A stretch of DNA of 48,881 bases, taken from positions 1 to 48,881 of the forward strand of contig DASYRE010000012.1 in assembly GCA_036004685.1 (NCBI GenBank), written 5' to 3'. This DNA comes from Candidatus Polarisedimenticolia bacterium (lineage in GTDB: Bacteria > Acidobacteriota > Polarisedimenticolia > Gp22-AA2 > AA152). The position numbers were made by a program, and so were the translations under genes. The notes beneath the pieces are model-generated. The model made no database searches and was not told the DNA's origin. It worked only from the letters and a program-made list of their open reading frames with translations. This document shows, in pieces, positions 1 to 48,881 of the stretch; the stretch's first letter is position 1, and each line of letters opens with the position of its first letter.

Positions 1-139
1 CCGAGGTCGCCGAGGCGCCCGGATCGCAAGGCGCGCCAGAGCGTCGCGTACCCAAGGCGGTACGCAAGCGAGGCGCAACGCGGCGAGCCGGGATGGATCG
101 GGGGCCGAATGTAACATGATTTTTGAGACGCGACACTAG
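1..139. repeat. Dispersed palindromic repeat, copy 1 (right part, cut by the window edge)
   Basis: Bases 1-107 are identical to bases 48775-48881. The core holds a small perfect hairpin (gcgtacc / ggtacgc around 48-67). Bases 110-139 form the right terminus and end in cactag. This terminus is an imperfect inverted copy of the left terminus seen at 48744-48774, and matches the right terminus of the copy at 24905-24935 with several mismatches. There is no room for a transposase, so it is best described as a MITE- or REPIN-like non-autonomous element. The family assignment is inference. Confidence 0.8.
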
Positions 140-426
140 CACCAGCCCCCCGCCCGCGACGATCGCCGGCCGCGCTTCTTCTCGACGATCCCGAGTCGTT
201 TTCCGCCGGCCTCCCCGCCAGGCGGAAAGCCGACGCCGGGAAGCCGGTGGGGTGGGCTGATTCTAGACGTCGTCCCGGAAAGCCGGCGCGGCACGGAAAG
301 CCGTCAGAAATCTGTCGCCGATCTTTCGTGATCCCGCTTCTTGCGACATCTATATTTCTCTGAGGTCGCCGCGCCCATCGCGGTGCTTGGCGGCGACCGA
401 GTCGTTTCCTCGGAGGAAAGCAGACG
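140..426 (+). promoter_or_regulatory. Upstream region of the W-rich lipoprotein gene with a 5'-leader hairpin
   Basis: I see no gene here. Three copies of the short motif ggaaagccg occur between about 220 and 305, with no obvious meaning. An AT-richer patch (tatatt at 351-356) could be a -10 element but lacks a convincing -35. An eight-base inverted repeat (364-371, ggtcgccg, pairing with 391-398) with a 19-base loop lies just before the strong Shine-Dalgarno ggaggaaag at 411-419. It could be a leader hairpin affecting translation of the next gene, which is inference only. Confidence 0.35.
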
Positions 427-1755
427 ATGAAAACCATGAGGGTTTCAAGCGTCCTGGCGATCCTGATCTTCTCCGCGCTGGCTTCCGCCTGCGTCACCGT
501 GGCGCCGCAGCGCGTCGAGGTCCAGCCCGCGCCGCGGAGAGTCGCCGTCCCGATCGGGGCTGAAGAGCAGCCCTTCTACGACGATTTGTCTCTGTACGGC
601 GAGTGGATCTACGTCTCCGGCCCCGGATGGGTCTGGTGTCCTTCAGAGACCGAGGCCGGGTGGCGTCCCTATCAGCTCGGCCATTGGGTGCTCACCGATT
701 ACGGCTGGACGTGGGCTTCGGACGAAGAATTCGGCTGGGCCGTCTACCACTACGGCCGCTGGCACAGCGACCCGGCTTACGGCTGGGTCTGGGTCCCGGG
801 CACCGAGTGGGGACCGGCCTGGGTCGCCTGGCATCAGGGAGGAGACTGGATCGGCTGGGCGCCCCTTCCCTGGCAGGTGCGCTGGAGAGCCGGGATCGGG
901 CTGGATTGGGGCAGCGTTCGGATCGACGTGGCGCTGGCTCCCTCGTCCTGGTATTTCGTCCGGACCCGCTATCTCGTCGATCCCGGGCTGCGCTTCCGGA
1001 TCGCGTCCCCGGATCAGAACGTCACGTTGATTCGCCTGACGCAGCACGTGACGAATTACACCTACGTCGACAACCGCATCGTCGATCAGAGCATCCGCGC
1101 CGACTTCGTCGGCCGGGCGGTGGGGCGCCCGATCCGGCGTTACCCGCTGCGGGAAGCGGAATCTCCGGAAATGTCGTCCGGCGGCGGCGTGCGCGACGGC
1201 GAGTTCGTCGTCTACCGTCCGGGGATGGCGCGCGGCGGGCGCCCGCCGGGACGGAGCCTTCCCCCCGGGCAGGAGCGGCGGCGCTTCCCCGCCCCGGGCC
1301 GCCCGGAGCCGATCCAGGAAAATGCCTCCGCGCCCGCTGGCCGCTCCGCTGGGGAGGCGCGCGAGGCGGCGCGGACGGGCCGGGATCAGCGCCCTTCGCG
1401 TATCGATCGGGCGGCCCCCGGGCAGGAGCGCCGGGAACCAGGAGCTTCTTCGCCATCGACCGAGCCGGCGACGCCCCGAACGGCGCCGCGGGGCCGGGAC
1501 GATGCGGGAGCCCGGCCGGGCGGAGGCCGTCCCGAGTCTCCGGGGAACCCGCCGGCACCGAGCTCGGCCGCTCCCCGGCCGAGCAAGCCCGAGAACGCCT
1601 CCGGCAAGTCCGAGCGCGGCCACGACCACCCGCAGCCCGGCAAGGGGCGCGGCAAGAAGCATGACCCGACGGGGAAATCGGGAAAACCGAAGCCGGCGGA
1701 CGCCGGCGCGGCGCAGCCGGATCCGGAAAAGTCCGATTCCGAGAAGCCGGAGTGA
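427..1755 (+). CDS. Tryptophan-rich lipoprotein (DUF6600-like) with a disordered C-terminal tail
   Basis: Residues 1-22 look like a lipoprotein signal peptide ending in ASAC, so the mature protein is probably a lipid-anchored periplasmic or outer-membrane protein. Residues about 50-165 are a dense series of G-W and W-x-P repeats (GWVW, GWTW, GWAV and similar), the pattern of DUF6600-type proteins, whose molecular role is not known to me. From about residue 235 the chain is almost entirely Pro, Arg, Gly, Ser and Glu and should be unfolded. The ATG at 427 follows the Shine-Dalgarno sequence ggaggaaag. The stop overlaps the next start (TGATG), so the two genes are translationally coupled. The low-complexity tail makes several spurious overlapping frames, which I left out. 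Confidence 0.8.
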   Translation: MKTMRVSSVLAILIFSALASACVTVAPQRVEVQPAPRRVAVPIGAEEQPFYDDLSLYGEWIYVSGPGWVWCPSETEAGWRPYQLGHWVLTDYGWTWASDEEFGWAVYHYGRWHSDPAYGWVWVPGTEWGPAWVAWHQGGDWIGWAPLPWQVRWRAGIGLDWGSVRIDVALAPSSWYFVRTRYLVDPGLRFRIASPDQNVTLIRLTQHVTNYTYVDNRIVDQSIRADFVGRAVGRPIRRYPLREAESPEMSSGGGVRDGEFVVYRPGMARGGRPPGRSLPPGQERRRFPAPGRPEPIQENASAPAGRSAGEAREAARTGRDQRPSRIDRAAPGQERREPGASSPSTEPATPRTAPRGRDDAGARPGGGRPESPGNPPAPSSAAPRPSKPENASGKSERGHDHPQPGKGRGKKHDPTGKSGKPKPADAGAAQPDPEKSDSEKPE

Positions 1756-2276
1756 TGGCCGCGCGGAAGCTCCGCTGGGCGCTGCCCTGCGGCATCCTTC
1801 TCGGGGCCGGTTCCCTCCTCGCTCTGGACGTGCCGCAGAGCCGTCGCGAGTTCGTCGAGGCGGTCGCCAGCGGCGAGCACGCGGCGAAGATGGAGCGTTT
1901 CGTGTTCGAGCGCGATTTCGACCGGGTCTATGCGGACGTGGCCCGGCAATCGTCCGCCTGTCTCGACCCGGAGGTGAAGCGCTCCGGATTCGTCGGAGGG
2001 CAGATGGAGGTCAGCTCCTCGAGCTACCATCCGACCCTGAAGCGGCTCGCCGGCTCGGCGGCCGAATTCACGCTGCAGGTGGTCCACCGCCCCCGGGGGA
2101 TTGGCGCCACCCCGCCACCCGGCGGGCTCTACGTGATGGCCGCCGATCTGAAGTCGCTCGGCAAGGGACGCACCGAGGTCGTCCTGTACCGCCCGACGAT
2201 TGGGTTCAAGAAGATCGCCGAGAGCCTCAAGGAATGGGCGGCCGGAGAAGGCGACGACTGTCCCAAGCTGCGGTAG
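1755..2276 (+). CDS. Secreted protein of unknown function
   Basis: This encodes 173 residues. The first ~24 (basic Arg/Lys start, then a hydrophobic stretch around LPCGILLGAGSLLA) look like a Sec signal peptide, so the product is probably periplasmic. I recognise no family. The mature part is mixed charged/aliphatic with two cysteines and reads like a small globular alpha/beta domain. The ATG at 1755 overlaps the stop of the lipoprotein gene. A GTG one codon upstream (1752) is also possible, but the TGATG overlap favours the ATG. Coupling to the W-rich lipoprotein suggests both act in the cell envelope, which is inference. Confidence 0.7.
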   Translation: MAARKLRWALPCGILLGAGSLLALDVPQSRREFVEAVASGEHAAKMERFVFERDFDRVYADVARQSSACLDPEVKRSGFVGGQMEVSSSSYHPTLKRLAGSAAEFTLQVVHRPRGIGATPPPGGLYVMAADLKSLGKGRTEVVLYRPTIGFKKIAESLKEWAAGEGDDCPKLR

Positions 2277-2587
2277 CCGGTGTCGCGTCTTCGGAAATAA
2301 CGCCGGGCCTTCGGAGGGGCTAACGCGGGGCGGCGGCCAACGGACAGTTCACTACCGGCTGCGAGCGTGAGGGTGAAGTCGGGCTCCGCCACCCCAAGGA
2401 CGCCGCGATCCGCGTCGGGCTGGTTCGTCGGCGTCACCTCGCGCCGCAATTCGGCGACGCCCATGAGCTTGATGGGGGCCGGGCGTGGCGGAGCTGCGCC
2501 GCCACCTGAGACGCGCGCCGGAAACCACGAGGGCCGCCGGAACACCGGCGGCCCTTCGTTTGGCAGCGCCTTCATGAGTCGGCGCGC
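2277..2587. other. Intergenic region between convergent genes
   Basis: This 311-base gap separates the secreted protein gene (+) from carbamate kinase (-). Apart from the hairpin at 2531-2554 I find no convincing gene. Short open frames exist on both strands, but none has a Shine-Dalgarno sequence or a recognisable product. A decayed gene or an unknown small RNA cannot be excluded. Confidence 0.4.
2531..2561. terminator. Bidirectional intrinsic-terminator-like hairpin
   Basis: A perfect 10-base stem (gggccgccgg at 2531-2540 with ccggcggccc at 2545-2554) closes a four-base loop and is followed on the + strand by ttcgttt. It lies between convergent genes and just past the 3' end of carbamate kinase, so it probably terminates that transcript and may work in both directions. 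Confidence 0.65.
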
Positions 2588-3517
2588 TCAGCCCCAGATC
2601 ACCTCGGCGACGTCCCGGGAGACCAGCGTCCCGGCCCGGCCCTCGAGAATCGCCGGGAGGCCGGTCAGGGCGCCGATGGCCGCCGTCTTCCCCGTCTGCT
2701 CGGCGAACTCGCAGGCCGCCTGCACTTTGGGTCCCATCGAGCCGGCGGCGAACCGGAGGCCACGCAGCGCCGCCGGCGAGATGCGGCGAATGGCCCGGGC
2801 GCGCGGCGTTCCCCAGTCGGCCTGGACCGCGTCGACGTCGGTCGCCATGATGAAAAAATCGGCCTCGAGATCGCGCGCCAGCAAGGCGCTGGCGCGGTCC
2901 TTGTCGATCACCACTTCCGCGCCGTGAAGCTTTCCGTCCTTGCCGTACATCGTCGGAATCCCTCCGCCCCCGGCGCAGATGACGATGGTCCCCTTCTCCA
3001 TCAGCCAGCGCACCGGGCGGATTTCGAAGATCCTGCGGGGGAGCGGCGAAGGAACGACCCGGCGGAAGCGATCCCCGTCGGGCGCCATCGTCCATCCCTT
3101 CTCGTCGGCGAGGCGCTGCGCCTCCTCTTTCGTGTAGATTGGCCCGATCGGCTTGTCCGGGTTCCGGAACGCTGGATCGTCGGGATCGACCTCCACCATC
3201 GTCAGGATGGTGGCGAAAGGAACCTCGAAAGGCAGCAGGTTCCCCAGCTCCTGCTCGATCATGTAGCCGATGCTCCCTTCCGTCTGCGCGCCCAGGACGT
3301 CGAGAGGATAGGGATCGACCTCCTTGTAGGCGGAGGCCTGAAGCGCCATCAGGCCGACCTGGGGACCGTTGCCGTGGGAGATTACCAGCTGATGATTGCG
3401 GGCGAGTGGGGCGAGCGCCCGCGCCGCCGCCTGGACGTTGCTGCGCTGATTCTCGGCCGTCATCGGCTCTCCCCGGCGCAACAGCGCGTTGCCCCCCAGC
3501 GCCACCACGATCCGCAC
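2588..3517 (-). CDS. arcC: Carbamate kinase
   Basis: This 309-residue cytoplasmic enzyme transfers phosphate between carbamoyl phosphate and ADP, giving ATP, carbamate and then ammonia plus CO2. All the family motifs are present: VALGGNALL at residues 4-12, GNGPQVG at 49-55, [20 protein letters not shown] at 71-90, CAGGGGIP at 181-188, [10 protein letters not shown] at 205-214 and SMGPKV at 260-265. Length is normal for the family. It starts one base after the stop of the upstream permease and forms an operon with it. In known systems carbamate kinase is the last step of arginine deiminase, agmatine deiminase or oxalurate/purine breakdown. No deiminase or carbamoyltransferase gene is in this window, so the source of carbamoyl phosphate is unknown. 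Confidence 0.96.
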
Positions 3518-3518
3518 C

Positions 3519-4904
3519 TCAGCCTCTCCCGCCGGCGGACGGGCGCTCGCCGCGGGCGGCCGATTGCTGCCATCCCAGCAGGACGTAGATCGGCAATCCG
3601 GCCACCAGCAGCAGGAACCCGTAGAGCACGGTCCGCGCCCCCGAGCCGTAGATGGCCCACGCCGAGTAGGCGAAGGCGGCGAGGGCGATCACGACGGACC
3701 CGGCCAGGCGCTCGGAGCGGAAGCGCGACCGGTCGCGCACGTAGATCATCAGCTCCGCCATGGCGCAGAAGACGTAGGGAATCAGCGTCGCCAGGGTGGC
3801 GAGCAGGATGACGAAATCGAACAACTCGACGAGGCTTTGGGATCCGGAGTAGTTCAGCGCCAGCATCGCCGTGACGAAGAGGCTCGAGACGACGAGCCCG
3901 AAGGCGGGCACGCCCGCTTTCGAGAGCCTCCCGAACTGGGACGGGAAAAGACCGTCGCGCGCCGCCGCCATCGGGATCCGTCCCTGCAGCAGGATCCATC
4001 CGTTCAGGGCGCCGAAGCAGGACACCACGGCGCCGAACCCCACGAAATAGTAAGCCCAGTCCCCCCACAGCGCCCGGGCGGCGTCGGCGAACGGGGCCCC
4101 CGACTTGGCGAGGGCTTCGGGGGGGAGGATTCCCATGACCGCTACCGTCCCGAGGATGTAGACCACCGCGACGATCAAGGTGCCGGCCACCGTGGCCCGG
4201 GGGATCGTCCTGGCCGGGGCCGTCACCTCCTCCGCGGGGATGGTCGCCGATTCGAGCCCGAGGAACGACCACAGGGTGAGCGCGGCGACCGCGGAGACGG
4301 CGGAGAAGCCGGAAAGCCCGCTTCGATTGAAGGGAACGAAATGCGCGGGATTCATTCCGAACAGTCCGAACACGGCGAGGGCGGCGAGCGGGACGATCTT
4401 GAGGACAGTCGTCGCGACCTGCACCCATCCGGCCGTCCGGACCCCGCGGCAATTCACCCAGGTAAGGAGCCAGACCGCGGCGATCGCCACCAGGCAGGCC
4501 ACGAGCGTGACGCCGCTCATCGCCGGCACGAAGACCCGGAGATAGCTGACCATCGCCACGGAGATGGCGGCGTTGCCCGCCAAGATCGACGTCCAATATC
4601 CCCACGCGACCCAGAAGCCGGGGAAGTCCCCGAATCCCGCCCGCGTGTAGGCGTAGGGGCCTCCGGCCTTCGGCACGAGCGCCGCCAGGCGCGCGAAGAC
4701 CAGGGCCAGGCAGATGGCGCCCAGCGTGGTGAAGCCCCATCCGAGAAGGGAGATCCCTCCGTAGGGGGAAAGCGAGGTCGGAAGAAGGAAGATGCCGGAG
4801 CCGATCATGTTCCCCACGACCAGCGAGGTGCAGGCCACGAAGCCGAGCGATCGGCTGCCTGGCGGCGGGCCACCGTGCAGCGAAGGACGCGGGTCGGAGG
4901 TCAT
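3519..4904 (-). CDS. APC-family amino acid permease or antiporter
   Basis: About 461 residues with roughly 12 hydrophobic segments. The first membrane segment holds the APC-fold signature [12 protein letters not shown], where the broken helix binds substrate, followed by [13 protein letters not shown]. It resembles the AdiC/PotE/ArcD-like basic amino acid antiporters more than generic permeases, but substrate cannot be read from sequence. Coupling to carbamate kinase one base downstream suggests import of a compound whose breakdown yields carbamoyl phosphate, or its exchange for a product (arginine/ornithine, agmatine/putrescine). The open frame extends 26 codons further upstream, but the ATG at 4904 directly precedes the conserved N-terminal region. 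The Shine-Dalgarno sequence is weak. Confidence 0.88.
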
Positions 4905-5032
4905 CGGGAAAGCCTCGAAAGACCTTAACCCTACGACGAAGCCCTCCGGTTGAGCAAATCGCCTGCGGCTCGCACGCCGCACCGGCGCCGGGATCGCGGG
5001 CCGGCTTTTTGCTCGGGACCGCCCCGACCCCC

Positions 5033-5038
5033 TATAAT
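5033..5038 (+). promoter_or_regulatory. Putative -10 box of the PDZ-protein promoter
   Basis: A perfect TATAAT. A partial -35 (ttgctc, 5009-5014) lies 18 bases upstream. Transcription would start near 5045, giving a leader of about 60 bases that contains the Shine-Dalgarno sequence at 5095-5100. It lies in the divergent gap with the permease gene. Confidence 0.55.
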
Positions 5039-5105
5039 CATGGCCCGTTCGTCCTCAAACCGTCCGGCCAGCGATCGATCGGCCGGCCCCCTGCGGAGGT
5101 GTCCA

Positions 5106-5627
5106 TTGCATTGGAATCGAATCCTGGGAGCGCTGTCGCTCGCCCTTGCGCTCGTCGTCGCCAGCGGCGCATCGTATGCGGGAGGCAAGGAATGCCATGC
5201 CGGCGAGAAGGCCGAGAACGCTGCGGACAAGTCGGGGCATGAGTGCGGCATGAAAGCCGAGGAATGCGCCCAGTCGATGAAGAAGGACGCCAAGACCCAC
5301 GGGTGGCTCGGCATCGGGCTGGACATGGGGGACACGGATCAGCTCACGGTCAGCAAGGTGTGGGCCGGCAGTCCGGCCGAGAAGGCGGGCTTTCAGGTGG
5401 GCGATCAGGTCGTGTCGATCAACGGCGTGGAGGCCAACGGCGACAACCAGGAGAAGATTCACGGCATGCAGCGCGACGCCAAGATCGGCGACAAGACGAC
5501 CTGGGTGGTCGCGCGGGGGACGGAGCAGGTGACGCTGGAGGCGACGCTCGCGAAGATCTCCGACGAGGCCCTCGCCGAGAGCATCGATCATCACATGAAG
5601 GGGGAGCACAAGATCGTCAAGAACTGA
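5106..5627 (+). CDS. Exported PDZ-domain protein
   Basis: This encodes 173 residues. Residues 1-25 form a Sec signal peptide ending in GASYA, so the protein is periplasmic or surface-bound. A short linker with three cysteines (30, 47, 54) precedes one PDZ domain at about 64-150, with the usual GWLGIGLDM strand and the SPAEKAGFQVGDQVVSINGV segment (89-108). PDZ domains bind C-terminal or exposed peptide ends. There is no protease domain, so it is probably an adaptor or binding protein rather than a DegP-type enzyme. I chose the TTG at 5106 because GGAGGT (5095-5100) sits five bases before it and the signal peptide begins there; the longer open frame upstream is promoter DNA. Confidence 0.82.
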   Translation: MHWNRILGALSLALALVVASGASYAGGKECHAGEKAENAADKSGHECGMKAEECAQSMKKDAKTHGWLGIGLDMGDTDQLTVSKVWAGSPAEKAGFQVGDQVVSINGVEANGDNQEKIHGMQRDAKIGDKTTWVVARGTEQVTLEATLAKISDEALAESIDHHMKGEHKIVKN

Positions 5628-5639
5628 CGATCGAACGAA

Positions 5640-5667
5640 GCCGCCGATCGCCCGATCGGCGGCCTTC
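5640..5667 (+). terminator. Terminator-like hairpin after the PDZ gene
   Basis: A near-perfect 11-base inverted repeat, gccgccgatcg (5640-5650) with its complement at 5653-5663, lies 13 bases after the stop codon and is followed by a short T-containing tail (cttc). The T tract is weak, so termination may be partial. Confidence 0.55.
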
Positions 5668-5671
5668 GGAC

Positions 5672-5818
5672 CTAAAGCCCGAGTATTCATGAAGGTCCGT
5701 AGCGAGAACGTGGAGATGGCTGCCATCACGGGAGCCCGCAGGGTCCGCGACCCGAGGACGCCCGTCAGGGGGCCCGATCCGCGGTCGCAGTAGGAGCTTT
5801 GTGAATAATTCGGGTTAG
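5672..5818. repeat. MITE-like element between PDZ and citrate synthase genes
   Basis: The two ends are imperfect inverted repeats of about 23 bases. The left end reads CTAAAGCCCGAGTATTCATG (from 5672). The right end, read on the other strand from 5818, begins CTAACCCGAATTATTCAC. The ~100 bases between are self-complementary in places (for example gatgg/ccatc and gggtc/gaccc), as expected for a small structured non-autonomous element. The right terminus supplies the TAA stop codon of citrate synthase. No second copy is in this window, so its mobility is inferred from structure alone. Confidence 0.6.
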
Positions 5819-7191
5819 TCGGGGCGGTAGCGCGCCGCCTTCCAGCTCCCCGCGGGCTCGCGGCGCTCCATCGGCACGTAGTCGCGGCGGACGGCGCCCA
5901 GGTAGATCTGCCTCGGGCGCGAGATCTTCTGCTCCGGGTCCCGCATCATCTCCTCCCACTGCGCCATCCACCCCGCGGTCCGCGCGATGGCGAAGAGGAC
6001 GGGGAACATGTCCATCGGGAAGCCCATGCTCTGATAGATCAGCCCGGAGTAGAAGTCAACGTTCGGGTAGAGCTTCCGGGACACGAAGTACTCGTCCTCC
6101 AGGGCGATCCTCTCCAGCTCCAGCGCGATCTCGAGCAGCGGGTTCGAGCCCATCTCCGCGAAGACCTGATCGGCCATCTGCTTGATGATCTTCGCCCGCG
6201 GATCGTAGTTCTTGTAGACGCGGTGGCCGAAGCCCATGAGCCGCCGCTCCCCCGCCTTGACCCGCTTGATGAACTCCGGCACCCGGCCCTTGCCGCCGAT
6301 CTCCCGGAGCATGCGGATCACCATTTCGTTCGCCCCCCCGTGCAGCGGTCCGTAGAGCGCGGCGGTCGCCGCGGCCACTGCGGAGTAGGGATCGACCTGG
6401 GAGGACCCGACGCTGCGCATGGCGTTCGCCGAGCAGTTCTGCTCGTGATCGGCGTGCAGGATGAAGAGGACGTCCAGCGCCCGCTCCAGGACCGGCTTGG
6501 GCCGGTACTTCAGCTCCGTCAGCTTGAACATCATGTTGAGGAAGTTGCCCGTGTACGACAGCTCGTTGTCGGGATAGGCGTACGGCCGGCCGATGCTGTA
6601 GCGGTAGGCGAACGCGGCCAGCGTCGGCGTCTTCGCGATCAGCCGCACCGACTGCCACCGCCGCGACTGGGGATCGGTGATGTTCTTGGCGTCGGGATAG
6701 AACGTGGAGAGCGCTCCGACGGTGGACACCAGCATCCCCATGGGATGGGCGTCGTGCCAGAAGCCCTCCATGAACTTCTTGATGTTCTCGTGGAGCAGGG
6801 TGTGCGTCGTGATGTTCTTGACCCAGGCGCTGTAGTCCTGCTTCGCGGGCAGCTCGCCGTGGAGGATCAGGTAGGCGACCTCCAGGTAGCTGCTCTTCTC
6901 CGCCAGCTGCTCGATCGGATAGCCGCGGTAGTTGAGGACTCCCCGCTCGCCGTCGATGTAGGTGACGGCGCTCTTGCAGCTGGCGGTGTTGGTGAACGCC
7001 GGATCGTAGGTCATCAGGCCGAAATCCTCGGGCGAGGTCCGGATCTGGCGGAGATCGAGCGCCCGGATCGCGCCGTGCTCGATCGGGATCTCGTACGTCT
7101 TCCCCGTCCGATTGTCGGTGACGGTCAGCGTGTCCTTCGGGTCTTTCGCCGGAGTCTCTTTCGGCATGACGGTCGGCGTTTCCTTAGGCAT
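5815..7191 (-). CDS. gltA: Citrate synthase
   Basis: This 458-residue cytoplasmic enzyme condenses oxaloacetate and acetyl-CoA to citrate, the entry step of the TCA cycle. The catalytic residues are recognisable: His249 in HADHEQN, His284 in GPLHGGANE and Asp379 in NVDFYSG. The N-terminal region (TYDPAFTNTASCKS, GVLNYRGYPIEQLAE) is typical of the Gram-negative, hexameric type II enzymes. The open frame runs 75 codons further upstream, but that part is low-quality Arg/Pro sequence. The ATG at 7191 or the internal ATG at 7167 is the likely start. The extreme N-terminus contains a short duplication (MPKETPTV then MPKETPAK). The stop codon lies in the terminus of the neighbouring MITE-like element. 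Confidence 0.97.
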   Translation of the reverse strand: MPKETPTVMPKETPAKDPKDTLTVTDNRTGKTYEIPIEHGAIRALDLRQIRTSPEDFGLMTYDPAFTNTASCKSAVTYIDGERGVLNYRGYPIEQLAEKSSYLEVAYLILHGELPAKQDYSAWVKNITTHTLLHENIKKFMEGFWHDAHPMGMLVSTVGALSTFYPDAKNITDPQSRRWQSVRLIAKTPTLAAFAYRYSIGRPYAYPDNELSYTGNFLNMMFKLTELKYRPKPVLERALDVLFILHADHEQNCSANAMRSVGSSQVDPYSAVAAATAALYGPLHGGANEMVIRMLREIGGKGRVPEFIKRVKAGERRLMGFGHRVYKNYDPRAKIIKQMADQVFAEMGSNPLLEIALELERIALEDEYFVSRKLYPNVDFYSGLIYQSMGFPMDMFPVLFAIARTAGWMAQWEEMMRDPEQKISRPRQIYLGAVRRDYVPMERREPAGSWKAARYRPD

Positions 7192-7324
7192 CCTCAGATT
7201 CCCATGGCAGGCAGAATGTTCGGCTGGTCCGAGAGTGCCGGAGTTTACAACAGCGCTCAGCCACCGACAAGCGCGTCGAGGCCGTTTCAAGCCGGGAAGA
7301 CGCGGCTTCCGAGCACGGGACGGT

Positions 7325-8266
7325 TCACGCCGGGCAGACGCGGTTCCGGCCCGTCTCCTTGGCGCGGTACAGGGCGCGGTCCGCCGCGGCGATGAGGGAT
7401 ACGAGCGTCGCGCCATCCTTCGGGAATTCCGAGACCCCGATGCTGATCGTGACGCGCAGGACCTGGGCGGAGTCTTGGACGGAGTCGCCGGCCGCGTCGG
7501 CCGCCCGCCGGAAAGGATGCCCTTCGATCGAGGCGCGGATGCGCTCGGCGGCGCTGGCGGCGCCGTCCGCCCCGATTTCCGCCAGATAGGCCACGAACTC
7601 CTCGCCGCCGTAACGTGCCGAGACGTCGGTGCTGCGGAAGCCCAGCCGGATCAGCCGCCCCACTTCCGCCAGGACGCTGCTCCCCGTGAGGTGCCCGTGC
7701 GTGTCGTTGACGTTCTTGAAGCGGTCCAGGTCCATCATCAGGACCGCCATCGGCAGGGAGAAGCGCGCGCAACGCTTCAGCTCGCCTTCGGCGGCCGTCA
7801 TCAGCGACTCCTTGGTCAAGAGCCCGGTGAGCTGGTCGAAGGCGATCCGGTTTCGGATCTCGCGGTGGAAGCGGGCGTCCAGCGCGTCCTGGAGAACGAA
7901 CTTCAGGACGGTGTCCCCCATCCGCACCTTGTCCCCTTCCCGAAGCTCCCTCCGGGAGACTGGCTCTCCGTTTACCGTGGTGCCGTTGGTGCTCCCCAGG
8001 TCGCTGAGGAAGACGTGCAGGGCGCCCCCATCGCCTTCACGCACGACCGACAGCCGCGCGTGACACCGTGAGATGCGGTCGTCCGGGACGCGCAGATCGG
8101 CCGCTTCCTCGCGCCCCAGGACCGATTCGCGGCGGCGCAGGCGGTAGAGCCGGCCGATTTCCCGTCCCTGGATGACCACCAGGCCGGCGTGCCCCCGGTC
8201 GAGCTTCGGCGACACGACCGGACGCGGGAGGCTGACGGTCTCGTCCCCGACCCGTTGTTTAGCCAA
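7325..8266 (-). CDS. FHA-GGDEF diguanylate cyclase
   Basis: This 313-residue cytoplasmic protein has an N-terminal FHA domain (about 29-125, with VLGREEAADL, SRCHARL and GSTNGTTVNG), which binds phosphothreonine peptides. A C-terminal GGDEF domain follows (about 142-313), which makes cyclic di-GMP from two GTP. The active-site loop is GGEEF (220-224), the metal-binding MMDLDRFKNVND is intact, and an inhibitory I-site RSTD (211-214) stands five residues before the loop, so product inhibition is likely. The TTG at 8266 is preferred because GGAGGT (8276-8271) lies four bases before it; a GTG two codons upstream overlaps that Shine-Dalgarno sequence. The architecture suggests c-di-GMP production gated by a Ser/Thr kinase, which is inference; no such kinase is in the window. 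Confidence 0.92.
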   Translation of the reverse strand: MAKQRVGDETVSLPRPVVSPKLDRGHAGLVVIQGREIGRLYRLRRRESVLGREEAADLRVPDDRISRCHARLSVVREGDGGALHVFLSDLGSTNGTTVNGEPVSRRELREGDKVRMGDTVLKFVLQDALDARFHREIRNRIAFDQLTGLLTKESLMTAAEGELKRCARFSLPMAVLMMDLDRFKNVNDTHGHLTGSSVLAEVGRLIRLGFRSTDVSARYGGEEFVAYLAEIGADGAASAAERIRASIEGHPFRRAADAAGDSVQDSAQVLRVTISIGVSEFPKDGATLVSLIAAADRALYRAKETGRNRVCPA

Positions 8267-8457
8267 TATCACCTCCGAGGGAAACTTAAGGTCACGCCAG
8301 AGACTTCACAAGGCGGGAGTCGAACCATTCGCAAGGCTGTGACCGTTTCCTCGGCAAGCCGAAGACTGATCCTCCGCAAAACGAGGCCCGGCCGGTGGTA
8401 GAATCGGCCGCTCAGAATCTTCCCTTACGGAATCGTATTCGACCCGGAGGGTCCCGG

Positions 8458-9756
8458 ATGCGCCGACTTCCCTGCGCCGCCCTGCTGTGCCTCGCCCTGT
8501 CTGCCCCCGCCCTGTCTGCCCCCGCCCTCACCGAGGAGCCGCCGGGTAAAGCGACCATCCTGCTCTGCGCTCGCGTCTTCGACGGGACCTCCTCCTCGCT
8601 CTCCGGTCCGACCGAGATCCTGGTCAGCGGCGGGAAGATCATCTGGATCTCGAAGTCGGTGGGCCGCCCGCTGGGCGCCGACGTCGTGAACCTCGATGGC
8701 CACACCTGCCTTCCCGGCTTCATCGACACGCACGCCCACCTGATGTTCGAGCCGGGAGACATGGACGCGCAGATGGTGACCCGCTCCTCCGCCATGAAGA
8801 CGCTGCACGGCTTCGCCAACGCCCGCGCCATGCTGCACGCCGGCTTCACCAGCGTGCGCGTCCCGGGAGACGAGGACCTCGCCTGGGGCGCCGCCGACCT
8901 GAAGCGCGCGGTGGCCAGCGGCCTGGTCGAAGGACCGCGCATGTTCGTCGCCTCGCACGCCCTGTCGGCCACCGGCGGACACGGCGATTGGTCCCACTTC
9001 GACCCCGCGCTCGGCATCGAAGGCGCGGCGATCGCCGACGGCCCCGACGAGATCCGCAAGGCGGTGCGCCGCGAATTCCGCAACGGCTCCGATTGGATCA
9101 AGATCATGGCTACGGGAGGCTTCCTCTCTGCCGGCGACGAGCCGGGCACCGCTACCTATTCCGAAGCGGAACTGCGGGCGGCGGCCGAGGAGGCCGAAGC
9201 GCTCGGCCACCACGTCTGCGCCCACGCCCACGGCGCCGAGGGGATCAAGCGCGCCGTGCGCGCCGGCATCCGCTCGATCGAGCACGGCACTTTCGTGGAC
9301 GACGAAGGGCTCAAGCTGATGGAGCAGAAGGGAGCCTGGCTCGTCCCTACCTGGAGCGTCGTCGACTTCCTCCTCGAGCACGGTCACGAGCAAGGCCTCC
9401 CCGCCTACGCCCTGGAGAAGCTGGAGCGCTACCGTCCGCGCCTGCTCGAGCGCCGCGCCGCCGTGGCCCGCAGCCGCGTGCGCCTCGCCTACGGCACCGA
9501 CGTCGGCGCCTATCCTCACGCCGAGGCTTGGCGCGAGTTCGTCTCCCTCGTCCATTCCGGCATCACGCCCCTGCGCGCCCTGCGCGCCGCCACGCTCGAA
9601 GCCGCCGCTTTGCTGGACCGGAGCGACCTCGGCGCCCTGGTACAAGGCAAAACCGCGGACATCGTCGCCCTGCCGGGTGACCCGCTGCGTGACATCCAGG
9701 TCGTCTCCTCGGTGGATTTTGTGATGAAGGAAGGGAAGATCGTGAGGAGGCCTTGA
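8458..9756 (+). CDS. Secreted metal-dependent amidohydrolase
   Basis: This 432-residue protein has a signal peptide (residues 1 to about 25) and an amidohydrolase TIM barrel. Metal ligands and catalytic residues follow the family order: HAH at 92-94 in DTHAHL, Lys215 in KIMATGG, His256/258 in CAHAHG, His276 in IEHGTF and Asp348 in YGTDVG. The closest familiar relatives are imidazolonepropionase-like and Xaa-Pro dipeptidase-like amidohydrolases that cleave capped or proline-containing dipeptides outside the cytoplasm; exact substrate is unknown. The ATG at 8458 follows GGAGGG with six bases of spacing. The longer frame upstream lacks a signal-peptide-like start. A 15-base tandem duplication lies inside the signal peptide. 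Confidence 0.9.
   Translation: MRRLPCAALLCLALSAPALSAPALTEEPPGKATILLCARVFDGTSSSLSGPTEILVSGGKIIWISKSVGRPLGADVVNLDGHTCLPGFIDTHAHLMFEPGDMDAQMVTRSSAMKTLHGFANARAMLHAGFTSVRVPGDEDLAWGAADLKRAVASGLVEGPRMFVASHALSATGGHGDWSHFDPALGIEGAAIADGPDEIRKAVRREFRNGSDWIKIMATGGFLSAGDEPGTATYSEAELRAAAEEAEALGHHVCAHAHGAEGIKRAVRAGIRSIEHGTFVDDEGLKLMEQKGAWLVPTWSVVDFLLEHGHEQGLPAYALEKLERYRPRLLERRAAVARSRVRLAYGTDVGAYPHAEAWREFVSLVHSGITPLRALRAATLEAAALLDRSDLGALVQGKTADIVALPGDPLRDIQVVSSVDFVMKEGKIVRRP
8494..8523 (+). repeat. Tandem 15-base duplication in the amidohydrolase signal peptide
   Basis: The unit gccctgtctgccccc occurs twice in perfect tandem, encoding ALSAP twice in the hydrophobic end of the signal peptide. It keeps the frame and looks like a recent slippage event. 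Confidence 0.85.
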
Positions 9757-9823
9757 CACGTCGAGCTGGCCGCGAACTTTCGGCAGCCTCGACGACTCAC
9801 CGGCCATCACGAAGGAGGAGGAA

Positions 9824-10237
9824 ATGCGCTACGTCACGTTGATTGCTCGAGTCCTGTTCGGACTCGTGTTCACGGTGTTCGGGCTCAATGGGGTCCTGAT
9901 GTCGCTCTTTGGCAAAGGATTCATGCCGATGCCGAAGGAGATGCCGGAGGCGGCCGCCTCTTTCTTTCAGGCCATGATGAACACCCGATCTTCTTGCCCT
10001 TGCTTGGCGGCGTGCAATTCGTCGCTGGCCTGATGGTTCTGACGGGGGTTCCTCACACCGCTGGGTCTAATTCTCCTGGCGCCCATCGTCGTCAACATTT
10101 TCTTCTACCATCACTTCGTCGATGCGACCGGCCTGGTAATTGCCTACGTAGTCCTCGCGCTGGAGATCTTTCTAGCCTACGCTTACGGACCTTCCTTCCG
10201 CGGAGTCCTCGATCCTCGCGCGAAGCCCCGTTGGTGA
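9824..10237 (+). pseudogene. DoxX-like membrane protein gene with two compensating frameshifts
   Basis: Read in one frame the product stops at 10033. Reading frame 1 to about 9986, then shifting to the next frame to about 10050, then returning, gives a continuous protein of about 137 residues: RVLFGLVFTVFGLNG, then PIFLPLLGGVQFVAGLMVLTG, then FLTPLGLILLAPIVVNIFFY, ending GVLDPRAKPRW. This is the four-helix DoxX-type inner-membrane fold. Both breaks fall in homopolymers: one C appears lost in the acccg run near 9987 and one G gained in the ggggg run near 10049. They could be sequencing or assembly errors, or real mutations. A strong Shine-Dalgarno sequence (gaaggaggagg) precedes the ATG. Function of the family is poorly defined. 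Confidence 0.75.
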
Positions 10238-10241
10238 TGCA

Positions 10242-11771
10242 CTAAGGGCGCGTCCGGAACAGGAAAACTTCCCGGTTCGCCGGCGTCATCGGTTCCCTAC
10301 CGTAATCCCTTCTTCGCGTGATCACGAATTCCGCTAGCTCGGCAGGTGCCTCGTACTCCCCCGCCAGAAAATAGCGGAGGGCCTTGCCTTCACCGGCGAA
10401 CTCGTCCGGCTCCGCGCCAAGCAGCACCTTGCGTCCCGGTCCGAGGGCGGCGCGGATGGCCGCGAAATCGACGCTCCGCGTGTTGAACGGGCGGGCGAGA
10501 TTCGCTTTCTCGGCGCGCAGCGCAACGCAGGACCAGGCGAAGAGGACGAGCGCAGCGGGGAGGACGACCCAGGTCGGCCAGCCGGAGGTCCGATCGAGCA
10601 ACGCGTAATAGAAGACGAGGGCGAAGCCGACGTAGAAGAAGCTCTGGTACTCGTGGAAGGCGCTGAAGTTCTTCAGGGGGATCGTCCAGAAGAAGCCGGA
10701 AAGAAGGACGGTGCCGAGGACGACGCGATTCCCGCGCACACGCATGAACCGCCATACCAGAAGCGCTGCTCCGGCCAGGGCCGCGGCGAGAACGAGGAAA
10801 GGCCGGGCGTCGGCGGCGTTGCCGAGCTTGGAGACGGCGTCGTGCATGGCGCCTGCGGGCAGGGACGCCTTCATGACGCGGCGGGCCTGCTTGGTGAGGA
10901 AACGGGTCCAGCGGATCTCGGAAGCCTCGGCGGCGCCGGCTTCCTCCGACGCGACCCCGGTGCGGAAGAGGATAGAGCGGACCGAAGGCAGGCTCGTAAG
11001 ATTCCCGCCCAGAACGCGCCATTCGTTGAGAAGATTGAAGGCGAGAAGGAGGGCACCGAAGAGCAGCGCCGCCCCCAGCGCCCGGGTCGGCTCCCTGCGG
11101 ATCAGGCCGCGAAGCGTGGAACTTGCTCCTCCGCTCGCCCTCCGCACGCTCCCCACGAAATCCACCACCCACCAGGCGGCGAGCGCGCCGAAGGCCTGCC
11201 ATCCGAAGCCGACGCCGATTGCGACTCCGGCATAGAGAATCCCCCTCGCGCCGTCCCTCTCGTAACGCGCGATGCCGAGCAGGATGAGGAGGAAGCCGAA
11301 CAGGGCGGGTATGTCGTTGTAGATCATGTCGCCGTAGTACTGCAAGTAGTAAGAAGAGAAAGCCAGGATCGCCACGGCAGCGGCGAGGAGCGGCCGTCCC
11401 GAGATCTCGACCATCAGCAGATACGAAACGACCATCGCCCCACCGAGCAAGAGGATCATCAGCAACCGCGCTGCGGCGATCTCGCAGAGTACGTCGCCGC
11501 CGCACGGCAGCATCGCCGCGCGGATCAGCAGGAAAGCGGGGATGGGCAGGCGGTTGTGGGGGTCGAGCTGTACGCGGCCGGCGGCGTCGAGATGGGCGCG
11601 CGAGAACATCAGGAAGCCGTGGGTGGGGCCGAGGTTCTTGGCGAGCGCCAGGGCGAGAGTGCTGTTGTAGCCGTGATGTCCGGGAAGAAAGCCGGGATCG
11701 CGGACTCGCAAGGTGAAGAGAAGCGCGAGGGCGGCGCCCACGGCAAGGCCCGCGGCGAGGCGCTGCTTCAC
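10242..11771 (-). CDS. Polytopic membrane protein, GT-C glycosyltransferase-like
   Basis: This encodes 509 residues with about ten hydrophobic segments, starting with a single N-terminal helix followed by a loop containing DPGFLPGHHGYNS. The arrangement (first helix, an acidic/His loop, many further helices, soluble C-terminal tail) is that of GT-C enzymes such as ArnT, PMT and RgtA-like proteins, which use polyprenyl-phosphate sugars at the outer face of the inner membrane. I see no motif that fixes donor or acceptor, so the family call is tentative. The GTG at 11771 overlaps the stop of the rhodanese-channel gene, so translation is coupled. It is the last gene of a four-gene operon and ends four bases from the DoxX-like gene on the other strand. 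Confidence 0.75.
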   Translation of the reverse strand: MKQRLAAGLAVGAALALLFTLRVRDPGFLPGHHGYNSTLALALAKNLGPTHGFLMFSRAHLDAAGRVQLDPHNRLPIPAFLLIRAAMLPCGGDVLCEIAAARLLMILLLGGAMVVSYLLMVEISGRPLLAAAVAILAFSSYYLQYYGDMIYNDIPALFGFLLILLGIARYERDGARGILYAGVAIGVGFGWQAFGALAAWWVVDFVGSVRRASGGASSTLRGLIRREPTRALGAALLFGALLLAFNLLNEWRVLGGNLTSLPSVRSILFRTGVASEEAGAAEASEIRWTRFLTKQARRVMKASLPAGAMHDAVSKLGNAADARPFLVLAAALAGAALLVWRFMRVRGNRVVLGTVLLSGFFWTIPLKNFSAFHEYQSFFYVGFALVFYYALLDRTSGWPTWVVLPAALVLFAWSCVALRAEKANLARPFNTRSVDFAAIRAALGPGRKVLLGAEPDEFAGEGKALRYFLAGEYEAPAELAEFVITRRRDYGREPMTPANREVFLFRTRP

Positions 11772-13021
11772 GTGATCTGGCGCGCCAGATCCTGGATGCG
11801 GTCCATCCAGGCCTTCATGTCGGGAGCGTATTCGCGCGGGACGCAATCTCCGCAGACCTCTCCGGCCAGCCTGGAGACGGTGTCGAGGGTCCTCCCGAGC
11901 GTCGGCGAACGCTGCCGCGCCCCTTCCACGCAAGCGACGACCTCGGTCATCTCGCGCATCGTCGCGGCCAGGCCGGCCAGGATCGACTCCAGCACGTCCT
12001 CGTCGGGAAGCTGCTGGGGGCGGTACAGGAGGTCGTGGATGTCGCGCAGCTCGCCGGCGAAGACGGTGGCGGCGCTCTCCACGCGCACCAGGATCCGATC
12101 GGGCCTTTCCTGCCGCACGGCGCAGAGCGCCGAGATGGCGTGGAGATCGGCCAGGAGAAAGTGGAGGTTGGTCCGAATCCGATCCAGCCGGTCCTCGAAT
12201 CCGAGACGGTGCAGCTCCTCGGTGAGCTTCTCCTGCCGGCGGGAGACCATCTTCGAGATGACCGCGCCCCACAGAAGCAGTCCGACTCCGCCTTCCAGGA
12301 TAGCCAGCCAGCGGAGGCTGCCGACTGGGGTGAGGTCGCCGTAGCCGATGGATAGGGCGGTCACGAAGCTGAAGTAGGTGGCGCTGAGCAGGTCGGCGAA
12401 CCCCGACCCCAGGGGACGGGCGGCGCTCCGTATTCCGTCGCCGCGCAGCGCCGTCCAAAGCCAGTAGATCGCCCCCATGCCCACGACCATCGCGAGCCAG
12501 ATCGAAAGCAGCCGGGCGATCGACCATTCGGCGATGCGATCGAGCAGCCAGGAGGCGCGGCCCGGTCGTGCCGGGGCGGGACGGGAGACCGGCGGCGCTG
12601 CGCGCGCGCCCCCTTCGCGCTGGGACGCATCCCGCTGGGCGGGCAACAGCGCGGCGACGGGGGGTAGCGGCGCCTCTCCCCTCTCGACTTTCTCGCCGTG
12701 ATCCTTCCAGTCCTGCAAACCGCCCGCATAGTCCCGCACGTTCTCGTAGCCCATCTCGCGCAGCAGACCGACGGCCTGTTTGGCGAGGGGTCACGTGAAG
12801 CTGCCGCAGTAGACGATGATCTCCTGCTTGCGATCGGGAAGGATCTCCGGCGATTTCTCGCGCAGCTCGGCCACGGGCAGGCTGAGCGCCCCGGGAATGT
12901 GGCCGGATTGGTACGAGGCCTCGGGCAGGACATCCACGATCGCCAGGCCTTTCTCGCCCTGGCGCCGGTGGACTTCTTCCCAACTCACCTCTTCGCTGCT
13001 GCGCACCACCTCGGTCGGCAT
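11768..13021 (-). CDS. Rhodanese-potassium channel fusion with in-frame UGA (candidate selenoprotein)
   Basis: One continuous frame of 418 codons (including the stop) is interrupted only by a UGA at 12793-12791. Before it lies the first half of a rhodanese domain (SWEEVHRRQ, IVDVLPEASYQSGHIPGALSLP, then the active-site strand IIVYCGSFT). After it lies the second half (PLAKQAVGLLREMGYENV, DYAGGLQDWKDHG). A two-helix potassium channel follows, with the selectivity filter SIGYGDLTP and a long C-terminal cytoplasmic helical region. The UGA falls where I recall related rhodaneses having a second Cys (YCxSxxC). A hairpin of suitable size and distance follows. Read-through as selenocysteine, a fresh nonsense mutation or a base error are all possible. 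Without read-through no good start serves the channel: the first ATG (12754) lies inside the rhodanese fold. The ATG at 13021 follows GAGGA; a GTG at 13036 overlapping the upstream stop is the alternative. Confidence 0.75.
12764..12793 (-). other. In-frame UGA with SECIS-like hairpin
   Basis: On the minus strand the UGA is at 12793-12791. Eighteen bases lie between it and a three-base loop GTC (12772-12770) closed by the six-pair stem CAGGCC / GGTCTG (12778-12773 with 12769-12764, one G-U pair). Bacterial SECIS elements are hairpins just downstream of UGA, with a G among the first loop bases and a UGA-to-loop distance of roughly 16-37 bases. This hairpin fits that description. Short hairpins are common in GC-rich DNA, so it is supportive and not proof. 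Confidence 0.5.
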
Positions 13022-13032
13022 CGGCTCGGTCC

Positions 13033-14769
13033 TCACCAGGCGTTCTTGTAGATGGGCTCGATCTCGATCGGGACGTTGCGCAGACGGTCCAGGTCCTTCT
13101 GTAGATCCTCAGGGACGCTGCCGTATTTGGCGAAGAGAGCCCCGGCGGCGCTGCGGTCGCCGGCGCGCTCGATTTCCAGCGCCTTCTCGGCCAAAGCGCG
13201 GATCGAGTCGCGCATCTTGGGGGTCACGACCGACCAGCGGCCGGTGGCCGCGTCGCGGCGGATGGCGCCGCGCTCGCGCCCGAAGTTGAGCTCCACCATG
13301 CCCGCACGGCCGTGCGCTTCACTGGCCCCGAAGCGTACGGAGCGGAAGATGCCGCCGAGGTAGGAGGCGTAATGCTCCTCTTCGGAGTCGGCGGGCATGA
13401 CGCCGTGGTCGAAGAACCAGGCCATCGACACCAGTCCCGCCACTGTCGCCTTCATCTCCTCCAGCGGAGAGTAGAGGTCCCCGATGCGCTCGTTCACCGG
13501 CACCTTCTCGCCGGTGCCGCGCACGTAGCGTGGCCCCAGGGCGTGCGAGATCTCGTGCATCAGGACGTCCTCGAAGACGCCGCGAGGGGTAACCTTCACC
13601 GCCTGCTCATGCACCAGCAGCTCGCGGCTGATGGGCAGGATGACCTGGTTGACGCGGGCGTCCATGACGTTCTTCCAGAAGATCTTCTTGCTCCCCTTCG
13701 CTTCGTGCACCCGGGGGTCGTTCGGCAGGTTGGTGGCCACGGCCTGGTAGCCGTAGTTGAGGTCGCCGCCGCGATAGATGTCGCGCACCACCACCATCGG
13801 CGAAGAGAGGGTCCCGACCTTTCGGCGGTCCTGCTCCGGGTACGGCAGGTTGTCCTCCAGCTCCTGCAGGTGGGACACGTACGTCTTCAGGCGATCGCTT
13901 TCGACGGCGTCGCGCACGGCGACCGACGCTTCGTAGGTCGCCTTCACCCCCATCAGTCGGTCGTCGTAGACCTCGAAGGGGCCAAAGACCAGCTCGTAGG
14001 GCGTGTCCCGCAGATCGATCCAATCGCAGTCGCTGGCGAAGAAATCGTCGCTGCGCAGCGCCTTGGCGCGCGAGCGCAGGTAGCGGGTAAAGGAGGCGTT
14101 CTGCGAGAGCGCCGCCGCCGCTTCCAGCTCGCGCGCGGCCGGCTCGATCCACTGCGCGTAGGCGACGTGGTAGGGCACGGTCACCAGCTTCTTCCCTGCG
14201 CGGCGCACGAGGGTGTGGGGGGAGAGCAGGCGCTCCTTCTCCTCCGGATGCGCGGCGAAGTAGGCGTCCAGCTCCTCCTTGGTGAGGTCCTCCGGATAGA
14301 AGCCGGCTCCGGGCGGGGCGGGACGGCTGCCGGTGAAGGACTTGAACTCGTCGAAGCGATCGAAGGGACCGGCGTTGAGCAGGACGAGGCGGTACAGCGC
14401 CTGAGATTCGGGATCCTTGGCGCGCGCCAGGCGGTCGCGGATCTCCACGGCCTTGGGATCGGACTGCCGCCAGAAGATGGCGTCGATCTGCTTGCCGGCG
14501 GCGATCAGGTGCTTGAGGAGCTGCTTGTCCTTGGCGGGGAGGGGCCGGGCATCGAAGCTCATCTCCGCCTTCGCGTAGCGGTCGAGCATGGCCTGCAGCT
14601 TCCGGGGCACGTTCTTGCCCTCAGCGACGTTCTTGCTCTCCGGCATGTTCTTGCTCTCGGGCACGTTCTCGCTCCCGCCGGGGCCTCCCGGCTTTCCCGC
14701 CGCCCACGCCAGGTCCGCAGCGAGAAGAACGATCGCGACGAAGGCAAGACTCCTACCTTGCGTGCTCAC
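13033..14769 (-). CDS. Exported M49-like zinc metallopeptidase homologue
   Basis: This encodes 578 residues. Residues 1-23 are a signal peptide (FVAIVLLAADLAWA), followed by a stretch of six-residue repeats (NVPESK type). The rest resembles the peptidase family M49 (dipeptidyl peptidase III) in arrangement: a zinc-binding HEISH (His405, Glu406, His409) and, about 28 residues later, an EEMKA segment (Glu437-438) matching the family's third ligand region. Classical DPP III has HExxxH with one more residue, so this belongs to the HExxH-bearing relatives seen in bacteria. It is probably periplasmic or lipid-independent and exported; substrate is unknown. The GTG at 14769 follows GGAGG with five bases of spacing; 25 codons of open frame upstream lack a signal-like start. 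Second gene of its operon. Confidence 0.8.
   Translation of the reverse strand: MSTQGRSLAFVAIVLLAADLAWAAGKPGGPGGSENVPESKNMPESKNVAEGKNVPRKLQAMLDRYAKAEMSFDARPLPAKDKQLLKHLIAAGKQIDAIFWRQSDPKAVEIRDRLARAKDPESQALYRLVLLNAGPFDRFDEFKSFTGSRPAPPGAGFYPEDLTKEELDAYFAAHPEEKERLLSPHTLVRRAGKKLVTVPYHVAYAQWIEPAARELEAAAALSQNASFTRYLRSRAKALRSDDFFASDCDWIDLRDTPYELVFGPFEVYDDRLMGVKATYEASVAVRDAVESDRLKTYVSHLQELEDNLPYPEQDRRKVGTLSSPMVVVRDIYRGGDLNYGYQAVATNLPNDPRVHEAKGSKKIFWKNVMDARVNQVILPISRELLVHEQAVKVTPRGVFEDVLMHEISHALGPRYVRGTGEKVPVNERIGDLYSPLEEMKATVAGLVSMAWFFDHGVMPADSEEEHYASYLGGIFRSVRFGASEAHGRAGMVELNFGRERGAIRRDAATGRWSVVTPKMRDSIRALAEKALEIERAGDRSAAGALFAKYGSVPEDLQKDLDRLRNVPIEIEPIYKNAW
14606..14677 (-). repeat. Four tandem 18-base repeats in the metallopeptidase gene
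   Basis: Units at 14606-14623, 14624-14641, 14642-14659 and 14660-14677 share the core gttcttgctctc and encode variants of ENVPES / KNMPES / KNVAEG just after the signal peptide. They make a hydrophilic linker whose copy number could vary between strains. Confidence 0.85.
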
Positions 14770-14840
14770 GGTTTCCTCCCCGGTGCTTGTCCCTCTCGGT
14801 CGACAAGGATAGCTTCCGGTATCCATGGGGGTCAATGAGG

Positions 14841-16178
14841 TCAACGCCCACCTGCGTCAAGGGCCTGCAGGACATGCTCGGCGGCGAGAGAATAGCCCCT
14901 GGGTGTGAAATGGCCGCCGTTGGGCGCGTAGAGCTCGTCCACCGGCGCTTCCCCGATGGGTCCCGTCAGGTCGATCAGCGGAATCCCCAGCTCGCGCAGG
15001 ATGGTGAGGATCTTCACCCGCACCTCGTCGTTGAGGCGGCGCAGATCGCCGCTGAGGTAGCGTCCCGAGGCGGGCAGGTACACGAAGTAAATGCGACCGT
15101 CCCAGGTTCGGGCGGCGTCGCGGGCGGTCAGCAGGATGCGCCGGAACAGGGGGTAGTCGACCCCGGCGAAGCTCTCTGGGTGCTTCCACACCGCCAGTCC
15201 GAGGGAGGCGCGCAGCGTGCGCAGGCGCAGGGCTCCTTGCCAGCGATCCTCCGCCTGCCTTTCCAGGAACCTCTGCTCCGCCTCGAGGTATTTCTCTTCG
15301 ACGCGGCGCTTGAGGAAGGAGTCGATCTCGGCCTGGCGCGACAGGAGGTTCTGACGGAAGCCGGCCTCGAGGTAGCGCGCGAGCATCCGGTCGCTGAGGT
15401 CACGAGGGAGATCGTCGGTGAGGTCGTTTCCTTCGTAATAGAACCAGAGGATGCGCCGCGGCTGGAGGAGGGTGAGGTATTCCAGCACGTTGGCCAGATC
15501 GGTCAGCGGTCCGTTGCCCGACATTCCCAGGTTCAGCGTGGCGGGATATTTCTTGCGGATCAGCGCCACCATGTTCTGCTCGGAAGGGACGCAGCGCCCC
15601 TGCGCGTAGGAATCGCCTACCGCCGCGACTTCGAGCGCCGGGGAGGACCACAGCCCGGGTGGGTTGTGGAAGCCGTGCTCGTCGCTGCGATAGACGAGGT
15701 AGCTGCCGATCTCGTTGCAGGAGACGGTCACGACGTTGGAGATCCCGCCCAGCGGCAGGAAAGTCGGGTCGTGGCTGCCGAAGAGCAGCTCCGGCGCCAT
15801 GGCGGGCCAAGCGTCGACCCCTCTGCGGCGCAGGTCGCGGAGGACCTCGATCTTAGTGCGAGGGTCGTATTTCATCCCCAGGCTGCGTGCGATGCGCTTC
15901 ATGCGCCATACCGGCAGCTCGCGCAGGTACCACTCGGCCGCGTAGACGGCCAGGGCGAGGGACAGACAGGTCACCGCCAGAGCGATTCGGCCATCGATCG
16001 GCAGCCTCAGGGCGAGGAGGAAGACGGCGGCGAGGAGGAGTGGTCCTGCGGCGAGAGCGACGGCGCGGAGGGTGAGACCGCCGTGGCCCATCGCGGAGCC
16101 CACGGCGAAGACGGTGGCGGCCGCCGAGATCGACGCTCCGGCCAGAAGGACCGCATTCGCGAACCGGCGACCGCTCAT
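14841..16178 (-). CDS. Membrane-anchored SGNH/GDSL-hydrolase-like protein
   Basis: This encodes 445 residues. The N-terminus has three hydrophobic helices (about 8-85). The rest is an SGNH-type domain: GDSYAQG at 188-194 (nucleophile Ser190), GMSGNGP at 218-224 (oxyanion Gly), EGNDL at 249-253 (block III) and a C-terminal GGHFTPRGY with His423. Such proteins are esterases or acyl-transfer enzymes acting on exported polysaccharides or lipids. The membrane anchor and the GT-C-like gene in the same operon point to envelope glycan modification, which is inference. The ATG at 16178 has no clear Shine-Dalgarno sequence and lies only about 20 bases after a strong intrinsic terminator on the same strand, so expression may be controlled by read-through. 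It heads the four-gene operon. Confidence 0.82.
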   Translation of the reverse strand: MSGRRFANAVLLAGASISAAATVFAVGSAMGHGGLTLRAVALAAGPLLLAAVFLLALRLPIDGRIALAVTCLSLALAVYAAEWYLRELPVWRMKRIARSLGMKYDPRTKIEVLRDLRRRGVDAWPAMAPELLFGSHDPTFLPLGGISNVVTVSCNEIGSYLVYRSDEHGFHNPPGLWSSPALEVAAVGDSYAQGRCVPSEQNMVALIRKKYPATLNLGMSGNGPLTDLANVLEYLTLLQPRRILWFYYEGNDLTDDLPRDLSDRMLARYLEAGFRQNLLSRQAEIDSFLKRRVEEKYLEAEQRFLERQAEDRWQGALRLRTLRASLGLAVWKHPESFAGVDYPLFRRILLTARDAARTWDGRIYFVYLPASGRYLSGDLRRLNDEVRVKILTILRELGIPLIDLTGPIGEAPVDELYAPNGGHFTPRGYSLAAEHVLQALDAGGR

Positions 16179-16197
16179 AGGCGCCGGGAAGGATAAC

Positions 16198-16234
16198 AAA
16201 AAAAATGGGCGGCAGGGCCCATTCCCCGCCGCCC
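16198..16234 (-). terminator. Strong intrinsic terminator in the leader of the SGNH operon
   Basis: On the minus strand gggcggc (16234-16228) pairs with gccgccc (16213-16207), with three more inner G-C pairs, and is followed by A and then eight T (16205-16198). It sits just in front of the ATG at 16178 and not behind any known minus-strand gene. It therefore either ends a small RNA or attenuates the operon. Confidence 0.8.
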
Positions 16235-16604
16235 GCAGCTCGTCGTACGCTGGCTGTCAGCTCCACGTACGGTCAGCCGGACCAGGTTGATAAGTGGCCG
16301 TCAGCCCTTGAACCTGTCGTGTCCGCGCCCTTCCCTTAGTGCAAGACGCGCACCGCCCGGAGCCGCGCCGGCGGCGTGCGGCGCAACGCCTTTCCCGGCG
16401 GGCCTTTCCGGGCCTCCGCCGGAAAACGGCGCGCAACGCTCCGGGAGCGGCCTCTGTGCGGAATCCCGACAGCGCCTTCGGCGGGCCGGAGCCAACTGCG
16501 GATGAATCGAAGACTTGCGGCGTGGCGGTGTTTCGCACAGCGGGTGTCCGGGCGCGCGCCGCGGCGTCTCCCGGGGTAGCCTCACCGGCGCCGCGGAGTT
16601 TAAA
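16235..16604 (-). ncRNA. Candidate leader RNA or small RNA ending at the 16198 terminator
   Basis: No credible protein gene lies here, yet a terminator on the minus strand at its left end implies transcription from the right. An AT-rich patch at 16600-16610 reads tatatt on the minus strand and could be its -10. The part nearest the terminator holds three copies of GCTGAC and two of CGTACG on the minus strand and several short inverted repeats (caggtt/aacctg around 16282-16315). I looked for RNase P, tmRNA, SRP, 6S, T-box and common riboswitch motifs and saw none. It could be an unknown riboswitch or attenuator, a small RNA, or only leader. Confidence 0.35.
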
Positions 16605-16610
16605 TATAAT
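16605..16610 (+). promoter_or_regulatory. Putative -10 box of the AsmA-like gene
   Basis: A perfect TATAAT inside an AT island (tttaaatataat) in otherwise GC-rich DNA, 26 bases before the ATG at 16636. No clear -35. The same patch reads as a possible -10 on the minus strand, so it may be a bidirectional promoter. Confidence 0.5.
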
Positions 16611-16635
16611 GGGGTTGGATGGAAGGAGAGACGTC

Positions 16636-19509
16636 ATGACTTCCCGGACCCGTCGCCTCCTTTGGATCGCAGCCGCCGTGGTCGGCCTGCTGGTCGTCGT
16701 CGCGCTCGCCGCTCCCCTCCTCGTCGACATCAACCGCTATCACGACCCGATCGAAGCGCAGGCGAAGAGGATGCTCGGCCGCGAAGTTTCGCTGGGGCGG
16801 ATGAGCCTGCGGCTGTTGCCGATTCCGGGCGTGGGCGTCCGCCCGGTGCGCATCGCCTCGGATCGGCCCGGGGATCCGCCCTTCTTCCAGGCGGAGTCGT
16901 TCTCGGCGCGCGCCCGCATCTTGCCGCTGCTGCGCGGGCGCTTGGAGATCGCCTCGCTTTCTGCCTCGCGACCCGAGCTGAACCTGCACCGCTATCCCGA
17001 CGGCCGCTTCAACCTCCCGTCGCCCACGCCCGCGCCGGCCGGGCCGGCGCAGGTCCCCCCGCCCTCCGGCGCAGGAGGCACCAGCACGTTCACGCTGGCG
17101 CGGCTGCGCATCCGCAACGCCCGGGTGCGCTTCGTCGACGAGAAGGTGATTCCCGGAAAGACGGTCACGACGGTCCTGGAAGAGGTGGACATGGCGCTGA
17201 ACGGCTACGCGCCCGGCCGGCCGTTCGGCATCGACCTGGCCGCCGACCTTCCTCCGGCCAACTCCGGATCGCTGAAGCTCTCGGGGATCGTGGCGCTGCC
17301 GGTCGGCGGGACGGCATCTTCGGGCGTGACCGACCTCTCGGTCGAAGCGGACGACTTCCAGCCTGCCGCGTTCACTCCTTATTTCCAGTCGTTCCTCGGC
17401 ATCAGCCCGCCGCTGGGGAGGGTCTCCGCGAAGATCCAGACGCGGGCCCGCCTGCGGGCGGGGCCGAGCGGGAAATGGGAGCTGGACAGCGACGGCTTCC
17501 TGCGCGGCACGGTTGCGCTGCGCGAGGTGGCTCTGAGCGGCGCGCCGGCGGGACGCGGGCGGAGAGGGAACCTCGACCTCACGATCGACACGGCGCTCAC
17601 CGACGGCGGGCGGCGGATCGCCTTCAAGAAGCTGGAGGCCGCGACGGGCAAGAGCCGTCTGTCGGCCGGCGGCAACGTTTTCCTGTCCGACGCCGGCAGC
17701 CAGATCGACGTGACGGTGCGTCCGTCCCGGATCATGGCGGAGGATCTCGAGACGGTGGCCGCGGTCCTGGGAGCACCCTTCCCCACCGGTGTCTCTTCCA
17801 AGTCCCCCATCGCCTTCAAGGGGAGCGCTTCGGGGCCGCTGGCCCGACCCGATCGGATGAACTTCCGCGGCGAGATTGAGATGTCAGGGGTGCGCTATGC
17901 CGATCCGTCGTTCGGCAAGCCGATCGAAGACGCGGCCGGCCGGCTCGCCTTCGCCGATGGCGCGCTGCGCGTGGATCGCTTCTCGGCGCGCGTCGGGGAA
18001 ACGAGGATGGCGGGGAATCTGTCGGTGAAGGATTTCCGCACTCCGCAGCTCACGCTCGCCCTCTCCTCGCGAAAGGCCAACCTGGACGATCTCCTCGCAC
18101 TGATGACTCCCAGCCAGAAGACGGCCGCGCAGGCGCCTTCGCGGACGCCGGGCGGCGACGTCATGCAACGCACGCGCGGCACGGGAACGATCCGCATCGA
18201 CGAGGGGTCGTTCGGGACGTTCCGCTTCTCGCGCTTCGCCGGTGATCTGCGGCTCGACGGCAAGGTCGTCACCTTCGACCCGGTCACCTTCCAGCTCTAC
18301 GGCGGGACCTACAAGGGGCTGCTCTCCGCCGACCTGCGCGGCGCTGTGCCCCGGTATTCGTACAACAGCAGCCTCGCCGGGGTCGATAGCCAGAGGTTCC
18401 TGGCGGACAACTTCGGCGTCAAGGACCTCCTGGCCGGGGCGCTCACCGCCAACCTGACGCTTTCGGGAGCCGGAAGCGACGTCGACCGCATCCTGAACTC
18501 GATGCAGGGCGAAGGCAGCCTGCGGATCGATCGCGGCTGGATCGGACGGATCAACGTGCTGGGCGGGCTCGCCAAGGTGTCGAATCTGCTCGGCGAGGCG
18601 ACGCTCGCCAAGGTGAGCGGCGAAGTGGCCAAGAACCGCACCGACTTCTCCGTCCTCACCGCCGGCGTGCGCGTCGCCAACGGGCGGCTGTCGACGCAGG
18701 ACCTGAAGGTGACGAGCCGCGACCTGGGCGTGGAGGGGAAGGGATCGCTTAATCTGGCCGGGATGCTCGACTTCGACCTGAAGGTGCTCTTCTCCCCCGA
18801 CCTCACCGCCACGCTGCTGCGCGAAGGCAGCCGCGCCCGGTATCTCGAGCGCGAAGGGGATCGCATCGCGCTGCCGCTGACCATCCGCGGGCCGGTGGCG
18901 GCGCCGACCTACGGCGTGGACGTGCAGTCGATCACGCGCGCCGCGGCCCAGGGCGAAGTGCTGGAGAAGCTGTCCAAGAGAAAGTCGCCGCTCGGCGAGC
19001 TGGCGGGCGCCATCCTCGGGCGCAAGGGCGTCCCGAATCCGGGCGCACCCGCGCCGGGCGCGACTCCAGGTACGGTTCCGGGGACGACGGCTCCGGGCTC
19101 GACGGCTCCCGAAGGAGGGACGGCGGCGGTGCCTCCCGCCACCGCCGGGCCGCTTGCCGCTTCGCCCGATGGCGCGATGAAGATCAACTCCACCAAGTAC
19201 GAAGGCTCGCTCCTGCTTCCGGACCTGACGCTGCGCGGAGAGTTCAGCGGGACGGGTCTGGCGGGCGCCGACGTGAAGGTTGAAGGGAAGGGAGAGCGAG
19301 CGGTCTTCGAGCGCGCCGACGCCTTCAAGGAGATCGCGGCCTACTACGCCGCCCACGACCGCGCCCAGCCGGCGCGCATCCCCTTCAAGCTCAAGATCGA
19401 CGGCAAGCGGCTGATCGGGGCCGGGGATCTCAACGTTAGCATCACCCTGCGCCGGGCCGACGGGACCGCCTCGACGATGACCTTCCCCGTCGCCGGCCGC
19501 GGCCTCTGA
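16636..19509 (+). CDS. AsmA-family protein
   Basis: This encodes 957 residues. One N-terminal membrane anchor (about 8-30, LLWIAAAVVGLLVVVALAAP) precedes a very long periplasmic chain of beta-rich repeats. It starts with the AsmA signature region (DINRYHDPIEAQAKRMLGRE, then the SLRLLPIPGVGV segment) and ends in AsmA C-terminal-like repeats (DLKVTSRDLGVEGKGSLNLA). AsmA/TamB/YhdP proteins are thought to be hydrophobic grooves carrying phospholipids between the membranes. A Pro/Gly/Thr/Ala-rich disordered insert lies at about 800-850. The ATG at 16636 follows aaggag. The open frame continues about 99 codons upstream, but that region includes the promoter. It ends 30 bases from the convergent patatin gene. 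Confidence 0.9.
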   Translation: MTSRTRRLLWIAAAVVGLLVVVALAAPLLVDINRYHDPIEAQAKRMLGREVSLGRMSLRLLPIPGVGVRPVRIASDRPGDPPFFQAESFSARARILPLLRGRLEIASLSASRPELNLHRYPDGRFNLPSPTPAPAGPAQVPPPSGAGGTSTFTLARLRIRNARVRFVDEKVIPGKTVTTVLEEVDMALNGYAPGRPFGIDLAADLPPANSGSLKLSGIVALPVGGTASSGVTDLSVEADDFQPAAFTPYFQSFLGISPPLGRVSAKIQTRARLRAGPSGKWELDSDGFLRGTVALREVALSGAPAGRGRRGNLDLTIDTALTDGGRRIAFKKLEAATGKSRLSAGGNVFLSDAGSQIDVTVRPSRIMAEDLETVAAVLGAPFPTGVSSKSPIAFKGSASGPLARPDRMNFRGEIEMSGVRYADPSFGKPIEDAAGRLAFADGALRVDRFSARVGETRMAGNLSVKDFRTPQLTLALSSRKANLDDLLALMTPSQKTAAQAPSRTPGGDVMQRTRGTGTIRIDEGSFGTFRFSRFAGDLRLDGKVVTFDPVTFQLYGGTYKGLLSADLRGAVPRYSYNSSLAGVDSQRFLADNFGVKDLLAGALTANLTLSGAGSDVDRILNSMQGEGSLRIDRGWIGRINVLGGLAKVSNLLGEATLAKVSGEVAKNRTDFSVLTAGVRVANGRLSTQDLKVTSRDLGVEGKGSLNLAGMLDFDLKVLFSPDLTATLLREGSRARYLEREGDRIALPLTIRGPVAAPTYGVDVQSITRAAAQGEVLEKLSKRKSPLGELAGAILGRKGVPNPGAPAPGATPGTVPGTTAPGSTAPEGGTAAVPPATAGPLAASPDGAMKINSTKYEGSLLLPDLTLRGEFSGTGLAGADVKVEGKGERAVFERADAFKEIAAYYAAHDRAQPARIPFKLKIDGKRLIGAGDLNVSITLRRADGTASTMTFPVAGRGL

Positions 19510-19538
19510 AGGAGCAGCCGCTCCCGCGTATTGAAGCG

Positions 19539-20426
19539 TCAGCTCCCCACCGCGTGCAGGGAGCCCAGCGCCGCCCGGATCCTCGGCAGCGCCGCCTCGC
19601 TCGCCTCCTCGCCCCGGGCGATGATCTCCTCCATGGTGTGGAAATTGAAGAAGGAGTGGACGTGGTCGAACACGGGGTGGATGCCGACGATCGCCCCCTT
19701 GTGCGTGTAGCGGTGCAGGTCGTCGTGGGCGCGAATGAGGTTGCTGGCCGAGACGCGCACGATCTGATTGAGGAGGCGCAGCGGGCTGTCGAGCGGAGTG
19801 TCCAGCGACGAGCCGAACGACATCGCCAGGATCACGTGCGACCCTTCGGCGCTGGCGATGTCGCACGGCAGCGGGTTCGTCATCCCGCCGTCCACCAGCA
19901 ACGACTCCCCCCAGCGCACCGGCCTCATATAGATCGGCAGCGAGACGCTGGCCCGCACGGCGCGGGACAGGCTGCCCTCGCGCAAGACCACCGAGCGCCC
20001 CGTCCGGATGTCGGTCGCCACAATCCGCAGCGGAATCCGCGTGTCGGCGAAAGTCTTCCCCGGAAACATCGCGTCGAGGTTCCTCAGGATTCGCTTCCCC
20101 TTGATGAAGCCGAACTTCTCGATCGGCCTCGACCGCGGGCGCAGCAGCGCCGCCAGGAGACCGAAGTAGTCGAAATCGCGGAAGATCTCCGGCTTCCAGT
20201 AGCTCCAGAGGAAGCCCTCGATCTTCTCCAGATCGTCGGGGTAGAGGGCGTAGGCGGTGGCGAAGACGGCGCCGCCGCTGCTGGCGGCGATCAGGTCGAC
20301 GCCGATCTTCTCCCGCGTCAGCATACGGAAGAGGCCCAGCGTGGCGATGCACTTGATGCCGCCGGAGCCCAGCACCAGCGCCACTCTCGGCGGCTTGGCG
20401 CGCGGTCCTTCATGGGATCCGTCCAT
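19539..20426 (-). CDS. Patatin-like phospholipase
   Basis: This 295-residue protein has the full patatin core: the glycine-rich oxyanion loop GSGGIK at 20-25, the nucleophile elbow AASSGG with Ser49 (AxSxG in place of the usual GxSxG), and the dyad aspartate Asp179 in VDGGMTNPLP. There is no signal peptide, so it probably acts on membrane lipids from the cytoplasm, like the RssA/YchK group. The ATG at 20426 follows GGAG with six to seven bases of spacing; the frame is open for 26 more codons of unlikely sequence. It converges with the AsmA-like gene and diverges from the zinc-ribbon gene. The Gly-to-Ala change at the elbow is mild and should not prevent activity. Confidence 0.92.
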   Translation of the reverse strand: MDGSHEGPRAKPPRVALVLGSGGIKCIATLGLFRMLTREKIGVDLIAASSGGAVFATAYALYPDDLEKIEGFLWSYWKPEIFRDFDYFGLLAALLRPRSRPIEKFGFIKGKRILRNLDAMFPGKTFADTRIPLRIVATDIRTGRSVVLREGSLSRAVRASVSLPIYMRPVRWGESLLVDGGMTNPLPCDIASAEGSHVILAMSFGSSLDTPLDSPLRLLNQIVRVSASNLIRAHDDLHRYTHKGAIVGIHPVFDHVHSFFNFHTMEEIIARGEEASEAALPRIRAALGSLHAVGS

Positions 20427-20505
20427 GCGTCGCTCCGGGCGGCGCCCGGGGCGGCGCCGGCGCGGGATTATAGCCCCCGCGCCGGATTCGGAACAACCCC
20501 ACACG

Positions 20506-20535
20506 TTGCAACGAGCCGCCGCGCGGCGCTAGAAT
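20506..20535 (+). promoter_or_regulatory. Sigma-70-type promoter of the zinc-ribbon gene
   Basis: TTGCAA (20506-20511) and TAGAAT (20530-20535) are separated by 18 bases, matching the consensus at four and five of six positions. Transcription would start near 20542, 25 bases before the ATG. Confidence 0.6.
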
Positions 20536-20566
20536 GATTTCAAAACATCCGCCAGCGAGGTCTGCG

Positions 20567-20797
20567 ATGCCTCTCTTCGAATACCGTTGCCAGGAGTGCG
20601 GCGAGCGCTTCGAGAAGGTCGTCTTCGATCGCCGCCGCACCGTCACCTGTAAGAAGTGCCACAGCCCGCGGGTCCAGAAGCTCATCTCGGTGTTCGCCGT
20701 CGCCGGCGGCTCCCGGCGCGAGACGGCGGCGCTGGAGTCGGGCCCCTGCACCAGCTGCGGCGCCCCGCAGCGCGGCACCTGCGGCTTCGACGACTGA
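20567..20797 (+). CDS. FmdB-family zinc ribbon protein
   Basis: This encodes 76 residues. The N-terminus MPLFEYRCQECGERFEKVV and the second pair CKKC make a four-cysteine zinc ribbon typical of the FmdB/CxxC regulatory protein family, followed by a Ser/Gly/Cys-rich tail with a third CxxC (CTSC). Members are small cytoplasmic proteins of unclear role, some linked by name to formamidase/amidase regulation in Methylophilus. The ATG at 20567 follows GAGG and matches the conserved family start; the frame upstream belongs to the promoter. A weak G+C-rich hairpin at 20808-20832 after the gene could be its terminator. Confidence 0.88.
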   Translation: MPLFEYRCQECGERFEKVVFDRRRTVTCKKCHSPRVQKLISVFAVAGGSRRETAALESGPCTSCGAPQRGTCGFDD

Positions 20798-20955
20798 AGC
20801 CTCTTCTCGCCGGCCCCTTCCCGGGCCCGGCGCGGTCCGTCTCGAAACCTTGTCTCCCCCCCGGCGTATTGTCGGTAGGCGGCGTCCGGAGCATTTGACT
20901 TGTCCGGGCACCCGATCTCCAATGGGCGGCGCCCCACGCCGCGCAGGAGCCGAGG

Positions 20956-21597
20956 ATGACGGCACCCGATCGCGCCAGGACTTCTCCGGGGCGCGGCACA
21001 ACCCGCCGCGAATTCTTGACCGGCGTCACCGGCGCGCTGACCGCGGCGGCGATGGCCGGAGGGAAGCTTCTCGGATCCGCGGAGGAGGGAGCCACGGCGA
21101 AACCGATTCGGGGACCGGGCAAGACGAAGATCACCCTCGAGGTGAACGGGCGGCGGCGCGAGCTCTCCGTGGAGCCGAGAACCACGTTGCTGGCGGCGCT
21201 GCGCGACGAGCTGCGGCTGACCGGCACCAAGAGCGTCTGCGAGCTGGGGCAGTGCGGCGCCTGCACGATCCTTCTCGGCCAAACGGCGCGCTACGCCTGC
21301 CTGACGCTCGCCGTCCAGGCGGACGGCAGAAGCGTCACCACGATCGAGGGTCTCGCCTCCCCCGCCGGCGATCTCCATCCGCTGCAGGCGGCGTTCGTGG
21401 AGACCGACGGCCTGCAATGCGGCTTCTGCACGCCCGGGCAGGTGATGGCCGCGGCGGCGCTGCTGCGGCGCCGGCCCGATCCCAAGCCGGAGGAGATCCG
21501 CGCGGCGCTCGCGGGGAACACCTGCCGGTGCGCCGCCTATCCGAAGATCTTCGAAGCGGTGGCTCTGGCCGCCTCGCGGCTCAAGCCGCGACCCTGA
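20956..21597 (+). CDS. Tat-exported 2Fe-2S subunit of a molybdenum hydroxylase
   Basis: This encodes 213 residues. A twin-arginine signal (TRREFLTG, Arg17-Arg18, then an alanine-rich hydrophobic stretch) directs export of the folded complex. Two 2Fe-2S clusters are ligated by Cys95, 100, 103, 115 (CELGQCGAC...C, plant-ferredoxin type) and Cys155, 158, 190, 192 (CGFC...CRC, helical domain), the standard arrangement of xanthine-oxidase-family small subunits. It passes electrons from the Mo site to FAD. The Mo and FAD subunits follow directly. E. coli PaoA (periplasmic aldehyde oxidoreductase) has the same Tat-signal layout. The ATG at 20956 is preceded by aggag. Confidence 0.94.
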   Translation: MTAPDRARTSPGRGTTRREFLTGVTGALTAAAMAGGKLLGSAEEGATAKPIRGPGKTKITLEVNGRRRELSVEPRTTLLAALRDELRLTGTKSVCELGQCGACTILLGQTARYACLTLAVQADGRSVTTIEGLASPAGDLHPLQAAFVETDGLQCGFCTPGQVMAAAALLRRRPDPKPEEIRAALAGNTCRCAAYPKIFEAVALAASRLKPRP

Positions 21598-21613
21598 GCC
21601 ACGGAGAGGGCCC

Positions 21614-23821
21614 TTGTCCCGAAAAACGCGCATCCGCCTCGGCATGCCCGGCCGTTTCAAGGAGGCGGAGGTATCGCTACCCGATCGCGAGCCCGATCCG
21701 TGGGACATCGAGGCCGATCTCCGGGTCGTCGGCCGGCGGATCCCCCGCGTCGACGGGCCCGACAAAGTCTCGGGCCGCGCCCGCTACACCTTCGATCTGC
21801 AAATCCCCGGGATGCTCCACGGGGCCATCCTGCGCTGTCCCCTGCCGCACGCCCGTCTGAAGCGGATCGACACGGCGCTTGCCGAGACCCATCCAGGCGT
21901 GCGCGCCGTCCTCGTTCTCGAGGCGAAGGAATATCCCTACGCCGGATGCGAGGTGGCGGCCGTCGCGGCCGACACGCTCGCGGCGGCCGAGGAGGCGCTG
22001 CGGCGGATCAAGGTGGAATACGAGCCGCTCCCCTTCGTCACCGATCCCGATCGGGCCCGCCAGCCGGGCGCTCCGGCGGTGCGTCCCTCCGGCAACGTGG
22101 AGCCGACCGTGTCGACCCGCCGCGGCGACGTGGAAGCCGCCTGGCGCTCCTCGGATGCGGTGGTGGAGGCCGTCTTCCGGACCCCGGTCGCGCTGCACGC
22201 CTGTCTCGAAGGGCACGGGAGCCTGGCGAAGTGGGACGGCGACCAGGTCACGCTCTGGGATTCGACGCAGGCGGTGTTCGACGTGCGCGATTCGCTGGCG
22301 AAGGCGCTCGGCATTCCCGCCGACAAGGTCCGCGTCATCAAGGACCACGCGGGCGGAGGGTTCGGAAGCAAGCTGCAGATGCGCTCCTATTCCCCCATCG
22401 CGGCGCGGCTGGCCCGAAAGGCGGGCGCCCCCGTCCGCCTCCTGCTGAATCGCCGCGACGACTTCCTGGCGACGGGGAACCGTCACTCCTCGGTGCAGAC
22501 GGTCAAGATCGCCGGGAAAAAGGACGGGACTCTGACCGCGCTGTCGTGGAAGAGCTACGGCACCGGAGGAACGGAGGGCGGGGCCCAGACGTCCGGCCCG
22601 ATCCCCGACCTCTACCGTTTCCCGAGCCTCCGGATCGAGGAGGAGGACGTCTTCACCCACGCCGGACCGGCCTGTCCCATGCGCGCCCCCGGTCACGTCC
22701 AGGGAATGATCGGCCTGGAGGGGGCGATCGACGAGCTGAGCGAGAAACTCGGCCTGGACCCGCTCGAGGTGCGGATCAAGAACGATCCGAGCGACCTTCG
22801 GCGGGAAGAGTTCAAGCTGGGAGCCGCGCGCTTCGGCTGGAAGAGCCGCCGTCCTTCCGGGACCTCACCCGGGCCGCGCAAGCGCGGCATGGGGGTGGCG
22901 GGATCGACCTGGGACGGCAGCGGCATCCCCGGCCCGCGGGTCGAAATCAAGCTCCACGCCCGCGGCGGCGTCGATCTCTATTGCGGCACCCAGGACATCG
23001 GGACCGGCACCCGGACGCTGCTGGCGCAGGTCGCGGCCGAGGAGCTGGGGCTCCGCGTGGACGACGTCTCCGTCCATCTCGGCGATTCCTATTTCCCTTA
23101 TTCCATCCTCAGCGGCGGAAGCCTGACCGCCGCCTCCGTCACGCCCGCCGCCCGTTCGGCGGCGGCGGACGCGCGGCGCGCGCTGCTCGATCGGGCGGCT
23201 GCGGTTCTGGGCGTCCGCGCCGAGGACCTGAAGACTTCACGCCGGCGGGTCGCCGCTCCGGGCGGCAAGGTGATCGCGTGGGAGGAAGTCCTGCGCCAGG
23301 TCCCCGGAGGGACCCTCGCGGGCGTTGGGGAGCGCGCCCCGAACTTCTCCGGGTACCACCGGGGAACGGCAGGGTGCCAGTTCGTGGAAGCGGAGGTGGA
23401 CGTGGAGACCGGGCAGGTGCGCGTGCTGCGCGTCGTGGCGGTCCACGATTCCGGCCGGGTGGTCAATCCGCTTCTCTGGGAGAGCCAGGTGAACGGGGGG
23501 ATTCTCCAGGGAATCTCGTTCGCGCTGCTCGAGGAGCGGGTCATGGACCATCGTTTCGGGAAGGTGCTGAACCCGAACCTCGAGGCGTACAAGGTGATCG
23601 GCGCCCTGGAAGTCCCGGAAATCGAGATCCATCCCTTCCCGGTGGCGGCGGGCTTTAACAACACCCAGGTGATGGGAATCGGGGAGCCGGCGATCATCCC
23701 CACGGCCGCCGCCGTGGCCAACGCCGTGGCCAACGCCCTCGGCCTCCGGATCTACGATCTCCCGCTGACTCCCGACAAGATTCTGGACGCCCTCGAGGCC
23801 GCGGCCGCGAGGCGGACATGA
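21614..23821 (+). CDS. Molybdopterin-binding large subunit of a xanthine-oxidase-family hydroxylase
   Basis: This 735-residue catalytic subunit oxidises an aldehyde or N-heterocycle by hydroxylation at Mo. Recognisable parts are the N-terminal domain (RRIPRVDGPDKVSGRARYTF), the Mo-cofactor segment GGGFGSK, further cofactor loops (CGTQDIGTGTRT) and the catalytic base Glu691 in GIGEPAIIP. It lacks a signal peptide and is presumably co-exported with the Tat-bearing small subunit. Its length and three-subunit order resemble PaoC/YagR-type enzymes. The likely start is TTG at 21614, after ggagaggg. It overlaps the FAD subunit gene by four bases. The substrate cannot be read; no dedicated insertion chaperone or cofactor gene is in the window. 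Confidence 0.94.
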   Translation: MSRKTRIRLGMPGRFKEAEVSLPDREPDPWDIEADLRVVGRRIPRVDGPDKVSGRARYTFDLQIPGMLHGAILRCPLPHARLKRIDTALAETHPGVRAVLVLEAKEYPYAGCEVAAVAADTLAAAEEALRRIKVEYEPLPFVTDPDRARQPGAPAVRPSGNVEPTVSTRRGDVEAAWRSSDAVVEAVFRTPVALHACLEGHGSLAKWDGDQVTLWDSTQAVFDVRDSLAKALGIPADKVRVIKDHAGGGFGSKLQMRSYSPIAARLARKAGAPVRLLLNRRDDFLATGNRHSSVQTVKIAGKKDGTLTALSWKSYGTGGTEGGAQTSGPIPDLYRFPSLRIEEEDVFTHAGPACPMRAPGHVQGMIGLEGAIDELSEKLGLDPLEVRIKNDPSDLRREEFKLGAARFGWKSRRPSGTSPGPRKRGMGVAGSTWDGSGIPGPRVEIKLHARGGVDLYCGTQDIGTGTRTLLAQVAAEELGLRVDDVSVHLGDSYFPYSILSGGSLTAASVTPAARSAAADARRALLDRAAAVLGVRAEDLKTSRRRVAAPGGKVIAWEEVLRQVPGGTLAGVGERAPNFSGYHRGTAGCQFVEAEVDVETGQVRVLRVVAVHDSGRVVNPLLWESQVNGGILQGISFALLEERVMDHRFGKVLNPNLEAYKVIGALEVPEIEIHPFPVAAGFNNTQVMGIGEPAIIPTAAAVANAVANALGLRIYDLPLTPDKILDALEAAAARRT

Positions 23822-24798
23822 AGGCCTTCGAGTACGCCAGCGCGCGGAGCCTGAAGCAGGCGGTTTCGCTCCTCCGGGAGAAAGCGGGGAAAGCGCAGGT
23901 CCTCGCGGGCGGCACCGATCTCATCCCCCAGATGAAGGAGCGGATCGCCGAGCCGGAGCGGCTGGTCGACCTCCAGGGCGTTCCCGGCCTGAACCGGATC
24001 GACAGCGACGGAGGAGAATTGCGCCTGGGAGCGCTCGTCTCGCTCGCCGAGATCGCGGAGCATCCGGAGATCGCCTCGAGCTGGCGCGCTCTTTCGCAAG
24101 GGGCGGGGGCCGCCGCGTCCCCGCAGATCCGGAACGCCGGGACGCTCGGCGGCAACCTGTGCCAGCGCCCGCGCTGCTGGTATTACCGCAGCGAGGACTT
24201 TCTCTGCCGGAAGAAGGGGGGCGACACCTGCTTCGCCCTGGAGGGCGAGAACAAGTATCACGCCATCTTCGGGGGGGACGAATGCCGGATCGTCCATCCC
24301 TCCGACACGGCCCCGGCTCTCGTGGCCTTCGGATCCACGGCGGCGATCCAGTCGCCGTCCGGCGAGCGGCGCCTGCCGCTTGCCGAGTTCTTCGCCATGC
24401 CCTCGGCCGACGTGACGCGCGAGAACGTCCTGAAGGATGACGAGATTCTCTCGGCGATCCAGGTCCCTAAGCCCTTGGCGGGGACACGCAGCGCCTACCT
24501 GAAAATCCGCGAGAAGGCCTCCTTCGACTTCGCGCTTGTCTCCTGCGCCGCGGTCCTGACGTTCGCAGGGCCGACCTGCGAGCGCGCCCGCATCGTGCTC
24601 GGCGGCGTGGCGCCCGTCCCGTGGCGATGCCGCGAGGCGGAAGAGATCCTGGCGGGCCGCGCCCTCGATCCGGCGCGCCTCGCGCGCTGCGCCGAGGCGG
24701 CGCTCGCCGGCGCCGCCCCCCTCTCCAAGAACCGTTATAAGGTCGCTCTCGCCAAGGCCGCCGTCCGCCGCGTCCTGGCCGGGCTCCGGGAAGCCTGA
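23818..24798 (+). CDS. FAD-binding subunit of the molybdenum hydroxylase, with predicted 4Fe-4S site
   Basis: This encodes 326 residues. FAD-binding motifs are LAGGTDLIPQMKE (29-41) and TLGGNLCQRPRCWY (109-122), with the CO-dehydrogenase flavoprotein C-terminal domain following. Four cysteines at 115, 120, 130 and 138 sit in the insertion that binds an extra 4Fe-4S cluster in E. coli PaoB and in 4-hydroxybenzoyl-CoA reductase; their presence suggests the same here. The ATG at 23818 overlaps the Mo-subunit stop (ATGA). The gene ends directly at a dispersed repeat (24799-24935), which separates it from a convergent gene. Confidence 0.94.
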   Translation: MKAFEYASARSLKQAVSLLREKAGKAQVLAGGTDLIPQMKERIAEPERLVDLQGVPGLNRIDSDGGELRLGALVSLAEIAEHPEIASSWRALSQGAGAAASPQIRNAGTLGGNLCQRPRCWYYRSEDFLCRKKGGDTCFALEGENKYHAIFGGDECRIVHPSDTAPALVAFGSTAAIQSPSGERRLPLAEFFAMPSADVTRENVLKDDEILSAIQVPKPLAGTRSAYLKIREKASFDFALVSCAAVLTFAGPTCERARIVLGGVAPVPWRCREAEEILAGRALDPARLARCAEAALAGAAPLSKNRYKVALAKAAVRRVLAGLREA

Positions 24799-24935
24799 CC
24801 CCTCGCCGCGCCCGGATCGCAAGGCACGGTATGCGTGCCGTGGCTCCAGGGCGGTACGCAAGCCCGGCGCGACCCGGCGAGCCGGGATGCATCGGCGACC
24901 TCGGTGTTAACATGATTTCCGAAACGCAACACTAG
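24799..24935. repeat. Dispersed palindromic repeat, copy 2, filling a convergent intergenic gap
   Basis: The core (gcccggatcgcaaggc, then ggcggtacgcaagc and ggcgagccgggatg) is homologous to the repeats at the two window ends. Bases 24905-24935 are the exact inverted complement of the left terminus at 48744-48774. Its own left terminus is missing. The stem gcgtgcc / ggtacgc keeps pairing by a G-U wobble relative to the other copies, which hints at selection for structure. It occupies the whole gap between the FAD subunit gene (+) and the membrane protein gene (-), and its CTAG end supplies the latter's TAG stop. It might act as a bidirectional terminator. Confidence 0.8.
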
Positions 24936-27496
24936 TCGTCGCCCCCGGGGCCCACCCGGTTCAGACGGCGCAGAAAGATCGACTCGGGATGGAGGCCGAG
25001 CGCCGCGGCATATTCCCGGCGCTTCCCTTCCAGGTCTCCCCGATCCCCCGCCACCGCGCCGAGCAGCAGCCGCTGCATCGCCTGGAGGTGCCGCACCTCC
25101 GCGGCGCTCAAGGAGAGCGGCGCCCCGCCGCCGGCGGCCTCGAGCCACCGGGCCGGATTGATCCCATTCCGGAGGACGTCCTCCAGGTGTCCCGGATGCT
25201 CGACCAGATCGAACGCCGCGAAGTATTCGATGGTGGGGCGATCGTCGGTGATCGATCGGGCGTCCCGGACGTAGGCGGCGAGGGCCGGGGCGTCGAGGAG
25301 GAGCGAGCCGAGAAGGGCCCCGAGATCGGGGACGTCGATCGACGCCAGATCGGCCGCGACGCGCGGCGCCGCCATGCGGGCGCGCAGCTCTGCGGCGCTG
25401 ACCGGGACGGGAGCGACCGAGCCGACCAGGATCCCGTCCCGGGGCGTCGGCGCCCAGAACGTCGCCTCCGGAAAGACCTCGAGGAAGGAGCGCACGAGGT
25501 TGCGCATCTCCGGGACGCTGTGGCTGTGCATCGGGATCCACTGCGCCATCAGGCCCCCGTTCCGGATTCGGGAGCGGCACAGGCGGTAGAAATCCTCGGA
25601 GTAGAGGTTGACGACGCCGGCGAACCGCGGCGGCGGCGGCTCCAGGGTGATGAGGTCGTAGCGCTCCGTGGTGATCAGGAGATGCTCGCGGCCGTCGCCC
25701 AGGATGATCCTCCCTTTCGGGTCGTCGCGGGCTCCGCCGTTGTCCCGCGCGAAGAGCGAGCCGGCCCGGAGCACCTCGGGGGACAGCTCGGCGCAGTCGA
25801 CCCGCTCGATCCGCGCGTCCAGCATCATGGCGCCGAAGGTCATCCCGCTGCCGAAGCCGATGACCAGCCCGGTTCTCGGCCGGGGATGGAGCAACGCCGG
25901 GAGATGCCCCAGAAGACGGTGGTAGCGCCGGCCGCTCTGGGTGGTTCCCGCGTAGGAAGTGCCGTTGAAATAGAGCTTCCGATAGGAGTTCCCCTCCACT
26001 CCCCGCCGTTCGTAGACTTCCACCAATCCGGCCGCCCCTTCGGCGAACAGCAGATTGCGCCCGGGGCGCGACGCGATGATCCGCGATCGGATCAGTCCGG
26101 AGGGAAGGAGCAGGCCTCCCAGGGCGACGAGCGCGGCGGCCGAAAGCGCCAGGGCGCGGCGCGAGCGCCGGGCCCCTCCGGCGCCGCGAACTGCCAGCAG
26201 CGGCAGCGCCGCGCACGCCAGGTTCAAGATGGAGATCAGCCGCAGACTCTCCAGGGTGCCGAAGCGCGGGATCAGGAGGAAGCCGGTGACCGCGGCCCCC
26301 GCCACGCATCCCGCGGTGTTCGCCGCATACAAGGCTCCCACCCCGCTGCCGGCGCGCGCCGGAATCACGAAGAGCCTGCCGGCGAGCGGGAACAGGATCC
26401 CCATAAGCGTCGAGGGGACGATCAGGACCATGACGGACGCGAAGATCCAGGCCAGCGTCCATTCGCCCCAGGAATACTCCCCCGATCCGAGGGACTTCGA
26501 GACCGCTTCGGGCAGCGACGCCGCGCGGGTCAGCAGGGGAATCGAAAGAAGGCCCCAGGCGCCGACGGCGATCTCGAGGGCCGCGAACCCGAGCAGCCCG
26601 GCGACGCCGCGTGGATCGAGGAAGCGGTGGAAGATCCAGCTCCCCAGGACGATCCCGAGAAGAAACGTGGCGAGCATGAGGGTGAAGGAATAGACGAAGC
26701 CGCTGCGGAGAAAGATGTTCAGAGAGCGGGTCCAGAGGATCTCGAAGGAGAGCGCCGCGAAGCCGGAGAGGGCGAAGACGCCGAGCAGGACGGCGCGCCC
26801 GCGCCGATCGAGAGCTCCGGCCTCCCCCGGCGAGCGCCCGCCGCGGGGCATTTCTCCGGAGCGCCCCGGATGATCCCGGCCGGGGGCGCCGCCCGCCTCC
26901 GCGGCGTCGAGCGTCCAGGCCGCGGCGGCCGCCAGCAGATTGAGGAGGACGGCGACCAGGAGCGTCCCGGTGAGCCCCAGTCGCTCGATGAGGACGAACC
27001 CCGCCAAGAGCGTGCCGGCGGCGCCGCCCAAGGTGTTCACGGCGTACAAGCCGGCCAGGCTCGCGGGCAGCGTCTCGCCGCGCGCAACCTCGCGCTGGCA
27101 GAGAATCGGCAGCGTTCCGCCCATCAGCAGGGTCGGCGGCAGAAGGGCGAGAAAGCAGATCACGATCCGGACGAGCCGGACGGCCGCAAGCGATGCGCCG
27201 AGGTGCCGGTGCAGCCCGGCGTAGGCGCTTTCGAGCCCGGGAAGAACCAGGTGAAGCGCCAGGGCGCCGGCGGCGACGCCCAGCTCCAGGGCGGCATACG
27301 CGCGTAGCGGCCGGCTCCATTGGGCCGCCTTCCTGCCGAACAGGAGGCTGCCCAGCGCCAGACCGCAAAGAAACGCCGCGAGGACGATGCTCAGGCTGAA
27401 GGTGCTCACGCCGACGACCAGGGTGAGACGCTTGGTCCAGATGACTTCGTAGACCAAGGCGCTCGCCCCGGAGAGGGCGAACAGGAAACGGACCAT
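24932..27496 (-). CDS. Membrane protein fused to a spermidine-synthase-like domain
   Basis: This encodes 854 residues. About 12 or more hydrophobic segments in two halves (residues about 1-210 and 240-500), each beginning with the same pattern (SGASALVYEVIWTKRL, SGFAALSFEILWTRSL), form a duplicated membrane domain. A Rossmann-fold domain of the spermine/spermidine synthase type follows: GFGSGMTFGAMM, CAELSPEVL, LGDGREHLL, YDLITLEPPPP and NLYSEDFY. The catalytic Asp of true spermidine synthases (in the DxxDP segment) is replaced by EPPPP, so an aminopropyltransferase role is doubtful; a nucleotide- or SAM-binding role is possible. Residues after about 730 are helical. The ATG at 27496 is the only plausible start in its region, though its Shine-Dalgarno sequence is weak. 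Confidence 0.85.
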   Translation of the reverse strand: MVRFLFALSGASALVYEVIWTKRLTLVVGVSTFSLSIVLAAFLCGLALGSLLFGRKAAQWSRPLRAYAALELGVAAGALALHLVLPGLESAYAGLHRHLGASLAAVRLVRIVICFLALLPPTLLMGGTLPILCQREVARGETLPASLAGLYAVNTLGGAAGTLLAGFVLIERLGLTGTLLVAVLLNLLAAAAAWTLDAAEAGGAPGRDHPGRSGEMPRGGRSPGEAGALDRRGRAVLLGVFALSGFAALSFEILWTRSLNIFLRSGFVYSFTLMLATFLLGIVLGSWIFHRFLDPRGVAGLLGFAALEIAVGAWGLLSIPLLTRAASLPEAVSKSLGSGEYSWGEWTLAWIFASVMVLIVPSTLMGILFPLAGRLFVIPARAGSGVGALYAANTAGCVAGAAVTGFLLIPRFGTLESLRLISILNLACAALPLLAVRGAGGARRSRRALALSAAALVALGGLLLPSGLIRSRIIASRPGRNLLFAEGAAGLVEVYERRGVEGNSYRKLYFNGTSYAGTTQSGRRYHRLLGHLPALLHPRPRTGLVIGFGSGMTFGAMMLDARIERVDCAELSPEVLRAGSLFARDNGGARDDPKGRIILGDGREHLLITTERYDLITLEPPPPRFAGVVNLYSEDFYRLCRSRIRNGGLMAQWIPMHSHSVPEMRNLVRSFLEVFPEATFWAPTPRDGILVGSVAPVPVSAAELRARMAAPRVAADLASIDVPDLGALLGSLLLDAPALAAYVRDARSITDDRPTIEYFAAFDLVEHPGHLEDVLRNGINPARWLEAAGGGAPLSLSAAEVRHLQAMQRLLLGAVAGDRGDLEGKRREYAAALGLHPESIFLRRLNRVGPGGDD

Positions 27497-27597
27497 CCTG
27501 CGGTGAGTCGGAGCGTCGTCGTGGAGGGGGAAGGGGCCCCGGGCGCCTTTCCCGGCGGGCCGGGCCGCCCGGTCTCCGGCCGCCGGGGGGCCCGATT

Positions 27598-28659
27598 TCA
27601 AAGGTCGGGCTCCCGTGTCGGGCGTAACGGCGGGGCCGGAGCGCCTCCGGGGGGAGGGCCCGCGGCGGTCTCGGCCACCGCCGACGCCGCCCGCGGCGCG
27701 ACCCCCGCCGCCAGAAGGGTGCGCTGGTGCTCCGTCCACGGCAGGAGGTTCTCCCGGATGATCTCGTAATCCGACTCCTCGTCCATGTCCAGGGAAAGGC
27801 CGCCGAACGGGGTGATCACCGCGGCGAAACCGCATCCCAGCATGGCGGAGGCGCTGCGCTCGACCGCGGCGAGATCGAGGGAGTTTCGCACCACGGAGGA
27901 GAACCAGGACCAGCCGTGCCGCTCGAGGACGGACGCCGCCTGGAAGCAGGCGACGTGGCAGGCGCCGCGGATCCCGCCCGGATTCCTCAGGAAGGAGCCG
28001 ATGAGGCGGCCGACGCTCCACCATTGGGTCAGCTTGCGGGCCGAAAAGCCCTGTTGGAGGATTTCGAGGTTCCGGATGCGCCGCGGGCGCGCCAGGTGGA
28101 TGTTCGCCAGGCGGAGCCGCTGGTGCTTCAGCTCCATGTAGGGACGGCGTATTCCCCGCCGCGAGGTGCGGGGATAGAAGGGGGCGAGGGCCGCCTCGTC
28201 GGCGAGCCCGGGGAGGAAATCGAACGTCGCGCCACGCTCCTCTTCCAGCATGAAGCACCGTTCGACGTAGTCATCGATCGCTTCGCTGACGGCCAGCGGA
28301 ATGTCGGAGGTGAGGAAGAGGTAAGGGCGCCGTTCCAGCTCGGCGGAAGTCAGGCCGATCGCCGACTCCTCCGCCGCGGCGAACGCCTTCCAGGCGTTGT
28401 CGAGCATCCGCCCCGACTCGGGGACGATCCGCTGGCCCCAGCGCTCCGGCGGCACCCGCCGCCGCAGCTCGACCTCCGGGCCCACCACGAAGATCCGCCC
28501 GACTCGGCGCGCGGCTCCCAGCGCCTCCAGGATCAGCTCCAGGCAGATCCGCTCTCCCAGCGGCAGGAAGGCCTTGTTCTGGCCGGCGATCAGTCTTCGC
28601 TTGTCCTGATGCGTGCCGGCCAGAACGATCGCGTCCACCTTGACAGGCGACTGCGGCAC
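27598..28659 (-). CDS. MobA-like nucleotidyltransferase family protein
   Basis: This encodes 353 residues. The N-terminus VDAIVLAGTHQDKRRLIAGQNKAFLPLGER is an NTP-transferase nucleotide-binding start (LAG...K...L), and FLTSDIPLAV provides the metal-binding Asp region. The family includes MobA, which attaches GMP to molybdopterin, and sugar-nucleotide pyrophosphorylases. Unlike MobA (about 200 residues) it has a long C-terminal part with no motif I know and an Ala/Pro-rich tail. The GTG at 28659 follows gggga. It lies upstream of the membrane/spermidine-synthase-like gene in the same orientation. The nearby molybdenum hydroxylase makes a Mo-cofactor link tempting, but the two are in different transcripts. 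Confidence 0.75.
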   Translation of the reverse strand: MPQSPVKVDAIVLAGTHQDKRRLIAGQNKAFLPLGERICLELILEALGAARRVGRIFVVGPEVELRRRVPPERWGQRIVPESGRMLDNAWKAFAAAEESAIGLTSAELERRPYLFLTSDIPLAVSEAIDDYVERCFMLEEERGATFDFLPGLADEAALAPFYPRTSRRGIRRPYMELKHQRLRLANIHLARPRRIRNLEILQQGFSARKLTQWWSVGRLIGSFLRNPGGIRGACHVACFQAASVLERHGWSWFSSVVRNSLDLAAVERSASAMLGCGFAAVITPFGGLSLDMDEESDYEIIRENLLPWTEHQRTLLAAGVAPRAASAVAETAAGPPPGGAPAPPLRPTREPDL

Positions 28660-28771
28660 GTTTTTCCCCGAAGGAAAGGAATGCGGAGGGGCCTAGGCTC
28701 TGCCCCATCGTACCGAAGTCGGGGGAATCATTCAACCGGCGCGGGGCGCCGCGGACCGGCTCATGCTGCAC

Positions 28772-28777
28772 TATAAT
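28772..28777 (+). promoter_or_regulatory. Putative -10 box of the DUF1054-like gene
   Basis: A perfect TATAAT 31 bases before the ATG at 28809, in the divergent gap with the nucleotidyltransferase gene. No clear -35. Confidence 0.5.
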
Positions 28778-28808
28778 CGTCCGGAGCCGATCTCCGTGGA
28801 CTTCTCCC

Positions 28809-29468
28809 ATGACCGCCTCGTTCCGGTTTCCCGGCTTCTCTCCTGAGGATTTCGCCGCTTTCCGGATTGCCGACCGCGCGCGCCGCCGCGAGGAGATTCT
28901 CCGGCTCCTCCACCCGAAGCTGTCGGCGCTCGGCGAGGACATCCTGGCCGATTTCCGCCGGCGCGGGATCGAGGGGCTTCACCCGCACCTTCCCCAGCTG
29001 AACTGGCCGCCGGGCTACCAGCCCTTCTGCACCTGGCTCGCCCTCTCCTCGCACCCGCATCGTTACCAGCAGCTCGCCCAGCTCAACGTCGGGATTCACC
29101 AGCCCTACGTTGCGGTGCGGCTGGGATTCGACACCGCCGGGGAAGGCTTCGGCCGCTTCCTCTTCCTCATGTCGCATGGCGACCTCCCGCGGGTCCTCGC
29201 CCGGATCGCGGTCCCCGCCGGGCTGCGCTGCCGGGTCTACCGCACGGCCCCCTGGCCGGAAGGGTCGCGGGCGGTCTTCGATTCCGGAGAGGACTTCCTC
29301 AAAGGAGTGCAGGCGGCCGAGCGCGCCGGGGGGAACTGGCTGGAGGTGGGGAAGATCTTCACGCGGCGGGACTTCGGATCGGCGCTGGCGCGCGCCGATT
29401 TCGCGGCGACGGCCGCCGGCATCCTGCTGACGCTGTATCCGATTTTCAGACGGCTGGCGGGGCCGTGA
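28809..29468 (+). CDS. DUF1054 (UPF0637/YktB)-like protein
   Basis: This 219-residue soluble protein has no signal peptide. The start FPGFSPEDFAAFRI..R...I..L.PKLSALGEDI follows the spacing of Bacillus YktB (F..DF..F.I..., then I.PK...LG..L). The middle (QLNVGIHQPYVAVRLGF) matches the strand region where that family has FQIGLF...VFIWFAV. Function of the family is unknown. The call rests on remembered pattern similarity and not an alignment. The ATG at 28809 has a poor Shine-Dalgarno sequence; a consensus -10 lies upstream. It ends nine bases from the convergent small helical protein gene. Confidence 0.6.
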   Translation: MTASFRFPGFSPEDFAAFRIADRARRREEILRLLHPKLSALGEDILADFRRRGIEGLHPHLPQLNWPPGYQPFCTWLALSSHPHRYQQLAQLNVGIHQPYVAVRLGFDTAGEGFGRFLFLMSHGDLPRVLARIAVPAGLRCRVYRTAPWPEGSRAVFDSGEDFLKGVQAAERAGGNWLEVGKIFTRRDFGSALARADFAATAAGILLTLYPIFRRLAGP

Positions 29469-29477
29469 GCGGAAACC

Positions 29478-29792
29478 TCAGTGGATCGTCTCCTCGTCCT
29501 CGCGGACTTCCGTCTCCTCGAGGTACTCGCTCATGAACTCCTTGAACGAGGCGAGCGCCTCGTCCACTTTGCTGCTGAGCTCGCGGGCCACCCGGCGCTT
29601 CTCGGTGAAAGGGAGGGAGCCGAAGCGCTCGTAGCGCGCCACCCGCTCCGGCAGGAGCTTGATCCGCTCCGAGAGCATGTCGAGGAACTTCACGATCTCC
29701 TCGCGGCTCATCTCCCCCTTGATGATCCGCTCCTTGACCACGGACATCACCTTGAGGAGGGCCTCGTCGAGCTCCCGGAGACGGTCGTCCAA
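29478..29792 (-). CDS. Small helical cytoplasmic protein of unknown function
   Basis: This encodes 104 residues, almost entirely charged and helical (ELDEALLKVMSVVKERI, EEIVKFLDMLSERIKLL, ELSSKVDEALASFKEFM), with no signal peptide and an acidic C-terminus. It could form a coiled coil or helical bundle; I recognise no family. The start is TTG at 29792, about eight bases after aggag, which overlaps the stop codon of the TlpA-like gene. The frame continues upstream only as a shadow of that gene. It is the third gene of an HMA / thioredoxin / helical-protein operon, so a role connected to envelope thiol or metal chemistry is possible, but it lacks cysteines to take part directly. Confidence 0.7.
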   Translation of the reverse strand: MDDRLRELDEALLKVMSVVKERIIKGEMSREEIVKFLDMLSERIKLLPERVARYERFGSLPFTEKRRVARELSSKVDEALASFKEFMSEYLEETEVREDEETIH

Positions 29793-29803
29793 GGGAATCT
29801 CTC

Positions 29804-30343
29804 CTACCGGGCGGCGAGCAGCGACCGGATGTCCCCTTCCAGGGTCTCCCGGTCGACCGGGCCGACGTAACTTTGGAAGACGCGCCCCTGGCGGTCCAGG
29901 ACGAAAGTCGTCGGCAGTCCGGCCACGCCGCCGAAGGCCTCCTCGGCGTCGCGGCTGCTCATCAGCGAGGTGTATTCGATGTGAACCTCCTGGTCGAAGG
30001 CCGCCAGCACTTTCGGATTCTCGTCGACCGAGACTCCCAGGATGTTCACCCCTTGTTCCTTGTACTTGCGGTGCAGCGCGTTCAGCGAAGGGATCGCCTC
30101 CCGGCACGGGGGACACCACGTGGCCCAGAAATCGACGACGCGGATGCTCCCGTCGAACTTCTTCAGATCCACCGGGGCACCGCCGGGCGTCGGCAGCGAG
30201 AAGTTCAGGCGGATCTCCTTCGACGACGAAGAAGCCGGCGAGGCGGGGGCGGTGGCTCCGCCCGAGCACCGGAACGAGCCGAGCGCCGCGACCAGAGCGA
30301 CGAGCGCCAAGAAGTTGGACTGGGAGCGCCGGGGTAGATTCAT
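29804..30343 (-). CDS. TlpA/ResA-like periplasmic thioredoxin
   Basis: This 179-residue protein has an N-terminal hydrophobic segment (about 9-25) followed by FRCSGG, which could be a lipobox though Arg before Cys26 is unusual. The thioredoxin fold carries FWATWCPPC with the redox pair Cys77 and Cys80, and the cis-proline loop GLPTTFV further on. Such proteins reduce disulfides in apocytochromes or copper-binding proteins in the periplasm. The ATG overlaps the stop of the HMA-domain gene (ATGA), so the two are coupled. The combination with an exported metal-binding domain suggests a metal-handling or cofactor-delivery job, perhaps copper. That is inference. Confidence 0.9.
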   Translation of the reverse strand: MNLPRRSQSNFLALVALVAALGSFRCSGGATAPASPASSSSKEIRLNFSLPTPGGAPVDLKKFDGSIRVVDFWATWCPPCREAIPSLNALHRKYKEQGVNILGVSVDENPKVLAAFDQEVHIEYTSLMSSRDAEEAFGGVAGLPTTFVLDRQGRVFQSYVGPVDRETLEGDIRSLLAAR

Positions 30344-30909
30344 CGTGGGCTGACCTCGTAGCTCAGGACGGAAAGGGTGGCGGGCAGATGCTCCGGCTGC
30401 GCGTGCAGCCGGGCGGTCAGCGCCACCCGCGGGGCGCCGGAGGGAGGGAGCTTCGACAGGAGCCGCCGGAGCTCCTCGCCTTCCAGGAGATCGAACTCCT
30501 GATCGTTTCCCAGGACGTGGAACATCAGCCGGTCCCGGGGTCCGTGCTGGATCGTGCCTACGGCCCGGACGATCACCGGCTCGGGAACGATTTGAAAGCC
30601 CCATCTCTCCACTCGCGTTCGAATCCCTTGAAAGTCCAGGGAGTGTCCCGGCATCGCCGCGATCTTCACCCGGCCGCTTTCGAGATCGGCCTCGACGCTT
30701 CCCACGCCCGGCAGCCGGACGAGCGATTCCCGGATGCCGCGCGCGCAGAGAGGACACTTCATCCCCTCGACGACCAAATCGACCTCGCGCACGGCCGCCG
30801 AGGCGAGCGAGAAGGCGCCGGCGAAGCCCAGACCGAGGAAAAAATGCTTGCGAATCAGGATAACGGCCGACTCCCGCCCGGAAAGGGGCGCGAACCGGGC
30901 TGCAGGCAT
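30340..30909 (-). CDS. Exported heavy-metal-associated (HMA) domain protein
   Basis: This encodes 189 residues. A hydrophobic signal (HFFLGLGFAGAFSLASA) precedes an HMA ferredoxin-like domain with GMKCPLC (Cys52 and Cys55) followed by ESLVRLPGVGSVEADLESGRV, the usual order in copper chaperones and MerP-like proteins. A second half of about 90 residues has no motif I know. It is therefore probably a periplasmic metal-binding protein. The start is uncertain: ATG at 30909 is chosen, with a TTG at 30936 as alternative, and neither has a strong Shine-Dalgarno sequence. First gene of the operon with the TlpA-like protein; diverges from the TPR glycosyltransferase gene. Confidence 0.8.
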   Translation of the reverse strand: MPAARFAPLSGRESAVILIRKHFFLGLGFAGAFSLASAAVREVDLVVEGMKCPLCARGIRESLVRLPGVGSVEADLESGRVKIAAMPGHSLDFQGIRTRVERWGFQIVPEPVIVRAVGTIQHGPRDRLMFHVLGNDQEFDLLEGEELRRLLSKLPPSGAPRVALTARLHAQPEHLPATLSVLSYEVSPR

Positions 30910-31009
30910 TCTAATGGAAGGCCTCTCCCGATTCAATTACGGCGGGCGCCGGAGCGGTGTACACTGTCGCTCTTTTTTGCGCTTTCTCGCCGCGCCGACC
31001 GCCGTCTTC

Positions 31010-31016
31010 GGGGAGG
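31010..31016 (+). promoter_or_regulatory. Shine-Dalgarno sequence pointing to a CTG start
   Basis: GGGGAGG, with four bases (aaat) before CTG at 31021. No ATG, GTG or TTG in this frame lies near it, so it decides the start of the next gene. Confidence 0.5.
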
Positions 31017-31020
31017 AAAT

Positions 31021-33186
31021 CTGGGGAAGAAGAGCCGCGCCCGCCAAGCCCATAAGGGACCCGCCGGGCGGCCGGCCGCGGCTGGCGGGGCCGCGGCGCC
31101 GGTTTTCTCCGCGCGCTCCGAAAGGCGGCTCGTCAGCTCGATCCTTTTCGCGGCCCTGCTGATGCGCCTGCTCTACCTTTTCGAGTACCGCGCCCGGAGC
31201 ATCTTCTACGGCCGTCTGATGCTGGACGCGCAGGTCTACGACCTCTGGGCCGGGCGGATCGCGGCGGGAGAATGGCTCGCCGGTCCCGCCTTCTACCACG
31301 CTCCTCTTTATCCCTACCTGCTGGCGTTCTTCTTCAGGATCCTGGGACACCACTATCTCCCCGTCTACCTCTTCCAGATCGGGCTGGGGATCGGCGTCCT
31401 CTACCTGGTGATCCGGATCGGCCGGCAGTGCGCCTCCGCCGGCGCCGGAATCCTGGCGGGCGCGCTGCTCGTCCTTTATGCCCCGCTTCCCTTCTTCGAG
31501 ACCAAGCTCATGTCGACGAGTCTCGGCGTGGCACTCTCCGTCGCCTCGCTGGCTCTGCTGGCCGACGCCTGGCGGAAGGGCGGCGCGACACGCTGGCTGG
31601 CCGCGGGGGTGTCGGTCGGGCTGGCGGCGCTGGCCCATCCGGCGTCGCTTCTTCTCGCGCCGGTCTTCGCCGGCGCGCTCCTGTTCCGAGCGGGGGGCCT
31701 GCGGCCGGCCGGAGCCCTCGCCGCCGGGACGATCCTGGCGCTGGCGCCCGCCACTCTCCACAACTTTCGCTCCGGGGGCGGCTTCCTCCCGATCTCCTCG
31801 CAGGGCGGAATCACGTTCCTGCAAGGCAACCTGCCCGCCTCGCGCGGACTCTACCGCCCGGTGGAGGGCTTCACCGGCTCGCCGCTCTCCCAGGAGGCCG
31901 AGGAGAAGGCGATCGCCGAGAAGGCGGTCGGGCGGAAGCTTTCGGCCTCCGAAGTCTCGGGCTACTGGTTTCGCCAGGGGCTGGACGTCATCCGCGATCA
32001 TCCCGGAGAGTTCCTCGGCCTCTTGCAGCTGAAACTGCTGCGCTGGCTTTCGAGCTACGAATACTCGACCGAATACAGCCTCGCCCTCGAGCGCCGGCAG
32101 GTGTCCGTCTTGTGGCTCTTCTTCGTCCCCTTCGGATTCCTGGCGGCCGGGGCGGCGGCCGGCGCCTGGATGGCGCGGCGAGAGATCGCCCGTCTCGCTC
32201 CCGTCTATCTCTACCTGCTGGCGACCGCGGCTCCTCCCCTGCTCTTCTACGTCTCCTCGCGCTACAGGATCGCGGTCGTCCCGGCCCTGGCGATCCTCGC
32301 CGGCATCGCCGCCGAGAGGATCGGCGCGCGGCTGCGGCAAGGGGCGCTGCTCGACGCCCTGCCGGCGGCCCTGGCCGTCGCAGCTGCCGGAGCCTTGACC
32401 TTGATCCCTTACGGCCGGGATCACCTCTTCCAGGAAGCCAACGTCCATTACAACCAGGGGAACCTCTACTACGACCTCGCGGATTACGATCGGGCGATCG
32501 AGGAATACCGGCAGGCTCTCGCCGTGAGCGATTTCGAGTTCTACCGAATCAACCTCGGAAACGCGCTGACCCGGAAGGGGCGTTTCGAGGAGGCGATCGA
32601 CCAGTACCGGCAGGTGACGCTCCGGAAACCGCGCTTCGCCAAGGCCTACATCCAATGGGCCAAGACGCTCGCGGAGCAAGGCAGGACGGAAGAGGCCCTG
32701 GAGCAGTACCGGAAGGCGCTCTCCTTGGGGACGGCGAGTCCGGATCTCGAGGCGAAGCTGCGGCAAGCCGGCGTCTCGCAAGGCGCCGGCGACGTCGACG
32801 CCGCCCGCCGGGCCGTCGCGGCGGAGCCCGGCAGCGCCAGCCTGCGCAACACGCTCGGGATCGTTCTTCAGAAGAAAGGGAGCTTCGACGAGGCCGAGAA
32901 GGAGTACCGCGCCGCGGCGGCGCTCGATCCTTCCTATGAGAAGCCGCACTTCAACCTCGGGCTCCTGCTGGAGGCGCGCGGCAAGACGGCGGAGGCGCTG
33001 GGCGAGTTCGAAACGGCCGCCCGGCTGAATCCCGGCTACGCGCGGGCCCACGTCAAGGCGGGGGAGCTGCTCCTGGCGCGGGGAGACCGCAAAGCGGCGC
33101 GCCGCCACCTCGACGCGGCGCTGGCCGCCGAGCCCGGGAACGCCGACGCGGCGGCGCTGAAGAGGCGGCTCGAGGAACGGCCTTGA
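31021..33186 (+). CDS. GT-C glycosyltransferase-like membrane protein with C-terminal TPR repeats
   Basis: About 721 residues. A basic N-terminus leads to the first membrane helix and then a loop with LMLDAQVYDLWAGRIAAGEW and YHAPLYPYLLA. The acidic residues there (about 69-76) match the catalytic Asp region of ArnT/PMT-type GT-C enzymes, which move a sugar from a polyprenyl-phosphate carrier. About ten helices follow. From about residue 475 to the end the protein is made of tetratricopeptide repeats (YNQGNLYYDLADYDRAIEEY, LGNALTRKGRFEEAIDQY and others), a protein-binding module that would lie in the periplasm. The likely start is CTG at 31021, after GGGGAGG; no normal start codon lies before the first helix. 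The stop overlaps the TTG of the next gene. Confidence 0.85.
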   Translation: MGKKSRARQAHKGPAGRPAAAGGAAAPVFSARSERRLVSSILFAALLMRLLYLFEYRARSIFYGRLMLDAQVYDLWAGRIAAGEWLAGPAFYHAPLYPYLLAFFFRILGHHYLPVYLFQIGLGIGVLYLVIRIGRQCASAGAGILAGALLVLYAPLPFFETKLMSTSLGVALSVASLALLADAWRKGGATRWLAAGVSVGLAALAHPASLLLAPVFAGALLFRAGGLRPAGALAAGTILALAPATLHNFRSGGGFLPISSQGGITFLQGNLPASRGLYRPVEGFTGSPLSQEAEEKAIAEKAVGRKLSASEVSGYWFRQGLDVIRDHPGEFLGLLQLKLLRWLSSYEYSTEYSLALERRQVSVLWLFFVPFGFLAAGAAAGAWMARREIARLAPVYLYLLATAAPPLLFYVSSRYRIAVVPALAILAGIAAERIGARLRQGALLDALPAALAVAAAGALTLIPYGRDHLFQEANVHYNQGNLYYDLADYDRAIEEYRQALAVSDFEFYRINLGNALTRKGRFEEAIDQYRQVTLRKPRFAKAYIQWAKTLAEQGRTEEALEQYRKALSLGTASPDLEAKLRQAGVSQGAGDVDAARRAVAAEPGSASLRNTLGIVLQKKGSFDEAEKEYRAAAALDPSYEKPHFNLGLLLEARGKTAEALGEFETAARLNPGYARAHVKAGELLLARGDRKAARRHLDAALAAEPGNADAAALKRRLEERP

Positions 33187-34763
33187 CGGTCGCCGAACGG
33201 CGCGCCGCCCCCCGCCCCGCCCGCGGCGCGCCCTGGATCTTCGCGGCGCTCCTGGCGGCGGGATGCCTCCTGCGGCTCGCCGATCTCGAGAACCGGCCGC
33301 TGCACGGCGACGAGGCGGTGGGAGCGCTCCTCTCCGCTCAATTCCGCGACAGCGGCTCCCTCCTCTACGAATCGTCCAATCGCCACGGTCCCTTCCAATA
33401 CTTCGCCGGAGGAGCCGCCCTGGCCGTGGGCGGCGATTCGACCTTCTGGATCCGCTTCCCCTTCGCCCTGGCGGGGTGCCTTCTGCCGCTCGCCCTCCTT
33501 CCCCTCCGGCGGCAGCTCACCGATCCCGGTTGGATTCTGGCGGCCGGGCTCCTGATCTTCTCCCCCTCGTTCGTCTATTACTCGCGCTACGCCATCCAGG
33601 AGATCGATTTCGCGCTGGCGAGCGCCTTGTTCCTGGCGTGCGGCGCCGCATGCGCCGCCCGCGCCAGACCCGGCGTGATCGCCGGCTTCGTGCTCTCGGG
33701 CGCCTTGATGGTGACGATCAAAGAGACGTTCGTCGTCGTTTGGGGATGCGCCGCCATCGCCCTCGCGCTGGGAGCGGCGGCCGGCGGCCCCCGGTTCCGC
33801 GCCGCGGTTCGCCAGTTCGCCGCGGAGATTCTCCGCCGTCCCCGGATCCTGGCGGGCGTGCTCTTCGGCGGCGTCTTGATCGTCACCGCGGCCTACACCG
33901 ATTTCTTCCGGAGCGGCGCTGGCCTGAAGAACCTCCTCCGCAACCTCGCGGAGATGATCGCGGTGGGAGCTTCCGGCAAGGACGCGGCGATCCTGCACGC
34001 CCATCCGCCCTCGTTCTACCTGGCGCTCCTCGGCCGCTACGAATGGCTGATCGTCTCTCTGGCCCTCGCCGGCGCCTGGCTCGCGCTGCGAACCGGTAGA
34101 CCGCTCGCGCTCTTCCTGACGCTGGACGCGGCCGCCCTCACCGCGGTGCACCTGGCGCTTCCGTACAAGACGCCCTGGCTCCTGCTGACGCCGCTGCTGC
34201 CGATGGCAATCCTCGGCGGCGGCGCGGGAGCGCGGCTGCTCGCGGCGCTGCAGAAGGCCGGAGGCGCGCGGCTGGCGCTTCCCGCCGCCGCGCTCCTGGC
34301 GCTTCTCCCCCTGCCGCGCACGCTCCTGTTGAATTTCGTCCATCCCGCGGATCCCGTCGCCGAGCCGCTCGTCTATCACCAGACGGGCGAGGAGGCGATG
34401 CAGCTCGTCCGCGAGATCCGCGCGACGATCCCCCGCCTCGAGGCGGGCTCCTTTCCGCAGGCGATCGTCTGCCTTCCTTATCCCTGGCCGATCGCCTGGT
34501 ACCTCAAGGACGAGCCCGGGGTCCTGTATCAGCGCACCGCGCTGCCCGCCGAGCCTCCTGAATCGCTGGCCGCTCTCCCGCTCCTGGTAACGCTCGACCG
34601 GGCCGACCCGAAATTCCTGAAGGTCTTCACCGGGCTCTCCCGCGTCCCGGCTTTCTCTCTTCCCGGCCACGTCAGCCGCTCCTACGTCCTGGTCCCGCCC
34701 GATTATGTCGTCGCGCGCCTTTGGGTCCGCTCCGACCTCGCCGCCCCCGCTCCCGGCCACTGA
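33183..34763 (+). CDS. Agl23-like (TIGR03663) GT-C membrane protein
   Basis: This encodes 526 residues with about ten helices. The first loop reads DLENRPLHGDEAVGA (Asp43-Glu44) followed by NRHGPFQYF, the signature of the TIGR03663 family named after archaeal flippase-associated Agl23 and related to PMT/ArnT glycosyltransferases. Asp43 is the probable catalytic base. The TTG start at 33183 overlaps the previous stop (TTGA) and follows gaggaacgg, so the two glycosyltransferase-like genes are translationally coupled and probably work on the same acceptor, such as glycosylation of an exported protein or glycan. The C-terminal ~150 residues form a soluble domain. Donor and acceptor are unknown. 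Confidence 0.85.
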   Translation: MTVAERRAAPRPARGAPWIFAALLAAGCLLRLADLENRPLHGDEAVGALLSAQFRDSGSLLYESSNRHGPFQYFAGGAALAVGGDSTFWIRFPFALAGCLLPLALLPLRRQLTDPGWILAAGLLIFSPSFVYYSRYAIQEIDFALASALFLACGAACAARARPGVIAGFVLSGALMVTIKETFVVVWGCAAIALALGAAAGGPRFRAAVRQFAAEILRRPRILAGVLFGGVLIVTAAYTDFFRSGAGLKNLLRNLAEMIAVGASGKDAAILHAHPPSFYLALLGRYEWLIVSLALAGAWLALRTGRPLALFLTLDAAALTAVHLALPYKTPWLLLTPLLPMAILGGGAGARLLAALQKAGGARLALPAAALLALLPLPRTLLLNFVHPADPVAEPLVYHQTGEEAMQLVREIRATIPRLEAGSFPQAIVCLPYPWPIAWYLKDEPGVLYQRTALPAEPPESLAALPLLVTLDRADPKFLKVFTGLSRVPAFSLPGHVSRSYVLVPPDYVVARLWVRSDLAAPAPGH

Positions 34764-34799
34764 CGGGCCCGTTTGACTTCGCCCCGAGGGTCCTTCAGG

Positions 34800-36050
34800 A
34801 TGATGCCCCCTATGGACGAATCCAAGAAGTCAGCGTCTGCGCCGCCCGCGCCGATCCCGGGCACGGGACACAAAGCCTGGTACCGGAAACTCGAAAGAAC
34901 TCTCGGCGCCATCGAGCGGTCCCACTCCGTCTCCCAGATGCTCTCGGAAGCGCTCGTCTCGATCGTGCGCGACTTTCAAGCCGAGCTGGGAGTGGTGGGC
35001 GGGCGCCTCTACGAGAGGAAGGGAGCGCGCTACGTCCTGACGCATCAGACCGGCAAGAGCCGGGCGCCCCTCGGCTACAAGATCCCGATCCATTACGCCC
35101 CCATCAAGGAGATGCTCCGGAGCGGCTATCTGCTGATGAGCGAGAGCGACCCGGGCTTCGATCCGCGCATCGAGGACGTGGTGGGGGTCAAGGTCTTCGC
35201 CGCCATCCTCGTCGGGGAGCATGACGAATACGTGATCTCGTTCACGCTCCGGGGCCAGATCCTCAAAGGCAGGACTTCCTACGCCTTGAACACCATCCGC
35301 CACGTGATCAACCTCAAGCTCAGGGAGCAGGCCCTTTTCGATCTGCTGCTCGAGGCCCGGGAGATCCAGGTCTCGTTGCTGCCGAAAACGCCTCCCAAGT
35401 TCGGCCGCTTCGACATCCACGGCCGCTCGGTGCCGGCCGAGGTGGTGGGCGGCGACCTCTACGATTTCCTCCCCGTCTCCGAAGAGACGCTGGGGCTGGC
35501 GATCGCCGACGCCTCGGGGCACGGCCTCCCTGCCGCCCTTCAGGCTCGGGACGTCATCATCGGGCTGCGCATGGGGATGGCGGAAGATCTCAAGATCGTC
35601 AAGACGCTGGAGAGGCTGAACCGGGTCATCCACCGCTCCGCCCTGGCGTCCAAGTTCGTCTCGCTTTTCTACGGCGAGCTGGACGCTCTCGGGAACTTCA
35701 TCTACAGCAACTGCGGACATCCCGCCCCGCTGCTGCTGCACCGGAATCGCTTCCGGGAGCTGTCGGAGGGCGGGCCGGTCCTGGGTCCCAGCCTGGGCAT
35801 TCGCTACATGCGCGGCTACGTCGCCCTGCGGCCGGGGGACGTCCTGATCCTGTATACCGACGGCGTCTCCGAAGCCATGGACGCGGCCGACGACGAATTC
35901 GGCGTCGGACGGATTCGCGACCTCGTGGTCGAGAACGCCGCGCGACCCGCCGCCGACATCGTGGACCGCATCTTCGTCGCCGTCCAGGACCACTCCCGCC
36001 TCAAGACGCCGCGCGACGATCAGACCGTCGTGGCCGTCCGGGCCCGCTAA
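34800..36050 (+). CDS. SpoIIE/RsbU-type serine phosphatase with an N-terminal sensor domain
   Basis: This encodes 416 residues. Residues about 25-185 look like a GAF-type sensor domain (ALVSIVRDFQAELGVVGGRLY). A connecting helix (EAREIQVSLLPKTPP) leads to a PP2C/SpoIIE phosphatase domain with the metal-binding motifs GGDLYD, ADASGHG, YTDGVSEA and DDQTVV. Such proteins dephosphorylate anti-anti-sigma factors in partner-switching stress pathways; no anti-sigma or STAS gene is nearby, so the target is unknown. The ATG at 34800 follows gaggg with eight bases of spacing; a second ATG follows directly and another lies at 34812. It is separated from the glycosyltransferase genes by only 36 bases and may share their transcript. 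Confidence 0.9.
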   Translation: MMPPMDESKKSASAPPAPIPGTGHKAWYRKLERTLGAIERSHSVSQMLSEALVSIVRDFQAELGVVGGRLYERKGARYVLTHQTGKSRAPLGYKIPIHYAPIKEMLRSGYLLMSESDPGFDPRIEDVVGVKVFAAILVGEHDEYVISFTLRGQILKGRTSYALNTIRHVINLKLREQALFDLLLEAREIQVSLLPKTPPKFGRFDIHGRSVPAEVVGGDLYDFLPVSEETLGLAIADASGHGLPAALQARDVIIGLRMGMAEDLKIVKTLERLNRVIHRSALASKFVSLFYGELDALGNFIYSNCGHPAPLLLHRNRFRELSEGGPVLGPSLGIRYMRGYVALRPGDVLILYTDGVSEAMDAADDEFGVGRIRDLVVENAARPAADIVDRIFVAVQDHSRLKTPRDDQTVVAVRAR

Positions 36051-36057
36051 GCGGGGC

Positions 36058-37011
36058 TCAAAGCTCGAGGCGCTCCCCCTCCTCGGCGACCCGGCATCCC
36101 GCCTTCTCGATGCGGCGCGCCGCGCCGCTGCCCGGATCGAGCGCCGGATTGGTGTGGTTGAGATGGATGAACCGCACCTTGGAGCGCTCGGCGGGAGGCA
36201 GCGCCGCCAGGATCGCCAGCGTCTCCACGATCGGAGGATGCGGCACCTGGGTCATGTCCCTTCCCGGCAGCTCGTCTCCGGCGAAGAAAGTCCCGTCCAG
36301 ATAGGCGGCGTCGGAGCCCGCCAGAATCTCCTTCAAGGGAACGCTCGATTTCTCCCACCGATCGATGTCCGGGACGAAGGTGACGGTCCTCCGCGGCCCG
36401 CGGATCCTGAATCCGACCGTCTCGGTATATTCGTCGCGATGCGGGACCCGGAACGGGGTGATCCGGAGGCGCGCGTTGAGCGAAATCTCCTTGCCATCCT
36501 CGAGGGGCCGGAGGACGATGTTCCCGAGGCGGACGAGCTGGCTCCAGGGACCGGAGCCGCGCAGGAACTCGGCCATCCGGGGCATGGCGTAGACCGGAAC
36601 TCCCCGGGCGTCCTGGACTTCGCGGCCGAGCTGCATCAATCCGGTGTAGTGGCCGATGTGCCCATGGGTCAGAGCGATTCCCGCCAGGGCCGGCGCGCCA
36701 TGGACCGGAGCCGCCGCGTCGAGAAGGTGGATCTGCTCGCGGAAATCGGGCGTCGCGTCGAACAGCCAGCGCTCCGACGACTCGGGATCCACCAGCGCCA
36801 GCGAGGCCACCGAGCGGCGCCTCGATCGGTCGTTCCAGGCCCGGCGGCAGCATTCCCTTTGGCATCCCGCCTGCGGAAATCCGCCGTCCTGGGCGATTCC
36901 GAGGACGATGACGTAGGGCGCCTTGGCCGGCGCCCCGCCGGCCGGCGGCCCGAGCACCGCCAGAAGCGCCGCCAGCCCCAGGCAGAGTCCGGGCCACCCC
37001 CGCGCGCGCAT
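36058..37011 (-). CDS. Secreted PqqB-like metallo-beta-lactamase-fold protein
   Basis: This encodes 317 residues. A signal peptide (about 1-26, LCLGLAALLAVLGPPAGG) precedes a PqqB-type fold: VLGIAQDGGFPQAGCQRECC near the N-terminus (PqqB has GGGFPQWNC at this place), THGHIGHYTGL with His116, His118 and His121, VPHRDEY, PDIDRWEK and a final HLNHTNP. True PqqB is cytoplasmic, acts in pyrroloquinoline quinone synthesis and usually lacks the full HxHxDH. Here HGHIGH retains three His but has Gly in place of the Asp. The signal peptide and the absence of other pqq genes argue against a role in PQQ synthesis; it is more likely an exported hydrolase. The ATG at 37011 follows aggagg. Confidence 0.82.
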   Translation of the reverse strand: MRARGWPGLCLGLAALLAVLGPPAGGAPAKAPYVIVLGIAQDGGFPQAGCQRECCRRAWNDRSRRRSVASLALVDPESSERWLFDATPDFREQIHLLDAAAPVHGAPALAGIALTHGHIGHYTGLMQLGREVQDARGVPVYAMPRMAEFLRGSGPWSQLVRLGNIVLRPLEDGKEISLNARLRITPFRVPHRDEYTETVGFRIRGPRRTVTFVPDIDRWEKSSVPLKEILAGSDAAYLDGTFFAGDELPGRDMTQVPHPPIVETLAILAALPPAERSKVRFIHLNHTNPALDPGSGAARRIEKAGCRVAEEGERLEL

Positions 37012-37039
37012 CGCTCCTCCTTGCCTCGACCCGCTCCGT

Positions 37040-40000
37040 TCAGAAGGCCGGCCCGACGGTGATGTGGAGCTCTCCGGCCGTCTCTCCGGCTTCCCGATCC
37101 AGCTTCCAGCCGTACTCGAACCGGACCGGGCCGATGGGAGTCTCGATCCGCAGCCCGACGCCGAGGACCGTCCTCAGGTCGAGCGGATCGAGATCGGCGA
37201 GCCGGGCGGTGACGTTGCCGGCGTCGAGGAAGACGACGCCGCGCAGGGCCTTCCAGATCGGGAACCGGAACTCCTCGTTGATGATGAACAGGGCTTCCCC
37301 GCCCGTCGGCTCTCCCGTCAGCGGGTCGCGGGGACCGAGATGATCGAATTTGAATCCCCGCACGGTCGTGTCCCCTCCCGCGAAGAAGCGCTCCGAGACC
37401 GGAATCGAGTCGGAGATGCCGAAGGGACGGGCCGCCCCGAGGCGGATCGATTGCGCCCAGACGCTGTCCTTCCACACTTTCCTGAACAGGCTGCCTTGGG
37501 AGAAGAACTTGACGAACGCCGCTTCCGAGCCGATGGCCTGTCCGTAGGCGGCCAGGTCGAACGTCGCGAAGGCTCCCCGGCGGGGATTGTAGAAGTTGTC
37601 CCGGCTGTCGTGGACGTACGCCGCGGAGAGGCCGGAGAGGCGAATCGATTCCGTTTCAGGATCCACCGACGTGATCTGCAGGTCCGACACGTTCTCGTCC
37701 TTCAGGGTGTAGCGGTAGATCGTCCGGTCCTTCTCGCCGTGGGGGTCCGACACCTGGAGCGTCGTCCCCAGCTCGGTCAGCGTGAAGCTGTCGCGCTCCC
37801 GCCTCTCCCAAAACGCGCTGAGGAGGCTGTCGAGCCGCCGGTTGAAGAGGAAAGGATCGCGGAGCAGGAACTGGACCCGGCTGTTGACGTCGCTGCCGCG
37901 CAGCTGGAGCCCGATCGAGCGGGCGCGGCCGAGGAGGTTCGAGTTGGTGATTTCGTACAGCCCTCGGATCCCCTCGTCGGTCCCGTAGCCGATTCCCAGG
38001 GCCTGGGTCAGGTTCTTCGTCTCGGACACCAGAATCCGCACCGTCGGCCGCACCGGATCCTCTCCCTCCACTTCCTTGATATCCACGGCGCTGAAGACTC
38101 CCAGCCGGTAGAGCGCCCGGCGGGTCTTCAGGATTTCCTGCGCGCTGAGGGGCTTCCCCTCCGCCAGCGTGATCTCCCGCCGAATCACCTCGTCGCGGGT
38201 CAGCCGGTTCCCCTCGATCTCGATCCTTCCCACGAACCGCCGCGGGCCTTCGTCGACGTGATAGACGAGGGCGGGGCCGCCCTCGGCGGCGACCGAGTAC
38301 GACACCTTCGCCCGGCTGTAGCCCTCGCGGTCGTAGACGCGCCGGATCGCCTCGCCGGCCGCGCGCGCCTTCTCCCGGGTGAAGAAATCGCCCGCCTGGA
38401 GGGGAAGACCCTGGAGGAGCTTCTCTTCGGGGACCGCGGCGTTCCCGTCGACGCGGATCCGGGCGATCTTGGTGGGATCGCCTTCCGAGATCTCGAAACG
38501 GAGGTGCGCGCGGGTGCCGTCCGGCGACAGGTCGATCTTCGGCGGCGGGACTTTCGCCTCGGCGAACCCGAGGGAAAGGTAATGGGAGCGGATTCTCGCC
38601 GCGTCGTCGCTGGCACGGCCGGGGTGCAGCGTGCGCCCTTCCTTCGTCTTGATGAAATCCATCAGCCAGTCGGTCCTCAGCGTCGGGTTGCCCGCGATCT
38701 CGACCGTCTCGACCTTGGCCCGCGGTCCCGCCTCCGCCTTCAGGATCACTTCGCGCCGCGCCGGCGTGTCGACGGGAAGCGCGATCTCGACCTTGGCCCG
38801 CGAATAGCCGTCCTCGCGCAAGTCGGCTTCGAGCTTCGAGCGCGCCTCCTCGGGCACCTCCTCCGGGAAGACCGAGGCGTTCCAGAGCTCCCGCATCCGA
38901 TGCTCGCTCTTCCGGCGATGGGGGGCGCCCTCGACCCGGATGCGGACTTCCGGGCCGGCGTCGGCTAGCAGGACGACGTTCACCCGGCCCGGATCTCCCT
39001 CCACCGGCTCCTCCCGCGCTTCCACCACCGCCTGCAGGCGATCCTTGCGGCGGTACCGCTTCAGGATCTTGTCGACCCGATCGGCGATGCGATCGCGATC
39101 CAGGGTGTCGCCGGGATCCACCCGGAAGAGCCGGAACAGCTTCCGGGTGGGCATTCCCGGAGAGCCCAGGATGCGGATCGCCTGGACCCGGAGCTTCTCC
39201 GCCGGCCGCACGTCGGGACTCCCCGGGGCGGTGCTCAGCCGGAGCACGTAGCGGAAGTCGCCTCCCAGCTGTCCGTCCGCCTGCCGGCTCGAGGTGAACT
39301 TGACGTCGCGCGCGAGGCGATATTCGAGCTGGTAGATCTCCTCCGAGGAGGAGGTCAGGAGGGTGGAGTAGGCGGCGAACAGCTTCTCGCTGATCTGCTT
39401 GCCCACGGTCACGCGCGAGGCGGGATCTCCCTGGCTGGTGAGGAAGACGGGGTCGATGCTGAACTGATCGAGCCCCGTGACGCCCTGCAGGACGCCTCCC
39501 AGCCCCGAGGCGATCCCGGCCGACAGGTACCCCGACGCCATGTCCTGCGCGACCCTCCCCGATTCGAGGAACGGGTTCGGGGATCGGCCGGAAACCAGAA
39601 GCGCCACGATCTCGGGCTGGCTCAGCGGGGGATTGGAGGTCAGCTCGTAGGTGAAATTCTCGATGCTTCCGTCGATCTTGAGGGTCACCTGGTAGTCGGC
39701 GACCGTCGTCTCCGCCAGCAGGTCGAGGTACGGATTGAAATGCTCGGGGTCGATCAGATCGATGTTGCCGCGCTCCAGCCGGTAGCGGACCATCCGGAAA
39801 CGGATCGTGCCCCCTTCCAGGGCGCTGAGCCGGCCGGTGATCTCCGGCTTCGCCGCCGTCCCTCCGACGTGGAAGCGCGCCGTCCCTTCGAGCGTCGCGA
39901 AATCGTTGATGATCCAGAGGCCTCGATCGGCCTCGAGCGCCAGGTCCAGTCCGATCGTGTCGAGCCAGCCTCCGCTCCCGGCGGCCGATTCAGTCTCTTC

Positions 40001-43000
40001 CTCCACCACCGGCTGCCCGCCGCCGAAGGAAAGGAGGTTTCTCTCGAGGTGGAAATCGCGATCGTAGACGCCGCGGATCAGGTTGATCTTCCCCCCGAGC
40101 TCCCTCCCCCGGGCGCTCTGCGTCAACCGCAAGTCGAGATCGTAGCGCCCCCGGAATCCCTTCGGCGCGATCGCCAGGACGTCGCTTCCCCGCAAGGCGA
40201 GATCCATCCCGGTGACGCGGGCCCCCTCGAGGGTGCCCTTCCCTTCCACCAGGATCCGGCCTCCCCCGGCGTCCATCCTCACCCCCTCCAGATGAAAGCC
40301 GTGGGGCGCGTCGAGGACGCAGCGCCCCGAGAGCGAGGAGACGGAGAACGGCAGCCCGCCCCCTCTCAGCCGTCCGCCTTCGAGGCTCAGCCACCCCTCC
40401 GCCCTCGACTCCGACGGCGAGCCGAGAAAGGATAAGGAAAAACTCCCGCGACCGTCGGCGACGACGCCCGGCCACAGCGACGCCAGGGATCCCAGCGCCA
40501 GACTTCCCTCCCCTTTGAAGCGGTACGATCCCGATTCCGGATCGTATTCGCCCGAAAGCGTGACCTCCGATCCGGGACCCGCCAGCTGGAGGGGCGTCAG
40601 CTCGAGGCGGGGCGGCCGCCAGCGCAAGGTGGCCGGACCGCGGGAGAGGAGCTGCTCCTTGCCGAGACGGAGGGCCACCTGCCGGAGATCGCCGGTGACG
40701 TCCAGGCGCGAGAAATCCTTCAGCGAGCCGCGGGCGAGGAAGGAGCCGCTGAGGGTGGCGCTGCCGTCCCATTGGGCGTTCTCCCCGCCGAGCCGCGAGG
40801 CGGCCAGCTCGTATTGCGCAAGCGTGAGCCTGGCCTCGAACGGCAGACCGGCTCCCCACCCGACCTGGCCGTCGAGCGCCACCCCCTTTTCCCGGGGACG
40901 GACCTGGAGGCGACCACCGTCGGGGCCGGCGCTGAAATGCGCCGCCATCTCTCCCAGGTCGATCTCCTTCACCCCGAGGCTCGGAGTCTCCAGATCGATT
41001 TCGGCGGTGGGCCGTTCGATCGTCCCCGCGACTTCCGCCTGGAGCCGGACGACTCCTCGCGCGGGATAAGGCAGGAGTCCGCTTTCGCCGAGCCAGGCCA
41101 GATCGATTCCTTCCCCGGCGGCGTGGACGTGGATCGGTCTTCCCGCCAAGCCGATCTCGCCCGCCGCCTCGATCTTCCCCGCGCCGCGGCTCACGACCAG
41201 CTTCTCCAGCGTCACCACGCCGGGAGCGAGGCTCAGGCTTCCCACCGCGGAATCGACCGGCACCGACGCCAGGCGGGGATGCAGGATCTGCCATTCGATC
41301 CGGCCCGCGAGCTCCTCCGGACGGCCCGAGAGGTCGGCGGTGATCGCCGCTTCACCCTCCGCCGGCAAGGAAACTCCGAACCAAGCCTTCAGCCAGGCGA
41401 GCTCGATGCCTTCGCCTTTCCCCCGCACCTCCAGGGCCTTCCCGCCGCGCGTCCCGCCGGCGGGAAAACTGCCGGAAAAGCTCAGCGTGACGTCTCCGCC
41501 CGACAGCGTGGCCTCCTGGACTTCCAGCCGCGACCGGGAAAGCGTGAGGCGGGAGCGCAAGTCGCCGAGGCGCTTGCCGCGCAGCCCGAGGGAATGCGCT
41601 TCTCCCTTCCCCGCCAGGACGATTTCCTCGAAACTCCCGGACACCCTGCCGTCGAAGGCGAGGGAGGCGCCCGGAGAGCCGTCGACGATCTCCGCGAGCG
41701 GAGCGCGGGCCGCTTCGGGAAGCTCCGGCAGGAGAGGATGCAGAAGCCGTGGATTCGAGGCGGCCGCCGACAGAACGCCGTCGATCCTCCCTTCTCCCGG
41801 GAGGGCGATCGATCCCCGGAAGCGGGCGGACGCCGTCGGGGTCTTCAGTCGCGCCTCCTCCACCTCCAGGCGGGAGCGGGCGACGCGGAAACGGCAAGAG
41901 CCGTCCACCCTCTCGCGGCTCCCCTGCGAAAGCCGGCCGGCCAGAGTGACCTCTCCCTTTCCCTCGAGCGTCGCGGGATCGAAAGCCTCCATCCGGTATT
42001 CGCCCCGGTGGTCGACGCGGCCGGTCACGGGAAGGCTCTTCAGGGGCAGGAGCCCGGCGATTTCTTCCGTGGCGGCGCCCGACAAGGCGGCGCGCGCCTC
42101 GAGGCGCGCCCGGGGAAGGCTCGTTCCCTCCCAGCTCAAGCTTCCCTCGCCGCTCACGCTTCCTCCCAGCACCTTGGCGGTGAGCCGGGAGAAGCCGAGC
42201 CTTCCCGGGCCGAGGAGCGCTTCGACCGACGCCTCCCCGGCGCGCACCCCCGCGAGGCCCAGAGCGGGCGAGCGCAACTTCGCCGTCCCATGAAAGCCGT
42301 CGCCACGGCTCTCGCCGCGCAGATCGAGGAGGAACCGCCCCCAGAGATCGCCGATCACCTCGCGGGGAGCGCGGGGTCTCGCCAGGGCGGCGTCGGCGGT
42401 GAGCTGCAGGCGCGGAGCAGCCTCCCGCCAGTCGAGGCTCGCCGCGCCCGAGGCGTGGAATGGATCGCTCTCCTGGTTGAACCGGATCCCCGACAGGTCG
42501 GCGCGCTTGCCGGCGACCCGGAACGCCGCCTCGGCCCGGCCGCTCACCCGGCGGGCGCCGGTGATTATCGAGAGCCTTCCCGAATCGAGGCTCCCCTCCC
42601 AGGTCGGCCCGCCCACCCCGCCCGTTCCTTGCCCGGTGAGGCTGGCCTCTTCCAGGACCGCCTCCCACCCGGCGGCGGCGTCCCCGATCCGCACCTCGCC
42701 CCCGTCGACCGCGAAGCGGTCGACGACCAGGGGAATTCCCGGCCAGGCTCCCGGCGCCGGGCTCGTGGCGGCTGCGGCGGGGGGGTTCGGGTTCAGCTGG
42801 ATCGTCAGGACGGGCCGGTGCAGCCGGACGGAGCCGATCCGATCGAACCGGCCGAAATAAATGCGATAGGGTCCCGCGATGTCCGCCGCGCCGCACGCGA
42901 AGCGGATGGCGCGTCCCTCGGCGTCCCGGCCTGCGAACCGGATGCCCCGGGCGACGGCGCGCGGCGGAAAGAAATGCAACTCCAGGGAATCGATCTCGAG

Positions 43001-43150
43001 GCGCCCGCCGGAGAGCTGCTCCACCCGGCGGAGGATCTCCCCCCGGGCCCATTGCACCGGCCAGGGCGTGGTCAAGACGACGAGGGCCGCCGCGACGGCG
43101 AGCAGGAGAAAGAGGGCGAGACGGAATAGGATTCGCCCGCGGGAGGCCAA
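37040..43150 (-). CDS. TamB-Omp85 fusion: inner-membrane-anchored bridge plus outer-membrane barrel in one chain
   Basis: This encodes 2036 residues in one uninterrupted frame. Residues 9-27 are a membrane anchor, followed by about 1280 residues of AsmA/TamB-type beta repeats. The TamB C-terminal domain lies at about 950-1310 (INLIRGVYDRDF, EGGTIRFRMVRYRLERGNID, SNPPLSQPEIVALLVSG). Five POTRA domains follow (about 1319-1702, each starting like RVQAIRILG, VRIRVEG, VETVEIAGNP, IARIRVDGN, VGRIEIEGN). An Omp85 barrel (about 1703-2036) carries the VRGF motif in GGDTTVRGF, LFRDP-like LLRDPFLFNR, and a C-terminal Phe typical of outer-membrane proteins. TamA and TamB are separate interacting proteins in Proteobacteria and move proteins or lipids to the outer membrane. 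Five POTRAs match BamA, not the three of TamA. The TTG at 43150 follows aaggag with six bases of spacing. Confidence 0.93.
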   Translation of the reverse strand: MASRGRILFRLALFLLLAVAAALVVLTTPWPVQWARGEILRRVEQLSGGRLEIDSLELHFFPPRAVARGIRFAGRDAEGRAIRFACGAADIAGPYRIYFGRFDRIGSVRLHRPVLTIQLNPNPPAAAATSPAPGAWPGIPLVVDRFAVDGGEVRIGDAAAGWEAVLEEASLTGQGTGGVGGPTWEGSLDSGRLSIITGARRVSGRAEAAFRVAGKRADLSGIRFNQESDPFHASGAASLDWREAAPRLQLTADAALARPRAPREVIGDLWGRFLLDLRGESRGDGFHGTAKLRSPALGLAGVRAGEASVEALLGPGRLGFSRLTAKVLGGSVSGEGSLSWEGTSLPRARLEARAALSGAATEEIAGLLPLKSLPVTGRVDHRGEYRMEAFDPATLEGKGEVTLAGRLSQGSRERVDGSCRFRVARSRLEVEEARLKTPTASARFRGSIALPGEGRIDGVLSAAASNPRLLHPLLPELPEAARAPLAEIVDGSPGASLAFDGRVSGSFEEIVLAGKGEAHSLGLRGKRLGDLRSRLTLSRSRLEVQEATLSGGDVTLSFSGSFPAGGTRGGKALEVRGKGEGIELAWLKAWFGVSLPAEGEAAITADLSGRPEELAGRIEWQILHPRLASVPVDSAVGSLSLAPGVVTLEKLVVSRGAGKIEAAGEIGLAGRPIHVHAAGEGIDLAWLGESGLLPYPARGVVRLQAEVAGTIERPTAEIDLETPSLGVKEIDLGEMAAHFSAGPDGGRLQVRPREKGVALDGQVGWGAGLPFEARLTLAQYELAASRLGGENAQWDGSATLSGSFLARGSLKDFSRLDVTGDLRQVALRLGKEQLLSRGPATLRWRPPRLELTPLQLAGPGSEVTLSGEYDPESGSYRFKGEGSLALGSLASLWPGVVADGRGSFSLSFLGSPSESRAEGWLSLEGGRLRGGGLPFSVSSLSGRCVLDAPHGFHLEGVRMDAGGGRILVEGKGTLEGARVTGMDLALRGSDVLAIAPKGFRGRYDLDLRLTQSARGRELGGKINLIRGVYDRDFHLERNLLSFGGGQPVVEEETESAAGSGGWLDTIGLDLALEADRGLWIINDFATLEGTARFHVGGTAAKPEITGRLSALEGGTIRFRMVRYRLERGNIDLIDPEHFNPYLDLLAETTVADYQVTLKIDGSIENFTYELTSNPPLSQPEIVALLVSGRSPNPFLESGRVAQDMASGYLSAGIASGLGGVLQGVTGLDQFSIDPVFLTSQGDPASRVTVGKQISEKLFAAYSTLLTSSSEEIYQLEYRLARDVKFTSSRQADGQLGGDFRYVLRLSTAPGSPDVRPAEKLRVQAIRILGSPGMPTRKLFRLFRVDPGDTLDRDRIADRVDKILKRYRRKDRLQAVVEAREEPVEGDPGRVNVVLLADAGPEVRIRVEGAPHRRKSEHRMRELWNASVFPEEVPEEARSKLEADLREDGYSRAKVEIALPVDTPARREVILKAEAGPRAKVETVEIAGNPTLRTDWLMDFIKTKEGRTLHPGRASDDAARIRSHYLSLGFAEAKVPPPKIDLSPDGTRAHLRFEISEGDPTKIARIRVDGNAAVPEEKLLQGLPLQAGDFFTREKARAAGEAIRRVYDREGYSRAKVSYSVAAEGGPALVYHVDEGPRRFVGRIEIEGNRLTRDEVIRREITLAEGKPLSAQEILKTRRALYRLGVFSAVDIKEVEGEDPVRPTVRILVSETKNLTQALGIGYGTDEGIRGLYEITNSNLLGRARSIGLQLRGSDVNSRVQFLLRDPFLFNRRLDSLLSAFWERRERDSFTLTELGTTLQVSDPHGEKDRTIYRYTLKDENVSDLQITSVDPETESIRLSGLSAAYVHDSRDNFYNPRRGAFATFDLAAYGQAIGSEAAFVKFFSQGSLFRKVWKDSVWAQSIRLGAARPFGISDSIPVSERFFAGGDTTVRGFKFDHLGPRDPLTGEPTGGEALFIINEEFRFPIWKALRGVVFLDAGNVTARLADLDPLDLRTVLGVGLRIETPIGPVRFEYGWKLDREAGETAGELHITVGPAF

Positions 43151-43221
43151 CGAGGGCTCCTTCGTTTGAGCGGACCTCCGGCCGGCTGGACCGGGCCATG
43201 CAACCCTTGGTAGCGGCGGAA

Positions 43222-43227
43222 ATTATA
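43222..43227 (-). promoter_or_regulatory. Putative -10 box of the TamB-Omp85 gene
   Basis: TATAAT on the minus strand, about 71 bases before the TTG start at 43150. No clear -35. It lies in the divergent gap with the potassium transporter gene, whose own upstream patch (gatatat at 43299-43305) ends only about ten bases before the ATG. Confidence 0.5.
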
Positions 43228-43315
43228 GCACCGCGCCGCCGGCCTTCCCGCACCCCCGCGCCGCTTTTCCGGCGGCGATGGATCCCGATCGGCGCGATGT
43301 GATATATCCCCCGAA

Positions 43316-45028
43316 ATGCAAACGCGCATCCCCCTCCAGAATCGCCTTCGGCTCCCTGCCCTGGGAGCCTCCGCGCTCGCCCTGGCTCTCCTTCTCCTGT
43401 CGGAGGGCTACCGGCTGCAGGCGCCCTTCTGGTTCGGCCCGCTCCTGACGGTCGTCTTCAACCTGGCGATGGCCCTGTTCCTCTCCGACGTGGCCCTGAA
43501 CCTGATCTTCGAGCCCGACCGCCGCAGCTGGGCCGGAGCGCACCTTCCCGATCTCGTCCTGGTCGCCCCGGTGCTCTACGCGCTCTTCTACGGCCACGCC
43601 ATCGCGGGCGCCAGCCTGGTGATCCTGCGGGAATGCTTCGTGCTCTACCGGATGGCGGCCCGGACCCGCTGGATCCCGCAGCGGCTGCTCAATCTGCAGT
43701 TCCGTCCCATGCCGCAGGTGTCGTTCGGGTTTCTCCTCTTCATCCTGGCGGGCACCTACCTGCTGACCCTGCCGGCGGCGACCGCCGACGGACGCGGAGC
43801 CCCGTTCCTCGACGCCCTGTTCACGGCGACCGCGGCCGCCTGCCTCACCGGCCTGACGGTGGTCGACCCCGGAAGCTTCTTCACGCCGTTCGGCCAATCG
43901 GTCCTTCTCGGGCTGATCCAGATCGGCGGCCTCGGGATCATGGCGCTGTCGATCTCGATCGCCACCTTCTTCAAGAGGAGGCTCGGGACCGGGACGCGCG
44001 CCCTCGTGCAGGATCTGAAGGAGGAGGCGAGCCTCCAGAAGTTCAGCTCCATCATCTTCTACATCGTCCGGGTCACCCTGGCGATCGAAGCGGTCGGCTG
44101 CCTCCTGCTCTACCTGCGCTGGCGGGAGGATTTTCCCAGCGAGCGGGAAGCCCTGTTCTCGAGCGCCTTCCACGCCGTCTCGGCGTTCTGCAATTCCGGC
44201 CTTTCCCTGTTTTCCGGCAACCTGTCGCACTATCGGGGCGATCCGGCCGTGAACCTGGTGGTCACGACCCTCGTGCTCCTGGGAGGCGTGGGGTTCACCG
44301 TCCTGGCCGCCTTCCTGAGCCTGGCCCCCGTGCGGCGCGGATGGCGCTTGCACCTCGGGAGGCTCTCGACCCACACGAAGCTCGTCCTGGCGGCCACTTT
44401 TTTTCTCACCGTGGCGGGCACGCTCTTCATCTTCTTCTTCGAGTTCGACGGCAGCCTGGCGACGCTCGGCGTGAAGGAGAAGCTGCTGGCGTCGTACTTC
44501 CACGCGGTGACGCTGAGGACCGCGGGGTTCCACACGGTGGACCCGGCCTCCTTCCAGAACGTGACGCTCTGGCTGATGCTCGTCTGGATGTTCATCGGAG
44601 GATGCCCCTCCTCCACGGCCGGCGGAGTCAAGGCGACCACGGCGGGGATCCTCCTTCTGGCGGTGCGGGCCATGCTCCGGGGACGCGACGACGCGGAGAT
44701 GTTCGGACGCCGCGTGCCCCGGAAGGTGGTCAACAAGTCGATCGCCGTGGTGATTTTCTCGCTGCTCCTCGTGGCGTTCGGCTTTTCGATGCTTCTGGCC
44801 TGCCAGCCGGGCTCCTTCGTCGCCCTCCTCTTCGAGGCGGTGTCGGCCTTCGCGAACGTCGGTCTTTCCCTGGGCGTGACGCCGACGCTCGGGGTGGCGG
44901 GCAAGCTCATAATCATCTTCTTGATCGGCGCGGGGCGGATCGGCCCGCTGATCCTGGCTCTGGCGGCCGGCGAAAGGGCCGCCCAGCCGTCGTTCCACTA
45001 TCCCGACGCCCGGATCCTGATCGGCTGA
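43316..45028 (+). CDS. TrkH/KtrB-type potassium transporter
   Basis: This 570-residue membrane protein has the four selectivity-filter loops of the Trk/Ktr/HKT superfamily: ACLTGLTVVD (about residue 180), FCNSGLSLF (about 293), LRTAGFHTVD (about 403) and FANVGLSLG (about 515), each with its filter glycine. The gating loop GGCPSSTAGGVKATT is also present. It has an N-terminal extension of about 120 residues with extra helices, as in some KtrB/TrkH proteins. Paired with the RCK regulatory subunit 16 bases downstream, it should take up K+. The ATG at 43316 has no Shine-Dalgarno sequence and a possible -10 just upstream, so the message may be leaderless. First gene of a potassium/phosphate operon. 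Confidence 0.93.
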   Translation: MQTRIPLQNRLRLPALGASALALALLLLSEGYRLQAPFWFGPLLTVVFNLAMALFLSDVALNLIFEPDRRSWAGAHLPDLVLVAPVLYALFYGHAIAGASLVILRECFVLYRMAARTRWIPQRLLNLQFRPMPQVSFGFLLFILAGTYLLTLPAATADGRGAPFLDALFTATAAACLTGLTVVDPGSFFTPFGQSVLLGLIQIGGLGIMALSISIATFFKRRLGTGTRALVQDLKEEASLQKFSSIIFYIVRVTLAIEAVGCLLLYLRWREDFPSEREALFSSAFHAVSAFCNSGLSLFSGNLSHYRGDPAVNLVVTTLVLLGGVGFTVLAAFLSLAPVRRGWRLHLGRLSTHTKLVLAATFFLTVAGTLFIFFFEFDGSLATLGVKEKLLASYFHAVTLRTAGFHTVDPASFQNVTLWLMLVWMFIGGCPSSTAGGVKATTAGILLLAVRAMLRGRDDAEMFGRRVPRKVVNKSIAVVIFSLLLVAFGFSMLLACQPGSFVALLFEAVSAFANVGLSLGVTPTLGVAGKLIIIFLIGAGRIGPLILALAAGERAAQPSFHYPDARILIG

Positions 45029-45044
45029 GGCCGGCGGGGAGACG

Positions 45045-45737
45045 ATGAAGCAGTTCGCCGTGATCGGACTGGGGAAATTCGGCACCAAAGTGGCGCTCAC
45101 CCTCTCGGAGAAGGGCGGGCAGGTCCTGGCGGTCGACGAGGACATCCGCAAAGTGGAGGAGATCAAGGACCACGTCGCGCAGGCGGTCTGCCTCGATTCC
45201 ACCGACGAGGACGCCATGCGGGCCGCCGGGCTGGAGGACGTCGACGCGGCGATCGTCGCCCCGGGCGAGAACCTGGAGCTGTCGATCCTCACCACGGCGA
45301 TCCTCAAGAGGCTCGGCGTCCCGCAGATCGTGGCGCGCGCCGTCTCCGACCTCCACGCCCAGATCCTGCTCAGCGTGGGGGCCTCGCGGATCATCAACGT
45401 GGAGGAGCAGATGGGCGAGCAGGTGGCGCGGAGCATCATCGCCCCCGAGATTCACGAGCAGTTTCCGCTTGCCACCGGCCACAGCCTGGCCGAGGTGGTC
45501 CCGCGGCCCGAGTTCCTCGGCCAGACGATCGGCAAGATCAACTTCCGCCAGCAGTTCGGCGTCAACATCATCGCCATCCAGAAAAGGAATCCGGTCGTGG
45601 CGCCCGACGGAAGGAACGCGTTCGAGATCTCGATCAACGATCTCCCGAAGCCCACGGACGTGATCGAGGACAACGACATCCTGGTGGTCGTGGGGAGCGA
45701 CGAAAACATCGAGCGGCTGGCGCGCGGAGAGTCCTGA
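45045..45737 (+). CDS. TrkA/KtrA-type RCK regulatory subunit
   Basis: This 230-residue cytoplasmic protein has an RCK_N Rossmann domain (GLGKFGTKVA near the N-terminus, acidic VDED at the end of beta-2 for nucleotide binding) and an RCK_C/TrkA_C domain (about 145-225, RPEFLGQTIGKINFRQQFGVNI). Such subunits form rings under the transporter and gate it in response to ATP/ADP, NAD(H) or c-di-AMP. Single RCK_N-RCK_C unit size fits KtrA/KtrC and not the doubled E. coli TrkA. The ATG at 45045 follows ggggag. It is the partner of the TrkH/KtrB-type gene upstream. Confidence 0.94.
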   Translation: MKQFAVIGLGKFGTKVALTLSEKGGQVLAVDEDIRKVEEIKDHVAQAVCLDSTDEDAMRAAGLEDVDAAIVAPGENLELSILTTAILKRLGVPQIVARAVSDLHAQILLSVGASRIINVEEQMGEQVARSIIAPEIHEQFPLATGHSLAEVVPRPEFLGQTIGKINFRQQFGVNIIAIQKRNPVVAPDGRNAFEISINDLPKPTDVIEDNDILVVVGSDENIERLARGES

Positions 45738-45768
45738 GAGGGACGCGCGCCCCAAGGAGACGAGCGGC

Positions 45769-46386
45769 GTGTGGAGGAAGCTGATCCCGCGGGAAGGAAA
45801 GTTCTTCGAGATGTTCAACACCATGGCGGAGAACGCCGACGCGACCGCGGCGCTCCTCGTCGAGATGATGGAGAGCTTCGATCGGCTGCCCGATCGGGCG
45901 AGCGCGATCAAGGGGAAGGAGCACCTGGGAGACACGCTGATCCACGACCTGATCCGGAAGCTCAACTCGACCTTCGTCACCCCGCTGGATCGCGAGGACA
46001 TCCACCACCTGGCGTCGTCCATGGACGACATCGTCGACCTGTCGGACGCGGCCGCGAACAAGGTAATCCTGTTCGACATCCGAAACCGCATCGAGGGCGC
46101 CGCCGAGCTGGCGCGCGTCGTCAAGCTCCAGACCGCGCAGATCCGCCTGGCGGTCCGCGCCCTGGTCGATCCGAAGCGCATCCTGGATCACTGCATCGAG
46201 ATCCACCGGCTGGAGAACGAAGGGGACCGAGTCTTCCAAGAGGCGATGGCGCGCCTCTTCAAGCTCGAGACCGACCCGATTCAGCTCATCAAGACGAAGG
46301 AGGTCCTGGAGGCGCTCGAGCGGGCCACCGACACCTGCGAGGACGCGGCCAACGTCCTCGAAGGGATCATGGTGAAGAACGCCTGA
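45769..46386 (+). CDS. DUF47/PhoU-like phosphate transport accessory protein
   Basis: This 205-residue, all-helical cytoplasmic protein begins WRKLIPREGKFFEMFN and has two repeated helical units with metal-binding-like acidic and His pairs (HLASSMDDIVDLSDAAAN, HRLENEGDRVF, TDTCEDAANVLEGI). This is the pattern of DUF47 proteins related to PhoU. They are almost always encoded next to Pit permeases and are thought to regulate them. The GTG at 45769 follows aaggag. Its stop overlaps the Pit start (TGATG), which supports direct functional coupling. Confidence 0.92.
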   Translation: MWRKLIPREGKFFEMFNTMAENADATAALLVEMMESFDRLPDRASAIKGKEHLGDTLIHDLIRKLNSTFVTPLDREDIHHLASSMDDIVDLSDAAANKVILFDIRNRIEGAAELARVVKLQTAQIRLAVRALVDPKRILDHCIEIHRLENEGDRVFQEAMARLFKLETDPIQLIKTKEVLEALERATDTCEDAANVLEGIMVKNA

Positions 46387-47378
46387 TGCTGCCCACGCTC
46401 GTCCTCGTGGTGATCGGTCTGGCGCTGCTGTTCGACTTCCTGAACGGCTTCCACGACGCGGCCAACTCCATCGCCACCGTGGTGACCACCCGGGTCCTGT
46501 CTCCGATGCAGGCGGTGGCCTGGGCGGCGTTCTTCAATTTCGTCGCCGCCTTCGGCTTCGGCACGGCCGTGGCGAAGACGATCGGCAAGGGCCTCATCGA
46601 CGTCTCGGCCGTCGACACGCGGGTGATCCTGGCGGGCCTCCTGGGCGCCATCGTGTGGGACATCCTGACCTGGTGGTGGGGACTGCCGACGTCTTCGTCG
46701 CATGCCCTGATCGGCGGCTACGCAGGGGCCGGAATCGCCAAGGCGGGGTTCCAGGTCCTCGTGGCGGCGGGATGGATCAAAACGCTGCTCTTCATCGTGC
46801 TCGCCCCCTGCATCGGCCTGTCGCTCGGCTACCTTCTGATGATCTCGATCCTCTGGCTCTGCCGGCGCGCCTCGCCGGCGCGCGTCGACAAGCTCTTCCG
46901 CCGCCTCCAGCTTGTTTCGGCGGCCTGCTATTCCCTGGGCCACGGGACGAACGACGCCCAGAAGACGATGGGGATCATCAGCTCGCTCCTGTTCTCCGCC
47001 GGGTTCCTCCGGGAGTTCTCGATCCCCTTTCAGGTGATCCTCCTCTGTCACGCCGTCATCGCCCTCGGGACGATGTTCGGGGGCTGGCGCATCGTGAGGA
47101 CGATGGGGCAGCGCATCACGAAGCTGAAGCCGGTCGGAGGATTCTGCGCCGAGACGGCCGGCGCCGTCACGCTTCTCGGGACGGCGCTCTGGGGGATTCC
47201 CGTCAGCACCACCCACACCATCACCGGCGCGATCATGGGAGTCGGGGCCACGCACCGGCTCTCCGCGGTCCGCTGGGGCGTCGCCAACCGGATCGTCTGG
47301 GCCTGGATCCTGACGATCCCCGCCGCGGCCGCCGTCTCCATGCTCGCCTATCACGTCCTGCCGTTCGGAGGAAACTGA
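46386..47378 (+). CDS. pit: Pit-family inorganic phosphate permease
   Basis: This 330-residue membrane protein has about ten helices and the two inverted family signatures, FLNGFHDAANSIATVV near the N-terminus and SLGHGTNDAQKTMG in the second half, which form the phosphate and cation sites. It imports phosphate (often as a metal-phosphate complex) with protons or sodium. It is shorter than E. coli PitA (about 500) because it lacks the long central cytoplasmic loop, as in many bacterial members paired with DUF47. The ATG at 46386 overlaps the DUF47 gene stop. Confidence 0.95.
   Translation: MLPTLVLVVIGLALLFDFLNGFHDAANSIATVVTTRVLSPMQAVAWAAFFNFVAAFGFGTAVAKTIGKGLIDVSAVDTRVILAGLLGAIVWDILTWWWGLPTSSSHALIGGYAGAGIAKAGFQVLVAAGWIKTLLFIVLAPCIGLSLGYLLMISILWLCRRASPARVDKLFRRLQLVSAACYSLGHGTNDAQKTMGIISSLLFSAGFLREFSIPFQVILLCHAVIALGTMFGGWRIVRTMGQRITKLKPVGGFCAETAGAVTLLGTALWGIPVSTTHTITGAIMGVGATHRLSAVRWGVANRIVWAWILTIPAAAAVSMLAYHVLPFGGN
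47367..47371 (+). promoter_or_regulatory. Shine-Dalgarno sequence pointing to an ATC start
   Basis: GGAGG inside the last codons of pit, eight bases before ATC at 47380. In that frame no ATG, GTG or TTG occurs before 47500, where the first membrane helix is already half passed. Confidence 0.4.
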
Positions 47379-47379
47379 C

Positions 47380-48747
47380 ATCGCTCCGCCGCGCCGTCCG
47401 CTCCTGCGGCAGCTGCCCGCGCGCACCCGCGACATCGAGAGGAGCCTGTCGCTGCGGACCAAGGTCTCGCTGAGCATCTTCTTCTCGTTCCTCGTCCTCA
47501 TGCCGGTGATCGGGCTTTCCCTCTTCTACCTGAACGAGATCCTGGAAGACGTCGTCAGCATCACCCAGATCGATGCGCGCATCGCCGACTCGGCGCGCTC
47601 CCTCCGGGAGAACCTGGACGCGGCTGCCGGAACCGAGATTGCCTTCGTGCTCTTCCGGGCGAGCCCCTACCTCGAAGAGAACCGCCGCTCCATGGACGCG
47701 ATCCGGCGCACCACCCTGGACGGTCTCGCCCATCTCGGGGCCCCCGACGCCGGCTTCGAGCGGATCGCTTCGCTGGTCGACCAGTACGATCTGACGATGA
47801 CGCGGCTGGCGGACCTCTACGCCGCCCCTTCCGAGTCCCCGCAGGCCCTGGAGGAGGTCGACCGCGCCCTCTTCCGCCTCCAGGCGCGCCTGCGCTCGCT
47901 GCGGGCGCAGGCGGAGGGCGAGCGGGATCCCGCCGCCCGGCGCCGCCTGTTCGAGCGGATGCGCCAGGCGGCCGATTCCATCTCCGAGGAGCTGCTCGAG
48001 GGAGCCCGCGAGGAAAACCCCGACCGCGCCCGGATTCTGGACGAGGTCGCCGGAATTCGGGGACGCATCGACGCCATCGCGGAGAAGATCGAGGACCGCG
48101 CGCTGGCGCACGCCGAGGTCCACCGGCGCCACGTGATGAGCCTGAGCAACCGGGCCCAGCGGAACCTGCTGACGACGATCGTCCTCACGGGACTGGTGGG
48201 GATCTCCCTCGTCCTGTTCCTCCCGGCCCGCGTGGTCCGCTCCCTGAGGCGCGTCACGCACGTGTTGCAGCAGGCGGAGCGCGGCGATCTGGACGTGGCC
48301 GCGCTGCCGGCGGGAAGCGACGAGGTGGGGAAGCTGGCCGGGCACCTGAACCGCCTGTTGCGGCAGGTCCGCACCTTCGATGCGCTGAAGACCGATCGCA
48401 TGCTGCGCGCGGAGCGGCGCCTCCAAACGCTGGGCGACGGCCTCGAGGAGGGGATCGTGGTGGTGGACGGGGAGCTGCGGCCGATCTTCGCGAGCGGCCC
48501 GGCGCGGCGGCTTCTCGACGTCCGCCCCGAAGGCGCCGACGACGCGCGGATCGCCGGGATCCTGGCCGAGGAGGGTTGCGCGGCGGCTCTCCGCCAGGCG
48601 CTCGAGTCGGCCTCCGCCCCCGAAGATCTGGTCGTTTCGGTGGACGTGGGGACGGCGGCGCCGCGCCGCCTCAGGATCCGCGCCGAGCCCGTTCCGGAGG
48701 CGGGCGGCAAGGCGCGCGAGATCCTCCTGCTCCTGTCGCGCGCCTAG
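47380..48747 (+). CDS. Membrane sensor-like protein: helical periplasmic domain, HAMP and PAS-like domain, no kinase
   Basis: About 455 residues. A basic N-terminus leads to a first helix (SLSIFFSFLVLMPVIGLSLFYL), then about 210 mostly helical periplasmic residues, a second helix (about 263-285), a HAMP domain (about 286-338, RSLRRVTHVLQQAERGDLDV) and a coiled linker. A PAS-like domain follows (GLEEGIVVVDGELRPIFASGPARRLL) and the protein ends where such proteins usually continue into a histidine kinase. It could be a sensor acting through protein contacts, or a kinase truncated by the repeat, whose terminus provides its TAG stop. The true start is unclear: ATC at 47380 after GGAGG fits best; ATG at 47500 would cut the first helix. 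It follows pit by one base and may monitor K+ or phosphate status. Confidence 0.75.
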   Translation: MAPPRRPLLRQLPARTRDIERSLSLRTKVSLSIFFSFLVLMPVIGLSLFYLNEILEDVVSITQIDARIADSARSLRENLDAAAGTEIAFVLFRASPYLEENRRSMDAIRRTTLDGLAHLGAPDAGFERIASLVDQYDLTMTRLADLYAAPSESPQALEEVDRALFRLQARLRSLRAQAEGERDPAARRRLFERMRQAADSISEELLEGAREENPDRARILDEVAGIRGRIDAIAEKIEDRALAHAEVHRRHVMSLSNRAQRNLLTTIVLTGLVGISLVLFLPARVVRSLRRVTHVLQQAERGDLDVAALPAGSDEVGKLAGHLNRLLRQVRTFDALKTDRMLRAERRLQTLGDGLEEGIVVVDGELRPIFASGPARRLLDVRPEGADDARIAGILAEEGCAAALRQALESASAPEDLVVSVDVGTAAPRRLRIRAEPVPEAGGKAREILLLLSRA

Positions 48748-48881
48748 TGTTGCGTTTCGGAAATCATGTTAACACCGAGGTCGCCGAGGCGCCCGGATCG
48801 CAAGGCGCGCCAGAGCGTCGCGTACCCAAGGCGGTACGCAAGCGAGGCGCAACGCGGCGAGCCGGGATGGATCGGGGGCCG
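48744..48881. repeat. Dispersed palindromic repeat, copy 3 (left part, cut by the window edge)
   Basis: It begins with CTAGTGTTGCGTTTCGG (48744 onward). The first 31 bases are the exact inverted complement of 24905-24935. Bases 48775-48881 are identical to bases 1-107. The CTAG at 48744-48747 contains the TAG stop of the preceding sensor gene. The window stops inside the element. Confidence 0.85.

Follow-up and report, generated by a model that had tools for sequence, protein, structure and literature searches.

A predicted selenocysteine in the rhodanese domain of a rhodanese-potassium channel fusion protein from the Polarisedimenticolia

We found that a gene on the minus strand of the window (the whole stretch of 48,881 nucleotides analysed here) very likely encodes a selenoprotein of unusual build. 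The gene is complete, spans positions 11768 to 13036 and comprises 422 codons, and its predicted product consists of an N-terminal rhodanese, a linker, a two-helix K+-type channel and a C-terminal helical domain. Codon 82 (12791 to 12793, minus strand) is an in-frame TGA that we read as selenocysteine (U82). Both this decoding and the rhodanese-channel architecture are inferred from sequence comparison, with high confidence; selenium in the protein has not been shown.

The GTG start at 13036 overlaps the stop codon of an upstream M49-peptidase-like gene (GTGA), and an ATG at 13021 is another possible start. A preliminary description of this DNA had reported a UGA interrupting an otherwise continuous frame after the strand VYCGSFT. 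It did not state that the gene lies on the minus strand; its interval, 12764 to 12793, is nevertheless right and comprises exactly the TGA and the hairpin discussed below. The TGA stands directly behind VYCGSFT, five residues past the catalytic cysteine of the rhodanese, C77 (12806 to 12808, minus strand), which gives the motif C-x4-U. The same description held that rhodanese sequence resumes in frame and that 340 more codons remain open, and both statements stand: the sequence encoded after the TGA, PLAKQAVGLLREMGYENVRDYAGGLQDW, is the second half of the rhodanese, and the 340 open codons run up to a terminal TGA at 11770 to 11768. When Pfam was searched with a translation in which the TGA of codon 82 was taken as a residue, one rhodanese domain was found to span it (PF00581, residues 19-112, 68.8 bits; 12701 to 12982, minus strand). 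The structure model of this region matches rhodaneses in Foldseek.

The ion channel to which the rhodanese had been proposed to be attached is real. An Ion_trans_2 domain (PF07885, residues 193-265, 44.5 bits against a cut-off of 22.5; 12242 to 12460, minus strand) is conserved in the orthologues and bears a K+ filter-like motif, TALSIGYGD, in which G-x-G-D is invariant across the six orthologues, with Y or F in between. The channel helices are present in the predicted structure model, and the domain has weak sequence matches to KirBac3.1, SthK and SK2. The C-terminal helical domain contains a CxxC (C395 and C398; 11843 to 11854, minus strand) and a further cysteine, C305, all invariant in the orthologues; we could assign to it neither a family, using Pfam, nor a fold beyond helices, using Foldseek with the structure model. 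The linker (residues 120-159) is poorly conserved and predicted to be disordered (pLDDT below 50). With a pTM of 0.39, the arrangement of the domains in the model is uncertain, and the placement of the rhodanese relative to the pore is not resolved.

Five more full-length rhodanese and K+-channel orthologues (L023 to L027) were found among 41 genomes of the class, 46-55% identical to the window protein over the whole length. The six fusion-bearing genomes fall into five families, one of which is represented twice (f1) and the others once each (f4, f8, f9 and f11). In a codon alignment of the six genes, there is a single column in which all have TGA, and no other in-frame stop is present. The frame past the TGA stays open for 307-340 codons, and on both sides of the TGA the GC content by codon position is coding-like, with third positions the most variable. 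C77, U82 and the CxxC are invariant in all six proteins, as are several residues shortly past the TGA (AVGLL, GY, VR, GG and W). When 396 genomes of the phylum were searched with a profile, no further fusion and no version of the fusion with Cys were recovered, and the sole match in a single-protein search of genome contigs was one unrelated rhodanese. The profile search did return one homologous channel without a rhodanese, L059 (G114:C174:2852-3778), which has the same C-terminal CxxC domain and adjoins a DNA-glycosylase-like gene. Because this rhodanese-free homologue retains the CxxC, the motif need not serve the rhodanese. Of the other fusion-bearing genomes, only that of the closest relative has the same genes beside the fusion, those for the M49 peptidase and a membrane protein, so that what is retained is the fusion alone. 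We therefore ruled out an operon-based assignment of function; this pattern of neighbours suggests that the fusion protein works alone.

The preliminary description had placed a cysteine at the UGA position in related rhodaneses, and the alignment bears this out. The U82 column holds Cys in L062 and L080 (YCSSRTC) and in L089 (YCANYQC), all from the same phylum, in a paralogue from the same genome, L068 (FYCSNPMC), and in BH2092, a rhodanese of solved structure (YCWGPACNGA). Such pairing of Sec and Cys among homologues is a way of recognising selenoproteins (PMC13188914). TGA, in turn, occupies the column in seven stand-alone rhodaneses of the phylum (one each in genomes G004, G005, G007, G064 and G217 and two in G382). 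These CxxxxU rhodaneses (L077, L078, L079, L081, L082, L083 and L091) come from several families of the phylum and have a common downstream hairpin; they look like an additional subfamily that is likewise new, with the caveats that no curated family was compared and that literature coverage was partial. Other candidates came to light along the way. The genome that carries the window encodes, with TGA again at the U82 column, a second rhodanese selenoprotein candidate, secreted-looking and with the sequence FYCHSER-TGA-MECH (L067; G000:C50:27514-27792, minus strand), whose Cys paralogue is L068, located elsewhere in that genome. Another genome of the class encodes a rhodanese with LYCT-TGA-P (L047, at about 1639 in its locus on G008:C75), in which the Sec position is of the CxU type, as in NF041203.

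As a check on Sec decoding, the preliminary description had named the presence of selA, selB, selC and selD in the same genome, and all four were found there. SelA scored 564 bits, SelB 302 bits (327 when a second piece was added) and SelD 369 bits, and the tRNA-Sec has the anticodon TCA (UCA). A second tRNA-Sec-like match, on contig C54, was rejected, as ARAGORN identifies it as tRNA-Ser. Across the class, selA is present in 39 of the 41 genomes, including all six that carry the fusion. The selD gene (L018; G000:C8:40973-41899, minus strand) has an in-frame TGA of its own in the active-site motif, which reads SSGG-TGA-AAK. Because of this TGA, the SelD of the host genome is itself likely a selenoprotein, and serves as an internal control.

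A hairpin with a GTC loop 18 nucleotides past the UGA had also been described, and it is present at 12764 to 12778 on the minus strand (CAGGCC-GTC-GGTCTG, with a 6-bp stem) as a putative bacterial SECIS element. On its own the window hairpin would prove little, because its folding energy is only mildly below that of shuffled sequences (z of about -1.2 to -2.0). Its position is common to all six orthologues: in the predicted folds of each, a hairpin lies at the same spot, with the stem beginning about 12 and the loop about 18 nucleotides past the UGA, and the loops, GUC, GUG or GGUCG, all bear a G. Pairing holds in 90.5% of the 42 cells of the orthologue alignment, compared with 29-57% when the register is shifted by one to three bases. 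There is one compensated pair (C-G to A-U), in which the change on the 3' side falls at a synonymous Leu position. The stand-alone rhodaneses have a different hairpin, 98% paired, with a compensated C-G to A-U pair of its own. Covariation in the orthologue hairpin is weak, being matched by 72 of 500 shuffles, and the stand-alone hairpin likewise failed this control (78 of 500), so that covariation leaves the SECIS assignment unproven. With covariation and folding energy only mildly above chance, it is plausible that the downstream hairpin is a SECIS element.

There are other ways in which a TGA could come to lie at this position. Were it a true stop, the locus would encode an 81-residue rhodanese fragment and a separate channel gene beginning at a downstream ATG, for example at 12754. 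Such an ATG does exist, and a conventional gene caller would give two ORFs, 12791-13036 and 11768-12754. The two products would, however, each carry half of a single rhodanese domain, severed inside its active-site loop; residues just past the TGA are invariant in all six orthologues; and the stop is in every case TGA and in every case at the Cys column. We regard termination here as highly unlikely. Alternatively, the TGA could have arisen through faulty sequencing or assembly, or a Cys codon could recently have mutated to a stop, as TGA is one base from TGC and TGT. The contig is not free of small errors or decay: a nearby gene for a DoxX-like small membrane protein (9824-10245, plus strand) passes from frame 1 to frame 3 and back to frame 1, an apparent frameshift pair that may reflect assembly indels or a decayed gene. 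Yet an identical TGA is found in six independent genomes from five families, as well as in the stand-alone rhodaneses. Sequencing error cannot account for a TGA shared at one column by six independent genomes, and the chance that error or recent mutation explains it is negligible. For practical purposes, sequencing error and a true stop are excluded.

Read-through by itself leaves the inserted residue unnamed, and the UGA could in principle be read as another amino acid, such as Trp, by suppression or a changed code. Against this, the relatives have Cys at the column, the genome contains tRNA-Sec and every Sec gene, all six genes encode Trp by TGG throughout, and TGA terminates genes in the window, the rhodanese-channel gene among them. 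We consider insertion of a different residue hardly credible. Of the refuting conditions set in the preliminary description, none that could be checked was fulfilled. There is no evidence against decoding of the UGA as selenocysteine, which would be carried out by the organism's own SelA, SelB, SelD and tRNA-Sec, with the hairpin just 3' of the UGA plausibly directing it.

We compared the window protein with known rhodanese selenoproteins, of which a 2026 review distinguishes five forms: UxxS, UxxG, CxU, UxxG and UxxxxU (PMC13188914). The nearest selenoprotein models in NCBIfam are TsoB and the LYCAU rhodanese, and the window protein meets the cut-off of neither. TsoB, a rhodanese/DsbD fusion-like selenoprotein (NF045694; form 5 in PMC13188914, where its definition is credited to Haft and Tolstoy 2025), likewise combines a rhodanese selenoprotein with a membrane domain. 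Judging from motif spacing, the second Sec of its UxxxxU probably occupies the same column as U82. It differs in having two Sec residues, the first presumably in place of the catalytic Cys that the window protein keeps, and in that its membrane part is DsbD-like, whereas the window protein has a channel and no DsbD domain; it scores 35.7 bits on the TsoB model, whose cut-off is 805. The single-domain LYCAU rhodanese-related (seleno)protein (NF041203, CxU) resembles the window protein in keeping the catalytic Cys and placing Sec in the active-site loop, but its Sec is at +2 from the Cys rather than at +5, and a channel is lacking. On this model the window protein scores 23.7 bits, where the cut-off is 115. 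The UxxS and UxxG forms (PMC13188914, PMC9312934) share the rhodanese fold with a UGA-encoded Sec; there Sec is taken to be at the catalytic position, where the window protein has Cys, its Sec being at +5. The Cys rhodanese BH2092 (PDB 3nhv, 3o3w) pairs the catalytic Cys with another that occupies the U82 column, and has neither Sec nor a channel. Among the bacterial K+ channels that carry cytosolic sensor domains, KirBac3.1 and SthK have a similar pore helix and K+ filter-type motif; in the window protein the extra domain is instead a Sec rhodanese, and its C-terminal CxxC domain falls into no named family. The word "channel" is absent from the 2026 review (PMC13188914), and neither a CxxxxU rhodanese selenoprotein, nor a rhodanese-channel fusion, nor a selenoprotein fused to an ion channel came up in our literature search. 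Since the window protein stays below the NCBIfam cut-offs and the five reviewed forms do not include CxxxxU, both its Sec motif and its architecture are, as far as can be told without protein data, new among rhodanese selenoproteins.

What the protein does is a more tentative matter. In the active-site loop of the rhodanese (C-G-S-F-T-U), the predicted Sec would come sixth, close to the catalytic Cys. We infer that Cys77 may be oxidised, or loaded with sulfane sulfur as a persulfide, and that Sec82 could then resolve it as a reversible selenenylsulfide. The Cys/Sec state of the rhodanese might be passed to the pore, possibly via the CxxC, and so control the channel, with the result that K+ flux would respond to redox state or reactive sulfur. 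A selenium-dependent K+ channel, gated by a rhodanese Cys/Sec pair that senses redox state or sulfane sulfur, is a possibility that we put forward with less than even confidence; gating and K+ conduction are both inferred, without direct evidence. It is also quite possible that, although Sec is present, the rhodanese acts simply as a sulfurtransferase, or as a peroxide or disulfide reductase, which the channel merely anchors to the membrane and which has no part in gating. The disordered, poorly conserved linker and the existence of a homologous channel without a rhodanese would fit such an anchor, while retention of the fusion over five families without conserved neighbours speaks against it, as does the fact that channels bearing cytosolic sensor domains are common in bacteria.

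To our knowledge, redox enzymes make up nearly all of the selenoproteins whose function is known. A conserved selenoprotein that is half ion channel would tie selenium to the control of membrane transport, and it provides a defined protein with which to ask whether reactive sulfur or redox state serves to gate K+ flux in bacteria. CxxxxU is a rhodanese Sec position missing from the curated selenoprotein lists that we examined, and gene callers will go on splitting genes of this kind into two at their UGA codon. If the proposed function is true, these bacteria would possess a selenium-dependent K+ channel gated by the Cys/Sec pair of a fused rhodanese.
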